A stretch of 64,000 nt of DNA from Mycolicibacterium lutetiense. GTDB taxonomy: Bacteria; Actinomycetota; Actinomycetes; Mycobacteriales; Mycobacteriaceae. The notes beneath the pieces were generated by a model, which ran no database searches, was not told the DNA's origin, and saw only the letters and a program-made list of their open reading frames with translations. The stretch is taken from positions 3,782,001-3,846,000 of the forward strand of contig NZ_JAGIOP010000002.1 of assembly GCF_017876775.1 (NCBI RefSeq). Reading direction: 5' to 3'. Shown one piece after another: positions 1-64,000 of this stretch. Every line of letters begins with the position of its first letter. Position 1 is the first letter of the stretch. The position numbers were made by a program, and so were the translations under genes.

Positions 1-615
1 CGGGTCGCAGATCGTGGATCGGCGGACGTAATGGCGGTACCTCCCCTCGTCACGCCGCCGCCGTTCCGCCCGCGCACGTACGGCGGAGCTCCTGATTTCG
101 TCTTCGTCGGATTGCTGTCGTTGCCGCACAACGAGGATGGCGTGCGTTCGTTGCTGACCGATGTGTGGCCGCTGGTCTTGACGCGGATGCCGAACGCCAG
201 GCTGCGCATCATCGGGCGAGACTGCGGCCCGGAACTGGCCGAGGTGGTGGGGCGGTTCGGTGGTTCGGTCAGCCTGGAGGGCTACGTCGACGATCTCACC
301 GAGGTGCTGGGATCAGCGGCAGGGTTGATCAACCACCTGCGATTCGGGTCGGGGATCAAGCTGAAAGTGATCGAGGCGTTGGGCCGGGGGTTACCCGTGG
401 TCTCGACGAGTGTGGGGGCCGACGGATTCGCCGCTGGTGGCGAGCACGGCGTTTTGATCGCCGATCAGGCTGCACAATTCGTCGAGGCGATGGCTGAGTT
501 GACTGATCCCGGACGCAACCGTGAGATATCTGACGGTGCCCGTGCGCAATTCGATACCACCTTCGCCAAGGACGCCGTGTTCAGTTGTTATGACAAGGCT
601 TTCGCGTTGCGCTGA
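1..615 (+). CDS. GT4-type glycosyltransferase, 3' end only
   Basis: The frame is open from base 1, so the gene begins outside the window and the ATG at 31 is probably internal. What is visible is the C-terminal nucleotide-sugar-binding half of a GT-B glycosyltransferase. A beta-strand start (FVFVGLLSLPHNEDG) is followed by the family's donor-site segment GSGIKLKVIEALGRGLPVVS and a C-terminal helix. It probably transfers a sugar in envelope polysaccharide or glycolipid synthesis, but acceptor and donor cannot be read from this part. It converges on galU, whose product feeds UDP-glucose to such enzymes; that link is only contextual. Confidence 0.8.
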   Translation, partial: RVADRGSADVMAVPPLVTPPPFRPRTYGGAPDFVFVGLLSLPHNEDGVRSLLTDVWPLVLTRMPNARLRIIGRDCGPELAEVVGRFGGSVSLEGYVDDLTEVLGSAAGLINHLRFGSGIKLKVIEALGRGLPVVSTSVGADGFAAGGEHGVLIADQAAQFVEAMAELTDPGRNREISDGARAQFDTTFAKDAVFSCYDKAFALR

Positions 616-665
616 TCGCGGCCGGAGTGGCTGTTGCGGCGGTTATCGGGTTGGCCGGCGTGGTG

Positions 666-1595
666 CTATGGAGAAGGCGCCGTACCGCCTGAGTTCGGGC
701 CGTCGAGCTGAGTCGCCAGATCCCGTAGCGCAGGGCCGTATTCGGGATGGGACAGGGCGAAGGCGAACTGTGCGATCAAGTAGTCGGCCGGATTGCCGGT
801 GTCATACCAGTGTCCCTGGATGACCTGGCCGTAGACGGCGTGGCCGTTGGCGTAGGCGTTGATGGCGTCGGTCAGGTAGATCTCGCCCGATTGGTCGCCC
901 TCGTGCCAGCGCTTCGTCTGTTCGCTCAGCTCGTCGACGACGCCCGGGGTGATGACGTAACCGCCGATGGCGGCGTATGCCGAAGGAGCCTCCGCGGGCC
1001 GGGGCTTCTCGATGATCCCGGTGATCCGCAGAAGCCCGTCGGCCAGATCCTCTTTCACGACGGGTACGCCGTAGCGGTACGACTGCTCGGGAGCCATCGG
1101 CATCAAGGCCAGCACCGGGGACGACGTCTGCTCATAGGCCCGGATCAACTGCTGGGCACGGGGAACCTCGGCAACGAAAACGTCGTCGGGCCAGAGCACC
1201 AGCACCGGCTCGTCGCCGAACGGGCGTGAGGCATTGAGCACCGGGGTGCCGTTGCCGTACGGGCCGTGCTGGTGGAGGTAGGTGATGTGGCCGCGGGCAG
1301 ACAACTCACCGACCTCCTCGACCGCGTCGGCATACGCATCCTTGCCGTCGGCGCGGAGCTGGTCGACCAGTGTCGTGTTCGGGCGAAAGTGCTCTTCGAT
1401 CAAGGTTTTTCCACCGGAGACAACGATGGTGATGTCGGTGATGCCGGAGTTGACCAACTCACGGACCGTATGTTCGATGACCGGCTTGTCGCCGACCGGC
1501 AGCATCTCTTTCGGGATCGCCTTGGTCAGCGGTAGCAGGCGCGAACCGATACCGGCGGCGGGGATGACGGCTTTGCGGATGGCCTGTCGTGACAT
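666..1595 (-). CDS. galU: UTP--glucose-1-phosphate uridylyltransferase
   Basis: Makes UDP-glucose from UTP and glucose-1-phosphate in the cytosol, for glycan and trehalose synthesis. At 309 aa it has the usual GalU length. The nucleotidyltransferase signature is at residues 13-33 (AAGIGSRLLPLTKAIPKEML), with the UTP-binding loop and the catalytic-site lysine of PKEMLP. VLVLWPDDVF is the metal-binding region and IIEKP the late sugar-phosphate motif. The start is an ATG with no competing upstream start. The gene stands alone, converging with the glycosyltransferase. A short GTGGT/ACCAC inverted repeat (1630-1641) lies just upstream in the 79-bp leader; its role is unknown. Confidence 0.93.
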   Translation of the reverse strand: MSRQAIRKAVIPAAGIGSRLLPLTKAIPKEMLPVGDKPVIEHTVRELVNSGITDITIVVSGGKTLIEEHFRPNTTLVDQLRADGKDAYADAVEEVGELSARGHITYLHQHGPYGNGTPVLNASRPFGDEPVLVLWPDDVFVAEVPRAQQLIRAYEQTSSPVLALMPMAPEQSYRYGVPVVKEDLADGLLRITGIIEKPRPAEAPSAYAAIGGYVITPGVVDELSEQTKRWHEGDQSGEIYLTDAINAYANGHAVYGQVIQGHWYDTGNPADYLIAQFAFALSHPEYGPALRDLATQLDGPNSGGTAPSP

Positions 1596-1674
1596 TTGTC
1601 CCCGCTTCCCGGATCTCGAAGGTTTCCTAGTGGTTTACCACCAAGATGGCGTCATCGAGACCATGCGAATCGGA

Positions 1675-2274
1675 TTAGGCAATCGGAATTCCCCAGCGCG
1701 CACCGAATGCGATCTGCTCCAGCGGCAGCCGTTCCCGGGGCCGGCTGTCGCGTTCGATGATCGCAGGGTCGGCCACCGAGTAGTCACCGAGCGTGCCCAC
1801 CGCGATCACGGCCAACGGCCGCACCTCGTCCGGAATGCCGAACGCGGCCTGCGCTCCCTCGACGTCGAAGCCGGCCATCGGATGGACGATCAGTCCACGG
1901 GACACCGCCTCGACGGTCAGCTGGGCGATCGCCGCCCCGGCGTCGACGGCCGCGTACCGCGCGGTCCGCTCATCGTCGCCCTCATCGACGCACACCAGAA
2001 TCAGGGCCGAGGCGGCCTGGGCATAACTGTTGCCGCGTTTGAGCAGGCCGGCCAATGTAACGAAGGTCTCATCGCCCCGCCGGCCCACCACGAACCGCAC
2101 CGGTTCACGGTGGCCCCAGCTGGCGGCCCAGCGCGCGGCTTCCAACAGTGCGGTGAGCTGGTCAGCGGTGATGGCGGCGTCAGGGTCGAAGGCCCGGGGG
2201 CTCCAGCGGGCCGCGAGATCGGGGTGGATCGGCACGCTGGTGCCGGCCGGCCGGCCGTTCGGCGAGTCAGGCAC
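1675..2274 (-). CDS. nitroreductase-family protein
   Basis: A 199-aa protein of the FMN-dependent nitroreductase fold, probably an NAD(P)H oxidoreductase. Seen: the N-terminal RWSPRAFD helix, which precedes FMN binding in the family, LLEAARWAASWGHREPVRFVV, the central helix AAVDAGAAIAQLTVEAVSRGL that packs on the flavin, and a C-terminal RPRERLPLEQI segment. I take a GTG start at 2274 because the open frame further upstream runs antisense through lysC and shows no family similarity. The gene is divergent from lysC across an 87-bp region that must hold both promoters. The substrate cannot be inferred. Confidence 0.85.
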   Translation of the reverse strand: MPDSPNGRPAGTSVPIHPDLAARWSPRAFDPDAAITADQLTALLEAARWAASWGHREPVRFVVGRRGDETFVTLAGLLKRGNSYAQAASALILVCVDEGDDERTARYAAVDAGAAIAQLTVEAVSRGLIVHPMAGFDVEGAQAAFGIPDEVRPLAVIAVGTLGDYSVADPAIIERDSRPRERLPLEQIAFGARWGIPIA

Positions 2275-2361
2275 GTCAGCCAAGCTACCGGCGGGGAAAA
2301 TCGCGTGCGCGTCTCCCTTATCCTGTGTGGGACTCAATCCAGCGTTCTGAAGGGTTAGATA

Positions 2362-4663
<2,302 letters not shown>

Positions 4664-4670
4664 TCTGCGG

Positions 4671-5795
4671 GTGAACCCAGCCCGCAGGTTCGCCGCTGTC
4701 GCGATACTTGCTGCGGCGGTCTGGCAAGCGCCGGCCGCCCACGCGAACCCCGGCTTCGGTGATCCGGTGGTGCCTCCACTGGCCTCGGGCCAGGTGTTGC
4801 GGATCGGGCCGAGCGCCGGAACCGGTACGCCCACCCGTGATTACGGAATCGGTGCCACCGATCTGTGTGAGTTCATGGAGTTCCCCAGCCGGGTGCTCCA
4901 GGTGTGCGGTGACAGTTTCGCCGGGCAGGCCGTGGGCTTCGGCGGCTGGCATTCGCCGGTTGCGCTGCACGTCGATGCCGACTCGATCGAGGACGCGGGC
5001 GGTGTGCGCTACCGAGGCGTGACCGGGGTGGACAAGCCATTGCTCGCCGACGCCGCGCCGACCGGTTCGTCGCAGTTGCCTGCCGGCGTGATCTCCATCA
5101 ACCGCGAGAACTACATGTTGGTGACCACCACCTACAACCTCAAGCCTCAGAGTTCCCGCTTGGTGAAAGCCGATGCAGCCCAGCCGAATTGGCCGACAGT
5201 TCCCGGCTCGGTGCGCGACGCCAACTACCAGGGCGGCGCGCAGTCGCAGATCACGGGTTACTACGACCCGGTCCCGGCGCCGGATTCTCCGAGCGGGTGG
5301 GTGTACATCCTGGCCAACAATTTCGACCGCAGCAGTCCGGCGTTCCTGTACCGGGCCAACCCGAAGACCTTCACCGACCGGGCCGGCTGGCAGGGCTGGT
5401 CGTCAGCGGGTGGCTGGGGCAAGGTGCCGACCGCGTTGTTCTCCGACCGGGTCGGGGAGATGAGCATCCGGCAGATCGACGGCAAGCCCGTGCTGTCGTA
5501 CTTCAACGCGACCAACGGAAACATGGAGATGCGGGTCGCCTACGACCCGACCGGTTTGGGCACCGCACCGGTGACCACAGTGGTGTTCGGCAGTGTCTGG
5601 CCGGACCCGGTCGACTCGTTGCCGCCGCCGGAGGTCAACCAGTTGGCCCAGCCCTACGGCGGCTACATCTCACCAGGGTCCACGCTCGATCAGGTCCGCG
5701 TCTTCATCAGCCAGTGGAACACCATGGCCCGCGGCGGCAGCCCGTACCGGGTGATCCAGTACGCGGTGAACCCGTTCAAGCCCTGGGATCAGTAG
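4671..5795 (+). CDS. secreted DUF4185-domain protein
   Basis: A 374-aa exported protein starting at a GTG 8 bases after asd. An N-terminal signal peptide (about residues 1-26, ending AHA before NPGFG) is followed by a DUF4185 domain. This fold resembles a beta-propeller glycosidase and features repeated Trp/Gly motifs such as GWQGWSSAGGWGKVP. From recall, M. tuberculosis has a similar gene (Rv3707c) just beyond asd. Function is unknown; a glycan-binding or glycosidase role in the envelope is possible. It is probably read with lysC-asd. Confidence 0.8.
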   Translation: MNPARRFAAVAILAAAVWQAPAAHANPGFGDPVVPPLASGQVLRIGPSAGTGTPTRDYGIGATDLCEFMEFPSRVLQVCGDSFAGQAVGFGGWHSPVALHVDADSIEDAGGVRYRGVTGVDKPLLADAAPTGSSQLPAGVISINRENYMLVTTTYNLKPQSSRLVKADAAQPNWPTVPGSVRDANYQGGAQSQITGYYDPVPAPDSPSGWVYILANNFDRSSPAFLYRANPKTFTDRAGWQGWSSAGGWGKVPTALFSDRVGEMSIRQIDGKPVLSYFNATNGNMEMRVAYDPTGLGTAPVTTVVFGSVWPDPVDSLPPPEVNQLAQPYGGYISPGSTLDQVRVFISQWNTMARGGSPYRVIQYAVNPFKPWDQ

Positions 5796-5807
5796 CTCCC
5801 GGCTCTT

Positions 5808-5825
5808 TCACAGCTGATTCATAGC
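5808..5825 (+). promoter_or_regulatory. candidate PhoP box (7-bp direct repeat, 11-bp period)
   Basis: TCACAGC at 5808-5814 and TCATAGC at 5819-5825 are separated by 4 bases. This is the arrangement described for the mycobacterial PhoP response regulator: two TCACAGC heptamers, start to start 11 bp. It lies about 33 bp upstream of the next gene. Binding is inferred. Confidence 0.45.
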
Positions 5826-5857
5826 TAATTCTTGATCTGTACCTCAACAGCGCTCGC

Positions 5858-6274
5858 ATGCTCGATGTCATGACTCAAACCTCACCCGATCCCGATCCTG
5901 CGACCGAACCAGTGGCCGCGCCAGTCGCGCCGGTCGCCCGGCCCGCCGAGCACAAGCCGAGCCGCCTGCTTCAGGCGTTCGCGTGGGTGGGCATCGCCGC
6001 GGGCAGCGTCTTCATCGTCGCCGTGGTCTTCGGCGCCGGCTTCTTCCTGGGCGCACATTCCGATGGCGGCGGCCATCACCACCGCGGCGGGCATGACCGT
6101 GGCGGCATGATGATGCACCATCCCGGCGGGATGGGCGGACCAGGCGGAATGGGCGGAATGGAACACCGTCGCGGCATGATGCCGTCGTGGGGCCCCGGTG
6201 GTCCCGGTGGCCCGGGCAGCGGCTCTGACCGTCCTGAGACCCCGCCGACACCGGCACCGCCTGCGCGACCATAA
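5858..6274 (+). CDS. single-pass membrane protein with His/Gly/Met-rich tail
   Basis: A small envelope protein (138 aa, or 134 aa if it starts at the ATG at 5870). A Pro/Ala-rich N-terminus is followed by one membrane segment (about residues 40-62, FAWVGIAAGSVFIVAVVF...). The outer tail is very rich in His, Gly and Met, including GGGHHHRGGHDRGG and MMMHHPGG, then Pro. Such tails bind transition metals such as copper or nickel in other proteins, but that is inference here. The product sits between a possible PhoP box and a Fur regulator gene. By position it matches a proline-rich protein in the M. tuberculosis locus. Confidence 0.65.
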   Translation: MLDVMTQTSPDPDPATEPVAAPVAPVARPAEHKPSRLLQAFAWVGIAAGSVFIVAVVFGAGFFLGAHSDGGGHHHRGGHDRGGMMMHHPGGMGGPGGMGGMEHRRGMMPSWGPGGPGGPGSGSDRPETPPTPAPPARP

Positions 6275-6284
6275 TCACAGCCCA

Positions 6285-6308
6285 CTCTTTTGGATTGACT
6301 CCAAAGAG
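6285..6308 (+). promoter_or_regulatory. inverted repeat in the fur promoter (candidate Fur operator)
   Basis: CTCTTTTGGA (6285-6294) and TCCAAAGAG (6300-6308) form a near-perfect inverted repeat centred 30 bp before the Fur-family start. A TTGACT (6295-6300) lies inside it and a CATACT (6313-6318) between it and the GTG. The CATACT ends 6 bases before the start codon, suggesting a leaderless message with the regulator sitting on its own promoter. Confidence 0.5.
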
Positions 6309-6324
6309 CGCGCATACTGGAGCC

Positions 6325-6765
6325 GTGACCACGGTGCATGACCACGACCCCAAGGCCCTGCTGCGGGCTGCCGGGTTGCGCGTGACGGCACCGCGGGTCG
6401 CGGTTCTTCAGGCACTGGCCGACCATCCGCATTCCACTGCGGACGATGTGGCCGGCCTGGCGCGCGAAAACCTCGGTTCGGTGTCGACCCAGGCGGTCTA
6501 CGACGTGCTGCGGGCCTGCGTCAACGCCGGCCTGGTCCGTCGGATCGAACCGGCCGGTTCCTCGGCACGCTACGAGACCCGCGCCGGCGACAACCACCAT
6601 CACCTGGTCTGCCGGGTGTGCGGTGTGGTCGCCGATGTCGATTGCGCGGTGGGCGAGACCCCCTGCCTGGAGCCCTCTGGCCTGGCCGGTTTCGCGGTCG
6701 ACGAGGCCGAGGTCGTGTTCTGGGGAATCTGCGCCGATTGCCAGAAAGCCACCGGCACCGCATAA
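6325..6765 (+). CDS. Fur-family metal/peroxide-responsive regulator (FurA-like)
   Basis: A 146-aa repressor resembling mycobacterial FurA. It has a winged-helix domain (LRAAGLRVTAPRVAVLQAL ... STQAVYDVL). A dimerisation/metal domain follows with the GDNHHHLVCRVCG motif and the second CxxC pair ICADC, consistent with structural zinc plus a sensing iron or manganese site. FurA usually precedes katG; here no katG follows, so this is an orphan or paralogue. The GTG at 6325 is preferred because it lies just downstream of a -10-like CATACT. A palindrome upstream suggests autoregulation. Confidence 0.88.
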   Translation: MTTVHDHDPKALLRAAGLRVTAPRVAVLQALADHPHSTADDVAGLARENLGSVSTQAVYDVLRACVNAGLVRRIEPAGSSARYETRAGDNHHHLVCRVCGVVADVDCAVGETPCLEPSGLAGFAVDEAEVVFWGICADCQKATGTA

Positions 6766-6788
6766 GACCACTCTGCAGCCCAACGGAT

Positions 6789-6819
6789 GCCCCGGCCACT
6801 ACCCCTTGGTGGCCGGGGC
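6789..6819 (+). terminator. strong hairpin after the fur gene
   Basis: A perfect 11-bp stem (GCCCCGGCCAC, 6789-6799, with GTGGCCGGGGC, 6809-6819) has a 9-base loop and lies 24 bases after the Fur stop. There is no long T-run, as is usual for mycobacterial terminators. Confidence 0.65.
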
Positions 6820-6879
6820 TCCTTGGTATTCGGCCAAGCGCTGGGCAGAGCACCGGGAATCGTGAGATTCTCGCTAACC

Positions 6880-7407
6880 ATGACCCGCAAACGGCTCGTG
6901 GTCGCCGCACTGCTCGCGGTGCCGGTGCTGGCCGCCGGGTGCGGTGCGGGCGCCGATCCGGAGCGCGGCGCCGCCATGGTCTTCGCGGTCGGTGATTGTG
7001 TGAGTGTCCCCGCCACGTCCCCGGCTGCTCCCGGCGCCGCCCGCGCCGCCAAGGTGTCCTGCGAGGCCGATCCGAGCTACACGGTCGGGGCCATCGCCGA
7101 TGGCACCGGGACCTGCCCGAGCGCCGAGTACCAGCATCTGCCCGCCGAACTCGCCGACCCGTCGACCGCGCGGCTGTGTCTGGTTCCCAATCTGGTCGCC
7201 GATCACTGCTACGAGTTGGGTATGCCCGCAGGCATGGTGGAGCTGGCCGACTGCAGCGCGCGGACGGATCGCGGCCCGGGTGTGATGGTCCAGGTGACCC
7301 AGCGCCTCGACGTCCGCGACGGGTCCGCCTGCCCGGCCGAAACGGGGCACTACGCCTGGCCTTACCCGGCGCCGGCCCGAACCTATTGCACGCGGACGGT
7401 GTACTGA
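6880..7407 (+). CDS. lipoprotein, LppU-like
   Basis: A 175-aa predicted lipoprotein. The signal sequence MTRKRLVVAALLAVPVLAAGC ends in the lipobox LAAGC, so Cys21 would be lipidated. The exported domain has about ten cysteines (CVSVPA, VSCEAD, GTCPS, RLCLV, HCYEL, DCSAR, ACPAE, YCTRT), probably disulfide-bonded. This pattern and the terminal TYCTR resemble mycobacterial LppU, an assignment made from memory. The ATG at 6880 is chosen over an upstream in-frame start because it gives a proper signal peptide. Function unknown. Confidence 0.65.
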   Translation: MTRKRLVVAALLAVPVLAAGCGAGADPERGAAMVFAVGDCVSVPATSPAAPGAARAAKVSCEADPSYTVGAIADGTGTCPSAEYQHLPAELADPSTARLCLVPNLVADHCYELGMPAGMVELADCSARTDRGPGVMVQVTQRLDVRDGSACPAETGHYAWPYPAPARTYCTRTVY

Positions 7408-7412
7408 CTGGC

Positions 7413-8066
7413 ATGATCGAGGGCATGCGTGCCCTGACTGTCGGTTTCGGGCTGGCCGGTCTCGCACTGGCATTGGCTGCACCTGTTGGTGCGCGCCCCT
7501 CGGATCCTGGTGTCGTGTCCTATGCCGTCATGCCCAAAGGTTCGGTGGGCAACATCATCGGTGCCCCGATGACCTGGGAGTCGCAGTTCACGACTCCGTT
7601 CCAGGGGTTCTCGGTGGAAAACCCGGTGTGCAACAACTGGGCTGACATCGGCCTGCCCGAGGTCTTCAATGACCCGGACCTCGCCTCGTTCAACGGCGCC
7701 ACCACCCAGACGGCGGCCGGTGACGACAACCATTACGTCAAGCAGGCGATCGGGGTGTTCGCCACACCTGAGGCTGCCGACCGCGCGTTCCACCGGGTGG
7801 TGGACCGCACCGCCGGCTGCTCGGGCCAGACCACCGCGATGCACCTGGAGAACTTCGTGACCCAGGTGTGGACGTTCACCGGCGGCCCGGCGAGCGCCAC
7901 CGACGCGGATTGGGTGAAACAGGAGGCCGGCACCGACCGTCGCTGTTTCAACACCACCCGCAAACGGGAAAACGTGCTGCTACAAGCGAAGGTGTGTCAG
8001 TCCGGCAACGCCGGCCCCGCTGTCAACGTGCTGGCGGGGGCCATGCAGAACACGCTCGGGCAGTAG
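7413..8066 (+). CDS. secreted sensor-domain (PknH_C-like) protein
   Basis: A 217-aa exported protein (213 aa from the ATG at 7425). The signal peptide is GFGLAGLALALAAPVGA, cleaved about residue 29. The rest resembles the extracellular PknH-type domain found in many mycobacterial lipoproteins: paired cysteines (PVCNNW, AGCSGQT, RRCFNTT, KVCQS) and the helix-turn VFATPEAADRAFHRVVDRTAGC. By position it corresponds to a conserved gene next to egtA in M. tuberculosis. It starts 5 bases after the lipoprotein gene, so the two are probably co-transcribed. Ligand unknown. Confidence 0.75.
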   Translation: MIEGMRALTVGFGLAGLALALAAPVGARPSDPGVVSYAVMPKGSVGNIIGAPMTWESQFTTPFQGFSVENPVCNNWADIGLPEVFNDPDLASFNGATTQTAAGDDNHYVKQAIGVFATPEAADRAFHRVVDRTAGCSGQTTAMHLENFVTQVWTFTGGPASATDADWVKQEAGTDRRCFNTTRKRENVLLQAKVCQSGNAGPAVNVLAGAMQNTLGQ

Positions 8067-8142
8067 AAGATGTCAGTGCTATCTGGATGATGGAACCTAG
8101 CCGAGCGGTTTGACATCGGTGGGGACCGGGAGGGGGATTGCG

Positions 8143-9423
8143 ATGGCAGTACCCGTCAGGTCTGATCCAGCTCGCCTTCCTCCGGGCGAATTCCTCAATG
8201 CCGAGCACGCGGCGTCGTGCATCGAAGCGCACTGCCTGCGTGACGGGCCGGTCGGGCAGGTGGGCCTGGAGATCGAGGCGCACTGTTTCGACGTCGATGA
8301 TCCGCTGCGGCGCCCCGGTTGGGATGAGCTCTCCGAGGTGATCGCCTCGGTACCCGCGTTGCCCGGTCACAGCCGGATCACCGTCGAACCCGGGGGTGCG
8401 GTCGAGTTGTCCGGGCCCCCGGCGGACGGACCTTCGGCGGCCATTACCGCTCTGCAGGCCGATCGGGCCGTGCTTCGCGCCGAGTTCGGACGCCGAGGAC
8501 TGGGCCTGGTGCTGTTGGGCGCGGATCCGGTGCGGCCCACGCAACGGATCAACCCGGGCTCGCGCTACCAGGCGATGGAGACGTTCTTCGCGGCCAGTGG
8601 GTCAGCAGAGGCGGGGGCGGCGATGATGACGTCGACGGCCTCGGTTCAGGTCAACCTCGACGCCGGCCCGCGCGCCGACTGGGCACAGCGGGTTCGTCTG
8701 GCGCATGCCCTCGGTCCGACGATGATCGCGATCACCGCGAATTCGCCGATGCTCGGCGGACAGTTCACCGGGTGGAAGTCCTCGCGGCAGCGGGTGTGGA
8801 GCCAGTTGGATTCCGCCCGGTGCGGACCGATTCTGGGCGCCGATGGCGACGATCCGGCCAGTGACTGGGCGCGTTATGCGTTGCGGGCGCCGGTGATGCT
8901 GGTCAACCTTCCCGACGAGGGCCTGGCGGTCCCCGTGACCAATTGGGTCCCGTTCGCCGACTGGGCCGACGGTCGCGCGGTGCTCGGAGGCCGTCGCCCC
9001 ACCGAAGCCGATCTCGAATACCACCTGACGACACTGTTCCCGCCGGTGCGTCCACGGCGCTGGCTGGAGATCCGCTATCTCGACAGCGTGCAGGATGCGT
9101 TGTGGCCGGCGGTGGTGTTCATGCTGAGCACGCTGCTGGACGATCCCGAGGCCGCCGCGATCGCCACCGAGGCGACGGCCCCGGTGGCCACGGCATGGGA
9201 CCGGGCGGCCCGGATCGGGCTGACCGATCGACGCCTCCAGGAAGCGGCGCTGGTGTGTGTTTCGGCCGCGGCCGAGCGGGCGCCGGCGGAGTTGACGGAA
9301 TCGATGGAGCAGTTGATGCGTTCGGTCCAGGAGGGACGCTGCCCGGCCGACGATTTCGCCGACCAGGTGGTGGGCCATGGAATCGCTTCTGCGATGGGCC
9401 TACTGGTGAAGGGCGAGCTTTGA
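8143..9423 (+). CDS. egtA: glutamate--cysteine ligase, ergothioneine pathway
   Basis: Makes gamma-glutamylcysteine, the sulfur donor for EgtB. At 426 aa it belongs to the GCS2 family. Seen: the ATP/glutamate-site segment [29 protein letters not shown], the core [12 protein letters not shown], and EIRYLDSV near the C-terminus. It closely resembles M. smegmatis EgtA as I recall it. The ATG at 8143 is chosen over a TTG at 8110 because a purine-rich GGGAGGGGG precedes it by a few bases and the homologue begins there. First gene of the egt operon; its stop overlaps egtB. Confidence 0.94.
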
Positions 9424-10709
9424 CCGCACGCGAGGCGTTGGCGCAGCAGCTCACCCGGGCGCGGGACCGCACCCTGGGTCTGGTCGACTTCGACGATGCC
9501 GAGCTGCACCGCCAGTACAGCCCGTTGATGAGCCCGCTGGTGTGGGACCTCGCCCATATCGGTCAGCAGGAAGAGTTTTGGCTGCTGCGCAGCGGCAATC
9601 CGGACCGTCCGGGCCTGCTCGCCCCGGAGGTCGACCGCCTCTACGACGCATTCGTGCATTCTCGGGTCAGCCGAGTCGGCCTGCCGCTGCTGCCGCCGAC
9701 GGATGCGCGAACCTATTGTGCGACGGTGCGATCCAAGGCTCTGGATGCGCTGGACGTCCTCGATGCTGACGATGCGGCGTTCAACTTCGGGCTGGTGATC
9801 AGCCACGAGAACCAGCACGACGAGACGATGTTGCAGGCGCTGAACCTGCGGTCCGGTCCACCACTGCTCGGCACCGGAACCGCCTTGCCTGCCGGGCGAT
9901 CGGGCGTGGCCGGTACCTCGGTGCTGATTCCGGGTGGGCCGTTCGTGCTCGGGGTAGACGAACTCACCGAACCGCATTCGCTGGACAACGAGCGCCCGGC
10001 GCATGCCGTGGAGGTGGCGGACTTTCGCATCGGGCGCGTCCCGGTCACCAATGCCGAGTGGCGCGAGTTCGTCGACGACAGCGGCTATCAGCAGTCGCGT
10101 TGGTGGTCTTCGCGCGGCTGGGCGCACCGTCAGGAGACGGGTCTGACCGCGCCCGAGTTCTGGGGGCCGGACGGCACCCGCACCCGGTTCGGCCACGTCG
10201 AGACCATCCCGGCCGACGAACCGGTCCAACACGTCACGTTCTTCGAAGCCGAGGCCTACGCGGCGTGGGCGGGGGCCCGGCTGCCCACCGAGATCGAGTG
10301 GGAGAAGGCCTGCGCCTGGGATCCGGCGGTCGGGGCCCGTCGCCGATTCCCCTGGGGTGCTTCCGAACCCACCGACGCCCTGGCGAACCTCGGCGGCGAC
10401 GCGCGTCGGCCCGCGCCGGTGGGTGCGTATCCGGCCGGAGCGTCGGCCTATGGTGTCGAGCAGATGTTGGGCGATGTCTGGGAGTGGACCACCTCGCGGC
10501 TGCGGCCCTGGCCCGGCTTCACCCCGATGGTCTACGACCGCTACACCGAGCCCTTTTTCGAAGGCAATGGGGCTGGGGACTACCGGGTCCTGCGCGGTGG
10601 TTCGTGGGCGGTGTCCGCCGACATCCTGCGGCCGAGCTTCCGCAACTGGGACCATCCGATTCGGCGCCAGATCTTCTCCGGTGTGCGTCTGGCCTGGGAC
10701 GCGTCCTGA
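9420..10709 (+). CDS. egtB: hercynine oxygenase (gamma-glutamyl-hercynylcysteine sulfoxide synthase)
   Basis: A non-haem iron enzyme that joins gamma-glutamylcysteine to hercynine with O2. At 429 aa it has an N-terminal DinB-like domain with the iron ligands in DLAHIG and SHENQHDE (HxxxHxE). A C-terminal formylglycine-generating-enzyme-type domain follows ([13 protein letters not shown] to GVRLAWD). The start is taken as TTG at 9420, in the TTGA that also holds the egtA stop. This gives [11 protein letters not shown], which aligns with the known N-terminus; no in-frame ATG or GTG fits. The overlap suggests translational coupling. Confidence 0.94.
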
Positions 10710-11401
10710 TGTGCCGGCATATCGGGTGGTTGGGCGCACCGCGGTCGGTGGCCTCGCTGATGCTGGATCCGCCGCAGGGGCTGCTGGTGCAGTCGTATGC
10801 GCCGCGGCGCCAGAAACACGGGTTGATGAACGCCGACGGTTGGGGCGCAGGGTTTTTTGATGATGACGTGCCCCGTCGGTGGCGCAGTGACAAGCCGCTG
10901 TGGGGTGATGCCTCCCTCGCCTCGGTCGCACCCGCGTTGAGCAGTGGTTGCGTGGTCGCGGCCGTGCGTTCGGCGACCATCGGCATGCCGATCGAACCCT
11001 CGGCCTCCGCGCCGTTCACCGACGGGCAGTGGCTGCTGTCGCACAACGGGGTCGTCGACCGTGCGGTGCTGCCGTTGACTGGGGTCGCCGAATCCACCGT
11101 CGACAGTGCGGTGCTGGCCGCGCTGATCTTCGCGCGGGGTCTGGACGCACTGGGCCAGACGGTGGCCGAAGTCGGGGCCCTGGATCCGAATGCGCGCTTG
11201 AACATCCTGGCTGCCAACGGTTCTCGTATGGTAGCCACCACCTGGGGAGACACGCTGTCGATCTTGCGACTGCCGGAGGGCGTCGTACTCGCCAGCGAAC
11301 CCTACGACGACGATCCCGGCTGGTCCGACATCCCGGACCGCCATCTGGTGCACGTGACCGGCTCTGATGTCGAGCTCACACCCGTGGAAGGTTTGGTATG
11401 A
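10709..11401 (+). CDS. egtC: gamma-glutamyl-hercynylcysteine sulfoxide amidohydrolase
   Basis: Removes the glutamate from the EgtB product. A 230-aa Ntn-hydrolase of the class-II glutamine amidotransferase type. Met1 is followed directly by Cys2 (MCRHIGWLG), the expected nucleophile after Met removal. Further motifs are [19 protein letters not shown] and LLSHNGVV. The ATG overlaps the egtB stop by one base and its own stop overlaps the egtD start by four bases. Confidence 0.94.
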
Positions 11402-12363
11402 CGCTCACCTTGTCCAACTACCTGGCCGCCGACTCGGCCGCTACCGCACTGCGCCGTGACGTGCGCGAAGGGCTGGCGCAATCGCCGAAGATGCTGCCAC
11501 CCAAGTGGTTCTACGATTCAGTGGGCAGCGATCTGTTCGACCAGATCACCCGGCTGCCCGAGTATTACCCGACTCGGACCGAAGCGCAGATCCTCACCGA
11601 CCGCTCGGCGGAGATCACTGCGGCCGCCGGTGCCGACACCCTCGTCGAGTTGGGTAGCGGCACGTCGGAGAAGACGCGGATGTTGCTCGACGCCATGCGC
11701 GACGGCGGGCAGCTGCGCCGGTTCGTCCCGTTCGACGTCGACGCCGGTGTGCTGCGGGCTGCCGGCGACGCGATCGGCCAGGAGTATCCGGGCATCGAAA
11801 TCGACGCGGTATGTGGCGATTTCGAGGAACACCTGGGCAAGATCCCGGCAGTCGGACGCCGGCTGGTGGCCTTCCTCGGTTCGACCATCGGCAATCTCAC
11901 GCCGGGTCCGCGCGCGGATTTCCTGGCGTCGTTGGCGGAGACCCTGCAACCCGGTGACAGCGTGCTGTTGGGCACCGATCTGGTCAAGGGCGCCGACCGG
12001 CTGGTCAGCGCCTACGACGACAGCGCCGGTGTCACCGCGGCGTTCAACCGCAATGTGCTGTCGGTGGTGAACCGCGAGCTCGACGCCGATTTCGACCTCG
12101 ACGCCTTCGAGCATGTGGCGAAGTGGAATGCCGACGAGGAGCGCATCGAGATGTGGCTGCGGGCGGATGAGCCGCAGCAGGTCAGGATCGCCGGCTTGGA
12201 TCTCGACGTCGCATTCGGTGCCGGCGAAGAGATGCTGACCGAGGTGTCCTGCAAGTTCCGGGCCGACGGAGTGGCCGATGAACTGGCGAAAGCCGGTCTG
12301 CAACAGACCCATTGGTGGACCGATGACGCCGGTGACTTCGGCTTGTCGTTGGCGGTGAAATGA
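11398..12363 (+). CDS. egtD: L-histidine N(alpha)-methyltransferase
   Basis: Trimethylates histidine to hercynine with three S-adenosylmethionines, the first dedicated step to ergothioneine. At 321 aa it has the family length. Seen: the histidine-site helix [25 protein letters not shown] (quoted in part: PEYYPTR), the SAM loop [12 protein letters not shown], the acidic strand FVPFDVD, and GSTIGNLTP. The ATG overlaps the egtC stop by four bases, and the stop overlaps egtE, so expression is coupled. In other mycobacteria EgtD is a PknD target; no inference on that is made here. Confidence 0.95.
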
Positions 12364-13475
12364 GCCTCGCACAACAGTGGGCCGATGCCCGCCCCAAGGT
12401 CGCCGGATTGCACCTCGACAGCGGCGCCTGCTCGCGGCAGAGCCTCGCCGTCATCGACGCCGTAGCCGCACACGCGCGTCACGAGGCCGAAGTGGGCGGC
12501 TACGTGGCAGCCGAGGCGGCCGCACCTGTGCTTGAGGCAGGGCGGGCCGCGGTCGCGGCGTTGACCGGCCTCGCCGCCGCCGATGTGGTGTACACGTCGG
12601 GTTCCAACCATTCGTTGGACTTGCTGCTCGGCAGCTGGACAGGGGAGCGCACGGCGGCCTGCCTGCCGGGCGAGTTCGCGCCGAACCTCGCGGTCATGGC
12701 CGCCAACGGTTTCCAGGTGCGTGCGTTGCCGGTCGACGGGGACGGACGCGTTGATGTCGACGCGGCGGCCCGCCAGTTCGCCTCTGATCCACCGGCTTTG
12801 GTCCATTTCACGGCGCTGGCCAGCCACCGCGGGCTGGCCCAGCCGCTGGCCGAGATGGTCGCGGTGTGCCGCGCGGCGGGCGTTCCGATCGTGGTCGATG
12901 CCGCACAGGCGTTCGGGCATCTGGACTGCAACATCGGTGCCGATGCGATTTATTCGTCGTCGCGCAAATGGCTGGCCGGGCCGCGCGGCGTGGGATTCCT
13001 CGCGGTGGCGCCGGAACTGGTGGCGCGGCTGCGGCGACGTTTTCCGCCGGCGTCGTGGGATGTGCCGGTGACGGTGCTGCAGAGCTTCGAACACGGTGAA
13101 CACAACGCCGCGACCCGCATCGGCTACTCGGTGGCCCTGGGTGAACATCTCGCCGCCGGTCCGGATCTCGTTCGGGCCCGGCTTGCCGAGGTGGGGCGCA
13201 CGGCGCGACAGGTGCTGGCCGGGGTACCCGGTTGGCGAGTGGTGGAACCCGTCGATGAACCCACCGCGATCACCACGCTCGAGCCCACCGACGGTGCGGA
13301 TCCGACCGCGGTGCGGGCCTGGCTGATCGCCGAGCGTGGCATCGTCACCACCGCATGTGAACTGGCGCGGGCACCGTTCGAGATGACCAAGCCGGTACTG
13401 CGGATCTCGCCGCATGTCGACACCACTACCGAGGATCTGGAGCAGTTCGCCGCGGTGCTACGGGACGTGCCTTAG
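12360..13475 (+). CDS. egtE: ergothioneine biosynthesis PLP-dependent C-S lyase
   Basis: Cleaves hercynylcysteine sulfoxide to ergothioneine. A 371-aa class-V aminotransferase-fold protein. Substrate and cofactor regions include [25 protein letters not shown] (the cofactor-stacking Asp), and the PLP lysine in [15 protein letters not shown]. It is the last gene of the five-gene operon. Its stop overlaps the convergent downstream gene by four bases, leaving no room for a separate terminator. Confidence 0.94.
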
Positions 13476-13945
13476 AGCCGCGTCGTGTATTCGTCGTCTG
13501 TCGCCGAATAGACGACGTCGTCGTACCCGCGCCCATTGTCCGTATGTCCGTCGTATTGGCTGACTTTCGACAGCTTCGCCCCCTCCTGCCAGACCATCAT
13601 CAGCCCGTGAGACGACTCCCACCGGCATTCGGCTTGCATCACGACATACCAGTGTCCGTACCATTCGCTGACCACGACCGGTCCGGGTGTGACGCTTGCC
13701 CAGATGTCGGCGGGAGTTTGCGGCACACCCATTTCCTCGTCGAGCCAATCCTCGCCGCCGACCGCGTAGTGGTAATCCCGGTAGTACGCATATACGTGGC
13801 GAGAGTCGGCGATCCGGTCCGCCGGCGTGAGTGCCAGGAAGGTCGCCAGGACCGCCTCTGCTGCGGTCTTGTCGTGCGGTGCGACGTCGTCGTAGTCGAG
13901 CTCGACCTCGGCGCCGTCGAAATAGGGGATCTTGATCGTTGTCAC
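13472..13945 (-). CDS. hypothetical protein, possibly DUF6985
   Basis: A 157-aa acidic, Trp/Tyr-rich soluble protein with no signal or membrane segment. It opens [14 protein letters not shown], followed by a helical middle. The C-terminal half, [28 protein letters not shown], resembles immunity-type DUF6985 proteins; that family call is tentative. Proteins of this look are often immunity or SUKH-like partners, but no toxin gene is adjacent. It converges on egtE with a 4-bp overlap and is divergent from the HNH gene. Confidence 0.6.
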
Positions 13946-13995
13946 GTGTGCTCCTGAAGTTCATCGCCTGATCGGGCATCAGCATCGCCGATTCC

Positions 13996-14024
13996 CTGAC
14001 AATGTCAGCGACTTTCGGTAATGT
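13996..14024 (+). promoter_or_regulatory. promoter of the HNH gene, leaderless type
   Basis: CTGACA (13996-14001) and TAATGT (14019-14024) have a 17-bp spacer and the -10 ends 7 bases before the ATG at 14032. This is a textbook leaderless mycobacterial promoter. The -35 is half of a perfect palindrome, CTGACAATGTCAG (13996-14008), that could bind a regulator. Confidence 0.6.
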
Positions 14025-14031
14025 CGCACAT

Positions 14032-15612
14032 ATGTTCGATACCGAGTTCGATCCGGCAACGCCGGGCCGACTCGTTGATTCCCTCTCCGACGGCGCCCGT
14101 GCCGAGGCGCAGTTGATCGCCGCTCGGATGGCAGTGGTAGCGGACTTGTTGGCGCAGCGGACCGCCGAACTCAATGTCGAGGGTGTGCACCCGAACTACA
14201 TGATCCTCACCGGGTTTGCCCGCGCCAGTGCTGAGGTGGGTGCGGCGCTGAACCTGACCGCAGCTGCGGCAAGCCGGCTGGTCACTCAGGCCGAGGTGCT
14301 GCGGGAGCAGCTGCCACGGTTGGGTGGCGTGTTGGCTGAGGGGCAGACAGACTGGCGCACAGTGGAAATCGTGATCGCACGCACCCGGTTCGTCACGTCG
14401 AAGGCGATGGCCCAGATAGATTCGGAGCTGGCCGAACAAGTCGGTGGGTGGCAGTGCTGGTCCGCCGGGCGTATCACCGCCACCGTGGACGCCAAGGTGA
14501 AACTGTTGGATCCGGCCGCGATCGTCGAACGTGAACACGCCACCGACCGTCGCCGGGTCAAGGTGAGTCCCCGCGGAGATGGCACAGCCAAGATCGACGC
14601 CGTCGTCACGACTCGTGCCGGATTGACCTTTGACGCAAAGCTTTCGGAAATGTCGGCCAGGCTGTGCCCGAAAGATCCGCGCAGTAACGACCAGCGGCGC
14701 GCCGATGCCATTGAGGCCCTGGCAGAGGGGCGCGAGCTGTCGTGTGAATGCGGCCGTGCCGAGTGCCCTACCCGCTCTGCGACCCCGCCGGCGGAGACGC
14801 CACCGGTAGTGATCAACGTGATCGCCGAGCGCGACACGGTGGTGGGAGCCGGGACAACGCCGGGTTATGTCTGTGGCTACGGAGTCGTCGATGCCGGGCA
14901 GGTCCGTGAACTGGCGGCCAAAGCCACAATGCGACTGGTGACCGAACCGGACGTGGATGCTGCGGCCGCGCAGCGCTACCAGCCGACCGTGTCGGTTCAG
15001 CGGTGGGTCCGGTGCCGCGACCTGACGTGCCGCTTCCCGGGCTGCGAGCATCCGGCCGAGGACTGCGACGTCGACCATACGGCGCCCTTCGACCACATCA
15101 ATCCGGCTCGTGGTGGCCTGACGGTGCCCACCAACCTGAAATGCCTATGCCGTTTTCACCACAGGCTCAAGACATTTGGTGGATGGCATGACACCCAGTA
15201 CGCCGACGGCAGCGTGGTGTGGACATCCCCGTCGGGCAAGACCTACCGGACCACCCCGGGTGGGGCCGATCTGTTCAACAGCTTCGCCCCGGCTCCGTGC
15301 GCACAGCCCGCCCCGGCGCGGCCGCCGAGGCTGAGCCGGGCAGCGCGCGTCGAGCAGGCCCGGGCCAAGAACCGGCGATTGCGTCCGGTCAACGAGACTT
15401 ACCGCTACACACAGAAGGCGCGGCACAAAGAACTTGGCCGGCGCCGCAACCGGAACCGAATGCGGGCCACCCTGAAGCTGTTCAAGGGCGATGAGCCCAG
15501 CACCAGTCCGTACTGCACCTGGATCAACGAGCCCTTCGAACCCGAAGAGCTACCGCCGAATTGGGAGCCACCCCCACCTCCGCCGCCGGATCCGGACGAC
15601 CCACCGTTTTAG
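14032..15612 (+). CDS. 13E12-repeat family HNH endonuclease-like protein (DUF222)
   Basis: A 526-aa member of the actinobacterial 13E12/DUF222 family. The DUF222 region (residues about 20-300) is helical. The HNH nuclease domain follows: CRDLTCRFPGCEHPAEDCDVDHTAPF ... NLKCLCRFHHRLKTFGGW (fragments CRFPGC, DVDH, CLCRFHH). This includes the two CxxC-type zinc pairs and the catalytic DH. The C-terminus ends in a basic linker and a poly-Pro tail. The ATG at 14032 is preferred to 14002 because of the leaderless promoter. These genes are multicopy in mycobacteria and may act on DNA; the biological role is unsettled. Confidence 0.85.
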   Translation: MFDTEFDPATPGRLVDSLSDGARAEAQLIAARMAVVADLLAQRTAELNVEGVHPNYMILTGFARASAEVGAALNLTAAAASRLVTQAEVLREQLPRLGGVLAEGQTDWRTVEIVIARTRFVTSKAMAQIDSELAEQVGGWQCWSAGRITATVDAKVKLLDPAAIVEREHATDRRRVKVSPRGDGTAKIDAVVTTRAGLTFDAKLSEMSARLCPKDPRSNDQRRADAIEALAEGRELSCECGRAECPTRSATPPAETPPVVINVIAERDTVVGAGTTPGYVCGYGVVDAGQVRELAAKATMRLVTEPDVDAAAAQRYQPTVSVQRWVRCRDLTCRFPGCEHPAEDCDVDHTAPFDHINPARGGLTVPTNLKCLCRFHHRLKTFGGWHDTQYADGSVVWTSPSGKTYRTTPGGADLFNSFAPAPCAQPAPARPPRLSRAARVEQARAKNRRLRPVNETYRYTQKARHKELGRRRNRNRMRATLKLFKGDEPSTSPYCTWINEPFEPEELPPNWEPPPPPPPDPDDPPF

Positions 15613-15621
15613 ACGGGCAGG

Positions 15622-16302
15622 TCAGGCCTTGTGCGCGCTCAACAGAAATGCCGGGAACTTGATCCGATCCTTCTCGTCACGGTCATGTGGCGGCAACGCG
15701 AACGGAGCGTCGGTGGGCAGCGCCATGCCGTTGGCGTGGATGAAGGCCGGCCGGATGTCGTCGACTTCCCAGTACTTCGACACCGCATCGCGCAACTCTT
15801 CTTCGGACACCTCGTTGGGCTTGGTCTCCAACTCGGCGGGGAATGCCCCCTTGGCGAACACCAACACGTACAGGTGCGCGCCCGGCGCCGAGGCCCGGTG
15901 GATGGATTGCAGGTATCCGTCGCGTCCTTCGACGGGCAGCGAGTGGAACAGGGTGGAATCGACCACGGTGTTGAACCGGCCGTCGTAACCCGTGAACGAC
16001 GTGATGTCGGCCTGGGCGAAACTGGCCGTCGACAGCCCGCGCACCTGCGCGGCACTGTTGGCCGCGGCGATCGCTGTCGGGCTCAGATCCAGCCCGACGA
16101 CGGTGTAGCCGTCGGACGCCAGCGCCAATGACAACTCGGCATGACCGCAGCCTGCATCGAGGACATCGCTCTCGAACTTCCCGGCCCGGTGCAGCGCGGC
16201 AAGCTCGGGTTGGGGCTCACCGATGTTCCACGGCGGCGCGGCCTCGAAACCTGCTTCCCCCCTGTAGGCGCCGTCCCAGTCCAAGACCTGATCAGATGTC
16301 AT
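15622..16302 (-). CDS. class I SAM-dependent methyltransferase
   Basis: A 226-aa methyltransferase. The SAM loop is LDAGCGHAELSLAL, the acidic strand VVGLDLSPTAI, then FAQADIT and VVDSTLFHSLP. The ending FLLSAHKA fits a full-length Methyltransf_25/TehB-like domain. Substrate unknown. By position it corresponds to a conserved methyltransferase gene (about Rv3699) beside the egt cluster in M. tuberculosis. It is followed 18 bp upstream by, and co-directional with, the GCS2 ligase gene, so the two may form an operon. Confidence 0.85.
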   Translation of the reverse strand: MTSDQVLDWDGAYRGEAGFEAAPPWNIGEPQPELAALHRAGKFESDVLDAGCGHAELSLALASDGYTVVGLDLSPTAIAAANSAAQVRGLSTASFAQADITSFTGYDGRFNTVVDSTLFHSLPVEGRDGYLQSIHRASAPGAHLYVLVFAKGAFPAELETKPNEVSEEELRDAVSKYWEVDDIRPAFIHANGMALPTDAPFALPPHDRDEKDRIKFPAFLLSAHKA

Positions 16303-16320
16303 TCCTCCAACGTACGCGTC

Positions 16321-17790
16321 TCAATCCCAGGTGTGGACGGGCTCGTTGCTGTGCATCCGCTGCACGTAAAGCCGCAACATCTCGGCCAGCGCCTCGGGTC
16401 TCGTCAACCCCTGCGACTGCAGTTTCTGCACCGTCGCCACCTGCCATGTCGACCCGGTCCGTCCGGTCGTCGCCCGGCCTTCGATGACCCCCAGGTAGCG
16501 GTCGCAGACTTCCCCGGCCACGCCCCAGCGGCGCAACCCCTCGTGCGCCATCGGCAGCAGCCTGCGCAGCACCAACTCGTCCGGCGTCACCTCGCCCAGA
16601 CCGGGCCAGTACAGCCGCGCGTCCAGACCGTGCTGGGCACCCTCGACGAAGTTGTGGTGGGCCGCGGCGAAGCTCATCTTGGTCCACAACGGCCGGTCCT
16701 CCTCGGACAACGTCCGCAGTAGGCCGTAATAGAACGCGGCATTGGCCAGCATGTCGACGACGCTCGGGCCTGCAGGCAGGACGCGGTTCTCGACGCGCAA
16801 GTGAGGGACACCGTCGACCACGTCATAGACCGGCCTGTTCCACCGGTAGATGGTCCCGTTGTGCAACCGCAGCTCGGCCAGTTGAGGCGCCCGGCCCGCC
16901 GCGAGCTCGGCCACCGGGTCCTCGTCGGACAGCTCGGGCAGCAGCGACGGGAAGTACCGCACGTTCTCCTCGAAGAGATCGAAGATCGAGGTGATCCACC
17001 GCTCGCCGAACCAGACCCGCGGCCGCACGCCCTGCGCCTTGAGCTCGTCGGGACGGGTGTCGGTGGATTGGGTGAACAGCTCGATGCGGGTCTCGGCCCA
17101 CAGTTGATGGCCGAAGAAATACGGCGAGTTGGCGCCCACCGAGAGCTGCGGCCCGGCCAGTATCTGGGCGGCGTTCCAGTTGCGGGCGAAGTCGGCAGGC
17201 GACACCTGCACGTGCAGCTGCATGCTCGTGCACGCGGACTCCGGTGCGATCGACGCCGATTGCAGGCTGAGCCGTTCCGGTCCGGAGATGTCGATGGGCA
17301 TGTCCTCGCCGCGGGCGGTGAAGATCGATTCGTTGAGGGCCTGATATCGCGTCGACTTGCTCATCCAGCCGTCGGAAAGATGCTCGGGCATCAGGGTCGG
17401 CAGGATGCCCACCATCACGATGTGCGCACCGTCCTCGTTGGCCTTGATCTCCGCGGCGTTGAGGCTGCGTCGCACCTCGTGCTCCAGATCCAGCGCGGCG
17501 CGACCGGGCAACGGGCGTGGTGGGACGTTGAATTCGATGTTGTAGGCGCCTAATTCGGTCTGGTAGGCCGGGTCGGCGATGGAGGCGAGCACTTCCTGGT
17601 TGGTCATCGCGGGCTGGTAGTCGTTGTCGACGAGGTTGCACTCGATCTCCATGCCGGTGAGCGGACGCTCGAACTCGAAACTGGACTGGGCCAGCATAGT
17701 TTCGAACACGTCCAGGCACAGCTGCACCTTGCGCCGGTACTCCTGCCGGTGCGCGCGGCTGAACTCGGTGTTCGTGACCTCATCACCCAC
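16321..17790 (-). CDS. GCS2-family glutamate--cysteine ligase-like enzyme
   Basis: A 489-aa ATP-dependent carboxylate-amine ligase of the GCS2 superfamily, distinct from EgtA. Seen: LTGMEIECNLVD (glutamate/Mg site), GAYNIEFNVPPRP, SACTSMQLHVQVSP and HLRVENRVLPAGPS. Expected chemistry is gamma-peptide bond formation between glutamate and an amine, but the acceptor is unknown. A GTG start at 17790 (MGDEVTNTEFSRAHRQEY) is preferred to the ATG at 17838, which would run into the divergent acyltransferase. By position it equals a conserved 'glutamate-cysteine ligase' gene near egtE in M. tuberculosis. Confidence 0.82.
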   Translation of the reverse strand: MGDEVTNTEFSRAHRQEYRRKVQLCLDVFETMLAQSSFEFERPLTGMEIECNLVDNDYQPAMTNQEVLASIADPAYQTELGAYNIEFNVPPRPLPGRAALDLEHEVRRSLNAAEIKANEDGAHIVMVGILPTLMPEHLSDGWMSKSTRYQALNESIFTARGEDMPIDISGPERLSLQSASIAPESACTSMQLHVQVSPADFARNWNAAQILAGPQLSVGANSPYFFGHQLWAETRIELFTQSTDTRPDELKAQGVRPRVWFGERWITSIFDLFEENVRYFPSLLPELSDEDPVAELAAGRAPQLAELRLHNGTIYRWNRPVYDVVDGVPHLRVENRVLPAGPSVVDMLANAAFYYGLLRTLSEEDRPLWTKMSFAAAHHNFVEGAQHGLDARLYWPGLGEVTPDELVLRRLLPMAHEGLRRWGVAGEVCDRYLGVIEGRATTGRTGSTWQVATVQKLQSQGLTRPEALAEMLRLYVQRMHSNEPVHTWD

Positions 17791-17838
17791 TCCGCGATGC
17801 AACAACGCGAACGGCGGTGCGCGCAGCAGAATGGCCAA

Positions 17839-18996
17839 ATGACCTCACCGGCCGACGACGACGACCAGGGTGGGCTCGAACAGGTCTCGCACGCGGACCG
17901 CATCGCGTCTCTCACCGGGGTGCGCGCGGTGGCTGCGCTGACGGTGATGGGAACCCACGCGGCGTACGGCACCGGCTTGTTGTCGCAGGGATATCTGGGT
18001 CTGATCGGCGCCCGCCTCGAGGTCGGGGTGGCGATCTTCTTCGTGCTCTCCGGGTTGCTGCTGTTCCGTCCCTGGGTGCAGGCCGCCGCCGCAGCGGCCG
18101 ATTCGCCGAGCACCTGGCGCTATGCGCGAAATCGGTTCCGCCGCATCATGCCCGCCTACGTCGTCACCGTCCTGCTCGTCTATGGCATCTACGAACTGCG
18201 GCCCGTGCAACCGAATCCCGGGCACACCTGGGCGGGCCTGTTTCGCAACCTGACGCTGACCCAGATCTACAGCGACAACTACTTCGCGGCCTATCTGCAC
18301 CAGGGATTGAGCCAGATGTGGAGCCTGGCGGTCGAGGTCGCGTTCTACGCGGTGTTGCCGCTTCTGGCCTATCTGCTGATGGTGGTGTTGTGTCGCAAGC
18401 GGTTTCGGCCGGTGCTGCTGCTGTGCGGTCTGACGGTGCTGGGTGCGCTGAGCCCGCTCTGGCTGGTGCTGCTGCACAACACCGACTGGCTGCCGGTGGG
18501 CGGCGGGGCGTGGCTGCCGCACTACCTGGTCTGGTTCATCGGGGGAATGATGCTGGCGGTACTGGCCGCGATGGGTGTGCGCTGCTACGCGATGGCGACG
18601 TTGCCGCTGGCACTGGCCTGTTACCTGGTGGTCTCGACCCCGATCGCGGGTACCACGACGGCGCTCACCCTCGGTCTGAGCGCGGACGTGGCCAAGACGA
18701 TGTTCTACGTGCTCATCGCGACGCTCGTGGTGGCTCCGCTGGCATTGGGGGACAACGGGCGCTACGCGCAGGTGATGGGCAGCCGGCCCATGGTGTGGTT
18801 GGGCGAGATCTCCTACGAGATCTTCCTTCTGCACGTGGTCGCCATGGACCTGGTGATGGAGTTCGTGCTGGGCTGGCACGTGTACACCGGTTCGGCCACC
18901 GTGTTGTTCCTGGTGACGTTGGTGGTCACGCTGCCGTTCGCCTGGCTGCTACACGTTACGACGAGGCCGCGCGGGCGACGACGATCTGCGGGCTGA
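17839..18996 (+). CDS. acyltransferase 3 family membrane protein
   Basis: A 385-aa integral membrane O-acyltransferase (Acyl_transf_3). A short cytosolic start is followed by about ten hydrophobic segments. Family motifs are RIASLTGVRAVAALTVMGTHAAY (the catalytic histidine region), FFVLSGLLLFRPW, and RFRRIMPAYVV, typical of this family. MWSLAVEVAFYAVLPLL is the usual SLxxE motif. It probably acylates a surface glycan or lipid, with the target not identifiable. The start at 17839 lies 48 bp from the divergent ligase gene. Its 3' end overlaps the convergent methyltransferase by 41 bp. Confidence 0.86.
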   Translation: MTSPADDDDQGGLEQVSHADRIASLTGVRAVAALTVMGTHAAYGTGLLSQGYLGLIGARLEVGVAIFFVLSGLLLFRPWVQAAAAAADSPSTWRYARNRFRRIMPAYVVTVLLVYGIYELRPVQPNPGHTWAGLFRNLTLTQIYSDNYFAAYLHQGLSQMWSLAVEVAFYAVLPLLAYLLMVVLCRKRFRPVLLLCGLTVLGALSPLWLVLLHNTDWLPVGGGAWLPHYLVWFIGGMMLAVLAAMGVRCYAMATLPLALACYLVVSTPIAGTTTALTLGLSADVAKTMFYVLIATLVVAPLALGDNGRYAQVMGSRPMVWLGEISYEIFLLHVVAMDLVMEFVLGWHVYTGSATVLFLVTLVVTLPFAWLLHVTTRPRGRRRSAG

Positions 18997-19714
18997 GCAG
19001 GCCACCGCTCAACTCGACCGCAGCATCGGCTTGCGCGGCCAGCGCGCGCAGCGCCGAGGGACTGTAGCTGCGCAGCGAGCTGATGACCCCGTCGTGCACG
19101 AACGGAAGCACTGCGGCCAAGGGCAGCATCGTCGCCAGGCGCAACAGGTGCAGCGGGGCCGGCGGTCGCGGCAGGTCGATGATCAGTAGCGTTTCGGCAA
19201 CCCGGGTGCCCTCGGCGAATACCCGCGCGGCCTGCGCCGGGCCCAGATGGTGGAACGACAAGGCGAACAGAACGAGGTCGTAACTGCCGTCGTCGGCGTC
19301 GATCTGGGTGGCGTCCATCTGGCGGACTTCGGCGCGGGGATGGCTGCCGAGGTCACTCGCGGCGATGCGGGCCACCGATTCCGGGTCGAGGTCGGTGACC
19401 GTGACATGCGCGGACGGATGGTCGGTCAGCAGCTGGAGCGACACTCCGCCGTGCCCGGCGCCCAATTCGAGGATCCGCGGATCGGGCACGTCGGCAACCA
19501 GCTCGAGGGCGATCGCGGCGAACCGCTGATGGTTCTTGAAGAACCGTCCGGTCCAGTCCAGCGCGCCGATCACCTGATCTTTCCGCGCTTGAATCTGCGT
19601 GTCCCCATCGGAGTCGCGGTCCAGGTACTCCTGCCGATCTGTTTCCAGCAGCCGATCCAGACACGATGCGTTCGGTCCGCCGCGGGGCATCCGATCGATA
19701 CTCATGTAGGCCAT
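18956..19714 (-). CDS. class I SAM-dependent methyltransferase
   Basis: A 252-aa methyltransferase starting at ATG 19714 (or 19705). Motifs are ILELGAGHGGVSLQLL (SAM loop), VTVTDLDPESV, QMDATQIDADD and YDLVLFALSFHHLGP, followed by LLIIDLPRPP, typical of methyltransferase domain 11/12 proteins. A hydrophobic stretch, LLRLATMLPLAAVLPF, could dip into the membrane, suggesting a lipid or quinone-like substrate (inference). The in-frame extension to 19786 would cover the glpK start and is rejected. The 3' end overlaps the acyltransferase gene by 41 bp on the opposite strand. Confidence 0.82.
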   Translation of the reverse strand: MAYMSIDRMPRGGPNASCLDRLLETDRQEYLDRDSDGDTQIQARKDQVIGALDWTGRFFKNHQRFAAIALELVADVPDPRILELGAGHGGVSLQLLTDHPSAHVTVTDLDPESVARIAASDLGSHPRAEVRQMDATQIDADDGSYDLVLFALSFHHLGPAQAARVFAEGTRVAETLLIIDLPRPPAPLHLLRLATMLPLAAVLPFVHDGVISSLRSYSPSALRALAAQADAAVELSGGLLSPQIVVARAASS

Positions 19715-19764
19715 GATGGACTTTTCGGCGGGCAGGAGCGACAGCGACCCGGGAAAGGGACACA

Positions 19765-21282
19765 GTGGCCGACTTCGTAGCTGCAATCGACCAGGGCACC
19801 ACCAGCACCCGATGCATGATTTTCGATCACGGCGGCACCGAAGTGGGGCGCCACCAGCTTGAGCATCAGCAGATCCTGCCCAAGGCCGGGTGGGTGGAGC
19901 ACAATCCGGTCGAGATCTGGGAACGCACCTCCGCGGTGGTCATGACCGCACTGAACAAGACCAAACTGGTGGCCGGAGACCTTGCCGCGTTGGGCATCAC
20001 CAATCAGCGGGAGACCACGCTGGTCTGGAACCGCCACACGGGCCGGCCGTACCACAACGCCATCGTCTGGCAGGACACCCGCACCGACCGCATCGCCGCT
20101 GCGCTGGATCGCGACGGCCGCGGCGACGTGATCCGCCGCAAAGCCGGGCTGCCGCCCGCGACCTACTTCTCGGGCGGCAAGATCCAGTGGATCCTGGACA
20201 ACGTCGACGGGGTCCGGCGCGATGCGGAGAACGGTGACGCGATCTTCGGCACCCCCGACACCTGGGTGGCCTGGAACCTCACCGGTGGTTACCGCGGCGG
20301 GGTGCACGTCACCGACGTCACCAACGCCAGCCGCACCATGCTGATGAACCTGGAAACGCTGGACTGGGACGACGAGCTGTTGTCGTTCTTCTCGATTCCG
20401 CGGCAGATGCTGCCCGAGATCAAGCCGTCGTCATGTCCGACCTCGTTCGGCATCACCCGCGAGAACGGGCCGCTGGCCGGGCAGGTGCCGGTGACCGGAA
20501 TCCTCGGTGACCAGCAGGCCGCCATGGTGGGCCAGGTGTGCCTGGAACCCGGCGAGGCCAAGAACACCTACGGCACAGGCAACTTCCTCCTGCTGAACAC
20601 CGGCGAGAAGATCGTGCGCTCGTCCAACGGACTGCTCACCACGGTGTGCTACCAGTTCGGCGACGCGAAACCCGTTTACGCCCTTGAGGGTTCGATCGCA
20701 GTGACCGGCTCGGCGGTGCAGTGGCTGCGCGATCAGCTGGGCGTCATCAGCGGTGCGGCCCAGAGCGAGGCACTGGCCCGGCAGGTGGCCGACAACGGCG
20801 GCGTCTACTTCGTGCCGGCGTTCTCCGGGCTGTTCGCACCCTACTGGCGTTCGGACGCTCGGGGCGTGATCGTCGGGCTGTCCCGCTTCAACACCAACGC
20901 CCATCTGGCACGGGCCACCCTGGAGGCGATCTGCTATCAGAGCCGCGACGTGGTGGAGGCCATGGAAGCCGATTCCGGTGTGCACCTTGAGGTTCTGAAG
21001 GTGGACGGCGGAATCACCGCCAACGGGCTGTGCATGCAGATCCAGGCCGACGTGCTGGGCGTCGACGTGGTCAAACCCGTGGTGGCCGAGACCACGGCGC
21101 TCGGTGCGGCGTATGCGGCCGGGCTCGCGGTGGGATTCTGGGAGAGCCCCGACGACCTCCGGGCCAACTGGCTGGAAGGCCAGCGCTGGCACCCCCAGTG
21201 GGACGACGAGCAACGCGCCGAGGGTTACGCCGGGTGGCGCAAAGCAGTTTCGCGCACCCTGGACTGGGTCGAGATCGACTGA
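19765..21282 (+). CDS. glpK: glycerol kinase
   Basis: Phosphorylates glycerol to glycerol-3-phosphate. At 505 aa it is full FGGY-kinase length. The ATP site is [16 protein letters not shown]. Glycerol-site residues lie in [18 protein letters not shown] and TVCYQFG. The second FGGY signature is [23 protein letters not shown], and [12 protein letters not shown] is also present. The GTG start has GGGAAAGGGA directly upstream. No glycerol facilitator or regulator gene adjoins it. It is divergent from a methyltransferase gene. Confidence 0.95.
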
Positions 21283-21283
21283 C

Positions 21284-21964
21284 CTACTGCCGCTGGCACT
21301 TGGCGAGGATCGCGTTGAACTCGTCGTAGTACTGCGCGCCGAGAACTGCGTGCGTGGCCTTGTCTTTCTTTCGGACGGCGTCGGTGATCTGCCCGGCCAG
21401 CTCGCCCATCTTCTTGGCATGCGGCGCGGTCTTACCGTCGGTTACCTGGTCGGCCGCCTCGCGGATCAGTTTCGACCAGTTCTCGTAGTCACCCACCGTC
21501 GGACCCTGATTGGTGTCGAACGCAGGCATTACCGCGCCGGAGCTCGCGCGGGTGTAATCCACCAGTAGTTGGGCCTGCCGGCAGCCCTTGTTTCCGGTGT
21601 ACGTCAGAGCCGTCGTCCCGACGATCACCAGGATTGCGCACGCGGCGGCGGCCGTCGCGATCGCAATGTTGCGGGGCTCGGCATCGGGGACGCGTCGCCG
21701 CCACATCACATGGGCGAGGATGACGGCAGCCACGCCGACCACCGCCATGATGAGGGCTTCCCGCAGGTCACCGGTACCGACACCGGATGCCGAGCCGACA
21801 GCTCCCATCGTCGCGGCGGCGGCGAGCAGCACCAGAAGCCACTGCCAGATACCGCGCCGGCGTTCGTAGGCGTCGACATCACGGAACTGGATTCCGATGA
21901 CCGCGGCGGCCGCGGTCAGGACTGCGACGACGGCCGGCGCGAGCATCGTGACGAGACTGTTCAC
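21284..21964 (-). CDS. hypothetical membrane protein
   Basis: A 226-aa protein, GTG start, with four hydrophobic segments in the first 125 residues: VTMLAPAVVAVLTAAAAVIG, WLLVLLAAAATMGAV, LIMAVVGVAAVILAHVMW and IAIATAAAACAILVIVGTTAL. A hydrophilic helical C-terminal domain of about 100 residues follows, with two cysteines (KGCRQA and AKCQRQ). I do not recognise the family. It converges with glpK with one base between stops and runs in the same direction as the PadR genes upstream. Confidence 0.7.
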   Translation of the reverse strand: MNSLVTMLAPAVVAVLTAAAAVIGIQFRDVDAYERRRGIWQWLLVLLAAAATMGAVGSASGVGTGDLREALIMAVVGVAAVILAHVMWRRRVPDAEPRNIAIATAAAACAILVIVGTTALTYTGNKGCRQAQLLVDYTRASSGAVMPAFDTNQGPTVGDYENWSKLIREAADQVTDGKTAPHAKKMGELAGQITDAVRKKDKATHAVLGAQYYDEFNAILAKCQRQ

Positions 21965-22011
21965 AACGGCAGCCTACGGGGAAGCCCCGATCCGTCCGGT
22001 TCTCCCGTCGC

Positions 22012-22737
22012 CTATCCCTCGCCCAGGACCTGGTAGATCTCGCGGCGGGCGTTGTTGACGATGTCGAGGATGCGCTGTTGTTGCTCCTCGCTGGCGGCGA
22101 ATGCGGACTGTCCGACGGCGGCCATCAGTTGGGCGGCGGCGCCGTGCAGGTTCTGGTGACCCGGATTCTCGTCTTCCTGGTCCGCGACGATCTGTGCCCA
22201 CGGCGGGGTGTCGATCTGGGCGGCGGCCTCCCGGCCTTCCTTGGTCAGCTCGAAAGTCTTTTTGCTGCCTTCGGTTTCGGTCGGGGCGATCAGCCCTTCG
22301 TCGACCAGCAGTTGCAGGGTCGGATACACCGAGCCCGGGCTGGGCTTCCACAGGTTGTTGCTGCGGGTGGCGATCTCCTGCGTCATCTCGTAACCGTGCA
22401 TGGGCCGTTCGGCCAGCAGGGTCAGGATGGCCGCGCGGACATCACCGCGTCGGCCGCGTCGTCCGCCGCGGGCCCGGGGGCCGCCGAGATTGCCGAAGCC
22501 GAAACCCATTCCTCGTCCGGGACGGAAATTGGGGCCGAATCCCGGGCCGAAGCCCGGTCCGCCGAAGCCGGTCTGGCAGGTCGGGTCGATGTCCGGCTCG
22601 CACGCCGATTGGGCCTGGGCGCGCATCTGATCGCGCAGGTCGCGACGGGCGGTGCGGGCTTGCCGGAACATCTCGCGGGCCTCGTGGGGGCCGAACGGGA
22701 CGAAGCCGAAGCCTGGTGGGGTGAATTGGTTGGTCAT
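22012..22737 (-). CDS. PadR-family regulator with Gly/Phe-rich N-terminal extension
   Basis: A 241-aa regulator. Residues about 1-95 are an unusual low-complexity region (GFGGPGFGPGFGPNFRPGRG, and RARGGRRGRRG). The PadR winged helix then starts at DVRAAILTLLAERPMHGYEMTQEI and includes the family motif SPGSVYPTLQLLVDEGLI. A C-terminal dimerisation helix ends in NNARREIYQVLGE. Ligand and targets are unknown. Palindromes just upstream (22790-22820) may be its operator. It is followed by the membrane protein gene on the same strand. Confidence 0.87.
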   Translation of the reverse strand: MTNQFTPPGFGFVPFGPHEAREMFRQARTARRDLRDQMRAQAQSACEPDIDPTCQTGFGGPGFGPGFGPNFRPGRGMGFGFGNLGGPRARGGRRGRRGDVRAAILTLLAERPMHGYEMTQEIATRSNNLWKPSPGSVYPTLQLLVDEGLIAPTETEGSKKTFELTKEGREAAAQIDTPPWAQIVADQEDENPGHQNLHGAAAQLMAAVGQSAFAASEEQQQRILDIVNNARREIYQVLGEG

Positions 22738-22789
22738 GAGAGGAGTCCTTCGTTGTCGGTGGGGAAGCCACGTGCTTCCGATGCGTCAA

Positions 22790-22820
22790 CGATATATCGG
22801 GAGCTATCGGTTGTCGATAG
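22790..22820 (-). promoter_or_regulatory. palindrome cluster upstream of the first PadR gene
   Basis: CGATATATCG (22790-22799) is a perfect 10-bp palindrome. It is followed at once by CTATCG...CGATAG (22804-22820), an inverted repeat that overlaps the stop codon of the second PadR gene. Shared TATCG half-sites suggest a multi-site operator for autoregulation. Confidence 0.45.
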
Positions 22821-23322
22821 TTTTTCCGAGCCAATGTGCCCACTCGGCACGCATGGCGTTGGCGCGGAGGCCGTACTCCAGGGCGGCGTGCGCGTAGAGG
22901 TCCTCGTCGGTGTCGGCCCAGCGGATGGATGCCTCCAGCTCCTTGAGCCGCGCCACCTCTGATTCGGCGTCGGCGGCCAGTGCCGCAAGATGCTCGCGGG
23001 CCTGATCGCGAGGTACTTCGCTGAGCAGGAATATGCGGAGTAGCTCGGTACTGCGGTCGGGTGGATCGTCCTGCGGGTCGGCGATCCAGCGCACCAGCTC
23101 GACACGGCCTTGTGGGGTGACGCGGTACTCCTTGCGGCCGCGCGGGCCGATGGTCGACACCTCGATCAGCCCAGCTGCGGCCAGCTTGTTGAGCTCGCCG
23201 TACAGCTGGCTCTGGGTGGCCGGCCAGACGTTTGCCATCGATTTCTCGAACCGTTTGAGCAGGTCATACCCGCTGCCGGGGTGCTGTGCCAGCAGGCCGA
23301 GTGCCGCCATGCGCAAGCTCAT
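22804..23322 (-). CDS. PadR-family transcriptional regulator
   Basis: A 172-aa regulator of the PadR/VirF type. The N-terminal winged helix is MAALGLLAQHPGSGYDLLKRF ... ATQSQLYGELNKLAAAGLIEV, and the C-terminal helical dimerisation domain ends about residue 165. It is divergent from a carotenoid oxygenase gene across 57 bp and is the likely regulator of that gene. It lies 66 bp upstream of a second PadR gene on the same strand. Confidence 0.88.
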   Translation of the reverse strand: MSLRMAALGLLAQHPGSGYDLLKRFEKSMANVWPATQSQLYGELNKLAAAGLIEVSTIGPRGRKEYRVTPQGRVELVRWIADPQDDPPDRSTELLRIFLLSEVPRDQAREHLAALAADAESEVARLKELEASIRWADTDEDLYAHAALEYGLRANAMRAEWAHWLGKTIDNR

Positions 23323-23344
23323 GGCGCCATCTTAACCTCCACTA

Positions 23345-23368
23345 TTGACATGTCACTTGTGGAATGTC
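23345..23368 (+). promoter_or_regulatory. palindrome/-35 element between PadR and oxygenase genes
   Basis: TTGACA (23345-23350), a consensus -35, overlaps the perfect palindrome TGACATGTCA (23346-23355). ATGTCAC is repeated in direct orientation shortly after. A repressor bound here would block the oxygenase promoter; PadR sites often use ATGT/ACAT half-sites. Confidence 0.45.
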
Positions 23369-23379
23369 ACCGTGGGGTC

Positions 23380-24690
23380 ATGACTTCAGCCCTGCCGATC
23401 GGCGAAACGGACTTCTTCCGACGCGGGAACTACGCGCCCGTCGCCGACGAACTCACCGCACACGACCTGCCCGTCGAGGGCGCCATCCCCGCCGAACTCG
23501 ACGGTTGGTACCTGCGCAACGGCCCGAACCCGCGCCAGGCAGGAGCGCACTGGTTCACCGGCGACGGCATGATCCACGGCGTGCGCATCGAAGGCGGTGC
23601 GGCCAAGTGGTATCGCAATCGCTGGGTGCGTACCGACAGCTTCATCGAGGACTTCCCGCTCTACAACGCCGACGGCAGCCGCAACCTGCGCGCGGCCGCC
23701 GCCAACACGCACGTGGTCAACCACGCGGGCAAGACCCTTGCGCTGGTGGAATCCTCACTGCCCTACGAGATCACCAACGATCTGGAAACCGTGGGCGCCT
23801 ACGATTTCGGCGGCAAGCTCGTCGACTCGATGACCGCACATCCCAAGATCTGCCCGACCACCGGTGAGTTGCACTTCTTCGGCTACGGCAGCATCTTCGA
23901 GCCCTACGTCACCTATCACCGCGCCGATGCCGGCGGCGATCTGATCATCAACCGTCCAGTAGATGTCAAGGCGCACACCATGATGCATGACTTCGCGATG
24001 ACCGCGGGCCATGTCATCTTCATGGATCTGCCGGTGGTGTTCGACCTCGACGTGGCGATCAAGGGCGACGGGGACATGCCCTTCCGCTGGAGCGACACGT
24101 ATGGCGCCCGGTTCGGTGTGCTGCGTCGTGACGATCCCGACGCACCGATCCGCTGGTTCGACATCGACCCGTGCTACGTGTTCCACGTGGCCAACGCGCA
24201 TGACGACGGTGATTCGATTGTGCTGCAAGCGGTTCGCTATCCCGAGCTGTGGCGCAACGACGGCGGGTTCGACATCGACGGTGTGCTGTGGGAATGGCGC
24301 ATCGACCTGACGTCCGGAAAAGTCCACGAACGCCAGCTCGACGATGCTGGAGTCGAGTTCCCACGGATTGACGATCGGTTGGCCGGCCTGCCGGCCCGGT
24401 ATTCGGTATCGGTCGCGGGCAACGCCTGGATCCGCTACGACCTGACCACCGGCGCCGGGATCCGTCACGAACTCGGCACCGGCGGACCCGGGGAAGCCGT
24501 ATTCGTCCCCGGTGCGGGTTCGGCCGACGAGAGCAACGGCTACTACCTCGGCTACGTCTACAACCCCGAGCGCGACGGCAGTGACCTCGTGATCCTCGAT
24601 GCCTCGGATTTCGGCGGAAACCCCGTCGCCACCATCGCACTGCCGCAACGCGTGCCCTATGGGTTCCACGGGAACTGGATCGGCGCCTAA
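23380..24690 (+). CDS. carotenoid cleavage oxygenase family protein
   Basis: A 436-aa non-haem Fe(II) dioxygenase of the RPE65/CCO family, probably cleaving a carotenoid, apocarotenoid or stilbene double bond. It has the propeller signature GWYLRNGPNPR, the FTGDGMIHGV strand, and histidine ligand regions TAHPKI, HDFAMT and VFHVANAHDDGD, with the last iron-ligand histidine in VPYGFHGNW at the C-terminus. The ATG at 23380 is preferred to 23350 because the latter lies within the putative operator. Divergent PadR control is likely. Confidence 0.9.
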   Translation: MTSALPIGETDFFRRGNYAPVADELTAHDLPVEGAIPAELDGWYLRNGPNPRQAGAHWFTGDGMIHGVRIEGGAAKWYRNRWVRTDSFIEDFPLYNADGSRNLRAAAANTHVVNHAGKTLALVESSLPYEITNDLETVGAYDFGGKLVDSMTAHPKICPTTGELHFFGYGSIFEPYVTYHRADAGGDLIINRPVDVKAHTMMHDFAMTAGHVIFMDLPVVFDLDVAIKGDGDMPFRWSDTYGARFGVLRRDDPDAPIRWFDIDPCYVFHVANAHDDGDSIVLQAVRYPELWRNDGGFDIDGVLWEWRIDLTSGKVHERQLDDAGVEFPRIDDRLAGLPARYSVSVAGNAWIRYDLTTGAGIRHELGTGGPGEAVFVPGAGSADESNGYYLGYVYNPERDGSDLVILDASDFGGNPVATIALPQRVPYGFHGNWIGA

Positions 24691-24699
24691 TCTGGGCCG

Positions 24700-25077
24700 A
24701 TGGGTGTGAAGTGGCTCGATGCTCCCGAGGGGCACGACTATGACGCCGCAGCCGACTATCTCAGCCTGATCGCGGAGTCCGCCGCCGTGACGGGAACGGT
24801 TGCGGCGCTCAGGGCGGCAGAGGTTGTGTACCGCAAGGCAAAAGACATCCTGCGGGCCGCCGAACTACCGTTGCTGCCGGAGACCAACGCCCACGTTCGC
24901 GACGACCTGTCCAAGATCAGCGCGGGCAAGCGCCTGTCACCCATTCTGTTGGTGCGTGGCCAGGTGACCGGCCGCGTGGCGCTACAGATCGCCGATGGCT
25001 ACCACCGGGTGTGCGCGAGCTACGTCACCGACGAGAACACCCCGATACCGTGCCAGCTGGTGTCATGGCAGGCGTGA
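24700..25077 (+). CDS. small protein with ParB/sulfiredoxin-like motif
   Basis: A 125-aa soluble protein. The C-terminal half carries LSPILLVRG...LQIADGYHRVCASY, which looks like the ParB/Srx fold motif (I-x-DG-H/YHR) that binds nucleotide in ParB, sulfiredoxin and related kinases. No DNA-binding domain is present. The N-terminus is helical. Function unknown. It lies 9 bases after the oxygenase gene and 9 bases before the antiporter gene, so it is probably in one transcription unit with both. Confidence 0.65.
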   Translation: MGVKWLDAPEGHDYDAAADYLSLIAESAAVTGTVAALRAAEVVYRKAKDILRAAELPLLPETNAHVRDDLSKISAGKRLSPILLVRGQVTGRVALQIADGYHRVCASYVTDENTPIPCQLVSWQA

Positions 25078-25086
25078 CGCACTGAC

Positions 25087-26247
25087 GTGGCGGGGTTCGG
25101 GTTAGACACGTTGGCGCTGGTCGCGGTCATCGGACTGGCCGGACCAGCGCTCGCCGCCGTACCTCGGTTGCGCATCCCGGTGGTGATCGGCGAACTGATC
25201 GTCGGGATTGTTGTCGGCGGTAGTGGATTCGGCATCGTCGACAGCACAGATCCCACCTTCACCCTGCTGGCCAACATCGGGTTCGCGTTGGTGATGTTCG
25301 TCGTCGGCACGCACGTGCCGGTGCGTGACACCACGTTGCACGCCGCGATTCCCAAGGCGTTGGCTCGGGCGGTTCTGGTGGGGGCGGTCGCTGCGGTGCT
25401 CGGCGTGGTGATCGCGCACGGGTTCGGGACCGGACACGCGGCGGTCTATGCCGTGGTGATGGCGTCGTCGTCGGCGGCCCTCGCCCTACCTGTGGTCGAC
25501 GGCCTGGGTCTGCAAGGACCGAATGTGCTGTCGGTGACCGCGCAGATCGCTATCGCCGACGCGGCATCGATCGTGTTGCTGCCGTTGGTGATCGACATCC
25601 AGCGGGCGCCCCGTGCGGCTCTGGGAGCCCTGGTCATCGCCGGCTGCGCGGGCGTGCTGTTCCTGGTGCTGCGGGCCGGGTATGCCCGGGGTCTGCGGCG
25701 ACGGGTGCACCACTACTCTGCGAAGCACGAGTTCGCGCTTGAGCTTCGGTTCAGCCTGGTCTTCCTGTTCGGACTGTCGGCGATCGCGTTGAGCACCCAC
25801 GTCTCGATCATGTTGGCCGGTTTTGCGCTCGGCTTGGTGGTGTCGGCGATCGGTGAGCCCCGCCGGCTGGCCAGGCAACTGTTCGGCATCACCGACGGGT
25901 TCTTCGGCCCGTTGTTCTTCGTCTGGTTGGGTGCCTCGCTGCAGGTCCGGGAACTCGCCGCTCATCCAGAATTCATCGCGCTCGGTGTGGCTTTGGGTCT
26001 CGGTGCGGTACTCGCGCACAGCGCGGGCCGGTTGCTCGGCCAGCCGGTGACACTGGCGGTGTTCTCTGCGGCCCAGCTCGGTGTCCCGGTCGCGGCGGCC
26101 ACGCTGGGAACCGAGCAGCACCTGCTGGCGCCGGGCGAGCCCGCGGCGCTGATGCTCGGCGCGCTGATCACCATTGCCACGACCTCGATCGCCGGGGTGC
26201 TCGCGGCGCGGGTCAACCAGCCTGCGCCCGATGCTCATTCGGGCTGA
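25087..26247 (+). CDS. cation:proton antiporter (CPA2/KefB-type)
   Basis: A 386-aa membrane protein with about twelve hydrophobic segments and the Na+/H+ exchanger fold. Seen: LRIPVVIGELIVGIVVGGSGFG, the typical second-helix signature. MASSSAALALPVVDGLGL is the transport-site region, and IAIADAASIVLLPLV carries the conserved acidic residue. No cytosolic TrkA-N domain is attached, so it is the short form. GTG start. The gene ends 35 bp inside the convergent AraC gene. Confidence 0.85.
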   Translation: MAGFGLDTLALVAVIGLAGPALAAVPRLRIPVVIGELIVGIVVGGSGFGIVDSTDPTFTLLANIGFALVMFVVGTHVPVRDTTLHAAIPKALARAVLVGAVAAVLGVVIAHGFGTGHAAVYAVVMASSSAALALPVVDGLGLQGPNVLSVTAQIAIADAASIVLLPLVIDIQRAPRAALGALVIAGCAGVLFLVLRAGYARGLRRRVHHYSAKHEFALELRFSLVFLFGLSAIALSTHVSIMLAGFALGLVVSAIGEPRRLARQLFGITDGFFGPLFFVWLGASLQVRELAAHPEFIALGVALGLGAVLAHSAGRLLGQPVTLAVFSAAQLGVPVAAATLGTEQHLLAPGEPAALMLGALITIATTSIAGVLAARVNQPAPDAHSG

Positions 26248-27145
26248 CCCCGTATGAGCGCTTGAACGCGCTGCTCAACGCGAACGGTGTGGAGTAGCCG
26301 ACCTGTCGGGCGACCGCAGCGATCGTCGCCTCGCTGCCCCTCAACAGGTCCGCCGCCAACGCCAGACGCCAACCGGTGAGGAACGCGATCGGCGGTTCGC
26401 CGACCTGATCGGTGAACCGGCGGGCGAACACCGCACGTGAACACCCCACAGCCGCAGCGAGATTGGACACCGTCCACGGATGTGCCGGGTTGTTGTAGAT
26501 CAGCTTGAGGGCAGGCCCGACGATCCGATCCTGTTCGGCCTGCCACCAGGGCGGCGCGTTGCCGTCCCGGTCGAACCAGGTACGCAGGACCGCGATCAGC
26601 AGTAGGTCGAGCAACCGATCCAGATAGGCCTCCTGCCCGGACCCGTCGCGGCCGGCCTCGGCGGACAGCAGATCGATCAGCGGGGTGTCCCACTCGTCGG
26701 TGCGCAGCACCAATACGGCCGGAAGCGCATCGAGTAGGCGGGCACTGACCTCGCTGCGGCCTTCGTAGGCGCAGACGATCGACTCCGCGGCACCGGTGGC
26801 GCTGTTGCCCCAGCTGCGTAGCCCGAGCGACATCTCGAAATGCAGATCCTCGCCCGACAGCGTGGTGCACTGCTGCCCGGGATTGATGACGATGTTGGGC
26901 GGCGTAGCCGGATCGTCGGCAAAGACGTAGTTCTCGGTGCCGCGGGTCAGCGCCACGTCGCCCGGGCCCAGCCGCAACGTGCCACTGCGCTCACCGACGA
27001 TGACGGCGTCGCCGCGCATCTGGCAGATCAGGGCCAGCGGCGCTTCGTCGCGGATGGCGAGCGACCACGGCGGGTCCATGCGGAGCCGCAACACGAATGC
27101 GCCCCGTGCGCGTACGCCGTCGAGCAATCCGACCAGGGCGTCCAC
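26213..27145 (-). CDS. AraC-family regulator with cupin sensor domain
   Basis: A 310-aa regulator. An N-terminal cupin-like ligand domain (Cupin_6 type, to about residue 170) is followed by the two-helix-turn-helix AraC domain. Those motifs are WTVSNLAAAVGCSRAVFARRF, EPPIAFLTGWRLALAADLL, and IAAVARQVGYSTPFALSSAFKRSYGVSPNEHR. GTG start at 27145. It is divergent from the DUF1772 gene across 90 bp and probably regulates it. The 3' end overlaps the antiporter gene by 35 bp. Confidence 0.9.
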   Translation of the reverse strand: MDALVGLLDGVRARGAFVLRLRMDPPWSLAIRDEAPLALICQMRGDAVIVGERSGTLRLGPGDVALTRGTENYVFADDPATPPNIVINPGQQCTTLSGEDLHFEMSLGLRSWGNSATGAAESIVCAYEGRSEVSARLLDALPAVLVLRTDEWDTPLIDLLSAEAGRDGSGQEAYLDRLLDLLLIAVLRTWFDRDGNAPPWWQAEQDRIVGPALKLIYNNPAHPWTVSNLAAAVGCSRAVFARRFTDQVGEPPIAFLTGWRLALAADLLRGSEATIAAVARQVGYSTPFALSSAFKRSYGVSPNEHRAQAG

Positions 27146-27235
27146 TTCGGTAGGGTAACGCTCACAAGACGATCACGTATGGAACCGGGAGTCTCGGCCA
27201 TGGATCGTCTCGGGTCGGCGCCGTTGACTGAACCC

Positions 27236-27715
27236 ATGACCATCAGCCCCGTCGTCGTCCTCGTCGCAGTCGCCGCCATCGGCAGCGCCGCGAGCGGTGG
27301 AATCTTCTACGCTTTCTCGACCTTCGTGATGCGCGGCCTCGACCGCACCGGTGCGGTCGCCGCGATCACCGCCACGCGCGGCATGAACGCCGAGGCCAAT
27401 ACGAACGCGCCATTCCTGCTGTTCCTGCTCGGCTCGGCGCTGCTCTCGTTGATTGTCGGCGTCGTGGCGCTCACGCAAATCGGCCGGCCGGGCAGTTGGT
27501 TCCTGCTGGCCGGCGCGATCTTCGGGGTTGTCGGCGTCCTGGTCACGATGCTGTTCAACGTGCCGCTCAACAATCACCTCGACAGGGTCGACCTGGCCGA
27601 CGCGGCCGCAGAATGGCAGGCCTACCTGACCACCTGGACCGCGTGGAACCACGTACGCACCGCATCCGGGTTCGTCGGTGCAGCGCTGCTGCTGATCGGG
27701 CTGGCTTACCGTTGA
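27236..27715 (+). CDS. DUF1772 (anthrone oxygenase-like) membrane protein
   Basis: A 159-aa protein with four membrane segments: VVVLVAVAAIGSAASGGIFYAF, FLLFLLGSALLSLIVGVVAL, WFLLAGAIFGVVGVLVTMLF and ASGFVGAALLLIGLAY. It carries the family motif NVPLNNHLDRVD and W-x-x-WNHVRT. DUF1772 includes fungal anthrone oxygenases; in bacteria the role is unproved. The start at 27236 could instead be the ATG at 27200. An IS30 element is inserted 12 bp beyond its stop, so any downstream partner has been separated. Confidence 0.85.
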   Translation: MTISPVVVLVAVAAIGSAASGGIFYAFSTFVMRGLDRTGAVAAITATRGMNAEANTNAPFLLFLLGSALLSLIVGVVALTQIGRPGSWFLLAGAIFGVVGVLVTMLFNVPLNNHLDRVDLADAAAEWQAYLTTWTAWNHVRTASGFVGAALLLIGLAYR

Positions 27716-27727
27716 GGTCCAGCACCA

Positions 27728-29107
27728 CCGCGTTTGTAACGTGGCGGCGGTCTGGCGCGGGCGGTTTCAAGGTTTGGTTGCAACAGCTGATGGTTCGGGC
27801 GGGTTCGAGAGTAGTTCGTCGAGGGCCTCGGCCGGAGTTTTCCAGCCCAGTGTTTTGCGTGGGCGGGTATTGAGTTTGGCTGCGACGTAGTCGAGGTAGT
27901 CCGGTGGGAACACCGACAGGTCGGTGCCCTTAGCAAAGTATTGGCGTAACAACCCGTTGGTGTTTTCGTTGGTCCCGCGCTGCCAGGGTGAATGCGGATC
28001 GCAGAAGTAGATGTCGATGTCGGCGGCCTTGGCGGTGGCTACGTGGTTGGCCATCTCCTTGCCCTGATCCCAGGTCAGCGTTTTACGCAGGATCGCCGGC
28101 AGCGCCGCCATTTTCGCCACGATCGCCTCCTGTACTGCGACCGCGCCGTGGTCGTGGGGCAGGTGCAAGAGCATCGTGAAGCGGGTCGTGCGCTCCACAA
28201 GGGTTCCGATTGCAGTCTTGTTCTCGGTACCGGTGATCAGGTCGCCCTCCCAGTGCCCGGGCAGGGCGCGGTCGTTGACGTCGGGTGGGCGCTCGCTGAT
28301 GTTGACCATGTCGGGAATCCGACCCCGCCGCTCATCGGCGCGCCGTTGGGGCTTGCGTAGGGCACGCCCAGTGCGCAGGCAGGTATGCAGTTCGCGGCGT
28401 AGGTTGCCTTTGCCCTGCACGTAGATGGCCTGATAGATGGTTTCGTGGGACACCCACATCTCCGGCTCGTCGGGGAAATCCAGCCTCAGGCGTTTGGCGA
28501 TCTGCTCGGGGCTGTGCTCATCGTGCAACCGATTCTGCACCTCATCGTGCAACCGTTCATTGATCGCCAGCTTGCCTGGCTTGGTCCGGCGAGCCCGGTC
28601 AGCGGCATGCGACTGAGCCAGATCGGCCCGATACTTCGGTTTGGTTGTCGGCCCGCCGTGCCACCGGGCACCGAACCGATACCGTGCCCGGTATCGACCA
28701 CGGCACCACCCATTCCGACCGATTTCCCGCATGATCGTTGTCGGATGGCGATCCAACCGTCGCGCCATCTGCTGGATCGGCTCTTGCCTGGCCACGCCGT
28801 CTTGGATCTCGTTGCGCTCTTCAATGGTGAGCCGGGGCCGCGTGCGCGGAGCCGACTCGTCGCGAATCCTAGGTCTCACTCCACCAGCATCAGCAAACCA
28901 ACGCCTACCGCTGGTTTCCGACGCGCCGACGGCCACCCCGGCCTCACTGGGGGTCATTCCCTGTTTGATGTGATCCCAGAACTGAGGGCCGGCACAGGCC
29001 AACCCACACAGACGACGTGCACGCATCAACAACTCCTCAGCTAGAAGCTGTTGCATTCACCCCCAGAACCTAAGGCGCGTTTCTCCTCCACTGCGTTACG
29101 AACGCGG
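27728..29107 (-). mobile_element. IS30-family insertion sequence, apparently complete
   Basis: About 1.38 kb containing one transposase gene. The ends are an inverted pair, CCGCGTTTGTAACG (27728-27741) and the complement of 29094-29107, matching 13 of 14; similarity continues inward for about ten more bases. Length and ends fit IS30. No 2-3-bp target duplication is obvious, so the outermost bases may be off by one or two. Confidence 0.75.
27767..29056 (-). CDS. IS30-family transposase
   Basis: A 429-aa transposase with no visible break. An N-terminal HTH region (MTPSEAGVAVGASETSGRRWF), then the IS30 helix motif LTIEERNEIQDGVARQEPIQQMARRLDRHPTTIMREI (parts quoted: RHPTTIMREI). SHETIYQAIY follows, then the DDE catalytic domain: ALPGHWEGDLITG (first Asp), LTWDQGKEMA (second Asp) and PWQRGTNENTNGLLRQY (Glu). 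The C-terminus ends LNTRPRKTLGWKTPAE. Intact catalytic residues imply a functional enzyme. Start ATG at 29056 inside the right end. Confidence 0.95.
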   Translation of the reverse strand: MQQLLAEELLMRARRLCGLACAGPQFWDHIKQGMTPSEAGVAVGASETSGRRWFADAGGVRPRIRDESAPRTRPRLTIEERNEIQDGVARQEPIQQMARRLDRHPTTIMREIGRNGWCRGRYRARYRFGARWHGGPTTKPKYRADLAQSHAADRARRTKPGKLAINERLHDEVQNRLHDEHSPEQIAKRLRLDFPDEPEMWVSHETIYQAIYVQGKGNLRRELHTCLRTGRALRKPQRRADERRGRIPDMVNISERPPDVNDRALPGHWEGDLITGTENKTAIGTLVERTTRFTMLLHLPHDHGAVAVQEAIVAKMAALPAILRKTLTWDQGKEMANHVATAKAADIDIYFCDPHSPWQRGTNENTNGLLRQYFAKGTDLSVFPPDYLDYVAAKLNTRPRKTLGWKTPAEALDELLSNPPEPSAVATKP

Positions 29108-29164
29108 AGTGCATGGCCCGCGTGAAAGACGTTGGCGGTCAAAGCCCCACGCGGTATATCGCCG

Positions 29165-29217
29165 AGTGGCCAGTTGCGTCACGCTATTTTGCGGATCACG
29201 TGTCATAACTGGCCACT
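29165..29217 (-). terminator. long inverted repeat after the exporter gene
   Basis: AGTGGCCAGTT (29165-29175) and AACTGGCCACT (29207-29217) are perfect 11-bp arms around a 31-base loop with further partial pairing. On the minus strand it begins 5 bases after the exporter stop, so it may act as its terminator. It lies 57 bp outside the IS30 end and is not part of that element. Confidence 0.5.
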
Positions 29218-29222
29218 GGGCG

Positions 29223-30737
29223 TCAACTCCGTTTGAACGCGGCCGCCACGATCCCGGCCGCGGCCAGCGCGAGCACTGCCGCGATGATCGCCGTCGGCGC
29301 GATACCGGAATCGAAGGCGATGCGGGCCGATTCGAGTAGCTGGTCCCCGATCTTGGCGGGCAGATCGGCGGCCACCGAGGTGGCACCGCCGATACTTTCA
29401 CCGGCGTCGGTGGCCTGCGCCGGGGTCAGCCCGGCCGGCACCTGGATGTTGTTGCGGTAGAACGCCGTGAAGATGGTGCCCAGCGTCGCGGTGCCCACCA
29501 CCGCACCCAGCTCGTAGGCGGTCTCCGAGACTGCCGATGCGGCACCGGCTTTGGCGGCCGGCACCGAGGCCACGATGGTGTCGTTCGACACGGTCTGGGA
29601 GATACCGACGCCGAGCTCGAGCACGATGAACGACACGATCACCGCGACCACCGACAGATCGTGGCGGAATGCCAGGATCATCAGGAAGCCGAGTGCGACG
29701 AAGATCAACCCGGTGATCATCAACGTCTGCGGGGCGAAGCGTTTCGCAAGCTGGACCACGCTTATTCCGGCGATCATCGACACCACCGCGCCCGGGAGCG
29801 TCACCAGACCGGCCGCCAGCGGGGACAGGCCCAGCACCAGCTGCAGGTGCTGCGAGATGAAGAAGATGAACCCGATCAACCCCACGATGGACAGGAAGTT
29901 CGCCAGGATCGACGCGCTGAACGGTGCGTAGGAGAACAACCCCATGTCGAGCATCGGTGTGGCACTGCGCTTCTGGCGGCGCACGAACAGCGCTGCCGAC
30001 GCGATACCGACGACCAGGGCCAGCCCGACGAAACCCGACAACCCGTCGTGGGCGGCGGTCTTGATCGCCCACACGAACGGCAGCATCGCCGTGAACGACA
30101 ACACCACGCTGACCAGATCCAGGGGGCCCGGGTTCGGGTCACGCGATTCGGGCACCAGGCGGGGGCCGAGCACCAGCAGTGGCAGCAGGATCGGCACCGC
30201 CACGAGGAACACCGAGCCCCAATGGAAGTGCTGTAGCAGTGCGCCGCCGACGATCGGGCCCAGCGTCGAGCCCGCTGTGAAGCACGACGCCCAGATGGCG
30301 ATCGCGAGCCGGCGCGACGAGGCCTCGGTGAAGATGTTGCGGATCAGCGACAGCGTCGACGGCATCAGCATCGCACCGAACACGCCGAGGGCCGCGCGTG
30401 CGGCAACCAGGTAGGCCGCGCTAGGCGCAAATGCCGCTGCGACCGAGACGATCGCGAAGCCGGTGGCGCCGATGAGTAGCAGGCGGCGCCGGCCGAACCG
30501 GTCACCGAGCCCGCCCATGGCGACCAGCAGTGCAGCCAGCACCAGGGAGTAGACGTCGACGATCCACAGCTGGGTGGATGCGGAGGGCCGGAAATCTTCG
30601 GCGATCGCGGGCAGTGCGAACGCCAGCACGGTGTTGTCGATGGCGATCAGCAACACCGGCAGCATCAGCACCGCCAGCGCCACCCAGGCGCGGATGGGGG
30701 CGGTGACCGTCGGCGAAGCGGCGAGACGGGGGGACAT
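29223..30737 (-). CDS. MFS multidrug exporter, DHA2 (14-helix) type
   Basis: A 504-aa drug:proton antiporter of the EmrB/QacA group. Seen: motif D1 LLIAIDNTVLAFALPAIAEDF in helix 1, motif A GGLGDRFGRRRLLLIG between helices 2 and 3, antiporter motif C ASCFTAGSTLGPIVGGAL in helix 5, and about fourteen hydrophobic segments. The ATG at 30737 is preferred because the longer frame upstream is Arg/Pro-rich and overlaps the tetR end. It is 23 bp downstream of the tetR gene on the same strand, so the repressor and exporter form an operon. The substrate is unknown. Confidence 0.92.
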   Translation of the reverse strand: MSPRLAASPTVTAPIRAWVALAVLMLPVLLIAIDNTVLAFALPAIAEDFRPSASTQLWIVDVYSLVLAALLVAMGGLGDRFGRRRLLLIGATGFAIVSVAAAFAPSAAYLVAARAALGVFGAMLMPSTLSLIRNIFTEASSRRLAIAIWASCFTAGSTLGPIVGGALLQHFHWGSVFLVAVPILLPLLVLGPRLVPESRDPNPGPLDLVSVVLSFTAMLPFVWAIKTAAHDGLSGFVGLALVVGIASAALFVRRQKRSATPMLDMGLFSYAPFSASILANFLSIVGLIGFIFFISQHLQLVLGLSPLAAGLVTLPGAVVSMIAGISVVQLAKRFAPQTLMITGLIFVALGFLMILAFRHDLSVVAVIVSFIVLELGVGISQTVSNDTIVASVPAAKAGAASAVSETAYELGAVVGTATLGTIFTAFYRNNIQVPAGLTPAQATDAGESIGGATSVAADLPAKIGDQLLESARIAFDSGIAPTAIIAAVLALAAAGIVAAAFKRS

Positions 30738-30760
30738 CGGGGGGCTCCAGAAAAGTGTGG

Positions 30761-31336
30761 TCAGCCGCGCGGGATCTGAATGGTGCCCGCGGTCAGGCTG
30801 GTCATGATGGCGTCGACGATTTGGTGGCGCGGTGTGCCGTCCTGCCTGGCGGCTTCGTAGCCGGCGTCGAGGAGGGCCCAGAACACGCGTCGGGCCCACC
30901 CTGGGGGGTATTCGGGCCGCTCGACCGAGGCTCGGGTGAGCACTTCGACGATCGCCTCGTCGCCGGTATCCAGGTGGGTTGCCAGCTCGCGATCGGCCAG
31001 GATCGTCGGCTCGCGGTAGACGAACAGCACGATCGGGCCCAGGTCGAGTTGGCTTTCCACGACGCGTCGCAATGCCGCGTCGGCCGGCCCGTGCGTCGGG
31101 TCGGCGCGGTCGATGGCCGCGTTGCTGAGTTCGTGGACGTGAAGGGCGAGCGCCCGCAACAGATCGGTGCGCTCCGGGTAGTACCGGTGCACGGTGCTGC
31201 GGCCGACGTCGGCGGCAGCCGCGATATCGCTGAGCGAGGCGGACGGATTGTCCGCCAGGACCGTCATGGCGGCATCGAGAATCGCCTTGCGGGTGCGCTC
31301 ACGCGGCCCGCTGTGCGTCGATACCGAACTGGTCAT
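30761..31336 (-). CDS. TetR-family repressor of the adjacent exporter
   Basis: A 191-aa regulator. HTH region RKAILDAAMTVLADNPSASLSDIAAAADVGRSTVHRYYPERTDLL (core GRSTVHRYYPER). The C-terminal ligand domain is diverse, ending TAGTIQIPRG. First gene of the tetR-MFS pair. A perfect 20-bp palindrome lies 30 bp upstream of its start, next to a plausible -10 on the minus strand, so autoregulation together with the exporter is likely. The inducer is probably an exported toxic compound. Confidence 0.92.
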   Translation of the reverse strand: MTSSVSTHSGPRERTRKAILDAAMTVLADNPSASLSDIAAAADVGRSTVHRYYPERTDLLRALALHVHELSNAAIDRADPTHGPADAALRRVVESQLDLGPIVLFVYREPTILADRELATHLDTGDEAIVEVLTRASVERPEYPPGWARRVFWALLDAGYEAARQDGTPRHQIVDAIMTSLTAGTIQIPRG

Positions 31337-31365
31337 GAATCAAAATCTAGCATAGCTGTGCCGAA

Positions 31366-31385
31366 GTGGGACAGTGATGTCCCAC
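31366..31385 (-). promoter_or_regulatory. TetR operator, perfect 8-4-8 palindrome
   Basis: GTGGGACA (31366-31373), spacer GTGA, TGTCCCAC (31378-31385). It is positioned just upstream of the tetR -10 region (minus-strand TATGCTAGAT). The size and symmetry are those of a TetR dimer site. Confidence 0.75.
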
Positions 31386-31388
31386 ACG

Positions 31389-32222
31389 CTAGCTGGGTGG
31401 GGTGAACCCGCTGGTCGGAGGCGGTAGGGGAGCGCTGGGATAGGGAGCCGGGTACGCCGCAACGGGAGCCTGCGGCATCAACCGGGCCATCGCACGTCGG
31501 TGCCGTTCGGCCAGCACCGCGGCCAGCACGTACTCGACCGGCGCGCCTGGCGGCGGCGGGGGGGAGATGCGCGAGGCCACCTCGCCGAAGATCCGATGCC
31601 CCATCTCCTGGCGTACGGGCGGATCGAGTTGGGCCGAGCGGGACAGGAACTGCCGGGCGAGTTCGACCTGCTCGGGTCGAAGGCCCGACAGTTCCAGCGA
31701 GCCGGCCCACCAGGCCAGCGCCGGCGGCATGACCGGTGGGGGGTTCAGCCTGGGTCCGCGCTCACTGATCACCACGGTTCCGGCGAAGATGTCGCCGAGC
31801 CGTTTACCCTTGGCCGACACCAGGCTGCTGATCACCGCGGGCCCGCCGGTCAGCATCCAGATTTCGACGAACCCGGCCAGTCCACGGAACAGGGCCTGGC
31901 GGAAACGTTCCGGACCGCCGTCCTCGGCCACCACCCGCAGCCCCAACGCCATCTTGCCCAACGACCGGCCGCGGGTCGCGGTCTCCATCACCACCGGATA
32001 ACCCACCAGGGTCAGCACCGTGAAGATGATGAGTATCGCGGCCGACAGCGCATCATCGAGCTGACTCAGCGTCAGCGACCACAAGACCAAACCGACCACG
32101 TACCCGATCGCGATCACCACGATGTCGATCAATACGGCCAACGTGCGTACCGGCAACTGGGCGATCGCCACGTCGAGGACGACGGCGTCCCCGGTCACCA
32201 CCGGCGCGGGCTGCCAAACCAT
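31389..32222 (-). CDS. RDD-family membrane protein
   Basis: A 277-aa protein. The RDD domain is at residues about 20-155: an N-terminal RTLAVLIDIVVIAIGYVVGL segment with the R and first D, ATRGRSLGKMALGLRVV, and GKRLGDIFAGTVVI with the last D. It has three to four membrane helices and a long cytosolic Pro-rich tail. In actinobacteria this gene pairs with SpoIIM, DUF58 and MoxR genes, as here. Function unknown; an ion-transport or scaffold role has been suggested for RDD proteins. Divergent from SpoIIM across 32 bp. Confidence 0.85.
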   Translation of the reverse strand: MVWQPAPVVTGDAVVLDVAIAQLPVRTLAVLIDIVVIAIGYVVGLVLWSLTLSQLDDALSAAILIIFTVLTLVGYPVVMETATRGRSLGKMALGLRVVAEDGGPERFRQALFRGLAGFVEIWMLTGGPAVISSLVSAKGKRLGDIFAGTVVISERGPRLNPPPVMPPALAWWAGSLELSGLRPEQVELARQFLSRSAQLDPPVRQEMGHRIFGEVASRISPPPPPGAPVEYVLAAVLAERHRRAMARLMPQAPVAAYPAPYPSAPLPPPTSGFTPPS

Positions 32223-32254
32223 ACCGACACACGCTACCGACTACGCTTTGTCGG

Positions 32255-33247
32255 GTGGATGTCGATGCGTTCGTCGTGGCCCATCGCCCCACCTGGGACC
32301 GGTTGGAACAGTTGGTAAAACGACGCCGCCGGTTGACCGGAGCCGAGGTAGACGAGCTCGTCGACCTCTATCAGCGGGTCTCCACCCACCTGTCGATGGT
32401 GCGATCTGCCTCGCAGGATTCGGTTCTGGTGGGGCGGCTGTCGAGCCTGGTGGCCCGGGCACGTGCCGCGGTGACCGGTGCGCACGCCCCGCTCTGGCGT
32501 GAATTCGTCCGGTTCTGGACCGTGTCCTTCCCGGTGGTGGCCTACCGGTCCTGGCGTTGGTGGTTGGGATCGGCAGCGGCGTTCTTCATCGTGACCGTGG
32601 CACTGGCGCTGTGGGTGGCGGGCAATCCGGATGTGCACGCAGCCATCGGAACCCCGAGCGAGATAGAGGAATTGGTCCACCACGATTTCGAGTCGTACTA
32701 CAGCGAGCATCCGGCCGGTTCGTTCGCCTTGCAGGTGTGGGTGAACAACTCCTGGGTGGCCGCGCAGTGCATCGCCTTCGCGATCCTGCTCGGCCTGCCC
32801 ATCCCGTACGTGTTGTTCCAGAACGCGGCGAACCTCGGTGTGATCGCCGGGTTGATGTTCAGTGCGGGCAAGGGGGATCTGTTCCTCGGCCTGATCACCC
32901 CCCACGGACTGCTGGAGATGACGGCGGTGTTCCTGGCCGCCGCGGTGGGGATGCGGTTGGGCTGGACGGTGATCGCACCCGGTGACCGGCCCCGAGCACA
33001 GGTGCTGGCCGAACAGGGCCGGGCGGTGGTCGCCGCGGCGATCGGACTGGCCGTGGTGCTCCTGCTGTCCGGCCTGATCGAGGCCCTGGTCACCCCGTCG
33101 CCGCTGCCCACCTGGATGCGGATCGGCATCGGCATCGCCGCCGAACTCGCCTTTCTCGGTTACGTATTCCACTTCGGACGCAAGGCCGTCCGGGCGGGGG
33201 AGAGCGGCGACCTCGAAGACGCCCCCGACGTGGTGCCGACGGGTTAG
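32255..33247 (+). CDS. SpoIIM-family (stage II sporulation M-like) membrane protein
   Basis: A 330-aa membrane protein, GTG start. A helical cytosolic N-terminus (RLEQLVKRRRRLTGAEVDELVDLYQR, quoted as LTGAEVDELVDLYQ) is followed by about six membrane segments. The family motif region contains NNSWVAAQCIAFAILLGLPI and ITPHGLLEMTAVFLAAAVG. Non-sporulating actinobacteria keep it beside MoxR/DUF58 genes. Its role here is not sporulation; membrane or envelope remodelling is inferred. The 3' end overlaps the convergent DUF58 gene by 4 bp. Confidence 0.85.
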   Translation: MDVDAFVVAHRPTWDRLEQLVKRRRRLTGAEVDELVDLYQRVSTHLSMVRSASQDSVLVGRLSSLVARARAAVTGAHAPLWREFVRFWTVSFPVVAYRSWRWWLGSAAAFFIVTVALALWVAGNPDVHAAIGTPSEIEELVHHDFESYYSEHPAGSFALQVWVNNSWVAAQCIAFAILLGLPIPYVLFQNAANLGVIAGLMFSAGKGDLFLGLITPHGLLEMTAVFLAAAVGMRLGWTVIAPGDRPRAQVLAEQGRAVVAAAIGLAVVLLLSGLIEALVTPSPLPTWMRIGIGIAAELAFLGYVFHFGRKAVRAGESGDLEDAPDVVPTG

Positions 33248-34566
33248 AGCTTGCCCGCGGCCTTCATCGCCAGGTAGCGGTCGGCCAGGGCCGGCGCCAG
33301 ATCCTCGGGCCGGGCATCCACGACGTCGACGCCGTGGCCCCGCAGTCGAGACGCGATGGCCCGGCGGTCATTGCGGGCCCGCTCGGCCGCCGCCGCGTCG
33401 TACACCGCAGCGGCATCGGAACGACCGGCCGCCAACTGGTCCACCCGCGGATCGGACACCGCGGCCAGTAGGACCTGATGGCGCGCCGACAGCAGCGGCA
33501 GCACCGTCATCAGCCCCTCGTCGAGCGCCGAGGCGTTCAGGTCGGTCAGCAGTACCACCAAAGCCCGGCCCCGCACCCGGCGTGACACAGCCGAAACCAT
33601 CGCGGTCGCATCGGATTCCACCAGTGCCGGCTGCAACGGTGCCATCGCCGAGACGAGCGCGGCCAACAGTTCGGTGCGCGAGGCGCCCCACACCCCGGCG
33701 CGGGTCACCCGGTCGATGGCCAGGAAGTCGACATGATCCCCGGCGCGGGCAGCCAGCGCTGCCAACAGCAGCGCCGCGTCCATCGACCAGTCCAGTCGCG
33801 GCCACCCGCCCGGATCGAGTGCGGTCGGGTCCACGCCGACTCGGCCGGCCGAGGTGCGCCCGGTGTCGAGGACGATCACCACCCGCCGGTCGCGTTCCGG
33901 ACGCCACGTGCGCACCACCACGTCGGCGCGCCGGGCAGTGGCACGCCAATCGATCGAGCGCACGTCGTCGCCGACCACATACTCACGCAGCGAGTCGAAT
34001 TCAGTTCCCTGGCCGCGGATCAGCACCGGGATCGCACCATCCAACTGCCGCAGCCTGGCCAGCCGGGACGGCAGGTGCTTACGGGAAAGGAACGGCGGCA
34101 GGACCCGTACCTGGCCGGGCAGCCGCTGTGAGCGTTGCCGGCCGGCCAGGCCCAGCGGGCCGATCGAGCGCACCGTGACCAGCTCGCACCGCTGGTCGCC
34201 GCGGCGCACCGGGTGCAGTCGGGTGGCCAGGGAAACCTGTTGTCCGGCATCGATGTTGACCTGGTGTGCCCGCGGTTGCGCCGACGCGCTGGGTGGCCAG
34301 GCATCGCGGATCGCGCCGCGCACCGCCCGTCGTCCGGTATTGGTCACGGTGAGCACCGCGTCGATGGTCTGGCCCAGGCGGGCGGTGGACTCACCGCCGC
34401 GGACGATCGCCAACCCGCCGATCCGGCCGGCGAGGGCGACATCGGCCGCCACAGCCGCGGCCAACAGAGCCGCGAGTACGAGGAAGGCCGTTGCCGGCCA
34501 TGGGGCCAACGCGATCGGCAGCACACATACCAGTGCCACCAGACCCGCGCGGCCGGTGAGAACCAT
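33244..34566 (-). CDS. DUF58-domain (VWA-like) protein, MoxR partner
   Basis: A 440-aa protein. Two membrane helices lie near the N-terminus (VALVCVLPIALAPWPATAFLVLAALLAAAVAADVAL, in two spans). A beta-rich region follows, then the DUF58 core GTEFDSLREYVVGDDVRSIDWRATARR and a VWA-like domain opening VVIVLDTGRTS. DUF58 proteins work with MoxR ATPases, probably as metal-dependent adaptors. Its start overlaps the moxR stop by one base. Last gene of the five-gene operon. Confidence 0.9.
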   Translation of the reverse strand: MVLTGRAGLVALVCVLPIALAPWPATAFLVLAALLAAAVAADVALAGRIGGLAIVRGGESTARLGQTIDAVLTVTNTGRRAVRGAIRDAWPPSASAQPRAHQVNIDAGQQVSLATRLHPVRRGDQRCELVTVRSIGPLGLAGRQRSQRLPGQVRVLPPFLSRKHLPSRLARLRQLDGAIPVLIRGQGTEFDSLREYVVGDDVRSIDWRATARRADVVVRTWRPERDRRVVIVLDTGRTSAGRVGVDPTALDPGGWPRLDWSMDAALLLAALAARAGDHVDFLAIDRVTRAGVWGASRTELLAALVSAMAPLQPALVESDATAMVSAVSRRVRGRALVVLLTDLNASALDEGLMTVLPLLSARHQVLLAAVSDPRVDQLAAGRSDAAAVYDAAAAERARNDRRAIASRLRGHGVDVVDARPEDLAPALADRYLAMKAAGKL

Positions 34567-35531
34567 CAGCGCGGAACCGGGACGGCGGCCAGGATGCCGT
34601 CCAGCACTCCGTCGGGGGTGGCACCTTCGAGTTCGGCCTCGGGACGCAGCGCCACCCGGTGGCGCAGCGTGGACCGGGCCATCGCCTTGACGTCGTCAGG
34701 AGTCACGTAGTTGCGGCCGGACAGCCAGGCCCAGGACCGCGACGTGGCCAGCAGTGCGGTCGCGCCGCGCGGTGACACGCCGAGCTGCAGCGACGGGGAA
34801 TGCCTGGTGGCCCCGACGATGTCGACGATGTAGCCCAGCACCTCGTCACCGGCCAGAACCCGCCGGACCGCGTCGCGCCCGGCCGCGAGCTCGGCCGCCC
34901 CGGCTACCGGCCGCACGGCAGACAGGTCCCCCGGATCGAAGCCCTGGGCGTGCCGGCTCAGAATCGCGATCTCCTGATCCCGCGGCGGCAGCGGCACCGT
35001 GAGCTTCAGCAGGAAGCGGTCCAGCTGGGCCTCGGGCAGCTGATAGGTGCCCTCGTACTCGATCGGGTTCTGGGTGGCCGCCACGATGAACGGGTCGGGC
35101 AGTGGCCGCGGCGTGCCGTCGACGCTGACCTGACGCTCCTCCATGGCCTCCAGAAGTGCCGCCTGCGTTTTCGGTGGCGTCCGGTTGATCTCATCGGCCA
35201 GCAGCAGGTTGGTGAACACCGGGCCGGCGCGGAACTCGAACTCGGCGGTGCGCGCGTCGTACACCAGGGAACCGGTGACATCGCCGGGCATCAGGTCCGG
35301 CGTGAACTGCACGCGCTTGAACTCCAACTGCAGGGCCGCCGCCACAGTGCGCACCAGCAGCGTCTTGGCCACCCCGGGCACACCCTCCAGCAGCACGTGC
35401 CCACGGCACAGCAGCGCGACCATCAGGCCGCTGATCACCGCATCCTGACCGACCACCACCTTGGCGATCTCATTGCGCAGGGCCAGCAGGGCTTCACGGG
35501 CCGAATCCGATTCGGGGTTGGGCTGAGTCAC
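34566..35531 (-). CDS. moxR: MoxR-family AAA+ ATPase
   Basis: A 321-aa AAA+ chaperone-like ATPase. Walker A is GVPGVAKTLL, then the MoxR motif RVQFTPDLMPGDVTGS, and Walker B LLLADEINRTPPKTQAALLEAMEERQV (core LLADEINR). Sensor 1 is ATQNPIEYEGTYQLPEAQLDRF and sensor 2 is SPRGATALLATSRSWA. It probably remodels or inserts metal into a partner with a VWA domain, here the DUF58 protein encoded next. Overlaps of 4 bp (upstream) and 1 bp (downstream) indicate coupled expression. Confidence 0.95.
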   Translation of the reverse strand: MTQPNPESDSAREALLALRNEIAKVVVGQDAVISGLMVALLCRGHVLLEGVPGVAKTLLVRTVAAALQLEFKRVQFTPDLMPGDVTGSLVYDARTAEFEFRAGPVFTNLLLADEINRTPPKTQAALLEAMEERQVSVDGTPRPLPDPFIVAATQNPIEYEGTYQLPEAQLDRFLLKLTVPLPPRDQEIAILSRHAQGFDPGDLSAVRPVAGAAELAAGRDAVRRVLAGDEVLGYIVDIVGATRHSPSLQLGVSPRGATALLATSRSWAWLSGRNYVTPDDVKAMARSTLRHRVALRPEAELEGATPDGVLDGILAAVPVPR

Positions 35532-36640
35532 GACTGCGCGACCTGCCTTTCGATGTCGTCGAGTTGATGTGCGAGGTGGACGAGTTCGGCGTCGTTGGTG
35601 GGCGGCGGGCCGAACAGGATGTGGCCGGCCGTGTTCGAGTCGGTACCGCAGCGCGCGGCGACGGCGGCGACGACGGCCTGCGGTGCGTCAGCGGAGTTCA
35701 GGCCGAGCCTGGGCAACAGACGGCCCAGTGTGGCGGTGCGCAACGCGACGGCGGCCCGGTCACGCGCCCGGCGGGAGCGGTACAACCGGCCACGCCCCTC
35801 GACGGTTTCCGAGGCGCGGACCACCACCGGCAGGGATTCGGTGACCAGCGGACCGAGACGCCGCCCCTGCGCCAGCGCGAGCAGCGCGACCACCAGGCAC
35901 AGCTGCAGGACGATCCAGCGGACCTGCGGTGGCATCAGCTCCGACAGCGTGCCGTCCCCGGTCGACTCGGTCTCGAAATGCTGTGGCGCATACCAGATCA
36001 CCCGTGGCGACGCGCCGGACAGATTCATCGCCAGCGCTGCATTGCCCGCTTTGAGCAGGCCCGAGTTCGTCATGAAAGAGCCGGCGCCGACCACCGTGAC
36101 GGTGCGCTGCCCGTCGCGGTAGCGGACCAGCGCGCCGTCGTAGCACGACGTCAGCGACGTCCCGTCGGCGGCAGTGTAGGTATCGGTGGTGCCCAGCTGT
36201 ATCGTTCCGGCCCGGTTCGCCTCGGGCAGTTCACAATCCGGCTCGGCACCGCCGAACTCCGTGGGCTTGCCGAGCCGGATCTGCGGAGCCAGCTTCTCCC
36301 GGGTGAGACCGGACGGCGCGATCAGCAGCAGGTCGCCGGGGGTATCGGTGAGCCGGTCAACGGTCTCGTCGCTGGACAGAAACAGCGTCTGCGCCACCAC
36401 CAACAGGGTGTCGGGCCGGGCGGCCTGTTTCACCGCGTCCACATCGGCGGCGGTGATCACCTCGACGCCGTGATCCCGCAACAGACTGACCAACGCGTGC
36501 GTGCCGACCGGCGACGTCGACTCGGGATCCATCGCGCCACCCGGGCGCGGTGCGGTCAGGTACACCGTCACGACGGACACCGCGACGATGACGGCCAACG
36601 CCAGCAGCACCCAACGTGCCGTGCGGAACCGCTCTCTCAT
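35528..36640 (-). CDS. DUF4350-domain membrane protein
   Basis: A 370-aa protein. An N-terminal membrane helix (WVLLALAVIVAVSVVTVYLT) is followed by an extracytoplasmic glutamine-amidotransferase-like DUF4350 domain (PVGTHALVSLLRDHGVEVI ... DTLLVVAQT ... DLLLIAPSGLT). A second helix, WIVLQLCLVVALLALAQGRRLG, and a cytosolic tail complete it. The family belongs to MoxR/DUF58/DUF4129 operons of actinobacteria. Exact role unknown. Overlaps moxR and the DUF4129 gene by 4 bp each. Confidence 0.85.
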   Translation of the reverse strand: MRERFRTARWVLLALAVIVAVSVVTVYLTAPRPGGAMDPESTSPVGTHALVSLLRDHGVEVITAADVDAVKQAARPDTLLVVAQTLFLSSDETVDRLTDTPGDLLLIAPSGLTREKLAPQIRLGKPTEFGGAEPDCELPEANRAGTIQLGTTDTYTAADGTSLTSCYDGALVRYRDGQRTVTVVGAGSFMTNSGLLKAGNAALAMNLSGASPRVIWYAPQHFETESTGDGTLSELMPPQVRWIVLQLCLVVALLALAQGRRLGPLVTESLPVVVRASETVEGRGRLYRSRRARDRAAVALRTATLGRLLPRLGLNSADAPQAVVAAVAARCGTDSNTAGHILFGPPPTNDAELVHLAHQLDDIERQVAQS

Positions 36641-37224
36641 CGCGCTCCAGCAGTATCGAGGGCCGCGATCTGCCGGTAGGCCGATTCGGTTCCCGGCTGC
36701 TCACCGTAGGTGACGTCGTTGAATGTGGTTGCCGCGCTGAACAGTCCGGCCGACATGCCCGGTAGTGCGGCCGCGGCGTCACGGGCGAGTTCGGTGGCGG
36801 TGCGGCCCGGGACCGCGTCGAGAACCCCGGTTTCTTCAAGGTGACGGGCCAGCGCACGCACCCGGTGACGAATCGCAGCCGACCAATCACCCTGCGCAGC
36901 ATATTGTTCGGCGACCGAACGGTGTTGTGCGGCGGTGAGCTCCTCGTTGCCGAACAGGGCATGGTCCGCGCCGCGCGCCGTACGCATGGTGCGCCGCGCG
37001 ATCCGTACCGCCACCACAACGGCCACCACGAGCAGGATCGCCAGCACCGAGATGGTGAACCAACCACCGGGGATCTCCGAGCCCGCGGCGGTGAGGCGGT
37101 ACAGCAGATCCTTGAGCCAGTCACCGATCTGATCGGTCGGTGACGCCCGCGGGTAGATCGGCTTGGTCAGCTCGTTCTGCGCGGCGTCGTGCGCGGCGTC
37201 ACGGTCGATGTCGATGCCTGTCAC
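36637..37224 (-). CDS. DUF4129-domain membrane protein
   Basis: A 195-aa protein. A short extracytoplasmic N-terminus is followed by one membrane helix (WFTISVLAILLVVAVVVAVRIA). The cytosolic DUF4129 domain contains AAQGDWSAAIRHRVRALARHLEETGVL and GRTATELARDAAAALP. A GTG start at 37224 (MTGIDIDRDAAHDAAQ) places it one base from the upstream gene's stop; the longer frame overlaps that gene. Component of the MoxR operon. Confidence 0.85.
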   Translation of the reverse strand: MTGIDIDRDAAHDAAQNELTKPIYPRASPTDQIGDWLKDLLYRLTAAGSEIPGGWFTISVLAILLVVAVVVAVRIARRTMRTARGADHALFGNEELTAAQHRSVAEQYAAQGDWSAAIRHRVRALARHLEETGVLDAVPGRTATELARDAAAALPGMSAGLFSAATTFNDVTYGEQPGTESAYRQIAALDTAGAR

Positions 37225-37225
37225 C

Positions 37226-38212
37226 TCAGACGTACCGCGGCAGCCATAGTTGGTCGGCAGTTTCCACCGGTGCGCCCGCACCCGTCTGCAGCATCAGGTC
37301 GAACGCCTCGGCCCGGAACCGCCGGTCGGCGTAGAGCAGGACCACCACGCCCGCATTGAACGGTGCGGTGACGATCTGCCCGATCGCGGCGCCGACGGCA
37401 CTCAGGATCAGCGCCGGCACCGTGGGGGCCTCGGCGACCATCGACATGGTCTGCCCAGCCACGTTGAACGGCGCACCCACACCCCAGGCCATCACCGCGG
37501 CCACGATCGTGGCGAGCACCCAGATGCCGAACACGCGCCAGAAGTCCTTGTTCACCAAGGTGAATGACCGCTTGACCGCATCGACGATGCCGCGCTGTTC
37601 CAGCACGATCACCGCGGGGGCGAACAGCAGAACCGTCGACCCGTAGAGCACCCCGACCAGCGCGAGCAGCACCAGTGGCATACCGACAGCCAACGCCGCC
37701 AACCGACCGCTGAGTGCGCCTGCACCGACAATCACGACCACGACGCCCGCGGCGACGACGACCAGAGCCAGGGCCTGCAGCGTCGTCAACCCGATCAGCG
37801 CCGGTAACCGTCCGCGCAGCCGCCGCCAAGCCTCGCCGATGGTGATGGCTCCGCCGAACACCGAGCGGCCGATCACCACCGTGAGCATGCCGCTGAGCAG
37901 AAGCGAGGCAAGCGTCGTGACGACGAAGCCGACGAACCCACCGGTGGCAAACGCCGCGAGCGTCCCGGCCGACGGACCTTCGCCCTGCAGCGTCGAGTCG
38001 AACTCGCCGAGTGCCGACAGCGGCCCGACTTGCAGTGCGAGCGTGATGATCTGCGACGCCAGAACCACCACGGTGGCCAGGCCCAGTGTCGCTTTCGGGT
38101 TGGTGCGGACGTAGGCGACCGCGCCGTTGAAGATGTCGATCAGGCTCAACGGGCGAAGCGGGATGACGTTCCCCGCCGAAAAGCCAGGAAGGTATGGCTG
38201 ACCCGTCGTCAT
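37226..38212 (-). CDS. polytopic membrane protein, first gene of the MoxR operon
   Basis: A 328-aa protein with about six hydrophobic helices. It opens GNVIPLRPLSLIDIFNGAVAYVRTNPKATLG, the usual start of the family annotated as glycerophosphodiester phosphodiesterase membrane domain (no catalytic domain). VIVLEQRGIVDAVKRSFTLVNKDFWRVFGIWVL is a conserved loop. ATG at 38212 chosen (the alternative at 38236 would cover the palindrome). Function unknown. It starts the operon membrane protein-DUF4129-DUF4350-moxR-DUF58, conserved in mycobacteria. Confidence 0.8.
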   Translation of the reverse strand: MTTGQPYLPGFSAGNVIPLRPLSLIDIFNGAVAYVRTNPKATLGLATVVVLASQIITLALQVGPLSALGEFDSTLQGEGPSAGTLAAFATGGFVGFVVTTLASLLLSGMLTVVIGRSVFGGAITIGEAWRRLRGRLPALIGLTTLQALALVVVAAGVVVVIVGAGALSGRLAALAVGMPLVLLALVGVLYGSTVLLFAPAVIVLEQRGIVDAVKRSFTLVNKDFWRVFGIWVLATIVAAVMAWGVGAPFNVAGQTMSMVAEAPTVPALILSAVGAAIGQIVTAPFNAGVVVLLYADRRFRAEAFDLMLQTGAGAPVETADQLWLPRYV

Positions 38213-38216
38213 AGTT

Positions 38217-38248
38217 TCACCGTAGTTGCCGGTCACTAACTACGGTGA
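38217..38248. promoter_or_regulatory. perfect 11-10-11 inverted repeat in divergent promoter
   Basis: TCACCGTAGTT (38217-38227) and AACTACGGTGA (38238-38248) are exact complements. They fill the 40-bp gap between the MoxR operon and the SIMPL gene and reach into the latter's ribosome-binding region (GGTGAGGGG). A shared operator or an RNA hairpin are both possible. Confidence 0.6.
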
Positions 38249-38252
38249 GGGG

Positions 38253-38924
38253 ATGTCGACCGAGATCATCGTGCGCGGGTCGTTTTCCGCCTTTCAGCCG
38301 CCCGAACGTGCGACGGCCCATGCCACGCTGGGCTACGAGGGGCCGGCGATCGAGCCGGTGTACGAGCGGGTGGTCCGCGACCTGGACGCGGTGAAAGCCA
38401 CGATCACCCCGCTGCACAACCGCGACGCGGGCCCGATCACCTGGTGGTCCACCGGCCAGGTCCGCACCTGGGCCAACCGGCCGTGGAACAACGAGGGCAA
38501 GCAGTTACCGCTCGTGCACCATGCAAGCGTCGACATCGAGGTCAAGTTCAGCGATTTCACCGCGCTGTCGCGATGGGTCGGCGGCCATGTCACCGAAACC
38601 GGCGGCTTTTCGTTGGCGCGGATCGAATGGGCGTTGACCGTCAAGCATCGCGATGAGTTGGTGGAGCTGGTGCACACCCGCGCCGTGCAGGACGCCGTCA
38701 CCCGGGCCCAGCGCTATTCCGACGCACTCGGCCTCGGACCGGTGCGGCCGGTGGTGATCGGCGACGCCGGCATGCTGGCCCGGGCGCCGGAGGATTCGTC
38801 GCCCCCGCGGATGATGCGCGCCATGGCGACCCACGGCGGTGGGGCGCCCGAACTGGACTTCGCCCCCGCCGATATCGAGGTGTCGATGTCCGTCGATGCG
38901 AAATTCGTGGCGGGCGAGAACTGA
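38253..38924 (+). CDS. SIMPL-domain (DUF541) protein
   Basis: A 223-aa protein of the SIMPL/Oxidative-stress-defence (DUF541) family. It opens TEIIVRGSFSAFQPPERATAHATLGYEG, then PITWWSTGQVRTW, and AVQDAVTRAQRYSDALGLG, the conserved helix. It has no signal peptide, unlike most family members, so it is probably cytosolic. Role unknown; the family is linked to stress and periplasmic oligomers in other bacteria. ATG at 38253 has GGTGAGGGG immediately upstream. Confidence 0.8.
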   Translation: MSTEIIVRGSFSAFQPPERATAHATLGYEGPAIEPVYERVVRDLDAVKATITPLHNRDAGPITWWSTGQVRTWANRPWNNEGKQLPLVHHASVDIEVKFSDFTALSRWVGGHVTETGGFSLARIEWALTVKHRDELVELVHTRAVQDAVTRAQRYSDALGLGPVRPVVIGDAGMLARAPEDSSPPRMMRAMATHGGGAPELDFAPADIEVSMSVDAKFVAGEN

Positions 38925-38944
38925 TCGCGGCGTAGGTTGACCTC

Positions 38945-39409
38945 ATGGCCGAGCTCAAGGACACGCTGCGCGCAGATCTAACCGCCGCGATGAAATCGCA
39001 AGACAAACTGCGTACCGCGACCCTGCGCATGATGCTGGCCGCTGTCCAGAGCGAGGAAGTCTCGGGCAAACAGGCCCGGGAACTGTCCGACGCCGAGGTG
39101 ATCGCGGTGCTGGCCCGCGAATCGAAGAAGCGCGGCGAGGCCGCCGAGATCTACACCCAGAACGGCCGGGGCGAATTGGCGGCCAACGAGCACGCCGAGG
39201 CCAGGATCATCGACGAGTATCTGCCCACCCCGCTGACCGACGCCGAGTTGGCCGACGTCGCCGACACCGCCATCGCACAGGTAGCCGAGCAGATCGGGGA
39301 ACGCCCCGGTGTGCGTCAGATGGGCCAGGTGATGAAGGCCGCCACCGCGATCGCTGCGGGCAAAGCCGACGGCAAGCGGTTGTCGGCGGCGGTCAAGTCG
39401 CGGCTCTGA
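38945..39409 (+). CDS. GatB/YqeY-domain protein
   Basis: A 154-aa protein of the YqeY family, related to the tRNA-binding tail of GatB. It opens LKDTLRADLTAAMKSQDKLRTATLRMMLAAVQ and contains LARESKKRGEAAEIYTQNGR, YLPTPLTDAEL and RQMGQVMKAATAIAAGKADGKRLSAAVKSRL, all family landmarks. It is thought to bind tRNA or act near amidotransferases; function is unproved. It lies 20 bp after the SIMPL gene. Confidence 0.9.
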   Translation: MAELKDTLRADLTAAMKSQDKLRTATLRMMLAAVQSEEVSGKQARELSDAEVIAVLARESKKRGEAAEIYTQNGRGELAANEHAEARIIDEYLPTPLTDAELADVADTAIAQVAEQIGERPGVRQMGQVMKAATAIAAGKADGKRLSAAVKSRL

Positions 39410-39410
39410 C

Positions 39411-40205
39411 TCAGGTCGGGATCCGCCACAGCGCTTCCTGGCTGACGCTGGCGATCAGCGTGCCCGCGGCGTCGTAGAGCGAGCCGCGCGTCAGGCCACG
39501 GGAATCGTTGTGGTTCGCCGCTTGCAGCTCGTAGCGGTGCCAGCCGTGGGGCAGAAACGGCCGGTGGAACCAGATGGAGTGGTCCAGGCTGGCCGCGAAG
39601 CCAAGGTCGGGCCGCAGCGGGACCGTCGGCGGAAGCGCTGAGGGGACCGGGCCGAGGTCGGACATGAAGGTCAGCGTGCAGGCCCGGATCATGGCATCGT
39701 CCTCGATCTCGGATTGCGCGCGGATCCAGAACGGCGAGATCGCGAACTCGGAGTCGTCGGACGGCATGGTGCGCAGATCGAACTTGTCGCCGAAATCCAG
39801 GACGTTGGGCTTCGGCGCGGCCGCATCGAACTCGAGCTTGGGCGGGGCGTCAGGAGACCACTCCAGACCGGGTTCGGGGTGATGGAACGAGGCGATCATC
39901 TCCAGGATCACCTTCCCGCCCTGACTGGCGGTGACGTGCCGGGTGGCGAATGCGCGTCCGTCGCGGATGCGGTCGACGTGGAACTCGACGTCGGCGTCGT
40001 AGCGTCCACCGCGGACGAAGTAGGCGTGCAACGACTGCGGAAGCTTGCCGTCATCCACGGTGGCGCCCGCCGCGCCCAGCGACTGGGCGGCGATCAGCCC
40101 GCCGAAGAGTCGCTCGGTACCACCTCGCCGCGGTTCACGAATGCAGAAATCATCACCATTGCGGTCGAACTGCAACAGTTCGGCGATCCAGCTCAGCGCG
40201 GCCAT
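39411..40205 (-). CDS. acyl-CoA thioesterase, TesB-like double hotdog
   Basis: A 264-aa protein. The N-terminal hotdog domain has the TesB signature RLFGGLIAAQSLGAA and SLHAYFVRGGRYDADVEFHVDRIRDGRAFATRHV (core HAYFVRGG). The second domain has AASLDHSIWFHRPF and LTRGSLYDAAGTLIASVSQEAL, with the expected Asp/Ser/Gln catalytic region. It probably hydrolyses medium or long acyl-CoA. It converges on yqeY one base beyond its stop. Confidence 0.9.
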   Translation of the reverse strand: MAALSWIAELLQFDRNGDDFCIREPRRGGTERLFGGLIAAQSLGAAGATVDDGKLPQSLHAYFVRGGRYDADVEFHVDRIRDGRAFATRHVTASQGGKVILEMIASFHHPEPGLEWSPDAPPKLEFDAAAPKPNVLDFGDKFDLRTMPSDDSEFAISPFWIRAQSEIEDDAMIRACTLTFMSDLGPVPSALPPTVPLRPDLGFAASLDHSIWFHRPFLPHGWHRYELQAANHNDSRGLTRGSLYDAAGTLIASVSQEALWRIPT

Positions 40206-40241
40206 CGGCCGAGGCTATCAACCGCTTGGTTGGGGTCTTGG

Positions 40242-40736
40242 TCACACTCGCGCGAAATAGCTCTGGCCATCGGAGGCCATGCGCCCGAACGCCGCCTTGA
40301 GGACCGGCGCCAACGCTTTGAACGGGATCGCGAACAACGGTTTCGGCTCGATCGCCACGACCCAGGTGAACTCGGTCTGCCCATCGCCGGTGGGTTCGAC
40401 CAGATAGTCCTCGGCGAACCGGCGCAGCGCCGGAATGTTGGCGTGGTCGACGGTGAACGAGTACCGCCGGCCCTCCTCCCAGCGGAAGAACGTCTCATGC
40501 ACCCGCGCGATCCCCGGTGCCAGCGTCACCTCGCGGGAGGTGCCGACGCCGAACGGCCGCGGCGTCAACCAGGTCACGCGGGTGACCGACGGCCCCCACG
40601 CGGCCAGGGACTCATCGGACACCAGCGACTCCCACACCTTTTCGGGCGGCGCGGCGAACCGCTTCCGATAGGTGAAGATGTGCGGCGCCGTGGTGAAGAA
40701 GGCGTCGTCGGCGGGTTCCAGCGCGAACCGGGGCAT
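40242..40736 (-). CDS. SRPBCC-family (polyketide cyclase-like) protein
   Basis: A 164-aa single START/Bet v1-like domain. It contains TYRKRFAAPPEKVWESLVSDESLAAWGPSVTRVTWLTP, the usual first helix and strand (core PPEKVWESLVSDE), then HETFFRWEEGRRYSF and a long C-terminal helix. It probably binds a hydrophobic ligand; no catalytic residues can be assigned. Start at ATG 40736. Lies upstream of the thioesterase gene on the same strand and is divergent from the kinase gene. Confidence 0.8.
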   Translation of the reverse strand: MPRFALEPADDAFFTTAPHIFTYRKRFAAPPEKVWESLVSDESLAAWGPSVTRVTWLTPRPFGVGTSREVTLAPGIARVHETFFRWEEGRRYSFTVDHANIPALRRFAEDYLVEPTGDGQTEFTWVVAIEPKPLFAIPFKALAPVLKAAFGRMASDGQSYFARV

Positions 40737-40803
40737 GGTGCCAGCATGCCGCACAACGGCATTGCGGGATACTCGGATACCAGCGCATACCGGAGGGGGA
40801 CCT

Positions 40804-41940
40804 ATGACGGCGGCGCTCGCCGACCGCTACGAGCTACGTGGCGTGCTCGGCCGCGGCGGCATGGCCGAGGTACGCGATGGCTGGGACACCCGGCTGTCGC
40901 GCCCGGTCGCGATCAAGCTGCTCTATCCGGCTCTGGCCGCCGACGAGTTCACGCGTCGCCGATTCGAGGACGAAGCGCGCGCCGCCGCCGCACTGAACCA
41001 CCCCAACATCGTCGCGGTCCACGACAGCGGTGACGACCACGGGACGCCGTACATCGTGATGGAACGGCTGCCCGGGCCCACCCTGGCCGAGGAGATCGCG
41101 GCCGGGCCGCTATCCGCCGACCGCGTGCGCTGGGTGCTGGCCGACCTACTGGGTGCGCTGACTGCCGCCCACAGCGCAGGCATCTTGCACCGCGACATCA
41201 AGCCCGGCAACGTCCTGATCGCCACGTCCGGCGCCGCCAAGCTTGCCGACTTCGGTATCGCCAAGACCGCCGGAACCGCCCACACTCACGCCGGAACCGT
41301 GTTCGGCACACCGGATTACCTCAGCCCGCAACGGATCACCGGCCAGCCGGCGTCGGCCTCCGACGACCTCTACGCCGTGGGAGTCATCGGCTATGAGGCG
41401 TTGACCGGGCGGCGGCCCTTCGACCGGGGCAACCCGATCGCCACCATGCGCGCAGTTGTCGACGAAGCCCTGATGCCGATCGGCATGCTGCGCCCCGACG
41501 TGGATCCAGCGCTGGTTCACGTCCTGGAGCGTGCGATGGCGCGGGATCCGGCCTACCGCTTCGCCGACGCCGATGCGATGCGGGTTGCCTTGCGCGCAGC
41601 CCCACCGGCACCCCCCGCGACCCTGATGCTGCCCGCCCCGCTGCCGCCGCGACGCTCGCGGGTCAAGATTGTGCTCGCGGCCCTGGCAGTCGTCGCTGCC
41701 GCCATCCTCGGCGCCATCCTGCTGATCGCCGACCCGCCACCGCAGCGCTCGCCCGTCACCCCGGTGACCTCTGTCGCGCCGACCGTGCCGGCCGTCACCA
41801 GCGTGCCCACCGTCACGCCGACACTGCCCGCGGACCAGTGGGAACGGGGCCCCGGCATCGGCAATGGGAACGGCCACGGCAATGGGAACGGGAAAGGCCA
41901 GGGGAATGGCAAGGGCAAGAAGGGCCACCCGCACGACTGA
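40804..41940 (+). CDS. transmembrane Ser/Thr protein kinase with Gly/Asn-rich outer tail
   Basis: A 378-aa Pkn2/PknB-type kinase. Gly-rich loop GRGGMAEV (16-23), ATP lysine Lys38 in VAIKLL, catalytic loop HRDIKPGNVL (RD type), DFGIAK, activation segment GTVFGTPDYLSP. The kinase domain ends near residue 262. A Pro-rich linker, one membrane helix (VKIVLAALAVVAAAILGAILLIA) and a 70-residue outer part follow. That tail is Pro/Thr/Val-rich, then G/N/K repeats (GNGNGHGNGNGKGQGNGK). No PASTA or sensor domain, so the extracellular signal is unclear. It borders the integrated element. Confidence 0.93.
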   Translation: MTAALADRYELRGVLGRGGMAEVRDGWDTRLSRPVAIKLLYPALAADEFTRRRFEDEARAAAALNHPNIVAVHDSGDDHGTPYIVMERLPGPTLAEEIAAGPLSADRVRWVLADLLGALTAAHSAGILHRDIKPGNVLIATSGAAKLADFGIAKTAGTAHTHAGTVFGTPDYLSPQRITGQPASASDDLYAVGVIGYEALTGRRPFDRGNPIATMRAVVDEALMPIGMLRPDVDPALVHVLERAMARDPAYRFADADAMRVALRAAPPAPPATLMLPAPLPPRRSRVKIVLAALAVVAAAILGAILLIADPPPQRSPVTPVTSVAPTVPAVTSVPTVTPTLPADQWERGPGIGNGNGHGNGNGKGQGNGKGKKGHPHD

Positions 41941-41955
41941 CGGCTTCTGGCCCGC

Positions 41956-42000
41956 AAAAAAAGCAAGGCCCAGACCGGATTTCTCTGGTCTGGGCCTTGC
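41956..42000 (-). terminator. intrinsic terminator downstream of the tRNA-Pro remnant
   Basis: A perfect 14-bp stem (41963-41976 with 41987-42000), followed on the minus strand by a run of seven T (41956-41962). It directly follows the 3' end of the tRNA-Pro fragment, so it is the original tRNA terminator. It may also stop kinase transcription from the other side. Confidence 0.85.
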
Positions 42001-42050
42001 TGCACTGTCGGGGTGGCGGGATTCGAACCCACGACCTCTTCGTCCCGAAC
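41964..42050 (-). repeat. attachment site, left (tRNA-Pro 3' half plus terminator)
   Basis: This 87-bp stretch recurs at 51025-51111 with two mismatches; 42001-42050 is identical in both. Read on the minus strand the core runs from the anticodon loop (TTCGGGA, anticodon CGG) through the T-arm GGGTTCGAATCCC to the acceptor end CACCCCGA of a tRNA-Pro. The 5' half of the tRNA is absent, so no functional tRNA is made here. Confidence 0.88.
42008..42050 (-). pseudogene. tRNA-Pro(CGG) 3' half
   Basis: Anticodon loop, 3' anticodon stem (GACGAAG), variable loop, complete T-arm and 3' acceptor strand are present. Base 42051 onward does not match a D-arm or 5' acceptor strand. It is the integrase target left by integration. 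Confidence 0.75.
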
Positions 42051-42153
42051 TCCACGTCCTGGGCGTTTGATGATGCCTCGCGCGTTGGTCTAGTTGTATG
42101 AGTGCAGGTCATAGCGTTGGCAGTGTTGGCTGTAGATGATCGCTCGTGAAACT

Positions 42154-42173
42154 ACTGCGGGCCAATTGCGGGC
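42154..42173 (+). other. integrase arm-type site pair, left arm
   Basis: ACTGCGGGC (42154-42162) and ATTGCGGGC (42165-42173), 11 bp start to start, 104 bp from the core end. The same pair occurs at 50978-50997 and, diverged, at 51215-51234. Bases 42051-42279 otherwise hold no gene I can support. Confidence 0.6.
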
Positions 42174-42279
42174 GGGGCTTGCCGAAACGGCAAGGAGAGT
42201 TGCCACGGTCACTTCGTCGGATTTGACGCCGCGGCTGGGCTGCTCGATCGCTCAGGCAGCCCAGCCAACGGAACGGCTG

Positions 42280-42375
42280 CTACCAGAACAGCATTGAGTC
42301 GCACACCCACTCGGGGAACTCGCCCCGGCAGATCGGGCAGTCGCCGTGCTGGGCGTAGTACTCGATGGCGGCCAT
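42280..42375 (-). CDS. 31-aa CxxC mini-protein downstream of the capsid gene
   Basis: A very small gene with a near-ideal ribosome-binding site (AAAGGAGG, spacing 4). Its product, MAAIEYYAQHGDCPICRGEF followed by PEWVCDSMLFW, has a CPIC zinc-knuckle pair and a third cysteine near the end. It is the last leftward gene of the element and is separated from the capsid gene by a structured non-coding region. Function unknown; a small nucleic-acid or protein-binding zinc knuckle is plausible. Confidence 0.6.
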   Translation of the reverse strand: MAAIEYYAQHGDCPICRGEFPEWVCDSMLFW

Positions 42376-42513
42376 ATGGCCTCCTTTCCAAATAAGTAGA
42401 GCCCGCCGTGTTGCGGCCTCTATTCCTTACTTGTTCCGGAGCGCACGAATTACAGGGCGTGGCACAAACCCGCAGGTCCGGGGGGTGGGCCACGATCGTG
42501 ACAGGAACCCGCC

Positions 42514-42630
42514 ACCTGACCCCGCCCCAGTCAGGAAGCGCGATCTGTACGGAGTCTGGGAGATTACCGATATATCGCTAGATTCCCCAGACCCGTACAC
42601 ACGGAGACTCCTGACTGGGGCGGGGTCAGG
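42514..42630. repeat. 117-bp rod-like hairpin, perfect 22-bp arms
   Basis: Arms 42514-42535 and 42609-42630 are exact complements (22/22). Inside, GTACGG/CCGTAC and TCTGGG/CCCAGA pair again, and the apex holds the palindrome CGATATATCG (42568-42577). It occupies the 455-bp gene-free gap between the capsid gene and the 31-aa gene. It is flanked by CACGATCGTG (42490-42499), GGTCAC/GTGACC (42642-42658) and a C8G6 run (42660-42673). It could be a structured RNA, terminator, origin or packaging site. Confidence 0.8.
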
Positions 42631-42830
42631 AAGTTGGTGCTGGTCACGAAGTGTGACCGCCCCCCCCGGGGGGTGTGGTGTGCGGTCCGGCGCAGGTATC
42701 CACTCGGGCCTCATCGCCGTCATGGTGGGTCCTTGCCCGAAGAAAGGTTCGGAAGGCGGGTTTGACGCCGGACCGCGTATCCGTGACCGGGCTGCCTGAG
42801 CGACCGAGCCGCCCAGCCACGGAGGTCTCA

Positions 42831-44243
42831 CTACGCCGTGGTGGCGATGTTGAGCAGTCGGAACGCCTGGGGCATCAGGACGTCCGAGCCGGTGCGCCAC
42901 CACAGCAGGGCGCCGCGGCTGCCGTTGGGCCGGCGGTTGGCGCCGACGAGGTGGTCGACGCGTTCCATGGTGGCGCCGATGCGGTCGACGATGAGGAACT
43001 GTGACCAGTCGCCGTAGGCCAGCAGGTAGTTACTGGCAGTGGCCGCCGCGTTGAACGTGCCGTCCATGTTGGACTGTTCGTGCACCAGGCGACCGAGCAG
43101 TGAGGGCGGGTTGTCCTGCAGGCTCGGGAACTTCAGTGCACCGTTGGTGGTCTCCAGCTGCCGCAGCGTGTTGAGGATCGCCAGATTGGCAGCCCATCGC
43201 GCATTGGCCTGGAACCGAGGCGGCAAGGCGTTCTGCACCGCGTACACGTCACCGGATGCCAGGGTCTCGGCGACACCTGGGGCTACCAGCGGGACGGTGC
43301 CGGCCGAGGCCACCAGCGAGGTGATGAACCCGGTGGGCTCACCGGAACCGGAACCGGTGGTGTAGGCGGCATCCGAGAGCTGCAGCGCGGAATCCACCAG
43401 GATCTTCTGCAGCTCGGAGATGAAGTTGAGTGCGTCCTGTTCCACCTCGAAGCTGTAGGGCACGAACGCGCTACCGCGGTGCACGGGCACGCTCGGGTCA
43501 TCGAGGGTCGGTGTGCCGTCCGAGGATTCCTCGAACTCGTCGCGCCACTCGGCTGTCACGCCGGCCGAGGAGACACCGTTCCACGAGTTGGTGGCGATGG
43601 TCTCGACGCGGGCGATCTGGCGCAGGCTCGACGTCGAGCCGTTGTTGCTCAGCAGGATCGCCGGGTCCAGCGACAGCGGCACCATGGCATCACCACCGTT
43701 ACCGGATCCGCCGATACCGAGGGCACGCAGTTCGTCGCGCAGGGCCTCGACGCGGCGGTAGGCGTCAGCTTCCTCGGGGGTCCAGCGCAGGTGTCCGGTC
43801 GAGCCGCCGGTGTACCACTTGGCGAAGGCACGTTCATAGGCGTCTGAGCCGGCCGCGACGGCCCAGCGGGCAGCCCAGGTTTCGCCGTTGCCCACCAGGC
43901 GCTCGACGGTCTCAGCGCCACCGGTGTCGAGGGTGCCAGCCTTGATCTTGGCGTCAACCGTGCGCAGCGCCGCATCGCGGGTGCCGGTCAATGCTGGGGC
44001 CTGGTCCTCTCCGATGCCGCGGTCAATGCGCAGCCGGCCTCCACCGCGAGCAGCCTTGGCGATCTCGGAGGCACGGTCCATGTGATCCACGTGCTTCTCC
44101 AGATCGTCGAACTCCGAACGCAGCTCGGCGAACTCGACATCTTCAGCCTTGCTCATACGGTGCTTTGCGTTCAGCGCCTCCATCCGTTGGTGCGCTTCTG
44201 CCATACGGGTGACCGCTTCGGAGCGGGTCAAATTCACAAACAT
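42831..44243 (-). CDS. HK97-type phage major capsid protein
   Basis: A 470-aa capsid protein. Residues about 1-75 form a charged helical region (MAEAHQRMEALNAKHRMSKA, EFDDLEKHVDHMDRA) like the HK97 delta/scaffold domain. The body has SLDPAILLSNNGSTSSLRQIARVETI, VEQDALNFISELQKILVDSALQLSDAAYTTGSGSGEPTGFI (core TTGSGSGEPTGFI), WAANLAILNTLRQL and LLAYGDWSQFLIVDRIG, all typical of the phage_capsid family. ATG at 44243; upstream frame lacks support. No protease gene adjoins, so maturation of the delta domain would need a helper's or host's protease, or not occur. Bases 44244-44493 upstream hold no convincing gene. Confidence 0.92.
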   Translation of the reverse strand: MFVNLTRSEAVTRMAEAHQRMEALNAKHRMSKAEDVEFAELRSEFDDLEKHVDHMDRASEIAKAARGGGRLRIDRGIGEDQAPALTGTRDAALRTVDAKIKAGTLDTGGAETVERLVGNGETWAARWAVAAGSDAYERAFAKWYTGGSTGHLRWTPEEADAYRRVEALRDELRALGIGGSGNGGDAMVPLSLDPAILLSNNGSTSSLRQIARVETIATNSWNGVSSAGVTAEWRDEFEESSDGTPTLDDPSVPVHRGSAFVPYSFEVEQDALNFISELQKILVDSALQLSDAAYTTGSGSGEPTGFITSLVASAGTVPLVAPGVAETLASGDVYAVQNALPPRFQANARWAANLAILNTLRQLETTNGALKFPSLQDNPPSLLGRLVHEQSNMDGTFNAAATASNYLLAYGDWSQFLIVDRIGATMERVDHLVGANRRPNGSRGALLWWRTGSDVLMPQAFRLLNIATTA

Positions 44244-44493
44244 GGTTGTCCTCAATTCAGGGAATGCCAGGACACCGGCAGCACGCGCCACGGGGCGGCC
44301 TGGTCAACAAACAAGGGGGATTCGTCGGGGTGCTCGGCTGCGCCATCAGGGGCGCCGAACTGCGCGACGTGAGATGAAACCCGGTGCGGGAGCTTGCCGG
44401 TTCACCGCGGGCCGAGGATCTCGGGCCACTGCGAAGCGGTCATGCTCGCATACCGTCAACGCTGATTCTACTGCCATGACACGACGTTTCGCG

Positions 44494-44796
44494 TTAGCGC
44501 GTGTCGCTGGTCCACTCGTGCGGCACCGTGTCGGGCACCGCGGCCTCGGCTATGAACTCCCGCTGGATCGGGCCGTCGTCTGCCAGCACGTCACGGTGCA
44601 CCATCGCCAAGGTGCGCCCGCCCCACCGGAACTCGAGTAGGTCGTCCTCGGTGCTGGGGTGCATCAGCACGCCGTGCTGACCGGTGGCATGGCACCAGGC
44701 GATGCGTTCGGCGCGGTCCGCCGGGTCCAGGCCGGCCACGGCTTCTGTCAGGATCGCCTGCACGCGGGCCTGGGTCTTCTCGTCGTCTGTGGTCAC
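44494..44796 (-). CDS. hypothetical protein of the satellite element
   Basis: A 100-aa acidic protein with GTG start at 44796 preceded by GAAAGG. It contains a helical N-terminal half (TQARVQAILTEAVAGLDPADRAERIAWC) and a beta-rich half (LLEFRWGGRTLAMVHRDVL). No family recognised. Bases between it and the next gene upstream contain no other feature. Lies between the capsid gene and the WhiB-like module. Confidence 0.6.
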   Translation of the reverse strand: MTTDDEKTQARVQAILTEAVAGLDPADRAERIAWCHATGQHGVLMHPSTEDDLLEFRWGGRTLAMVHRDVLADDGPIQREFIAEAAVPDTVPHEWTSDTR

Positions 44797-44887
44797 GGTT
44801 GAGCCTTTCAAATAGTTTGCTGGAGGGGACAGATTGTTAGCTGTGAGCGGATCGAACGCGGCGGAACGGGATCCGAACCCCTGCAGG

Positions 44888-45082
44888 TCAGCGGCTTGTG
44901 GGTGTGGAAAATGTCGGAGAGAGATTCGCCATAGGAGGCGGAGGGGTCGCCCCTCGGACGATCCTCGCGGCGCCCCTGCCCCCCTCCCACCTGCGGTTTT
45001 GCCTCGACCAGGCAATCGCGGTCCTCATCACCGCGGCTGCAGGGTTTGCTGGGCTGACCTTCGGGTTTGCTGGTGTGCTCAT
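44888..45082 (-). CDS. small basic protein coupled to the WhiB-like gene
   Basis: A 64-aa frame whose ATG (45082) overlaps the WhiB-like stop in ATGA, as with the other overlaps in this gene chain. Product is basic and Pro/Ala/Arg-rich (MRTAIAWSRQNRRWEGGRG), with a Ser/Thr-rich end. No family recognised; support is the coupling and location only. Confidence 0.4.
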   Translation of the reverse strand: MSTPANPKVSPANPAAAVMRTAIAWSRQNRRWEGGRGAARIVRGATPPPPMANLSPTFSTPTSR

Positions 45083-45369
45083 GCTGTGGCCTTTGGTGGT
45101 CGGCCTGCCTTGGGTTGGATGATGCGGCCGGCGATCACGCCGGGTGGTCGCTTGCTCGGTGTGAGGGTGTCGAACCATGTCTGGCACGACGCCAACGCTG
45201 GGCACCGGCGGCACAGTCCGAGGGCCTGGGCGTGACGCTGCTCGGTGGTCTCGGGCGCCTCGTGCTTATCGGCCTCGTCGAAAAGATGATGCTTGCCTCG
45301 ACACCGGGCGCCGGGTAGTGCTGGGGCGGCACCGACAGCAGCGAGCAGGGTGCTGAGTTGGTCGGTCAC
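45079..45369 (-). CDS. WhiB-like iron-sulfur protein (phage type)
   Basis: A 96-aa protein with four cysteines in the Wbl pattern: GARCRGKHHLFD, then about 35 residues, then GLCRRCPALASC (CxxCxxxxxC). PGVIAGR stands where Wbl proteins have the Gly-rich turn, and a basic RPPKATA tail follows as in DNA-contacting Wbl proteins. Expected to bind a 4Fe-4S cluster and act on sigma-A-dependent promoters. Mycobacteriophage WhiB homologues can block host WhiB2 and superinfection. GTG start overlaps the ATPase stop by four bases. Confidence 0.82.
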   Translation of the reverse strand: MTDQLSTLLAAVGAAPALPGARCRGKHHLFDEADKHEAPETTEQRHAQALGLCRRCPALASCQTWFDTLTPSKRPPGVIAGRIIQPKAGRPPKATA

Positions 45370-47132
45370 GCTGTCTCCTCGGAGTCTTGGACGATGCGCC
45401 AGCGGGTTTCGCGCCCGTTGTCAGGGTCAGGCTCGGAGATGACGAGGCCGGTGCGCAGGACGGTTCGGCTGGCTGATTCGGCGTTGTGACCGGCCGCCTC
45501 CGCGGCGCGTGCAAAGTCGTCCTTGTTCACGAACTCGTTATTTGCTGGAAGTGTGCGGATGTAGTCACGCGCCCATTCCGAGAACGATTGGCAGGGCGTG
45601 CCGGTGCCGTCGATGGAGTAGATGACGGTGCCGCCTTCGCGGTTGACGCGGACCATGTCATCGTTCTTGGTGACGGCGTTGGTGATGGACGCCTTGGTGT
45701 GGCCGGCTGCTTTCCCGGCGGCGTGCACAGCTAACGAAGTGATGGTTGTTTCGCCGGCTGCTCGACGTTCCGCTACGAGCGCTGCCACCAATTCGGGCGC
45801 CGACAGCTTCACACTGTCAGATTCGCCCGACCTGCGGGAATCCAGTTCGGTGACAGTAGCCGAAGGTACACGGTGTACTTCGGGTACACGGTCAATGACC
45901 TGCGGTTCTGTGGGGTGTACCTCTGGGACCCGTGTACCTTCGCCACTCAACCCGTATTCGACTCCGTTCTTCACCGAAGTCACGGCAATCATGCTTCCGG
46001 CAGCTAACTCCGCGATGGCCGGGTCGAAGTGGTCGCGCAGGTCAGCCTTCAACTTCCTACGAAGATCGTGACGTGCAAGCTGACCGTCACGTTCAAGCCA
46101 TCGAAGTATCGACTTCTTGGCTCGGTCAAGCTTGTGATCTGAGATGAACTGTTCTCCGGCCGCACGACTCATAGCCCGCTCACGGGCCTTTGCTCGTGCG
46201 GCCTGACGGTCGTATTCGAGCACGGTTGCACGGGTCGCGTCCGACTGAGCCATGATCGCCTCGGACAGCTCCCAGTCGCGTGCTGAGACGACCATCCGGT
46301 GGTCGAGGATCGCCAACGCCGCGGCGACCTTGAGGCGGGTCAGGGTCCGGTGGCCGTCGATGGCGTCGACCTCCCCGCGCTGGTTGGCCAGCAGTCCAGC
46401 GGCGACGTACTCGGCGATATCCGGGGTGCCGTACTGGAGAATCACCGGCTTGTCCTTCAACGCCCAATCCGGCAGGTTCGTGTCCAGTACGTGGTCAGGC
46501 TCGGGGCCGGGCGTGTCGGGGATAGTCGGATCGGTCACCGATCCCCACACGACGCGTTGCGGTGTCCCACCCGACACGTCATCGAGGATGACCGCAGTGT
46601 GGCCGTACTGCGCGCTGATAGACAGACACAGCCTGTACGAGTCGGCGGGCACTGACCGTGTGGTGGCCGAGGATGCACCCTTGCTGCCCAACCGATCACC
46701 AGTCAGTCCGGCCTTGACGGCTGCGAGGGTGTTGTTCTCCCGACCGGATGCCAGCGCAGTCAGGTGGTCGATCTCCGACACCGTGAACAGCGCGCGGGTG
46801 ATGCGGTCCTCGGGATCCTTCGTTTCCTTGAACAGCTCGTGGATACCTTGACCGGAACCAAGGCCTTCCTCGTGAATGTCGGCGGACCACAGGAGGCGGG
46901 CGAGCTTGTCGGTGACCCCTTTACCGGAGCCGGACCGGCCGAGGAGCACGATGGCCATATTCAGCGATGCTGGCGCTGGCGGGCCGGGGAGCATCACACG
47001 GTGGCTGGTGGACGCGATTACCCGCAGTAGGACCGCGAGCAGTAGCGCCCACGGTGCGACGTAGCGGGCGCGGGCCCACTGGTGGATCAGTTTGAGTTGG
47101 GCGGTGGCCGACCAGAATTCGTCGTCGGTCAT
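45366..47132 (-). CDS. P-loop ATPase/helicase-like replication protein
   Basis: A 588-aa protein. Residues about 1-310 form a P-loop domain: Walker A LLGRSGSGKGVTDKLARLL, Walker-B-like ALFTVSEIDHLTAL, then LSISAQYGHTAVILDDVSGG and a GHRTLTRLKVAAALAILDHR helix. This resembles DUF3987/primase-helicase proteins of phages. The C-terminal part has winged-helix-like repeats (SILRWLERDGQLARHDLRRKL; ITNAVTKNDDMVRVNREGG). It follows the prim-pol gene with a 4-bp overlap, so the pair likely drives element replication. Confidence 0.75.
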   Translation of the reverse strand: MTDDEFWSATAQLKLIHQWARARYVAPWALLLAVLLRVIASTSHRVMLPGPPAPASLNMAIVLLGRSGSGKGVTDKLARLLWSADIHEEGLGSGQGIHELFKETKDPEDRITRALFTVSEIDHLTALASGRENNTLAAVKAGLTGDRLGSKGASSATTRSVPADSYRLCLSISAQYGHTAVILDDVSGGTPQRVVWGSVTDPTIPDTPGPEPDHVLDTNLPDWALKDKPVILQYGTPDIAEYVAAGLLANQRGEVDAIDGHRTLTRLKVAAALAILDHRMVVSARDWELSEAIMAQSDATRATVLEYDRQAARAKARERAMSRAAGEQFISDHKLDRAKKSILRWLERDGQLARHDLRRKLKADLRDHFDPAIAELAAGSMIAVTSVKNGVEYGLSGEGTRVPEVHPTEPQVIDRVPEVHRVPSATVTELDSRRSGESDSVKLSAPELVAALVAERRAAGETTITSLAVHAAGKAAGHTKASITNAVTKNDDMVRVNREGGTVIYSIDGTGTPCQSFSEWARDYIRTLPANNEFVNKDDFARAAEAAGHNAESASRTVLRTGLVISEPDPDNGRETRWRIVQDSEETA

Positions 47133-47863
47133 GCGGATGCCTTCCGTTGGGCGCTTTGGATGGTCTGTTGGATCTCGTGGGCACCGAGGCCGATGCTGTG
47201 GGCTGCTGCGGCGAGCGCGGAGTACACGGCAGCTGGCGCTTGGTCGGCTGCGGCGCGTGCTGCGGCCCAGAACAGGACGCCGTTCCTATTGCCTGGCTGC
47301 GCCTCGGAGACGCTGCGCACCAGCCCGTCCCAACGATCTCGGTCTTCAGAAGGTCGAGATCTGATCTCGACCGTCTGGACCGGTGAGAAGGTCGGTTGTG
47401 CGATCAGTGCCCAGATATGCGTGGGGCACTGGGCAATAGGGGCGTCGCGGTGCAACCGGTAGGGCTTCTGAGTGACCGGGTGAATGCTGCCCGGCGCGAC
47501 GAGATAGCCACTGCCGCCGGCCTTGACGTCGATGCCGGGAACACCTTGGACCTTGCCCCGCACCGGACCCGACACCCGGTAGTACAGGTGCCATCCGCTT
47601 GCGCCGGTCTGCACGCATAACGTCGCGTGTTCGGGCCGCAACTTGAGGGCTGCGACACTGCCACCGTGTCGCGGGTCGACGTCGAGGGCGATCACGCCGG
47701 GTTGTGTGACACCCCAATTGCACTGAGGCCAGCGACGTGCCCATGATGCGATCACCTGCGGGTCGCGGGTGAAGTCCTGCACCCCGTGCTTGGTCAACGG
47801 AACCTTGCCGTCGAGGGGGCCGATCGCGAACCCGTGCCCCAGCATCACGTCGAGGTCAGTCAC
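47129..47863 (-). CDS. bifunctional DNA primase/polymerase (prim-pol)
   Basis: A 244-aa prim-pol domain. Seen: an N-terminal GFAIGPLDGKVPLTKHGVQDFTRDPQVIASW, catalytic DxD in VIALDVDPRHGG, TGASGWHLYYR and the conserved IDVKAGGSGYLVAPGSIHP, with the catalytic histidine. A short helical tail follows. It makes primers for element replication. GTG start overlaps the upstream gene, and its stop overlaps the ATPase gene; the two may act as a split primase-helicase. Confidence 0.88.
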   Translation of the reverse strand: MTDLDVMLGHGFAIGPLDGKVPLTKHGVQDFTRDPQVIASWARRWPQCNWGVTQPGVIALDVDPRHGGSVAALKLRPEHATLCVQTGASGWHLYYRVSGPVRGKVQGVPGIDVKAGGSGYLVAPGSIHPVTQKPYRLHRDAPIAQCPTHIWALIAQPTFSPVQTVEIRSRPSEDRDRWDGLVRSVSEAQPGNRNGVLFWAAARAAADQAPAAVYSALAAAAHSIGLGAHEIQQTIQSAQRKASA

Positions 47864-48030
47864 CGGCCTACCTCCTCAAGTTCGGCGCGTAGCGCGGTGG
47901 CAGCGAGCTCCGATAAGCAGTTGAGGACCTGCTGGCATTCGGCGGCCGTCCAGCGTTCCGGCGGTCGCATGTCTAAGGCGCAATGGATCCGGTCGAGTAG
48001 GTCGGCGATCGCGTCGTTGTCGTCAGGCAC
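47860..48030 (-). CDS. small helical protein of the satellite element
   Basis: A 56-aa acidic helical protein, MPDDNDAIADLLDRIHCALD... The GTG at 48030 is chosen over upstream frames because GGAGG lies 5 bases before it. The start overlaps the DUF6011-like gene by 8 bp and the stop overlaps prim-pol by 4 bp. No family recognised. Confidence 0.55.
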   Translation of the reverse strand: MPDDNDAIADLLDRIHCALDMRPPERWTAAECQQVLNCLSELAATALRAELEEVGR

Positions 48031-48187
48031 GGTCACCTCCGCACCTGGGGCCGACGCCGCGGGCGACGGACTTCGGGCTGACCAGCCAGTGGCCGCAGAC
48101 GTTGCAGCGCACCGCAATCCGGACCTCATCGAGCGGAGTACCCGCACCGGTGCTGCCGCGGGTCTCCATATTCGTTGCGGGTGTCAC
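48023..48187 (-). CDS. DUF6011-like zinc-ribbon mini-protein
   Basis: A 54-aa protein with VRCNVCGHWLVSPKSVARGVGPRC. This matches the pattern of DUF6011 (CxxCGxxLxxPxSxxxGxGPxC) seen in actinophages. Three of four expected metal ligands are cysteine, with His in the usual G/RxL region. The GTG at 48187 forms GTGA with the preceding stop; an internal ATG at 48169 is an alternative. Probable nucleic-acid or protein adaptor; function unknown. Confidence 0.6.
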   Translation of the reverse strand: MTPATNMETRGSTGAGTPLDEVRIAVRCNVCGHWLVSPKSVARGVGPRCGGDRA

Positions 48188-48693
48188 CGGTGCCGCCGGA
48201 CGTTCCCGGTGACGGTGCGGCGGTGCAGGATGCCGGCCAACGCTTCCCACACGGCTTGCGCCTCGTCAACCGTCCAACTGCGGGCGGGGACCTGCACCAG
48301 GAGTGTGCGGATTCCGCGCTGAATGCCGCCGAGCTGGTGATCGCGCAGGGTGCCGTCAGCCTTGCAGTCCGGGGCATGTCCACCGATGGAGCCGCAGCAC
48401 TGACGTGTTGTGCTGTCGACCTGCCAGGCCCGATCGGCCCAAGCGTCATCGGCGGCCTGGTGTTCGGTCTGGATCTCGGCGGCGGCGAGCTGGTCGGCGG
48501 CCCGGTCGAGTGCGACCGCGGCCCGCTTGAGGTGGCAAATCCCGGTCGTCAGGTCTGCGCAGGCGAACAGTGGGGCATCGGTGGGCAGCAGGTCCAAGAT
48601 GGCGTTGCCGGTGCGGCGCAGTTCGTCGATGGCGCCGGTGAGCTGGTCAAGCTGCTGGGCTACCGGTACGGGGCCGGCGGTGGGTACTCTCAC
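48184..48693 (-). CDS. hypothetical satellite protein
   Basis: A 169-aa protein, GTG start with GAAAGG before it. A helical N-terminal half (VAQQLDQLTGAIDELRRTGNAI; CHLKRAAVALDRAADQLAAAEI) is followed by a cysteine cluster (RQCCGSIGGHAPDCKADG) that could bind metal, and a Trp-containing helix (WTVDEAQAVWEALAGILHRR). The last helix resembles that of the 56-aa neighbour (ERWTAAECQQVLNCL), suggesting duplication. No known family. Confidence 0.6.
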   Translation of the reverse strand: MRVPTAGPVPVAQQLDQLTGAIDELRRTGNAILDLLPTDAPLFACADLTTGICHLKRAAVALDRAADQLAAAEIQTEHQAADDAWADRAWQVDSTTRQCCGSIGGHAPDCKADGTLRDHQLGGIQRGIRTLLVQVPARSWTVDEAQAVWEALAGILHRRTVTGNVRRHR

Positions 48694-48707
48694 TGGAGAG
48701 CCTTTCT

Positions 48708-48872
48708 CTACTTGGTGGTTGAGTGGTTCGGATCGGTCCCCGCTCGGTGCGCTAACACCGGGATCTCGGGGGCCGTTCTCATATCGGGGGTGTTGTCGTC
48801 GTCGACCAGCCCGCGGTCGTCGAGGGCGTCGCGGTCGAGCTGGTCGACGTTCGGCCGGCTCATGTCGTCCAT
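48708..48872 (-). CDS. 54-aa acidic protein after the excisionase gene
   Basis: A frame starting at ATG 48872, directly adjoining the excisionase stop. The product begins MDDMSRPNVDQLDRDALDDR and is very acidic (many Asp). It could be a DNA-mimic or anti-regulator type protein, but that is speculative. A ribosome-binding site is not clear; translation may be coupled to the excisionase. Confidence 0.5.
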   Translation of the reverse strand: MDDMSRPNVDQLDRDALDDRGLVDDDNTPDMRTAPEIPVLAHRAGTDPNHSTTK

Positions 48873-49082
48873 CTACGCGACTTCCGGGCTGGTGCCGCCG
48901 CGCCTGGTGGCCGCTTCCTGCTCCGCGATCCAGCGCTCAACCTCGCTGCGCCGGTAGACAACTCGCCTTCCGAGGGAAAACGAGGCCGGTCCTTGGTTCG
49001 TGCTCCGGAAATACCGAAGCGTCCCGACCGGAATCCCGATCATCTTCGACACCGCTGGTGTGCCGATGATCTCGTCGTCCAT
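48873..49082 (-). CDS. excisionase / AlpA-type MerR-like HTH protein
   Basis: A 69-aa winged-helix protein: GTPAVSKMIGIPVGTLRYFRSTNQGPASFSLGRRVVYRRSEVERWI. This is the classic short excisionase layout. It would bend attachment DNA and favour excision by the adjacent integrase. First leftward gene after the regulatory switch; its minus-strand -10 (TATGAC) abuts an operator-like palindrome. Confidence 0.85.
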   Translation of the reverse strand: MDDEIIGTPAVSKMIGIPVGTLRYFRSTNQGPASFSLGRRVVYRRSEVERWIAEQEAATRRGGTSPEVA

Positions 49083-49103
49083 GACAAACTCCTTTCAGTC
49101 ATA

Positions 49104-49117
49104 CTGCATGAGTGCAG
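49104..49117 (-). promoter_or_regulatory. repressor operator at the leftward promoter
   Basis: CTGCATGAGTGCAG, an inverted repeat. The same 14-mer occurs on the other strand at 49175-49188 (15/16 identity when extended by a base each side). It abuts the excisionase -10, TATGAC. Confidence 0.65.
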
Positions 49118-49151
49118 CGAGGCTGCATCCACACAGTAACGATAAATCCCT

Positions 49152-49162
49152 GTTGCTGCAAC
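49152..49162. promoter_or_regulatory. third palindrome in the switch region
   Basis: GTTGCTGCAAC, a perfect palindrome around a central T, sharing the GCTGCA core with the flanking operators. Possibly a weaker repressor site. Confidence 0.35.
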
Positions 49163-49174
49163 CAACGCTGTACG

Positions 49175-49188
49175 CTGCACTCATGCAG
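49175..49188 (+). promoter_or_regulatory. repressor operator over the repressor's own start codon
   Basis: CTGCACTCATGCAG is the exact reverse complement of 49104-49117. It covers the ATG at 49183 and overlaps a -10-like TACGCT (49171-49176), so binding would shut off the repressor itself. Confidence 0.65.
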
Positions 49189-49770
49189 CAAGGTGGCACC
49201 GAAGGACCGGGCGTGCCGTACTGGGCGCTCGGCGCAAGTCAGTTCGGTAAACGAGTGCGCGCACAACGGGAGGGGGCCGGGTTCACGCAACGAGAACTTT
49301 CCGAGAACTTGGCCGAGCTAGGGGTGAAGCTCGATACGTCCGCGATTACTCGGATAGAGAACGGAAGCAGGGAACCGCGGCTAAAGGAAGCTGCCGCGAT
49401 CGCACACGCTCTCGGGGTTAGCCTTTCCGCGCTAATTCACTTCGATGAGAATCCGATCAGCGCCCTATTTTCCGCCTATGAGGCGTTGAACATCGCCACT
49501 CAAGATTTGGATCGAGCGGCGGGCCGGGCTTATTCCGCTGCAGACGCCCTCCAGACGGTAGTCATCCGTTCCGATGTCAAGGCTGAGGTAGCTCAGCAGG
49601 CTCCTACGCTAGATCTTGGGGTGGTTGTGGAGCGGTGTTCGGATGCGATTGACCACATCGAAGATGTGCACGCTTTTGTGGGCCTGCTGAATTCCATTTT
49701 GGAGAGAATTGAGCGGATTCCCGGATTTTCGGACGAGATCGAGATGAGTTTCGATGAGTCAGACACGTAA
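49183..49770 (+). CDS. XRE-family repressor of the satellite element
   Basis: A 195-aa regulator. HTH region FGKRVRAQREGAGFTQRELSENLAEL ... LDTSAITRIENGSREPRLKEAAAIAHALGVSL. A helical C-terminal half follows (LNIATQDLDRAAGRAYSAADAL; VVVERCSDAIDHIEDVHAFVGLLNSI), with no peptidase motif, so it is not a LexA/CI self-cleaving type. ATG 49183 lies 7 bases after TACGCT, suggesting a leaderless mRNA. It overlaps the integrase gene by 17 bp. Confidence 0.85.
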   Translation: MQQGGTEGPGVPYWALGASQFGKRVRAQREGAGFTQRELSENLAELGVKLDTSAITRIENGSREPRLKEAAAIAHALGVSLSALIHFDENPISALFSAYEALNIATQDLDRAAGRAYSAADALQTVVIRSDVKAEVAQQAPTLDLGVVVERCSDAIDHIEDVHAFVGLLNSILERIERIPGFSDEIEMSFDESDT

Positions 49771-50989
49771 CCGCCGGGCCGGTGTCGAGGACCGCTGGGC
49801 GGACCTGACGAAGCCGCGCCAGGACCGCAACGAAGACGGCTCACCGATGTTCGATGCGAGAGGCGAGCCCGTGATGACACACCGACCCGTCAAGTACGGC
49901 AAGGGATCTCGCTGGCGAGCGCGCTACGTGGATTCCAGCGGCAACGAGCACGAGAAACTGTTCACCCGCAAGGCCGACGCCAACAGCTGGCTTGATGACA
50001 TCACCTCAACAATCGTCACCGGTACCTACGTCGCACCGAACGCTGGCACCGTGCCAGTGGGGGAGATTCATCAGCAATGGCTCAAAACGCAGGCACACGT
50101 TAAGGATTCAACGAAAGCGGCACGAGCGTCAGCGTGGACTGTGCACGTGCAAAGCCGCTGGCAAGACGTAGCCGTCGCCGAGGTTCAGACGTCTGCGATC
50201 AGGGCGTGGGTCACCGAACTTGCAGAGGGCGCCGCAGCTCCCACAATCGAGAACGCGCTGGGTGTCCTGCGTATGGTGCTGGCCCTGGCGGTCGAGGACA
50301 AACGGATACCGCGCAACCCGTGCGATGGGGTGAAGGCGCCGCGGCGGAAACACTCGGTGCGGGCGTACTTGACTCACCAGCAGGTCGCGGAGCTGGCCGC
50401 AGCGATGGACCGTGACGCACTGGTGATCCGGTTCCTGGCGTACACGGGTTTGCGGTACGGGGAGATGGCCGCGCTGCGCGTGCAGAACTTCGACATGCTG
50501 CGCCGCCGGGTCAATATCCGCGAGTCGGTGACCGAGGTCGTCGGCAAGCTCACCTGGTCCACGCCGAAGAACCACGAACGCCGCTCGGTGCCGTTCCCGC
50601 GGTTCCTCGTTGACGATCTCGCTGCCCAGATGAAGGGCAAGCGCCGCGAGGACCTGGTGTTCTCAGCGCCGGCCGGCGGAGTGCTGCGCATTGCGACATT
50701 CCGCACCCGCGTATTCAACCCGGCTGTCGACAAGCTGCGCGGGCTCGATGAGAACGGGAAGCCCACGACCGACTGGCCACGGCCGACGATGCACGATCTG
50801 CGGCACACTGCAGCGAGCTTGGCGATCAGTGCGGGGGCCAACGTGAAAGCCGTGCAAACGATGCTCGGACACAAGTCCGCGGCACTGACGCTGGACACCT
50901 ACGCGGACCTGTTCCCGGACGATCTGGAAGCAGTCGCGGACGCCTTCGACGCGGCGGTGGCGGCACTGCCGAAAACTACTGCGGGCTAA
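49754..50989 (+). CDS. tyrosine-family phage integrase
   Basis: A 411-aa integrase. The N-terminal arm-binding region (KGSRWRARYVDSSGNEHEKLFTRKADANSWLDD) is followed by a core-binding domain (VGEIHQQWLKTQAHVKDSTK). The catalytic domain has Arg in AYTGLRYGEMAAL, HDLRHT (HxxR), LGH and the nucleophile Tyr in LDTYADLF. All catalytic residues are present. Its last codons and stop contain one pair of the arm-type repeats (50978-50997). It sits 36 bp from the right repeat, as expected for an integrase next to attP. Confidence 0.95.
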   Translation: MSQTRNRRAGVEDRWADLTKPRQDRNEDGSPMFDARGEPVMTHRPVKYGKGSRWRARYVDSSGNEHEKLFTRKADANSWLDDITSTIVTGTYVAPNAGTVPVGEIHQQWLKTQAHVKDSTKAARASAWTVHVQSRWQDVAVAEVQTSAIRAWVTELAEGAAAPTIENALGVLRMVLALAVEDKRIPRNPCDGVKAPRRKHSVRAYLTHQQVAELAAAMDRDALVIRFLAYTGLRYGEMAALRVQNFDMLRRRVNIRESVTEVVGKLTWSTPKNHERRSVPFPRFLVDDLAAQMKGKRREDLVFSAPAGGVLRIATFRTRVFNPAVDKLRGLDENGKPTTDWPRPTMHDLRHTAASLAISAGANVKAVQTMLGHKSAALTLDTYADLFPDDLEAVADAFDAAVAALPKTTAG

Positions 50990-50997
50990 CTGCGGGC
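50978..50997 (+). other. integrase arm-type site pair, right arm
   Basis: ACTGCGGGC at 50978-50986 and at 50989-50997, 11 bp apart start to start, overlapping the integrase stop codon. The same arrangement as on the left arm. Confidence 0.6.
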
Positions 50998-51024
50998 CAC
51001 TGCCGAACCCGGCTGCTGATACGA

Positions 51025-51111
51025 CAAGGCCCAGACCGGATTTCCCTGGTCTGGGCCTTGATGCACTGTCGGGGTGGCGGGATTCGAACCCACGACCTCT
51101 TCGTCCCGAAC
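51025..51111 (-). repeat. attachment site, right
   Basis: Matches 41964-42050 at 85 of 87 bases; 51062-51111 is identical to 42001-42050. The terminator stem is kept but the T-run seen on the left is missing, so this copy is the element-derived mimic. The 5' half of tRNA-Pro does not follow here either. Confidence 0.85.
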
Positions 51112-51234
51112 CACGCCACCTGGGGTTTTGATGACGTTGGGTACGTTGGCCCGCGTAAGTTTCCCAGCTCAGCTGTATTGGGTGGGTTGGCGCGCGCAGG
51201 AGTCGCGAAAATCTACTGCGGACTGCCTGCGGAC
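51112..51234 (+). other. second attP-like arm outside the element
   Basis: Sequence after the right core resembles that after the left core (CACG..CCTGGGG.TTTTGATGA versus CACGTCCTGGGCGTTTGATGA). It carries ACTGCGGAC (51215-51223) and CCTGCGGAC (51226-51234), again 11 bp apart and 104 bp from the core end. It looks like the start of another related element. Confidence 0.6.
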
Positions 51235-51281
51235 TGAGACACCTTGGTGGTCAAGGCCGCTTCTGATCTACCGAGAGCGGG

Positions 51282-51332
51282 AACCTTGAAATCAGGATGT
51301 CAGTTTTCAAGGTTGAGGCGCTAACCTTGAAA
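51282..51332 (+). promoter_or_regulatory. three AACCTTGAAA boxes upstream of the Fic gene
   Basis: AACCTTGAAA at 51282-51291, its inverse TTTCAAGGTT at 51305-51314, and AACCTTGAAA again at 51323-51332. They lie 44-94 bp before the start and are a likely operator, perhaps for the Fic protein's own C-terminal HTH. Confidence 0.6.
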
Positions 51333-51375
51333 TTGCACTCCTGGAATTCAAGCTTGGCGAGTTGAGGTGGATCCG

Positions 51376-52545
51376 ATGGATATCGAGGCGCTTCGTAACA
51401 GCCCGATCGGACGGTTGGTGCCAATCGGGGGTCATGACCCCCGATTAGGTGAGGCGTACGAATACGTCGCCTACGTGCCGGACCCCCTTCCTGCGGACCT
51501 CAAACTGGAAGCTCAGACCTATGCCGCGGTGATCGACGCCGCGGCGGCGATGGCACGTGCCGACCAAGCGTCTTCATTGCTGCCGAACCCGAGCCTGCTC
51601 GCTCGGCCGGCCACTCGTCGGGAAGCGGTAAGTACCTCCGCGCTGGAGGGCACCTACGCGTTCTTGGCGGACGTTTTCGAAGCAGACTTTCTCGAAGCTG
51701 AGGAGCTCACCAGTTCGGTCAGTGAGGTCAGGAACTACGTCACCGCAGCTGAGCGGGCATACGAACTCGTGGCCGAAGGGCAACCGATATCGGTTCGGAT
51801 GCTCGAGGATTTACAGCGCGAACTCCTGCGTGGGACCGCCAGTGATGGCTCGCACGCGGGCAGCGTCCGCACCACTCAGGTTTTCATCGGACTCGGCAAT
51901 CGGCGTGTCACGTCGGCTCGGTTCGTGCCGCCTCCGGCTGATCATCGGCTGCTCGACGGGTTGCGGCTGTGGCAGGACTGGATCCGGGAACCCAGCGCAA
52001 TACCGACGATCATCCGAGTAGCGGTCGCGCACTATCAGTTCGAGACCTTGCACCCGTTTCATGACGGCAACGGCCGGCTGGGGCGTCTCGTCATGGCGCT
52101 GCAGTTGATGAGTGCTGGTGAACTGCGTTTTCCGGTCCTGAACATCTCACCGTGGCTGGAGCAACACCGCACCGAGTATCAGGACGGATTGTTGCGCGTG
52201 TCGCAGACCGGTGGATGGGACAGCTGGGTGTGCTTCATTTCCGCGGCCATCCATGCCGAGGCCTTGGAAGTCGTTGAGCGAGTGGACAAGCTCCTGGCGC
52301 TCCGTGAGGAATTTCAGGTGATCTTGCGCGGAGCCAAAGGGGTCTCGCTCAGGATCGCTGACGACCTGATCGGTTACCCGATGATCACGGCGTCGGCTGC
52401 GGCAGCGTTGCACGGTGTTTCCTACCAGGCAGCGAACACCGCCATCACAAAATTGGTGGACAAAGGAATTCTGCGCCAACGAACTTCGGGCCGGTACGAC
52501 CGAATATTTCAGTGTGACGGTGTGCTCGCGGCTCTAGAATACTGA
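51376..52545 (+). CDS. Fic-family protein with inhibitory motif and C-terminal winged helix
   Basis: A 389-aa Fic enzyme, which transfers AMP or another nucleotide to target hydroxyls. An N-terminal Fic_N region (LRNSPIGRLVPIGG, DPLPADLKLEAQTY) contains the auto-inhibitory motif TSALEG [(S/T)xxxEG], a class-II layout. The core motif HPFHDGNGRLGR is complete. The C-terminus has a winged helix (MITASAAAALHGVSYQAANTAITKLVDKGI). ATG 51376 has GAGG 8 bases before; a GTG at 51367 is the alternative. Repeated boxes upstream suggest autoregulation. It probably works as a self-limited toxin or housekeeping AMPylator. Confidence 0.9.
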   Translation: MDIEALRNSPIGRLVPIGGHDPRLGEAYEYVAYVPDPLPADLKLEAQTYAAVIDAAAAMARADQASSLLPNPSLLARPATRREAVSTSALEGTYAFLADVFEADFLEAEELTSSVSEVRNYVTAAERAYELVAEGQPISVRMLEDLQRELLRGTASDGSHAGSVRTTQVFIGLGNRRVTSARFVPPPADHRLLDGLRLWQDWIREPSAIPTIIRVAVAHYQFETLHPFHDGNGRLGRLVMALQLMSAGELRFPVLNISPWLEQHRTEYQDGLLRVSQTGGWDSWVCFISAAIHAEALEVVERVDKLLALREEFQVILRGAKGVSLRIADDLIGYPMITASAAAALHGVSYQAANTAITKLVDKGILRQRTSGRYDRIFQCDGVLAALEY

Positions 52546-52557
52546 GCATTCGTCGGC

Positions 52558-52770
52558 GTGCTGGCGCGATTCACTGGCATGGAACGGCTGGTCGGACCCC
52601 CTATCCAGGTGGGCTACCAAGACGATCCAGTCGGCTATGGGCGGCGCCTGAACGCAAAGCTGCAGCAGTTCATGGACGCTTACTCGACGGGCTTGCAACG
52701 CCAGATTCCGACGGATCCGCAACCAAAGATCACGGCTGTGAATGGCCCTCGCATTCCTCGCTTCCACTAG
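52558..52770 (+). CDS. short open frame of doubtful coding status
   Basis: A possible 70-aa product (GTG start) in the 239-bp gap between the Fic and MMPL genes. The sequence GRRLNAKLQQFMDAY looks protein-like, but no family, ribosome-binding site or partner supports it. May be a gene remnant. Confidence 0.2.
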   Translation: MLARFTGMERLVGPPIQVGYQDDPVGYGRRLNAKLQQFMDAYSTGLQRQIPTDPQPKITAVNGPRIPRFH

Positions 52771-52784
52771 TAGTGCGTTGCTCA

Positions 52785-55700
52785 TTATTTCTGCGTGGCG
52801 GTGTCAGCTACTGGGGTCCGCGTTGCTTTGGTGGGCCACCAACTGGCTTCGCGTAGGAGTGTGGCGATCGCGGGCACGGTGAGGGTGCGCACGAGGAAGG
52901 TGTCGAGCAGCAGTCCGAAGCCGATGATGAGGCCGGCTTGGATCATGATTGCGACTGAGCCGACCATGAGGCCGAACATGCTGGCGGCGAATATCAGACC
53001 AGCTGAGGTGATGACGGCTCCGGTGTTTGCCACGGTGCGCAGGACGCCGACGCGGATGTTGGTCCCGGATTCTTCGCGGAGCCGTGAGACGAGCAGCATG
53101 TTGTAGTCGGCGCCGACGGCGACGAGGATGATGAATGCCAGTAATGGTACGGGCCAAGCGATTTCGTAGCCCAGTCCCCATTGGAATACCACAACGCCGA
53201 TGCCGAGCGAGGCGAGGTAGTTGAGCACGACGGTGCCTAAGAGGTAGAGCGGTGCCAGGAGTGCGCGCAGCAGTAGGACCAGGATGACGCCGACGATGAT
53301 TATGGTGGCGACGGCCAGTTGTGCGAAGTCGGCCCATAGGAATCGTTGGATATCGGAGTTGACGGCGGGGAAGCCGGCGACGGATACGGTGGCGTCGGCG
53401 AGCGACGTGTTGGGTCGTGCGGTGTTGGCGGTGTCGGTGATGCGGCTGGCGAGCTCCATGGCTTCGACGCTGTAAGGGTCGTGGCTGCTTTCGATCATGA
53501 ACCGCGCGGTCTTGCCGTCCGGTGAGAGGAATTGCTTGGCAACATCGGTGAATTGCCGGTTCTCGAATGCATTAGCGGGCAAGTAGAAACCGCTCGAGGA
53601 GTCGGAGTCCGCCGCTGCGCGTGAGGAATTCTGTAGTTGGGTGGCGATCTGGCTCATACCGGACAGCATTTCGATGTTGCTGTCGGCGAGGGTGCGGACA
53701 CCGGTCGCGAGTGCTTGAGCGCCGGAGGCGAGCTGTCCGATTCCCTCCTGCAATCGGCGGAGATTGGTGGCTAGGTCGGCGGGGTCACCGAGGGCTCCGA
53801 ATGCCTTGTCCAGCGAGGCGACTGCGTTCTGGACGTTGGAGAGGGTGCCACCAACGGTGGCATTGGTCGCGGGATCGTAGCGGTCCCCGAGGTCGGCGAT
53901 CTGGTCGAAGAATCCGCTGTCGCGCAGGCTGACCAAAATCTTCACCTGGTCACGAATTTGGGCGCACTGCGGGGTGGCGGCACACCACGGTGAGGTGTTG
54001 AGCGCGCCCACGAGTGGATCGAGCTGGGTGATCGCGTTCTGCGCCTGGTTGGCCAGCGGTCGCAGTCCTGGGCCGGATTGGATGGCTTGGTCGACGGCGG
54101 GGGCGGTGGCGGAAAGTTGTTGCAGCAGTGGGCGGAACTGGTTGACCTGAGTTCCCGCGGATTGAGCTTGGGTGAGGATTCCGGCCAGTGGCGCGAGGGC
54201 GGTGCGCACCGTGCCATCGAGTTGGGCGAGGCCGTCGGCGAGCTGGTCGGCGCCGCCGGTGAGTTTGGCGAGGTCGTCCTTGCGTGAGTTGCCCTCGGCG
54301 ACCGCGCCGGCCATTTTCTCGCCGATCTGGCCGTTCTGCCAGGCCAGTTCTGCTTGGTCGAGGCGCTCCCCGGTGGGGCGGGTGACTCCGGACACCCTGG
54401 TGACGCCGGGGATCTGGGAGACGCGAGAGGCCATCTCGTCGAGATCGGCCAGCCCCCTCCCGGTCCGCATGTCGGTCGGGTTCTCTACGACGAGGAACTC
54501 GCTGATGACGACGTCCTTGCGGAAGTGGCGGTCCAGAAGTTGGTAGCCCTGGTTGCTGGCCGTGGTGTCTGGTTGTCCCTTGCGGTCGTCGTAGCTGATT
54601 TTGATGGTCGCAGCGGCTGCCGACAGGGCGAGCAGGATGGCCAGGCTGACGATCAGCAGTGGCACCGGACGGCGGACCACGGCGACGGCGACGCTGTTCC
54701 AGTAGCGGCGGGTGCGATCGGATTTGGGTTCACCGATGCCGCGTTTGGCGGCTAGCGACAGCACGGGTGGCAGCAGGGTGACGGTCGCCAGAAATCCGAA
54801 CAGCACGGCGATGGCACACGCGGGGCCCAGGGCGGCGAAGACGCTGAGCCGCGCGAAGACCATGGCCAAGAACGCGAGTGCCACGGTGGCGGCGGACGCC
54901 AGGATGACGCGCCCGATGCTGGCGGTGGCGTGGATGATCGCCTGATCGGCGGGTACTTGGGCGCGGCGCTGCTCGTGGTACCGGCTGATCAGAAAAACTG
55001 TGTAATCAGTTCCGGCGCCGAGCAGGATCGCCGTCATGAATGCGACGGTGAACTGGGAGACCGGCATGCCCATCTCGCCGAGGGCGGATAGCACGCCGCG
55101 CCCAACCGCCAGGCTCAACCCGATTACCAGCAGTGGCAACAGCGCGGTGAACACTGACCGGTAGACGATCAGCAAGATCAGGGCGATCACGCCGGCGGTA
55201 GCGATCGAGATCAACAGCAGGTCGTGCTCGGCGGAGGCGATCATGTCGCTGAAGGTCGCCGGTGGTCCCGTCACTTGGACGGTCGTGGTCGATCCGGTGA
55301 ACACCTCCGCGGCGATGTCGCGCACCGCGTTCAAGGATTCGGCTGCCGTGGGGTCTCCGAGGGTGCCGGTGACACCGACGGGCAGATACCAGGCTTTGCG
55401 GTCGGCGCTGACTGCCTGAGCTTCGGTAATCGGATCGGCCAGCAGGTCCTGCACCAGCAGGACGTGGTCGCCCTCGGCCTGCAACCGGCGCACGAGTTCG
55501 CCGTAGCGCTGCCGTGCAGTTGGAGTCAAGCCAGTGGGGTCTTCCATGGCGACGAACACCATGGTTTTCGAGCCTTCTTCGCCGAACGCGGCGCTCATGC
55601 GGTCAACCGTCTGCAAGGACGGGGCGTCGCGAGGAATGAGGTCCACCGACTGTTGGCGCACCACGGTTTCCAGCTGTGGGAACAGCAGCGCGAGAACCAC

Positions 55701-55871
55701 CGCGGCGCCTAGCCATACCCCGATGACGAGCGCTTTGTGTCGGAGGGTGAACCGGGCCAGGGTCGCCAACCGTTCGCTGTACTCGCGAGTGTCGGCCGGG
55801 TCGGTGGATCCGTTGGCGCGCCGACCAGGCCGCTTGGCCTGGCTTGGGGCATCTGCACTGCCGTCGGTCAC
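52785..55871 (-). CDS. MMPL-family RND transporter
   Basis: A 1028-aa proton-driven exporter of the MmpL/MMPL type. Two repeats each have one leading helix, a large extracytoplasmic domain and five more helices. The proton-relay Asp-Tyr pairs are present: GAGTDYTVFLISRYHE in repeat 1 and AVGADYNMLLVSRLREE in repeat 2. The second periplasmic loop is long and helical (AVAEGNSRKDDLAKLTGGADQLADGLAQL and following), as in MmpL-like proteins with a coiled region. GTG start. The likely substrate is a lipid or drug. It is divergent from a TetR gene. Confidence 0.93.
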   Translation of the reverse strand: MTDGSADAPSQAKRPGRRANGSTDPADTREYSERLATLARFTLRHKALVIGVWLGAAVVLALLFPQLETVVRQQSVDLIPRDAPSLQTVDRMSAAFGEEGSKTMVFVAMEDPTGLTPTARQRYGELVRRLQAEGDHVLLVQDLLADPITEAQAVSADRKAWYLPVGVTGTLGDPTAAESLNAVRDIAAEVFTGSTTTVQVTGPPATFSDMIASAEHDLLLISIATAGVIALILLIVYRSVFTALLPLLVIGLSLAVGRGVLSALGEMGMPVSQFTVAFMTAILLGAGTDYTVFLISRYHEQRRAQVPADQAIIHATASIGRVILASAATVALAFLAMVFARLSVFAALGPACAIAVLFGFLATVTLLPPVLSLAAKRGIGEPKSDRTRRYWNSVAVAVVRRPVPLLIVSLAILLALSAAAATIKISYDDRKGQPDTTASNQGYQLLDRHFRKDVVISEFLVVENPTDMRTGRGLADLDEMASRVSQIPGVTRVSGVTRPTGERLDQAELAWQNGQIGEKMAGAVAEGNSRKDDLAKLTGGADQLADGLAQLDGTVRTALAPLAGILTQAQSAGTQVNQFRPLLQQLSATAPAVDQAIQSGPGLRPLANQAQNAITQLDPLVGALNTSPWCAATPQCAQIRDQVKILVSLRDSGFFDQIADLGDRYDPATNATVGGTLSNVQNAVASLDKAFGALGDPADLATNLRRLQEGIGQLASGAQALATGVRTLADSNIEMLSGMSQIATQLQNSSRAAADSDSSSGFYLPANAFENRQFTDVAKQFLSPDGKTARFMIESSHDPYSVEAMELASRITDTANTARPNTSLADATVSVAGFPAVNSDIQRFLWADFAQLAVATIIIVGVILVLLLRALLAPLYLLGTVVLNYLASLGIGVVVFQWGLGYEIAWPVPLLAFIILVAVGADYNMLLVSRLREESGTNIRVGVLRTVANTGAVITSAGLIFAASMFGLMVGSVAIMIQAGLIIGFGLLLDTFLVRTLTVPAIATLLREASWWPTKATRTPVADTATQK

Positions 55872-55883
55872 TTGGCCTCCACT

Positions 55884-55915
55884 GGTAGCGATACTGCCGG
55901 TATCGGTACGCTACC
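55884..55915 (-). promoter_or_regulatory. imperfect palindrome upstream of the MMPL gene
   Basis: GGTAGCG (55884-55890) ... CGCTACC (55909-55915) enclose ATACTGCCGGTATCG. It lies 12 bp before the MMPL start and is a candidate TetR site. The remaining bases to 56244 contain no gene I can support; a 68-codon minus-strand frame (55982-56188) lacks evidence. Confidence 0.45.
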
Positions 55916-56244
55916 GCACGTAGTGCAAGTGGTGACGGCGACCGGTGGGGGCCTCGCTCAAGAGCGTCATGAGTCGACTCCCTACGGGATTGCGGCGGGC
56001 CAGTCGGCCGCGAATACCTGCACGGCGTGCAGGGCGCCTCCTACCGCCACCGTCGCCAGTGCCGCACGATCACTGCTGGGGGCGGGAATGACGACAGCCG
56101 CTGCCACGTCTCTGAGAACTCGAAGTTTGAGCGTTCTGATCGTCAATCGCTGCCCTCCGCGGAGTCCTATGGTGGCACGCGCCCCCATTGGGGGCGGATG
56201 CTACCAAAGTGTTGCGACCTACTGTGGCTTGCCAAGATGGACAT

Positions 56245-56886
56245 GTGCGGACGCGGTCGAAGAGATGGGGCGGGCGTACCGGTGCTGAACGCCGGGCGGA
56301 GCGCCGTCAGCGCCTCATTGATGCCGCGACGGAAATCTGGAGTGAAAGCGGTTGGGCAGCAGTCACGATGAGAGGAGTGTGCGCCAAAACCGGCCTGAAC
56401 GACCGTTACTTCTACGAAGACTTCAAGACCCGCGACGAGTTACTTGTCGCTGCATGGGACGGCGTGCGCAACGAGATGCTCGGTGAGGTTTCTGCGACGC
56501 TCGCAGAACGCATCGGGCAGCCGCCGATGGAGACCATCCGCGTGACCATCGCCGCGGTGGTCGACCGGATTGCAGAGGATCCGGGCAGGGCGAAGATTCT
56601 ACTGGCTCAACACGTGGGCAGTTCCCCGCTTCAGGATCGGCGCGCTGTCGCACTGCAGGAGGCGACACACCTGGTGATCGCAGCCAGTGAGCCACACCTG
56701 AGGCCGGAAGCCGATGAAACCGCCCTTCGGATGGACACACTGGTGGCCGTTGGTGGCTTCGTCGAATTGATCACCGCATGGCATGCAGGTTTGCTTGACG
56801 TCATCCAGGGGGAGATCGTGGAGCACACGAGTCGGCTTGCCGAGACGCTCGCCGAACGTTATTTGGTCGACGACGCTGGCCTCTAA
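56245..56886 (+). CDS. TetR-family regulator, divergent from MMPL
   Basis: A 213-aa regulator. HTH segment RQRLIDAATEIWSESGWAAVTMRGVCAKTGLNDRYFYEDFKTRDELL (core GLNDRYFYEDF). The C-terminal ligand domain contains RAKILLAQHVGSSPLQDRR. GTG start at 56245; a longer frame to 56188 is less likely. Its divergence from the transporter gene suggests it represses that gene. Confidence 0.88.
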   Translation: MRTRSKRWGGRTGAERRAERRQRLIDAATEIWSESGWAAVTMRGVCAKTGLNDRYFYEDFKTRDELLVAAWDGVRNEMLGEVSATLAERIGQPPMETIRVTIAAVVDRIAEDPGRAKILLAQHVGSSPLQDRRAVALQEATHLVIAASEPHLRPEADETALRMDTLVAVGGFVELITAWHAGLLDVIQGEIVEHTSRLAETLAERYLVDDAGL

Positions 56887-56977
56887 TGTTGTACAGCGGC
56901 GTTCATGTGTTCAGTCCGGAATGAAGCAAGCGGAGGCACCTCGACATTCGCGAAGCGCGGCCGGGAGGCGCCAGAAG

Positions 56978-57646
56978 CTAACTCTGAGGTTTGGCTTTGG
57001 TCGTGGCCGACTCGACTGCGTTCTGCAGCAGCACATAGCTGCCGAGGCTGCCCAGGAAACCTGCGCAGTGCTGAACGAGTTCATCGGTGGTGAACTCGAG
57101 TTCTCCGTCGAGCCAGCGGCGCAAGACTTCGAATAACCCACCCACACCCAATGTCGAGGCCAAATGGGCAACGCCCACTGCGGAGTCGGCGATGTCAAGG
57201 TGAAGTCTGGCCTCACGCAATACGAGGTCGGTGAAACCGGTCATCATGTCGCTGCGTAACTCCCGAAGCAGCGGCTCCGTTGCAGATTCCACGAACAAGA
57301 TCCGACCCAGTCGAGGATCATTGTTGATCATGCTGACCAGCCCGCGGATCGGCGCGTACGCGAGCACCTCGGGTGGGGCGCCGGCATCGGGGATCGCGTC
57401 AACTATCACCTCCTGGAAGGTTGCGTAGAGCTGCTGGTAGACAGCTCGCAAGAGGGCGTCTCTGTCAGGGAAATGCTGATAGAAGTAGCGTGACGTCACG
57501 CCGGACTCAGCGCATACGGCAGTCACCGTGGCGGCGGCAACGCCGTGCGTGCCGATCAACTCCATCGCGGCCTCGATGAGACGCGTGCGCCTGTTCCGGT
57601 GACGCTCCTCGGCGGACATCCCGCTGTACACCCGCACCGATCGCAC
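56978..57646 (-). CDS. TetR-family regulator of the adjacent hydrolase gene
   Basis: A 222-aa regulator. HTH region RRTRLIEAAMELIGTHGVAAATVTAVCAESGVTSRYFYQHFPDRDALL (core GVTSRYFYQHF). The ligand domain ends LEFTTDELVQHCAGFLGSLGSYVLL. GTG start, with an internal ATG at residue 10. The gene is divergent from a metal-dependent hydrolase gene, and a perfect 7-8-7 palindrome lies between them. The hydrolase gene is the likely target. Confidence 0.9.
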   Translation of the reverse strand: MRSVRVYSGMSAEERHRNRRTRLIEAAMELIGTHGVAAATVTAVCAESGVTSRYFYQHFPDRDALLRAVYQQLYATFQEVIVDAIPDAGAPPEVLAYAPIRGLVSMINNDPRLGRILFVESATEPLLRELRSDMMTGFTDLVLREARLHLDIADSAVGVAHLASTLGVGGLFEVLRRWLDGELEFTTDELVQHCAGFLGSLGSYVLLQNAVESATTKAKPQS

Positions 57647-57668
57647 AACGCATAGCTTGCCATCTAAT

Positions 57669-57690
57669 TCTGACTAGGCGTAAAGTCAGA
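57669..57690. promoter_or_regulatory. TetR operator between regulator and hydrolase
   Basis: TCTGACT (57669-57675), 8-bp spacer, AGTCAGA (57684-57690). Perfect symmetry, 22 bp, in the 75-bp divergent promoter region. Confidence 0.7.
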
Positions 57691-57721
57691 TCATCAGTGC
57701 CCATGACAACAGGAGAACAAC

Positions 57722-58591
57722 ATGAGCGACGATTCGTCCACACGGCCCACCACGCGGGTCGTCCCGAAGCCCCGCCGTGTCCGATTCGACATGCCTGCTG
57801 GGACCAGCCGGCAGCACTTCGTCGAGGGCGACTTGGTGATGAGCCACTTTGTGTCCACCTTGTCGGCCACGTTCCCCGAAGGCGAAGACTTCTTCATCCG
57901 GTCTGTCCGCGAGTACCGGGACCACATCAGCGACGCTGACCTCAAGGAGGCGGTTAAGGGATTCATCGCACAAGAGGCCACCCACCGACACCAGCATCGG
58001 CTGCTCAACGATCGGCTCCAAGCGATGGGCTATCCCACCGCTGGGATCGATCGGCACACCAAAAAGTTGGTGGACCGCCTTGAAAAGCGATTCTCTCCCA
58101 AGATGCGCCTGGCCGTCACGGCAGCCCTCGAGCACTACACCGCGACGTTCGCCGAGATCATTCTCACCAGCGATGAAGCTCAAGAACTGATCGGCTACAC
58201 CGAAGTGCGGCCGATTCTGCTGTGGCACGCACTGGAAGAGTGCGAGCACAAGGCCGTCGCTTTCGATGTCTACGAGACGGTCGGCGGAAGCGAACGCACC
58301 AGGGTCTGGGGTATGCGGATCGCCAGTCTCCTATTGTTCACCGAGTTGGTCATCCAGACCACCCGCTCTCTGGCCGGCGATCGTGCCGCCTACAACCCGG
58401 TGCGGTTGCTGCGCAGCCTTCGAGCCTTCCGTCATAACCCGCTGTTCAGCCGAGCAGCGATTGAGCGCTTCCGTTCCTACACCCACGCCGGGTTCCATCC
58501 CGACGACTGGGATAGCGCAGAAATCCTCGAACGTTGGACCAAGGAACTCTTCGACGCCGATGGCGGCCAACAGCTACGGAGTAACGTGTAG
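57722..58591 (+). CDS. metal-dependent hydrolase (PF10118-type)
   Basis: A 289-aa protein of a ferritin-like, putative metal-dependent hydrolase family common in mycobacteria and proteobacteria. It has four long helices with metal-ligand motifs: FIAQEATHRHQHRLLN (ExxH), EHYTATFAEIIL and WHALEECEHKAVAFDVY (ExxxH). The N-terminus RVRFDMPAGTSRQHFVEGDL is typical. The reaction is unproved. ATG start follows an AGGAGAACAAC ribosome-binding site. It is controlled by the adjacent TetR, as the operator suggests. Confidence 0.88.
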   Translation: MSDDSSTRPTTRVVPKPRRVRFDMPAGTSRQHFVEGDLVMSHFVSTLSATFPEGEDFFIRSVREYRDHISDADLKEAVKGFIAQEATHRHQHRLLNDRLQAMGYPTAGIDRHTKKLVDRLEKRFSPKMRLAVTAALEHYTATFAEIILTSDEAQELIGYTEVRPILLWHALEECEHKAVAFDVYETVGGSERTRVWGMRIASLLLFTELVIQTTRSLAGDRAAYNPVRLLRSLRAFRHNPLFSRAAIERFRSYTHAGFHPDDWDSAEILERWTKELFDADGGQQLRSNV

Positions 58592-58862
58592 GTCGACAAG
58601 TACTTTTGTGGTGAAAGCCGCCATATGGAACGACCTCTTCACGAAGAAGTGCGTTGCGCCGTGGCCGCATCGCGCGTTCAGGCATTCCGCTGATGCGGGC
58701 GGAAGGGCCATTACCGCCGTCCCGTCAGCGTCCGAAGACGTCCCGGCAAATCTGCACACAAGTTGGCGCCGTGTCAGCGAGCGCGCATGTCTTGTACGAA
58801 CTGCTGTCCGGAGTTGCGATGCCGTTCGCGTCGGTGACGAGTCCGGTGCCGGCAGCGACGGG

Positions 58863-59318
58863 TTGGGGCATGAGCACCGCCCTAGTACTTCGCATGGCGA
58901 ACGTGCCGATAAGCGTCACGAGGCTGTCCTCGGTGTTGTGAACGGCCTGTTCCTGACGACCGTGTTGGCTCACTTCATACACTGGCCGAAGCGCTGGAGA
59001 TTTGGTGTGCCAAGCCTGTCCGAGTGCGAAGGACTATGCGGCCCACTCCTGTTGCCTTACAACGGTATTCTCTACATTTCGGGAATCAGTACTGTAGCCG
59101 GTTTGCTGGAGAATGGTCGCCGAGGTGCGGTCCGTGGCGCGATCGTCCCGCTGGTGGGTGTTCCAGTTCTCCTTCGACTGCAGCGGATGGAATTCCGTCG
59201 GCTGAGTCTTCAGGCCCGGCGCAATCCTCGGTGGTGGAATCGCCGTCTGCAGATGCAACCGCCCGACCGTTCGACATCGTCAGATCCTGACCAACAGGTG
59301 CTAGGGGCAGAGTCATAG
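58863..59318 (+). CDS. hypothetical membrane protein, start uncertain
   Basis: The frame holds HEAVLGVVNGLFLTTVLAHFIHWPKRW, a membrane segment, then LCGPLLLPYNGILYISGISTVAGLLENGRRGAVRGAIVPLVGVPVLLRL with further hydrophobic stretches and a basic tail. It looks like a real 3-helix protein of mycobacteria, but I cannot name it. No ATG is in frame; TTG 58863 (151 aa) and GTG 58938 (126 aa) are possible. The 270 bases before it (58592-58862) hold nothing I can support, so it may be 5'-truncated. Confidence 0.45.
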   Translation: MGHEHRPSTSHGERADKRHEAVLGVVNGLFLTTVLAHFIHWPKRWRFGVPSLSECEGLCGPLLLPYNGILYISGISTVAGLLENGRRGAVRGAIVPLVGVPVLLRLQRMEFRRLSLQARRNPRWWNRRLQMQPPDRSTSSDPDQQVLGAES

Positions 59319-59349
59319 CACGGAGTCGACATGGCGAGCCGATCACCCT

Positions 59350-59924
59350 TCAGCCAACGGAGGGTCGAACTCCGTCAGGGGGCCATGCTTCGAGGCCATC
59401 TTCTAGCGGCACGTGCAAGGACCGCAGCAGCGCTGAGAACAATCTCCAATTCCCGATCGCGGCGACGAGTTCGACGAGGACGGCCGGGTCCCCGTGCAAC
59501 GCACGCTGACACTCAGTCCAGGTCTCATCCGAGATGGTACCGTCACGCAACGTGTCGTCCGTCGCCGCCAGTACCGCCCGCTCGGCTTCGCCGAAGTGGC
59601 CGGCGTTCTGCCAGTCGCGCACCGCCAGCAGGTCGCGCTCGGGCACATCGAGCAAGCGGGCAACCCTCCAGTGTTGCGTCCATTCATAGACCGAACCAGT
59701 GACCCAGCCGATTCGCATGATGATCAGCTCCCGCAGACGCGCATCCAGCGCGCCTTTCCACAGCAACGCTTCCAGCATTCCATGCAATGCAATGGCCACA
59801 GGGGGCTGATGAAGCGCGATCCTGAAACAGACAGTTCAGTCATGGCGTCCGGAATCCCACATTGACCGGCGCGCTCGCGGGCATCTGTCAGGGCAAGCAT
59901 GTCAACCCGGCTTCGGCTGCTCAC
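59350..59924 (-). pseudogene. carboxymuconolactone decarboxylase-family gene with a frameshift
   Basis: An N-terminal part (MLALTDARERAGQCGIPDAM, from 59924) lies in one frame. The main part (RIALHQPPVAIALHGMLEAL ... LRELIIMRIGWVTGSVYEWTQHWRVA) lies in another. One base missing in the run near 59825 joins them: with one T added the sequence reads MTELSVFRIALHQPP. The core has the AhpD/CMD motif region ELIIMRIG...YEW. A shorter start (GTG 59799) could make a 149-aa product. Belongs to the operon after the broken alcohol dehydrogenase. Confidence 0.75.
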
Positions 59925-59959
59925 GGTGCTTCCTTTCGGTAGGGCGCCACTTGGCGCTG

Positions 59960-61056
59960 TTAGGCGATCGGCACAAAGACGTTGTGCAGAGCGGGAATCC
60001 GCTCCGACTCGGCGCCGGCCAGGACGTCGAGCAACTGCGGCAGGCCCGCGAAACCCGCGACGTCGCGGGACAACTCACTAAAGGGCCACCGCCCCGAGAC
60101 CAAAAGCTCGATGGCGCTGCGGTAGGCGGGGTAGTCGACGCCCAACGAACCGAAGACGCGTAGTTCTTTGAAGACGAGTAGGTCTGGCTCGAAGCCCGGC
60201 GCTCCCCCGCCGCCGCGGGTGCCGGCGACCACCACGCGCCCGCCGAGCTGCGCAAGTGCGATGGCGTCCGCGAACGCGCCCGGCGCCTTCGCGGTGACGT
60301 CGACGACGACGTCTGCGAGCCGGCCGGTTGCTCGTTGCAGGGCCTGCACGGGGTCGTCTTAAGTGACGTCGATGGTCAGGTCCACGCCGAACTTGCGGGC
60401 TGCGGCCAACCGAGGCAGGTCCCGAGGGCCGAGCCCGGTCATCGCGACGAACGCCCCTTCGGCCTCCTTGGCCGCTATGGCGGCGCAGATCCCACGGATG
60501 CCTGGCCCGAGGATCGCGACGACGTCGCCAGGCCGCGTCTCCGGCACCATGGCCGCCCATTTGATCCCCGCGCCAAGTGGGTTGAACAACGTAGCGACGA
60601 TTGGGTCAAGTCCGTCCGGGACGGGCAAGAGCATGGAATCGAACGGCAGATGGAGGTGGGTTGCGTAGCCGCCCCACAGGCCAGGAGCGATGTCTACATC
60701 GACAAGCCGAACATTGTGGCCAGTCCGTTGCGCGAGCACCTGCGATACTCGCCGCGCCGGCACTCGTGACACTCCCGGCATGATCGGAAGACCTCGACGG
60801 CGACTCGCTGACCCGCCGACAGGCCCCAACGTGCGCGTGCAGCGTCGCCGACTTCCTCGAGGATGCCGACGATTTCGTGTCCGGGGATGAAGGGGAAGCC
60901 CACCGGCAGGTGTCCGCTGAACTGTTCGTGGTCAGTCCCGCAGAGCCCGCATGCCTCTATCCGGAGGAGCCAGGACTCGTCATCGACGCGCAGCACCGGA
61001 AGAGTGCGCCGCTCAAGGTTGCGGGGCCCCGTCAGCGCAAGCGCGTCGGCGTTCAC
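59960..61056 (-). pseudogene. zinc-type alcohol dehydrogenase, broken twice
   Basis: The whole family is recognisable (about 365 codons). The N-terminus has ACGLCGTDHEQFSGHL, FIPGHEIVG and structural zinc cysteines CRECHECRRGEYRRC. After about 60,705 the frame shifts to LVDVDIAPGLWGGYATHLHLP. The NAD-binding loop is AILGPGIRGICAA. Then an in-frame TAA (60359-60361) interrupts FGVDLTIDVT before DDPVQALQRATG, and the C-terminus ends VFVPIA. A frameshift plus a nonsense codon make it a pseudogene. Its start overlaps the thiolase gene by 4 bp. Confidence 0.85.
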
Positions 61057-62546
61057 AACAGTTCGAACTCGACGTGCCCGTCCGCGTGGCGCACGCTGAC
61101 CTGCTGACCAACGAACATCTCTTCTGACATTGCCATCGCCACCTGGGCGTCGTCGTTGCGTGCCACGACCCGGCGGCCGTCGCTCAAGCGCGCGAAAACC
61201 GGCACCCAGGACGGCCCCTGGTCGCGGTCGTGCACCACCGTGTAGCCGTCTATCGTCGCCTGACCCGATGCGTCGGCGGGCGGCGCGACCTCAAGTGCGG
61301 TGGCATCAATCGCGGACTGTGCCTGGACCATGTCCGGTGTCTGCCATCCGGTTGGCGGTGGCGTCGCCGACCACAAACCCAGCGAGTGCTTGGTGATGTA
61401 CCAGCCGAGCCCGGACACGAGTCCGACGCCGCCAGGTTCGCTTCGGCAGCGTCGCACCATCTCCACGATCGAATGGCTGACGTAGTTGTTACCCGGTCCG
61501 CCGTGGTAGGGCAATCCGCCGGTCACCGTGAACCCGCGGGCATCCGCCGGGTCGAGATCGAAGGCGTCGATCGCCGCCTCGACCGCGGAAGGAAAGCACG
61601 AGTAGAAATCGAACCATGTGACGTCGTCGACGTGAAGTCCGCTGGCAGCCAGCACTGCCTCGCCGGCGGCCCTTATCCCCGCGGAACGACCCAGCTCCGG
61701 CCGCTGCACCGGAAAGTAGACGTCATTGCAGGTGGCCGACGTCCACGGGAAGACCCAACGATGCCGAGGCACTCCGAGTTCCTCGGCGGTTTCGGCAGCC
61801 AAGATGACGAAGGCGGCCGCCATGTCGACGGCGATGATGCTGTTGAGCAGCTTCGGGTACGGCTCACCCACCATCCGGTTGTCCGGGGAGACCGCGCTGA
61901 GCTCATCGGCACTACGGGCACGGGGAAACCAGGCCTGTTCGGAATGTCTTGACGCTTCGAGCGTGAACGGAGCCATCAGGTTCCCCAGCCAGCGGCGCTG
62001 CTCGTCGAATGTACGGCCGGCTCGAGCCGCAATCGCCGACTCGAAAATCGGGTACACCTCATGCGGCCAATGTAGCCCGGCGCGCATCTCGGCTGGGCTC
62101 AGTCCCGGGCGTGTGTCGCCCAGTGATTCGTCTTGTGCGGCAACGGATTTCGGCTCCATGAGCGCGCCACCCGATGTGACCTTGCGCGCTGACGCACCGC
62201 TCTCCGCTCCGACTACCAGCACGGCGTCGCTGACGCCGCGCCAAATACGCCGGCCCAGTTCCTCGACAAGGTACTGGGGCGTATTTCCGCCGACCGGACA
62301 ACTGATGCGATGGTTCGGTGCGAGCCCAGCCGCTTCGGCGATCCTCGACGCGGGATTGTCGCGCGAAGTCAGCAAAATCCCCGGCGTCGCCACTGTATCG
62401 ATCCGATGTCCGATCGTGGCCGACGCATCCTGGAGTGCTCGGCGCGCGGCCTCGGCAGCCAGATCGATGGGGTCTACGACGCCTTCGCCGCGATGTGTGA
62501 GTTCACCGACGCCGACGACAACCGGGGTGCGCGGTGGGATGGCCAA
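61053..62546 (-). CDS. thiolase-superfamily protein with C-terminal OB-fold
   Basis: A 497-aa protein of the acetyl-CoA acetyltransferase-like / lipid-transfer thiolase group. It opens TPVVVGVGELTHRGEGVVDPIDLAAEAARRAL, and has a Cys in HRISCPVGGNTPQYLVEEL near the expected nucleophile position. FDFYSCFPSAVEAA, GGLPYHGGPGNNYVSHSIVEMV and GWYITKHSLGLWS follow. The last 90 residues (GYTVVHDRDQGPSWVPVFARLSDGRRVVAR) form an OB-like domain. Likely acts in CoA-ester (steroid or lipid) degradation. First gene of the operon with the broken dehydrogenase. Confidence 0.85.
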   Translation of the reverse strand: MAIPPRTPVVVGVGELTHRGEGVVDPIDLAAEAARRALQDASATIGHRIDTVATPGILLTSRDNPASRIAEAAGLAPNHRISCPVGGNTPQYLVEELGRRIWRGVSDAVLVVGAESGASARKVTSGGALMEPKSVAAQDESLGDTRPGLSPAEMRAGLHWPHEVYPIFESAIAARAGRTFDEQRRWLGNLMAPFTLEASRHSEQAWFPRARSADELSAVSPDNRMVGEPYPKLLNSIIAVDMAAAFVILAAETAEELGVPRHRWVFPWTSATCNDVYFPVQRPELGRSAGIRAAGEAVLAASGLHVDDVTWFDFYSCFPSAVEAAIDAFDLDPADARGFTVTGGLPYHGGPGNNYVSHSIVEMVRRCRSEPGGVGLVSGLGWYITKHSLGLWSATPPPTGWQTPDMVQAQSAIDATALEVAPPADASGQATIDGYTVVHDRDQGPSWVPVFARLSDGRRVVARNDDAQVAMAMSEEMFVGQQVSVRHADGHVEFELL

Positions 62547-62578
62547 CGGTCAGGTCACGTTCACCGTTGAGGTCTTCT

Positions 62579-62622
62579 ATGCGACACGACTGCAATATTG
62601 TCACATCCGTTTCCATGCGACA
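62579..62622 (-). promoter_or_regulatory. repeated ATGCGACA boxes in the divergent promoter
   Basis: ATGCGACA at 62579-62586 and again at 62615-62622, 36 bp apart, in the gap between the thiolase and TetR genes. CAATATTG lies between them. Candidate TetR sites, weak evidence. Confidence 0.3.
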
Positions 62623-62672
62623 ACCGCGGGTGTTCGACAGAGCGAGTCCCTTGACAGGGCATACTCGTACCC

Positions 62673-63320
62673 GTGACGAAGAGACCGTTGCGGCGGGGCG
62701 ACGCGACTCCTGGGCGAAACCGCGATATGGCGCGCGATCGCCTACTCGACGCCGCCGAAACGTGCATGCAAGGCAAGGGGCGGTCGGGCACCACGATGGA
62801 GGATATCGCCAGGCAAGCGGGCGTATCGCGCGCCACGGTCTATCGCTACTTCGCGAGTCGCGAATCCGTCGTATCCGGTGTCATCGTCCGCGCAGCGGAA
62901 CGCTACCTGCACCGCACCAGCGGACGGATCTTGGCGCACATCGACTTGGGCTCTGCCATATTGGACTTCGTTTCAGTCACGGTGCGCGCGGCACGCCGCG
63001 AACCGATAATCGGCATGCTGTTCGCCAGCGACGACGAACTCGCCGGCGTGGGACTGGCCGAGGGAACGTCGGTGGCGCTGTTCGAACTCGTCGCCGAGTT
63101 TCTGCGACCCGTGTTCGCCGCGCACTGGCATCAACTCGAAGCCGGCGTTTCGGTCGATGACGCCGCCGAATGGATTCTGCGCATCATCCTCAGCTTGCTC
63201 TCGGTTCGCGGCCCCCGGCACCGCAGCCCCGAAGGAATCGACGCTTTCTTGCGCCGATTCCTGCTTCCCGCGCTACTGGCCGACACTCACAGTTGCATTG
63301 CTGCGACAACTGCGGAGTAG
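62673..63320 (+). CDS. TetR-family regulator
   Basis: A 215-aa regulator, GTG start. HTH region ARDRLLDAAETCMQGKGRSGTTMEDIARQAGVSRATVYRYFASRESVV (core GVSRATVYRYFASRE). The C-terminus has a typical helical ligand domain (AAEWILRIILSLL). A TTGACA (62651-62656) precedes it. It is divergent from the thiolase operon and upstream of a thioesterase gene; likely regulates CoA-ester metabolism. Confidence 0.88.
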   Translation: MTKRPLRRGDATPGRNRDMARDRLLDAAETCMQGKGRSGTTMEDIARQAGVSRATVYRYFASRESVVSGVIVRAAERYLHRTSGRILAHIDLGSAILDFVSVTVRAARREPIIGMLFASDDELAGVGLAEGTSVALFELVAEFLRPVFAAHWHQLEAGVSVDDAAEWILRIILSLLSVRGPRHRSPEGIDAFLRRFLLPALLADTHSCIAATTAE

Positions 63321-63368
63321 TGTCTCAGCGATGGCATCGGTATCGCTGAACGAAACGAGGCGCTGACC

Positions 63369-63803
63369 ATGGACTTCCCCCAGTTCAACAAGCAAATAGC
63401 CGAGGAGCTCCAGCACGCGGGGGGAACCTCGGGAGGGCTCGCCAAGTACTTGGACTTCCGCCACATCGAGTTCTCCGCCGGGAGACTGGTAGTGGAAATG
63501 GACGCCCGAGCCGATTTGTTGACTCCTTTCGGCACTCTGCATGGCGGATGCCTGTCAGCGATGGTCGACCACTGCTTGGGCGTGGTGTTCTATCCGGTGA
63601 TCCCACCTGGGTCATGGGTGGCCACAACCGAATTCAAACTGAACCTCCTACGTCCGGTGTCCAGTGGAGTCTGCGTTGCGGTCGCCGACATCATCGCGCT
63701 GGGGAAGCGTAGCGGCGTCGCCAGGATCGACATCACCAATACGGGACGCCCGGTATGCGCCGCACAGGGAACAGTGACCGTCGTCGCCCAGAGCGCCTCG
63801 TGA
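63369..63803 (+). CDS. PaaI-family hotdog thioesterase
   Basis: A 144-aa single hotdog protein. The motif LLTPFGTLHGGCLSAMVDHCLG has the HGG-x-x-x-x-x-D pattern of PaaI-type thioesterases. EFKLNLLRPVSSGVCVAVADIIALGKRSGVARIDI continues the fold. It probably hydrolyses an aromatic or fatty acyl-CoA. ATG 63369 lies 48 bp after the TetR gene on the same strand. Confidence 0.88.
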   Translation: MDFPQFNKQIAEELQHAGGTSGGLAKYLDFRHIEFSAGRLVVEMDARADLLTPFGTLHGGCLSAMVDHCLGVVFYPVIPPGSWVATTEFKLNLLRPVSSGVCVAVADIIALGKRSGVARIDITNTGRPVCAAQGTVTVVAQSAS

Positions 63804-63855
63804 TCCGGTCGCGGAACGAGAACGCTGCCCAAGGCGACCATCGAGGACACAGCAA

Positions 63856-64000
63856 ATGACCTCAACGTTCGAGCGCGTCCGCAACGAAGACGGAACCGCC
63901 CTTGCAGCCGATGTCTACCGACACGAATCCGCCCGCGCGGTCGTCATACTGCTGCACGGCGGTGGACAGAACCGCCATGCCTGGGCGACTACCGCGCGCC
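63856..64000 (+). CDS. alpha/beta hydrolase, 5' end only
   Basis: The frame from ATG 63856 runs off the window. The 48 visible residues contain GTALAADVYR and VVILLHGGGQNRHAW, the oxyanion-loop HGGGQ region of alpha/beta hydrolases. Follows the thioesterase gene by 52 bp. Confidence 0.8.
   Translation, partial: MTSTFERVRNEDGTALAADVYRHESARAVVILLHGGGQNRHAWATTAR

Follow-up and report, generated by a model that had tools for sequence, protein, structure and literature searches.

Organisation of the element

We analysed 64,000 nucleotides of the Mycolicibacterium lutetiense genome (the window), whose positions 42001-51111 hold an integrated element of 9.06 kb (Table 1). The preliminary description placed this element between 87-bp repeats at tRNA-Pro. 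The repeats stand, and lie within a 125-nt repeat at 87% identity. The tRNA gene has to be relocated: both flanks carry tRNA-Pro(CGG) only as 44-nt 3' fragments, ARAGORN reports no tRNA gene within the window, and the intact gene (G000:C2:3906050-3906124) lies outside it on the right-hand side, beyond a second island and 73 kb from the right repeat. Another integrase (3905378-3905902) adjoins the intact gene; satellite and 73-kb island are therefore arranged in tandem.

Pfam and PHROG profiles bear out the gene list given before, namely integrase, XRE repressor, excisionase, prim-pol, P-loop ATPase, WhiB-like protein and HK97-type capsid. The Pfam WhiB score of the WhiB-like protein is 19.2 bits, below the cut-off of 23.6. 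The P-loop ATPase, which matches phage primase/polymerase profiles and found no match among the solved structures searched, is likely to be a replicative helicase. An AF2 model of the conserved 100-aa protein (pLDDT 75) has two long helices and three strands. The 31-aa CPxC mini-protein has no match in PHROGs, and no defence family was recognised among nine element proteins (those other than excisionase, repressor and integrase).

Table 1. Features of the element, in window coordinates
Feature	Position	Strand	Evidence
Hairpin, terminator-like, at left att repeat	41962-42001		
Left att repeat	41964..42050	.	terminator-like hairpin and 44-nt 3' fragment of tRNA-Pro(CGG); 85/87 identical to 51025-51111
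Possible mini-protein, 31 aa, CPxC	42280..42375	-	strong ribosome-binding site AAAGGAGG upstream of ATG
Putative inverted double cos region, two inward-facing helper-type sites	42480..42690	.	DNA hairpin z -10.7; arms match phage genome-end junctions
Putative cos arm A	42511..42565	+	profile match, arm itself used in building profile
Palindromic centre CGATATATCG	42568..42577	.	found in satellites, absent from phage cos regions examined
Putative cos arm B	42576..42634	-	profile match, arm itself used in building profile
HK97-type major capsid protein homologue, 470 aa	42831..44243	-	PF05065 E 8e-37; phrog_10 E 9e-42; TIGR01554 E 2e-43
Conserved satellite protein, 100 aa	44494..44796	-	7 loci with homologues, of which L040 and L062 are one contig
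WhiB-like protein	45079..45369	-	phrog_9926 E 3e-5
P-loop ATPase	45366..47132	-	phrog_28894 E 2e-41; 4-nt overlap with prim-pol
Primase-polymerase	47129..47863	-	Prim-Pol PF09250 E 3e-26
Small ORF, 56 aa	47860..48030	-	gene call
Satellite protein, 169 aa	48184..48693	-	homologues in L040/L062, L059, L066, L091, L150
Satellite protein, 54 aa	48708..48872	-	homologues in L047/L085, L066, L091, L111
Excisionase	48873..49082	-	PF12728; phrog_66 E 2e-7
XRE-family repressor	49213..49770	+	HTH_3 PF01381 E 3e-10; likely start GTG 49213
Tyrosine integrase	49754..50989	+	phrog_1 E 4e-64; PF00589
Right att repeat	51025..51111	.	border with next island

Capsid and packaging genes

Aligned over 99% of its length, the capsid shares 34-35% identity with those of Brujita/Sbash-type phages. 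At 33.7-33.9%, Gordonia phage capsids come almost as close, so capsid similarity alone cannot name a helper. The AF2 model of the element's capsid (pLDDT 47) is too poor to use; among solved structures, PDB 9lw6 is closely related to this capsid (profile E 3e-153).

The lack of terminase, portal, protease and tail genes, noted before, was borne out by our searches. Neither profiles built from relatives and run against six-frame translations nor the PHROG matches of the element's proteins revealed a tape measure or any gene for terminase, portal or protease, although very diverged genes could escape such searches. Prohead protease and small terminase profiles find nothing in the element, yet they match in relatives. 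Its own portal, large terminase and connectors (the last sought through PHROGs only) were likewise not found. A protease remnant in the gap 44243-44494 was considered and rejected, the best tblastn matches (E about 0.01) being scattered over the element.

A protease is also absent from 21 related loci, a status assigned by reading their gene content and then checked in six frames, in loci whose ends are mostly not fixed (the contigs of L064, L075 and L090 stop shortly after the capsid); 18 of the 21 have neither tape measure nor small terminase. The earlier view that reduction has gone further here than in described elements is not supported: capsid-only elements are already known, in candidate PICIs, in SaPIbov5 and in these loci. 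Relatives of the capsid often retain a protease, and some a small terminase as well. The sister element L091 retains the protease, so its absence from the window element could also be decay.

A putative inverted pair of cos sites

Between the capsid gene and the left repeat, downstream of the capsid, lies a 210-bp cis element that the preliminary description did not mention. Judged from its sequence, it is an inverted pair of helper-type cos sites, and this is what is new about the element. Against the Brujita junction, the extended arm A scores 71 and the extended arm B 70, where the maximum in 500 mononucleotide shuffles of each is 31. Arm A so extended is identical to that junction at 79 of 105 columns and to L134 at 68 of 81, and arm B at 72 of 93 and 76 of 96, respectively. 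The likeness to Brujita spans about 100 nt, beyond the core, and includes the upstream G-run; the core in L134 is identical to that of the satellite arm (21/21). Sbash matches poorly (27 for arm A, shuffle maximum 29; 42 for arm B, shuffle maximum 26).

When 50,697 phage records were searched with the palindrome, eight matched at E up to 1, all of them Mycobacterium phages. For dwieneke, ridax and mika, E ranges from 5e-6 to 2e-4; the remaining five records (three phages) reach only E 0.1, yet there the match starts at genome base 1. An 11-base 3' end has been determined for Island3 (PMC3029335, Table 1). Searched over whole records, arm A has a single match in dwieneke and in each of four viral contigs, where the copy lies upstream of the terminase genes (4/4). 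The strict core is present in 2 of 396 Mycobacterium genomes, each time as an inverted pair (reversed control, 0). That search found no single cos of exact type in the element's own genome, and therefore no resident helper is visible. The apparent pattern is one cos copy beside the terminase genes in phages and viral contigs, and an inverted pair in satellites of this lineage. The palindrome was also considered as a genomic repeat and rejected, as it has only one place in its own genome.

Relatives and the spread of the pair

Three other genomes (L091/L151, L064 and L148) carry related backbones at tRNA-Pro(CGG), with 42-88% protein identity in integrase, excisionase and ATPase and an open integrase in all three. 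This recurrence upholds the earlier designation of the element as a phage satellite. In L091 and L114 the palindrome is likewise found downstream of the capsid, and L148 retains it beside a different capsid. (The L148 capsid was considered as a portal and rejected: the match to our own 'portalB' profile is weak, E 6.5e-5, and Pfam, PHROGs and NCBIfam say capsid.) The centre CGATATATCG is kept in L091, L114, L148 and one copy in L052, a locus with two cos copies in direct orientation.

A palindrome common to all satellites is not supported: a covariance model based on the copies in the window, L091 and L114, when run over 53 sources, placed only these three below E 0.4. In the 396 genomes the model has six matches, its three sources and three new ones, in G303 (L148), G221 (L149, where no element is recognised) and G285 (L150, E 1.8e-4). 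The arms of L150 resemble the L135 cos in an alignment made without shuffle comparison, and its pair region matched nothing in the phage collection. Searched for the cos of other clusters, the post-capsid regions of L061, L068 and L078 gave no match. That of L064 matches a WXG gene and no cos. For L040 there is no cos among 8 listed of 14 matching records: seven of the eight share a single stretch of 42-51 nt, which three of them annotate as attP, and Tortellini matches elsewhere. As no cos match was seen for these five regions or for the L150 pair, a family-wide double-cos design is not supported.

Interpretation

What might the element be? We consider it a phage satellite of cos type that depends on a Brujita-like helper for packaging and whose capsid homologue probably redirects the helper's head, and give this reading a probability of roughly three in four. 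From its site at the tRNA-Pro(CGG) 3' end it would be excised on helper infection by its own integrase and excisionase, and its prim-pol and ATPase would replicate it. Packaging would then fall to the terminase of a mycobacteriophage resembling Brujita (Cluster I1), which would recognise the inverted cos pair downstream of the capsid gene. Its capsid, presumably a divergent homologue of the helper capsid protein, would most likely co-assemble with or redirect the helper's prolate head to give a small shell, as Ccm of SaPIbov5 does; such a shell would draw on the protease and portal of the helper. Brujita, Island3 and Che9c have prolate heads of about 2.5:1, and any of them might represent the helper. 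Reliance on a helper had been proposed before and agrees with the lack of recognisable packaging and tail genes; it is now better backed because the element carries helper-type cos sites.

The plan of phiRv1 and phiRv2 comprises integrase, excisionase, prim-pol, capsid, prohead protease and small terminase in about 9-11 kb. The first four are present here in an element of matching size, while the protease and small terminase that phiRv2 retains are both absent. cfPICIs encode a capsid plus portal, terminase and connectors; our element shares the satellite-encoded capsid, but the other three were not found in it. The Mycobacterium candidate PICIs, which include phiRv1 and phiRv2, are defined by integrase and major capsid, and some lie at tRNA genes or have replication genes, as this element does (PMC10654092); it too combines integration machinery and a major capsid in one phage-like region. 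The main text of that paper contains neither 'cos' nor 'helper'. The satellite StCI-301 of Streptococcus thermophilus similarly has two putative cos sites, of 13 nt with one mismatch each, but satellites of its type are described as lacking structural genes (PMC13376191), whereas ours has a capsid gene. The likeness to SaPIbov5 is closer: a lone HK97-fold capsid homologue of helper type, a cos site of helper type, and no protease in our element or identified in the account of SaPIbov5 (PMC8569155). The helper of SaPIbov5 has a prolate head, and that of our element would have one too if it were Brujita, Island3 or Che9c. The two differ in host, in capsid identity (24% for Ccm, 34-38% to possible helpers here) and in the two inverted cos copies, which we know from sequence only.

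The preliminary description proposed instead that a complete shell is made from the element's own capsid, the helper lending only portal, terminase and tails. The capsid is full-length, L148 combines the same backbone with another capsid type, and relatives with a protease exist, all of which would suit this proposal. However, no protease was found in the element, and Ccm, the closest mechanistic precedent, cannot build shells alone: it forms only pentamers, the remaining shell being helper protein (PMC8569155). By analogy the element's capsid may make only part of a shell, and we find the proposal somewhat unlikely. The capsid could also be unused or act otherwise. The inverted palindrome, for its part, might mainly be a replication origin or a terminase decoy, its cos likeness sequestering terminase and hindering the helper. 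Interference with the helper is common among satellites, and the strong symmetry about a satellite-specific centre would fit such a role. It accounts less well for the breadth of the cos likeness, G-run included, in each arm, and it leaves the element short of the packaging site that it would need because it has no terminase of its own; we regard it as unlikely.

Far less probable still is decay from one full prophage by loss of packaging and tail genes, a reading prompted by the missing protease and by the capsid family, which full prophages also have (L053, L056 and others). In our capsid tree, from which 16 duplicate or fragmentary loci were omitted, as was L059 for want of a capsid-profile match, 8 of 42 non-prophage capsids are placed among phage capsids; the window capsid, however, falls in a group made up of 33 non-prophage capsids (SH-aLRT 97 in a quick tree), and the presence and absence of the protease requires 12 changes. 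Neither a protease remnant nor the combination of broken phage genes with a lack of satellite relatives was observed, and the recurrence at tRNA-Pro in other genomes again points away from decay.

Implications

Returning to a cos-type satellite packaged by a helper, we suggest, tentatively and with rather more doubt than belief, that the inverted pair of helper cos sites is a distinct satellite packaging signal. The pair might allow terminase to load in either direction from a single spot, or might titrate it. Such a signal would have been kept through exchange of the capsid module, and would have arisen for at least two cos types (the Brujita/L134 lineage, and L150 with its L135-like arms). 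If correct, the paired cos would let a tiny genome outcompete a 47-kb helper for packaging.

According to PMC10654092, induction of mycobacterial candidate satellites by particular phages has not yet been demonstrated experimentally. The cos match points to a specific helper group for this lineage, whose phages grow on M. smegmatis. It leads to a prediction parallel to SaPIbov5, that a lone capsid homologue turns a prolate helper head into a small shell. An inverted cos pair would be an unusual packaging signal; together with the capsid gene, it suggests how the element could travel and which phages could carry it.

Gene content and integration site

The element measures 9.06 kb and is bounded by two 87-nt repeats. 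Read from the right end, its genes encode first a tyrosine integrase, then an XRE repressor and an excisionase. Small proteins follow, and after them a primase-polymerase and a P-loop ATPase with matches to primase/polymerase profiles of phages. A WhiB-like protein, a conserved protein of 100 aa and an HK97-type capsid complete the series. The gene list of the preliminary description is right. A six-frame search of the element with profiles from relatives gave no match to a protease, portal or tape measure, nor to a terminase, small or large, and the PHROG hits of its proteins include none of them. The suggestion that the element depends on a helper was, in our judgement, right.

Each repeat contains a 44-nt piece from the 3' end of tRNA-Pro(CGG), and the window holds no complete tRNA. 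Since the intact gene lies to the right, beside a second integrase gene, the satellite and a 73-kb island are in tandem and have one attachment site in common. The gene content of the island was partly seen; at its edge, immediately right of the satellite, is a gene for a SoFic-like Fic protein (PADLOC E 7e-89).

Locations of the features discussed (window positions unless a genome or locus is named)
Feature	Location	Remark
Left repeat	41964-42050	85/87 positions identical to right repeat
Right repeat	51025-51111	
Cis element	42480-42690	arm A (+) 42511-42565, arm B (-) 42576-42634
SoFic-like Fic gene	51376-52545	
73-kb island	51112 to G000:C2:3906124	right repeat to intact tRNA-Pro
Second integrase	G000:C2:3905378-3905902	adjoins intact tRNA-Pro(CGG)
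Intact tRNA-Pro(CGG)	G000:C2:3906050-3906124	73 kb right of element
Second satellite-like element (L059)	G000:C2:3313500-3324000	
WXG-motif match	L064:11370-11730	after M. chelonae element
Direct cos copies	L052:3534-3586, L052:12138-12190	8.6 kb apart

Related elements occupy tRNA-Pro(CGG) in three further genomes. That of M. brisbanense (L091/L151) is identical to ours at 80% in the integrase, 88% in the excisionase, 57% in the ATPase and 57% in the capsid; for M. chelonae (L064) the values are 76%, 81%, 42% and 54%. The third (L148) has 80% in the integrase, 65% in the excisionase and 78% in the ATPase over 395 of 588 residues. All three have an open integrase frame across the part compared. 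After the M. chelonae element comes a stretch that matches a WXG-motif gene of prophage prophiGD12-2; secreted-toxin systems are given for 22% of mycobacterial candidate PICIs in PMC10654092.

An inverted pair of cos sites

Between the capsid gene and the left repeat lies a nested palindrome. Its DNA fold has an energy of -46.1 kcal/mol, whereas 200 shuffles average -19.3 (z -10.7). Among 50,697 phage records it has 8 matches at E up to 1, all 8 in Mycobacterium phages. Those in dwieneke, ridax and mika have E values of 5e-6 to 2e-4, while those in Brujita (two records), Babsiella (two) and Island3 reach only 0.1 and start exactly at genome base 1. This base is a cohesive end, because Island3 is listed with an 11-base 3' extension (PMC3029335 Table 1). 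In an alignment with Brujita's ends joined together, the 107 nt of arm A are identical in 79 of 105 columns (score 71) and the 119 nt of arm B in 72 of 93 (score 70), against a maximum of 31 in 500 shuffles per arm. Babsiella, Xula and dwieneke score 65-71 against the arms, and Sbash 27 and 42.

The phages have a single site. The complete dwieneke record has one match to arm A, just upstream of a gene pair whose second member matches a large-terminase profile; at E 0.001 the arm has no match within the records of Brujita, Xula, QueenHazel, Babsiella and Sbash, in which the cos is divided between the record ends. The satellite has two inward-facing copies flanking a centre, CGATATATCG, that is absent from the phage cos regions compared. 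L052, a tape-measure satellite, has this cos type twice, as direct copies.

A search of 396 Mycobacterium genomes finds the exact cos core in 2, our own and the one containing the L091 sequence of M. brisbanense (G236), as an inverted pair in both; a reversed control pattern occurs in 0 of the 396. Four viral contigs contain one copy each, in every case upstream of genes matching terminase profiles, though three are identical at the cos region and so are possibly a single phage. In locus L134, which carries terminase, portal, protease and a capsid within the Babsiella/Sbash clade, all 21 positions of the core agree with the satellite arm.

With the window, L091 and L114 as its sources, a covariance model detects the pair in 6 of the 396 genomes. 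Three are those of the sources (G000, G236 and G119, of which G119 has a broken capsid gene), and the other three are new. One of these, G303 (L148), has the backbone of the element and the palindrome beside a different, 279-aa capsid, with no match to a protease. Another, G285 (L150), has an element without a recognised capsid and an inverted pair resembling the cos of L135. Around the match in G221 (L149) no element was recognised. That the palindrome is kept next to a different capsid points to a role in packaging.

Capsid relatives and the helper

The capsid has matches in 94 phage records. The best 11 listed are from mycobacterial phages, including Sbash, ridax, Mycofy1, Xula, QueenHazel, dwieneke, mika and Babsiella, with 34-35% identity over 99% of its length; Gordonia phage capsids are close behind. 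By analogy, we think that this capsid may do the same kind of job as Ccm, the capsid homologue of satellite SaPIbov5.

Capsid homologues are present in 18 of 148 genus genomes, our own included, and in 57 loci of GTDB contigs; both sets include full prophages. In the resulting inventory of 77 loci, small elements follow three plans (small terminase, protease and capsid; protease and capsid; capsid without protease), beside full prophages with large terminase, portal, protease and capsid. The preliminary description presented our element as reduced beyond the forms already known, which we judge wrong. A six-frame search found a protease in none of the 21 other loci labelled protease-less, where some contigs stop early and the ends of most elements were not determined; three of these loci have a tape measure gene (L055, L090 and L103), and L103 a small terminase as well.

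The capsids were placed on a quick tree with 64 rows, of which 22 are protease-less, 20 have a protease and 22 come from phages; L059 and 16 loci that are duplicates or fragments were left out. On it, 33 of 42 non-prophage capsids form one set (SH-aLRT 97), 8 fall among phage capsids and L087 stands apart. Among the non-prophage loci, 12 changes are needed to account for presence or absence of the protease, and the capsid closest to ours, that of L060, is adjoined by a protease. The protease-less condition is therefore recurrent, not one accident.

In six loci the capsid is accompanied by a tape measure protein, called by PHROG matches in L052 and L055 and by our own profile in L090, L103, L111 and L112. 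In the vicinity of these actinobacterial elements our own profiles show neither a portal nor a large terminase; satellite tape measure genes are already published (PMC12987554). Our own genome has a second satellite-like element, L059, with large terminase, portal, scaffold, capsid, head-tail adaptor and a related integrase, and with no tail genes recognised. It is similar to the phiMmcs_1 plan as described in PMC3986857.

Reach of the finding

No single cos of the exact type is found in our own genome, so that no resident helper is seen there. Neither the post-capsid regions of five other satellites (for one, L040, among 8 of 14 matching records listed) nor the pair region of L150 showed a cos match in the phage collection. 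As far as these alignments go, the cos finding is thus limited to one lineage, to which a weaker alignment adds L150.

In the literature searched for satellite cos sites, which takes in few subscription papers, we found no inverted pair in a satellite. StCI-301 is credited with two putative cos sites whose arrangement is not given in the text seen of PMC13376191. The cis element, which was missing from the preliminary description, is the part worth testing.
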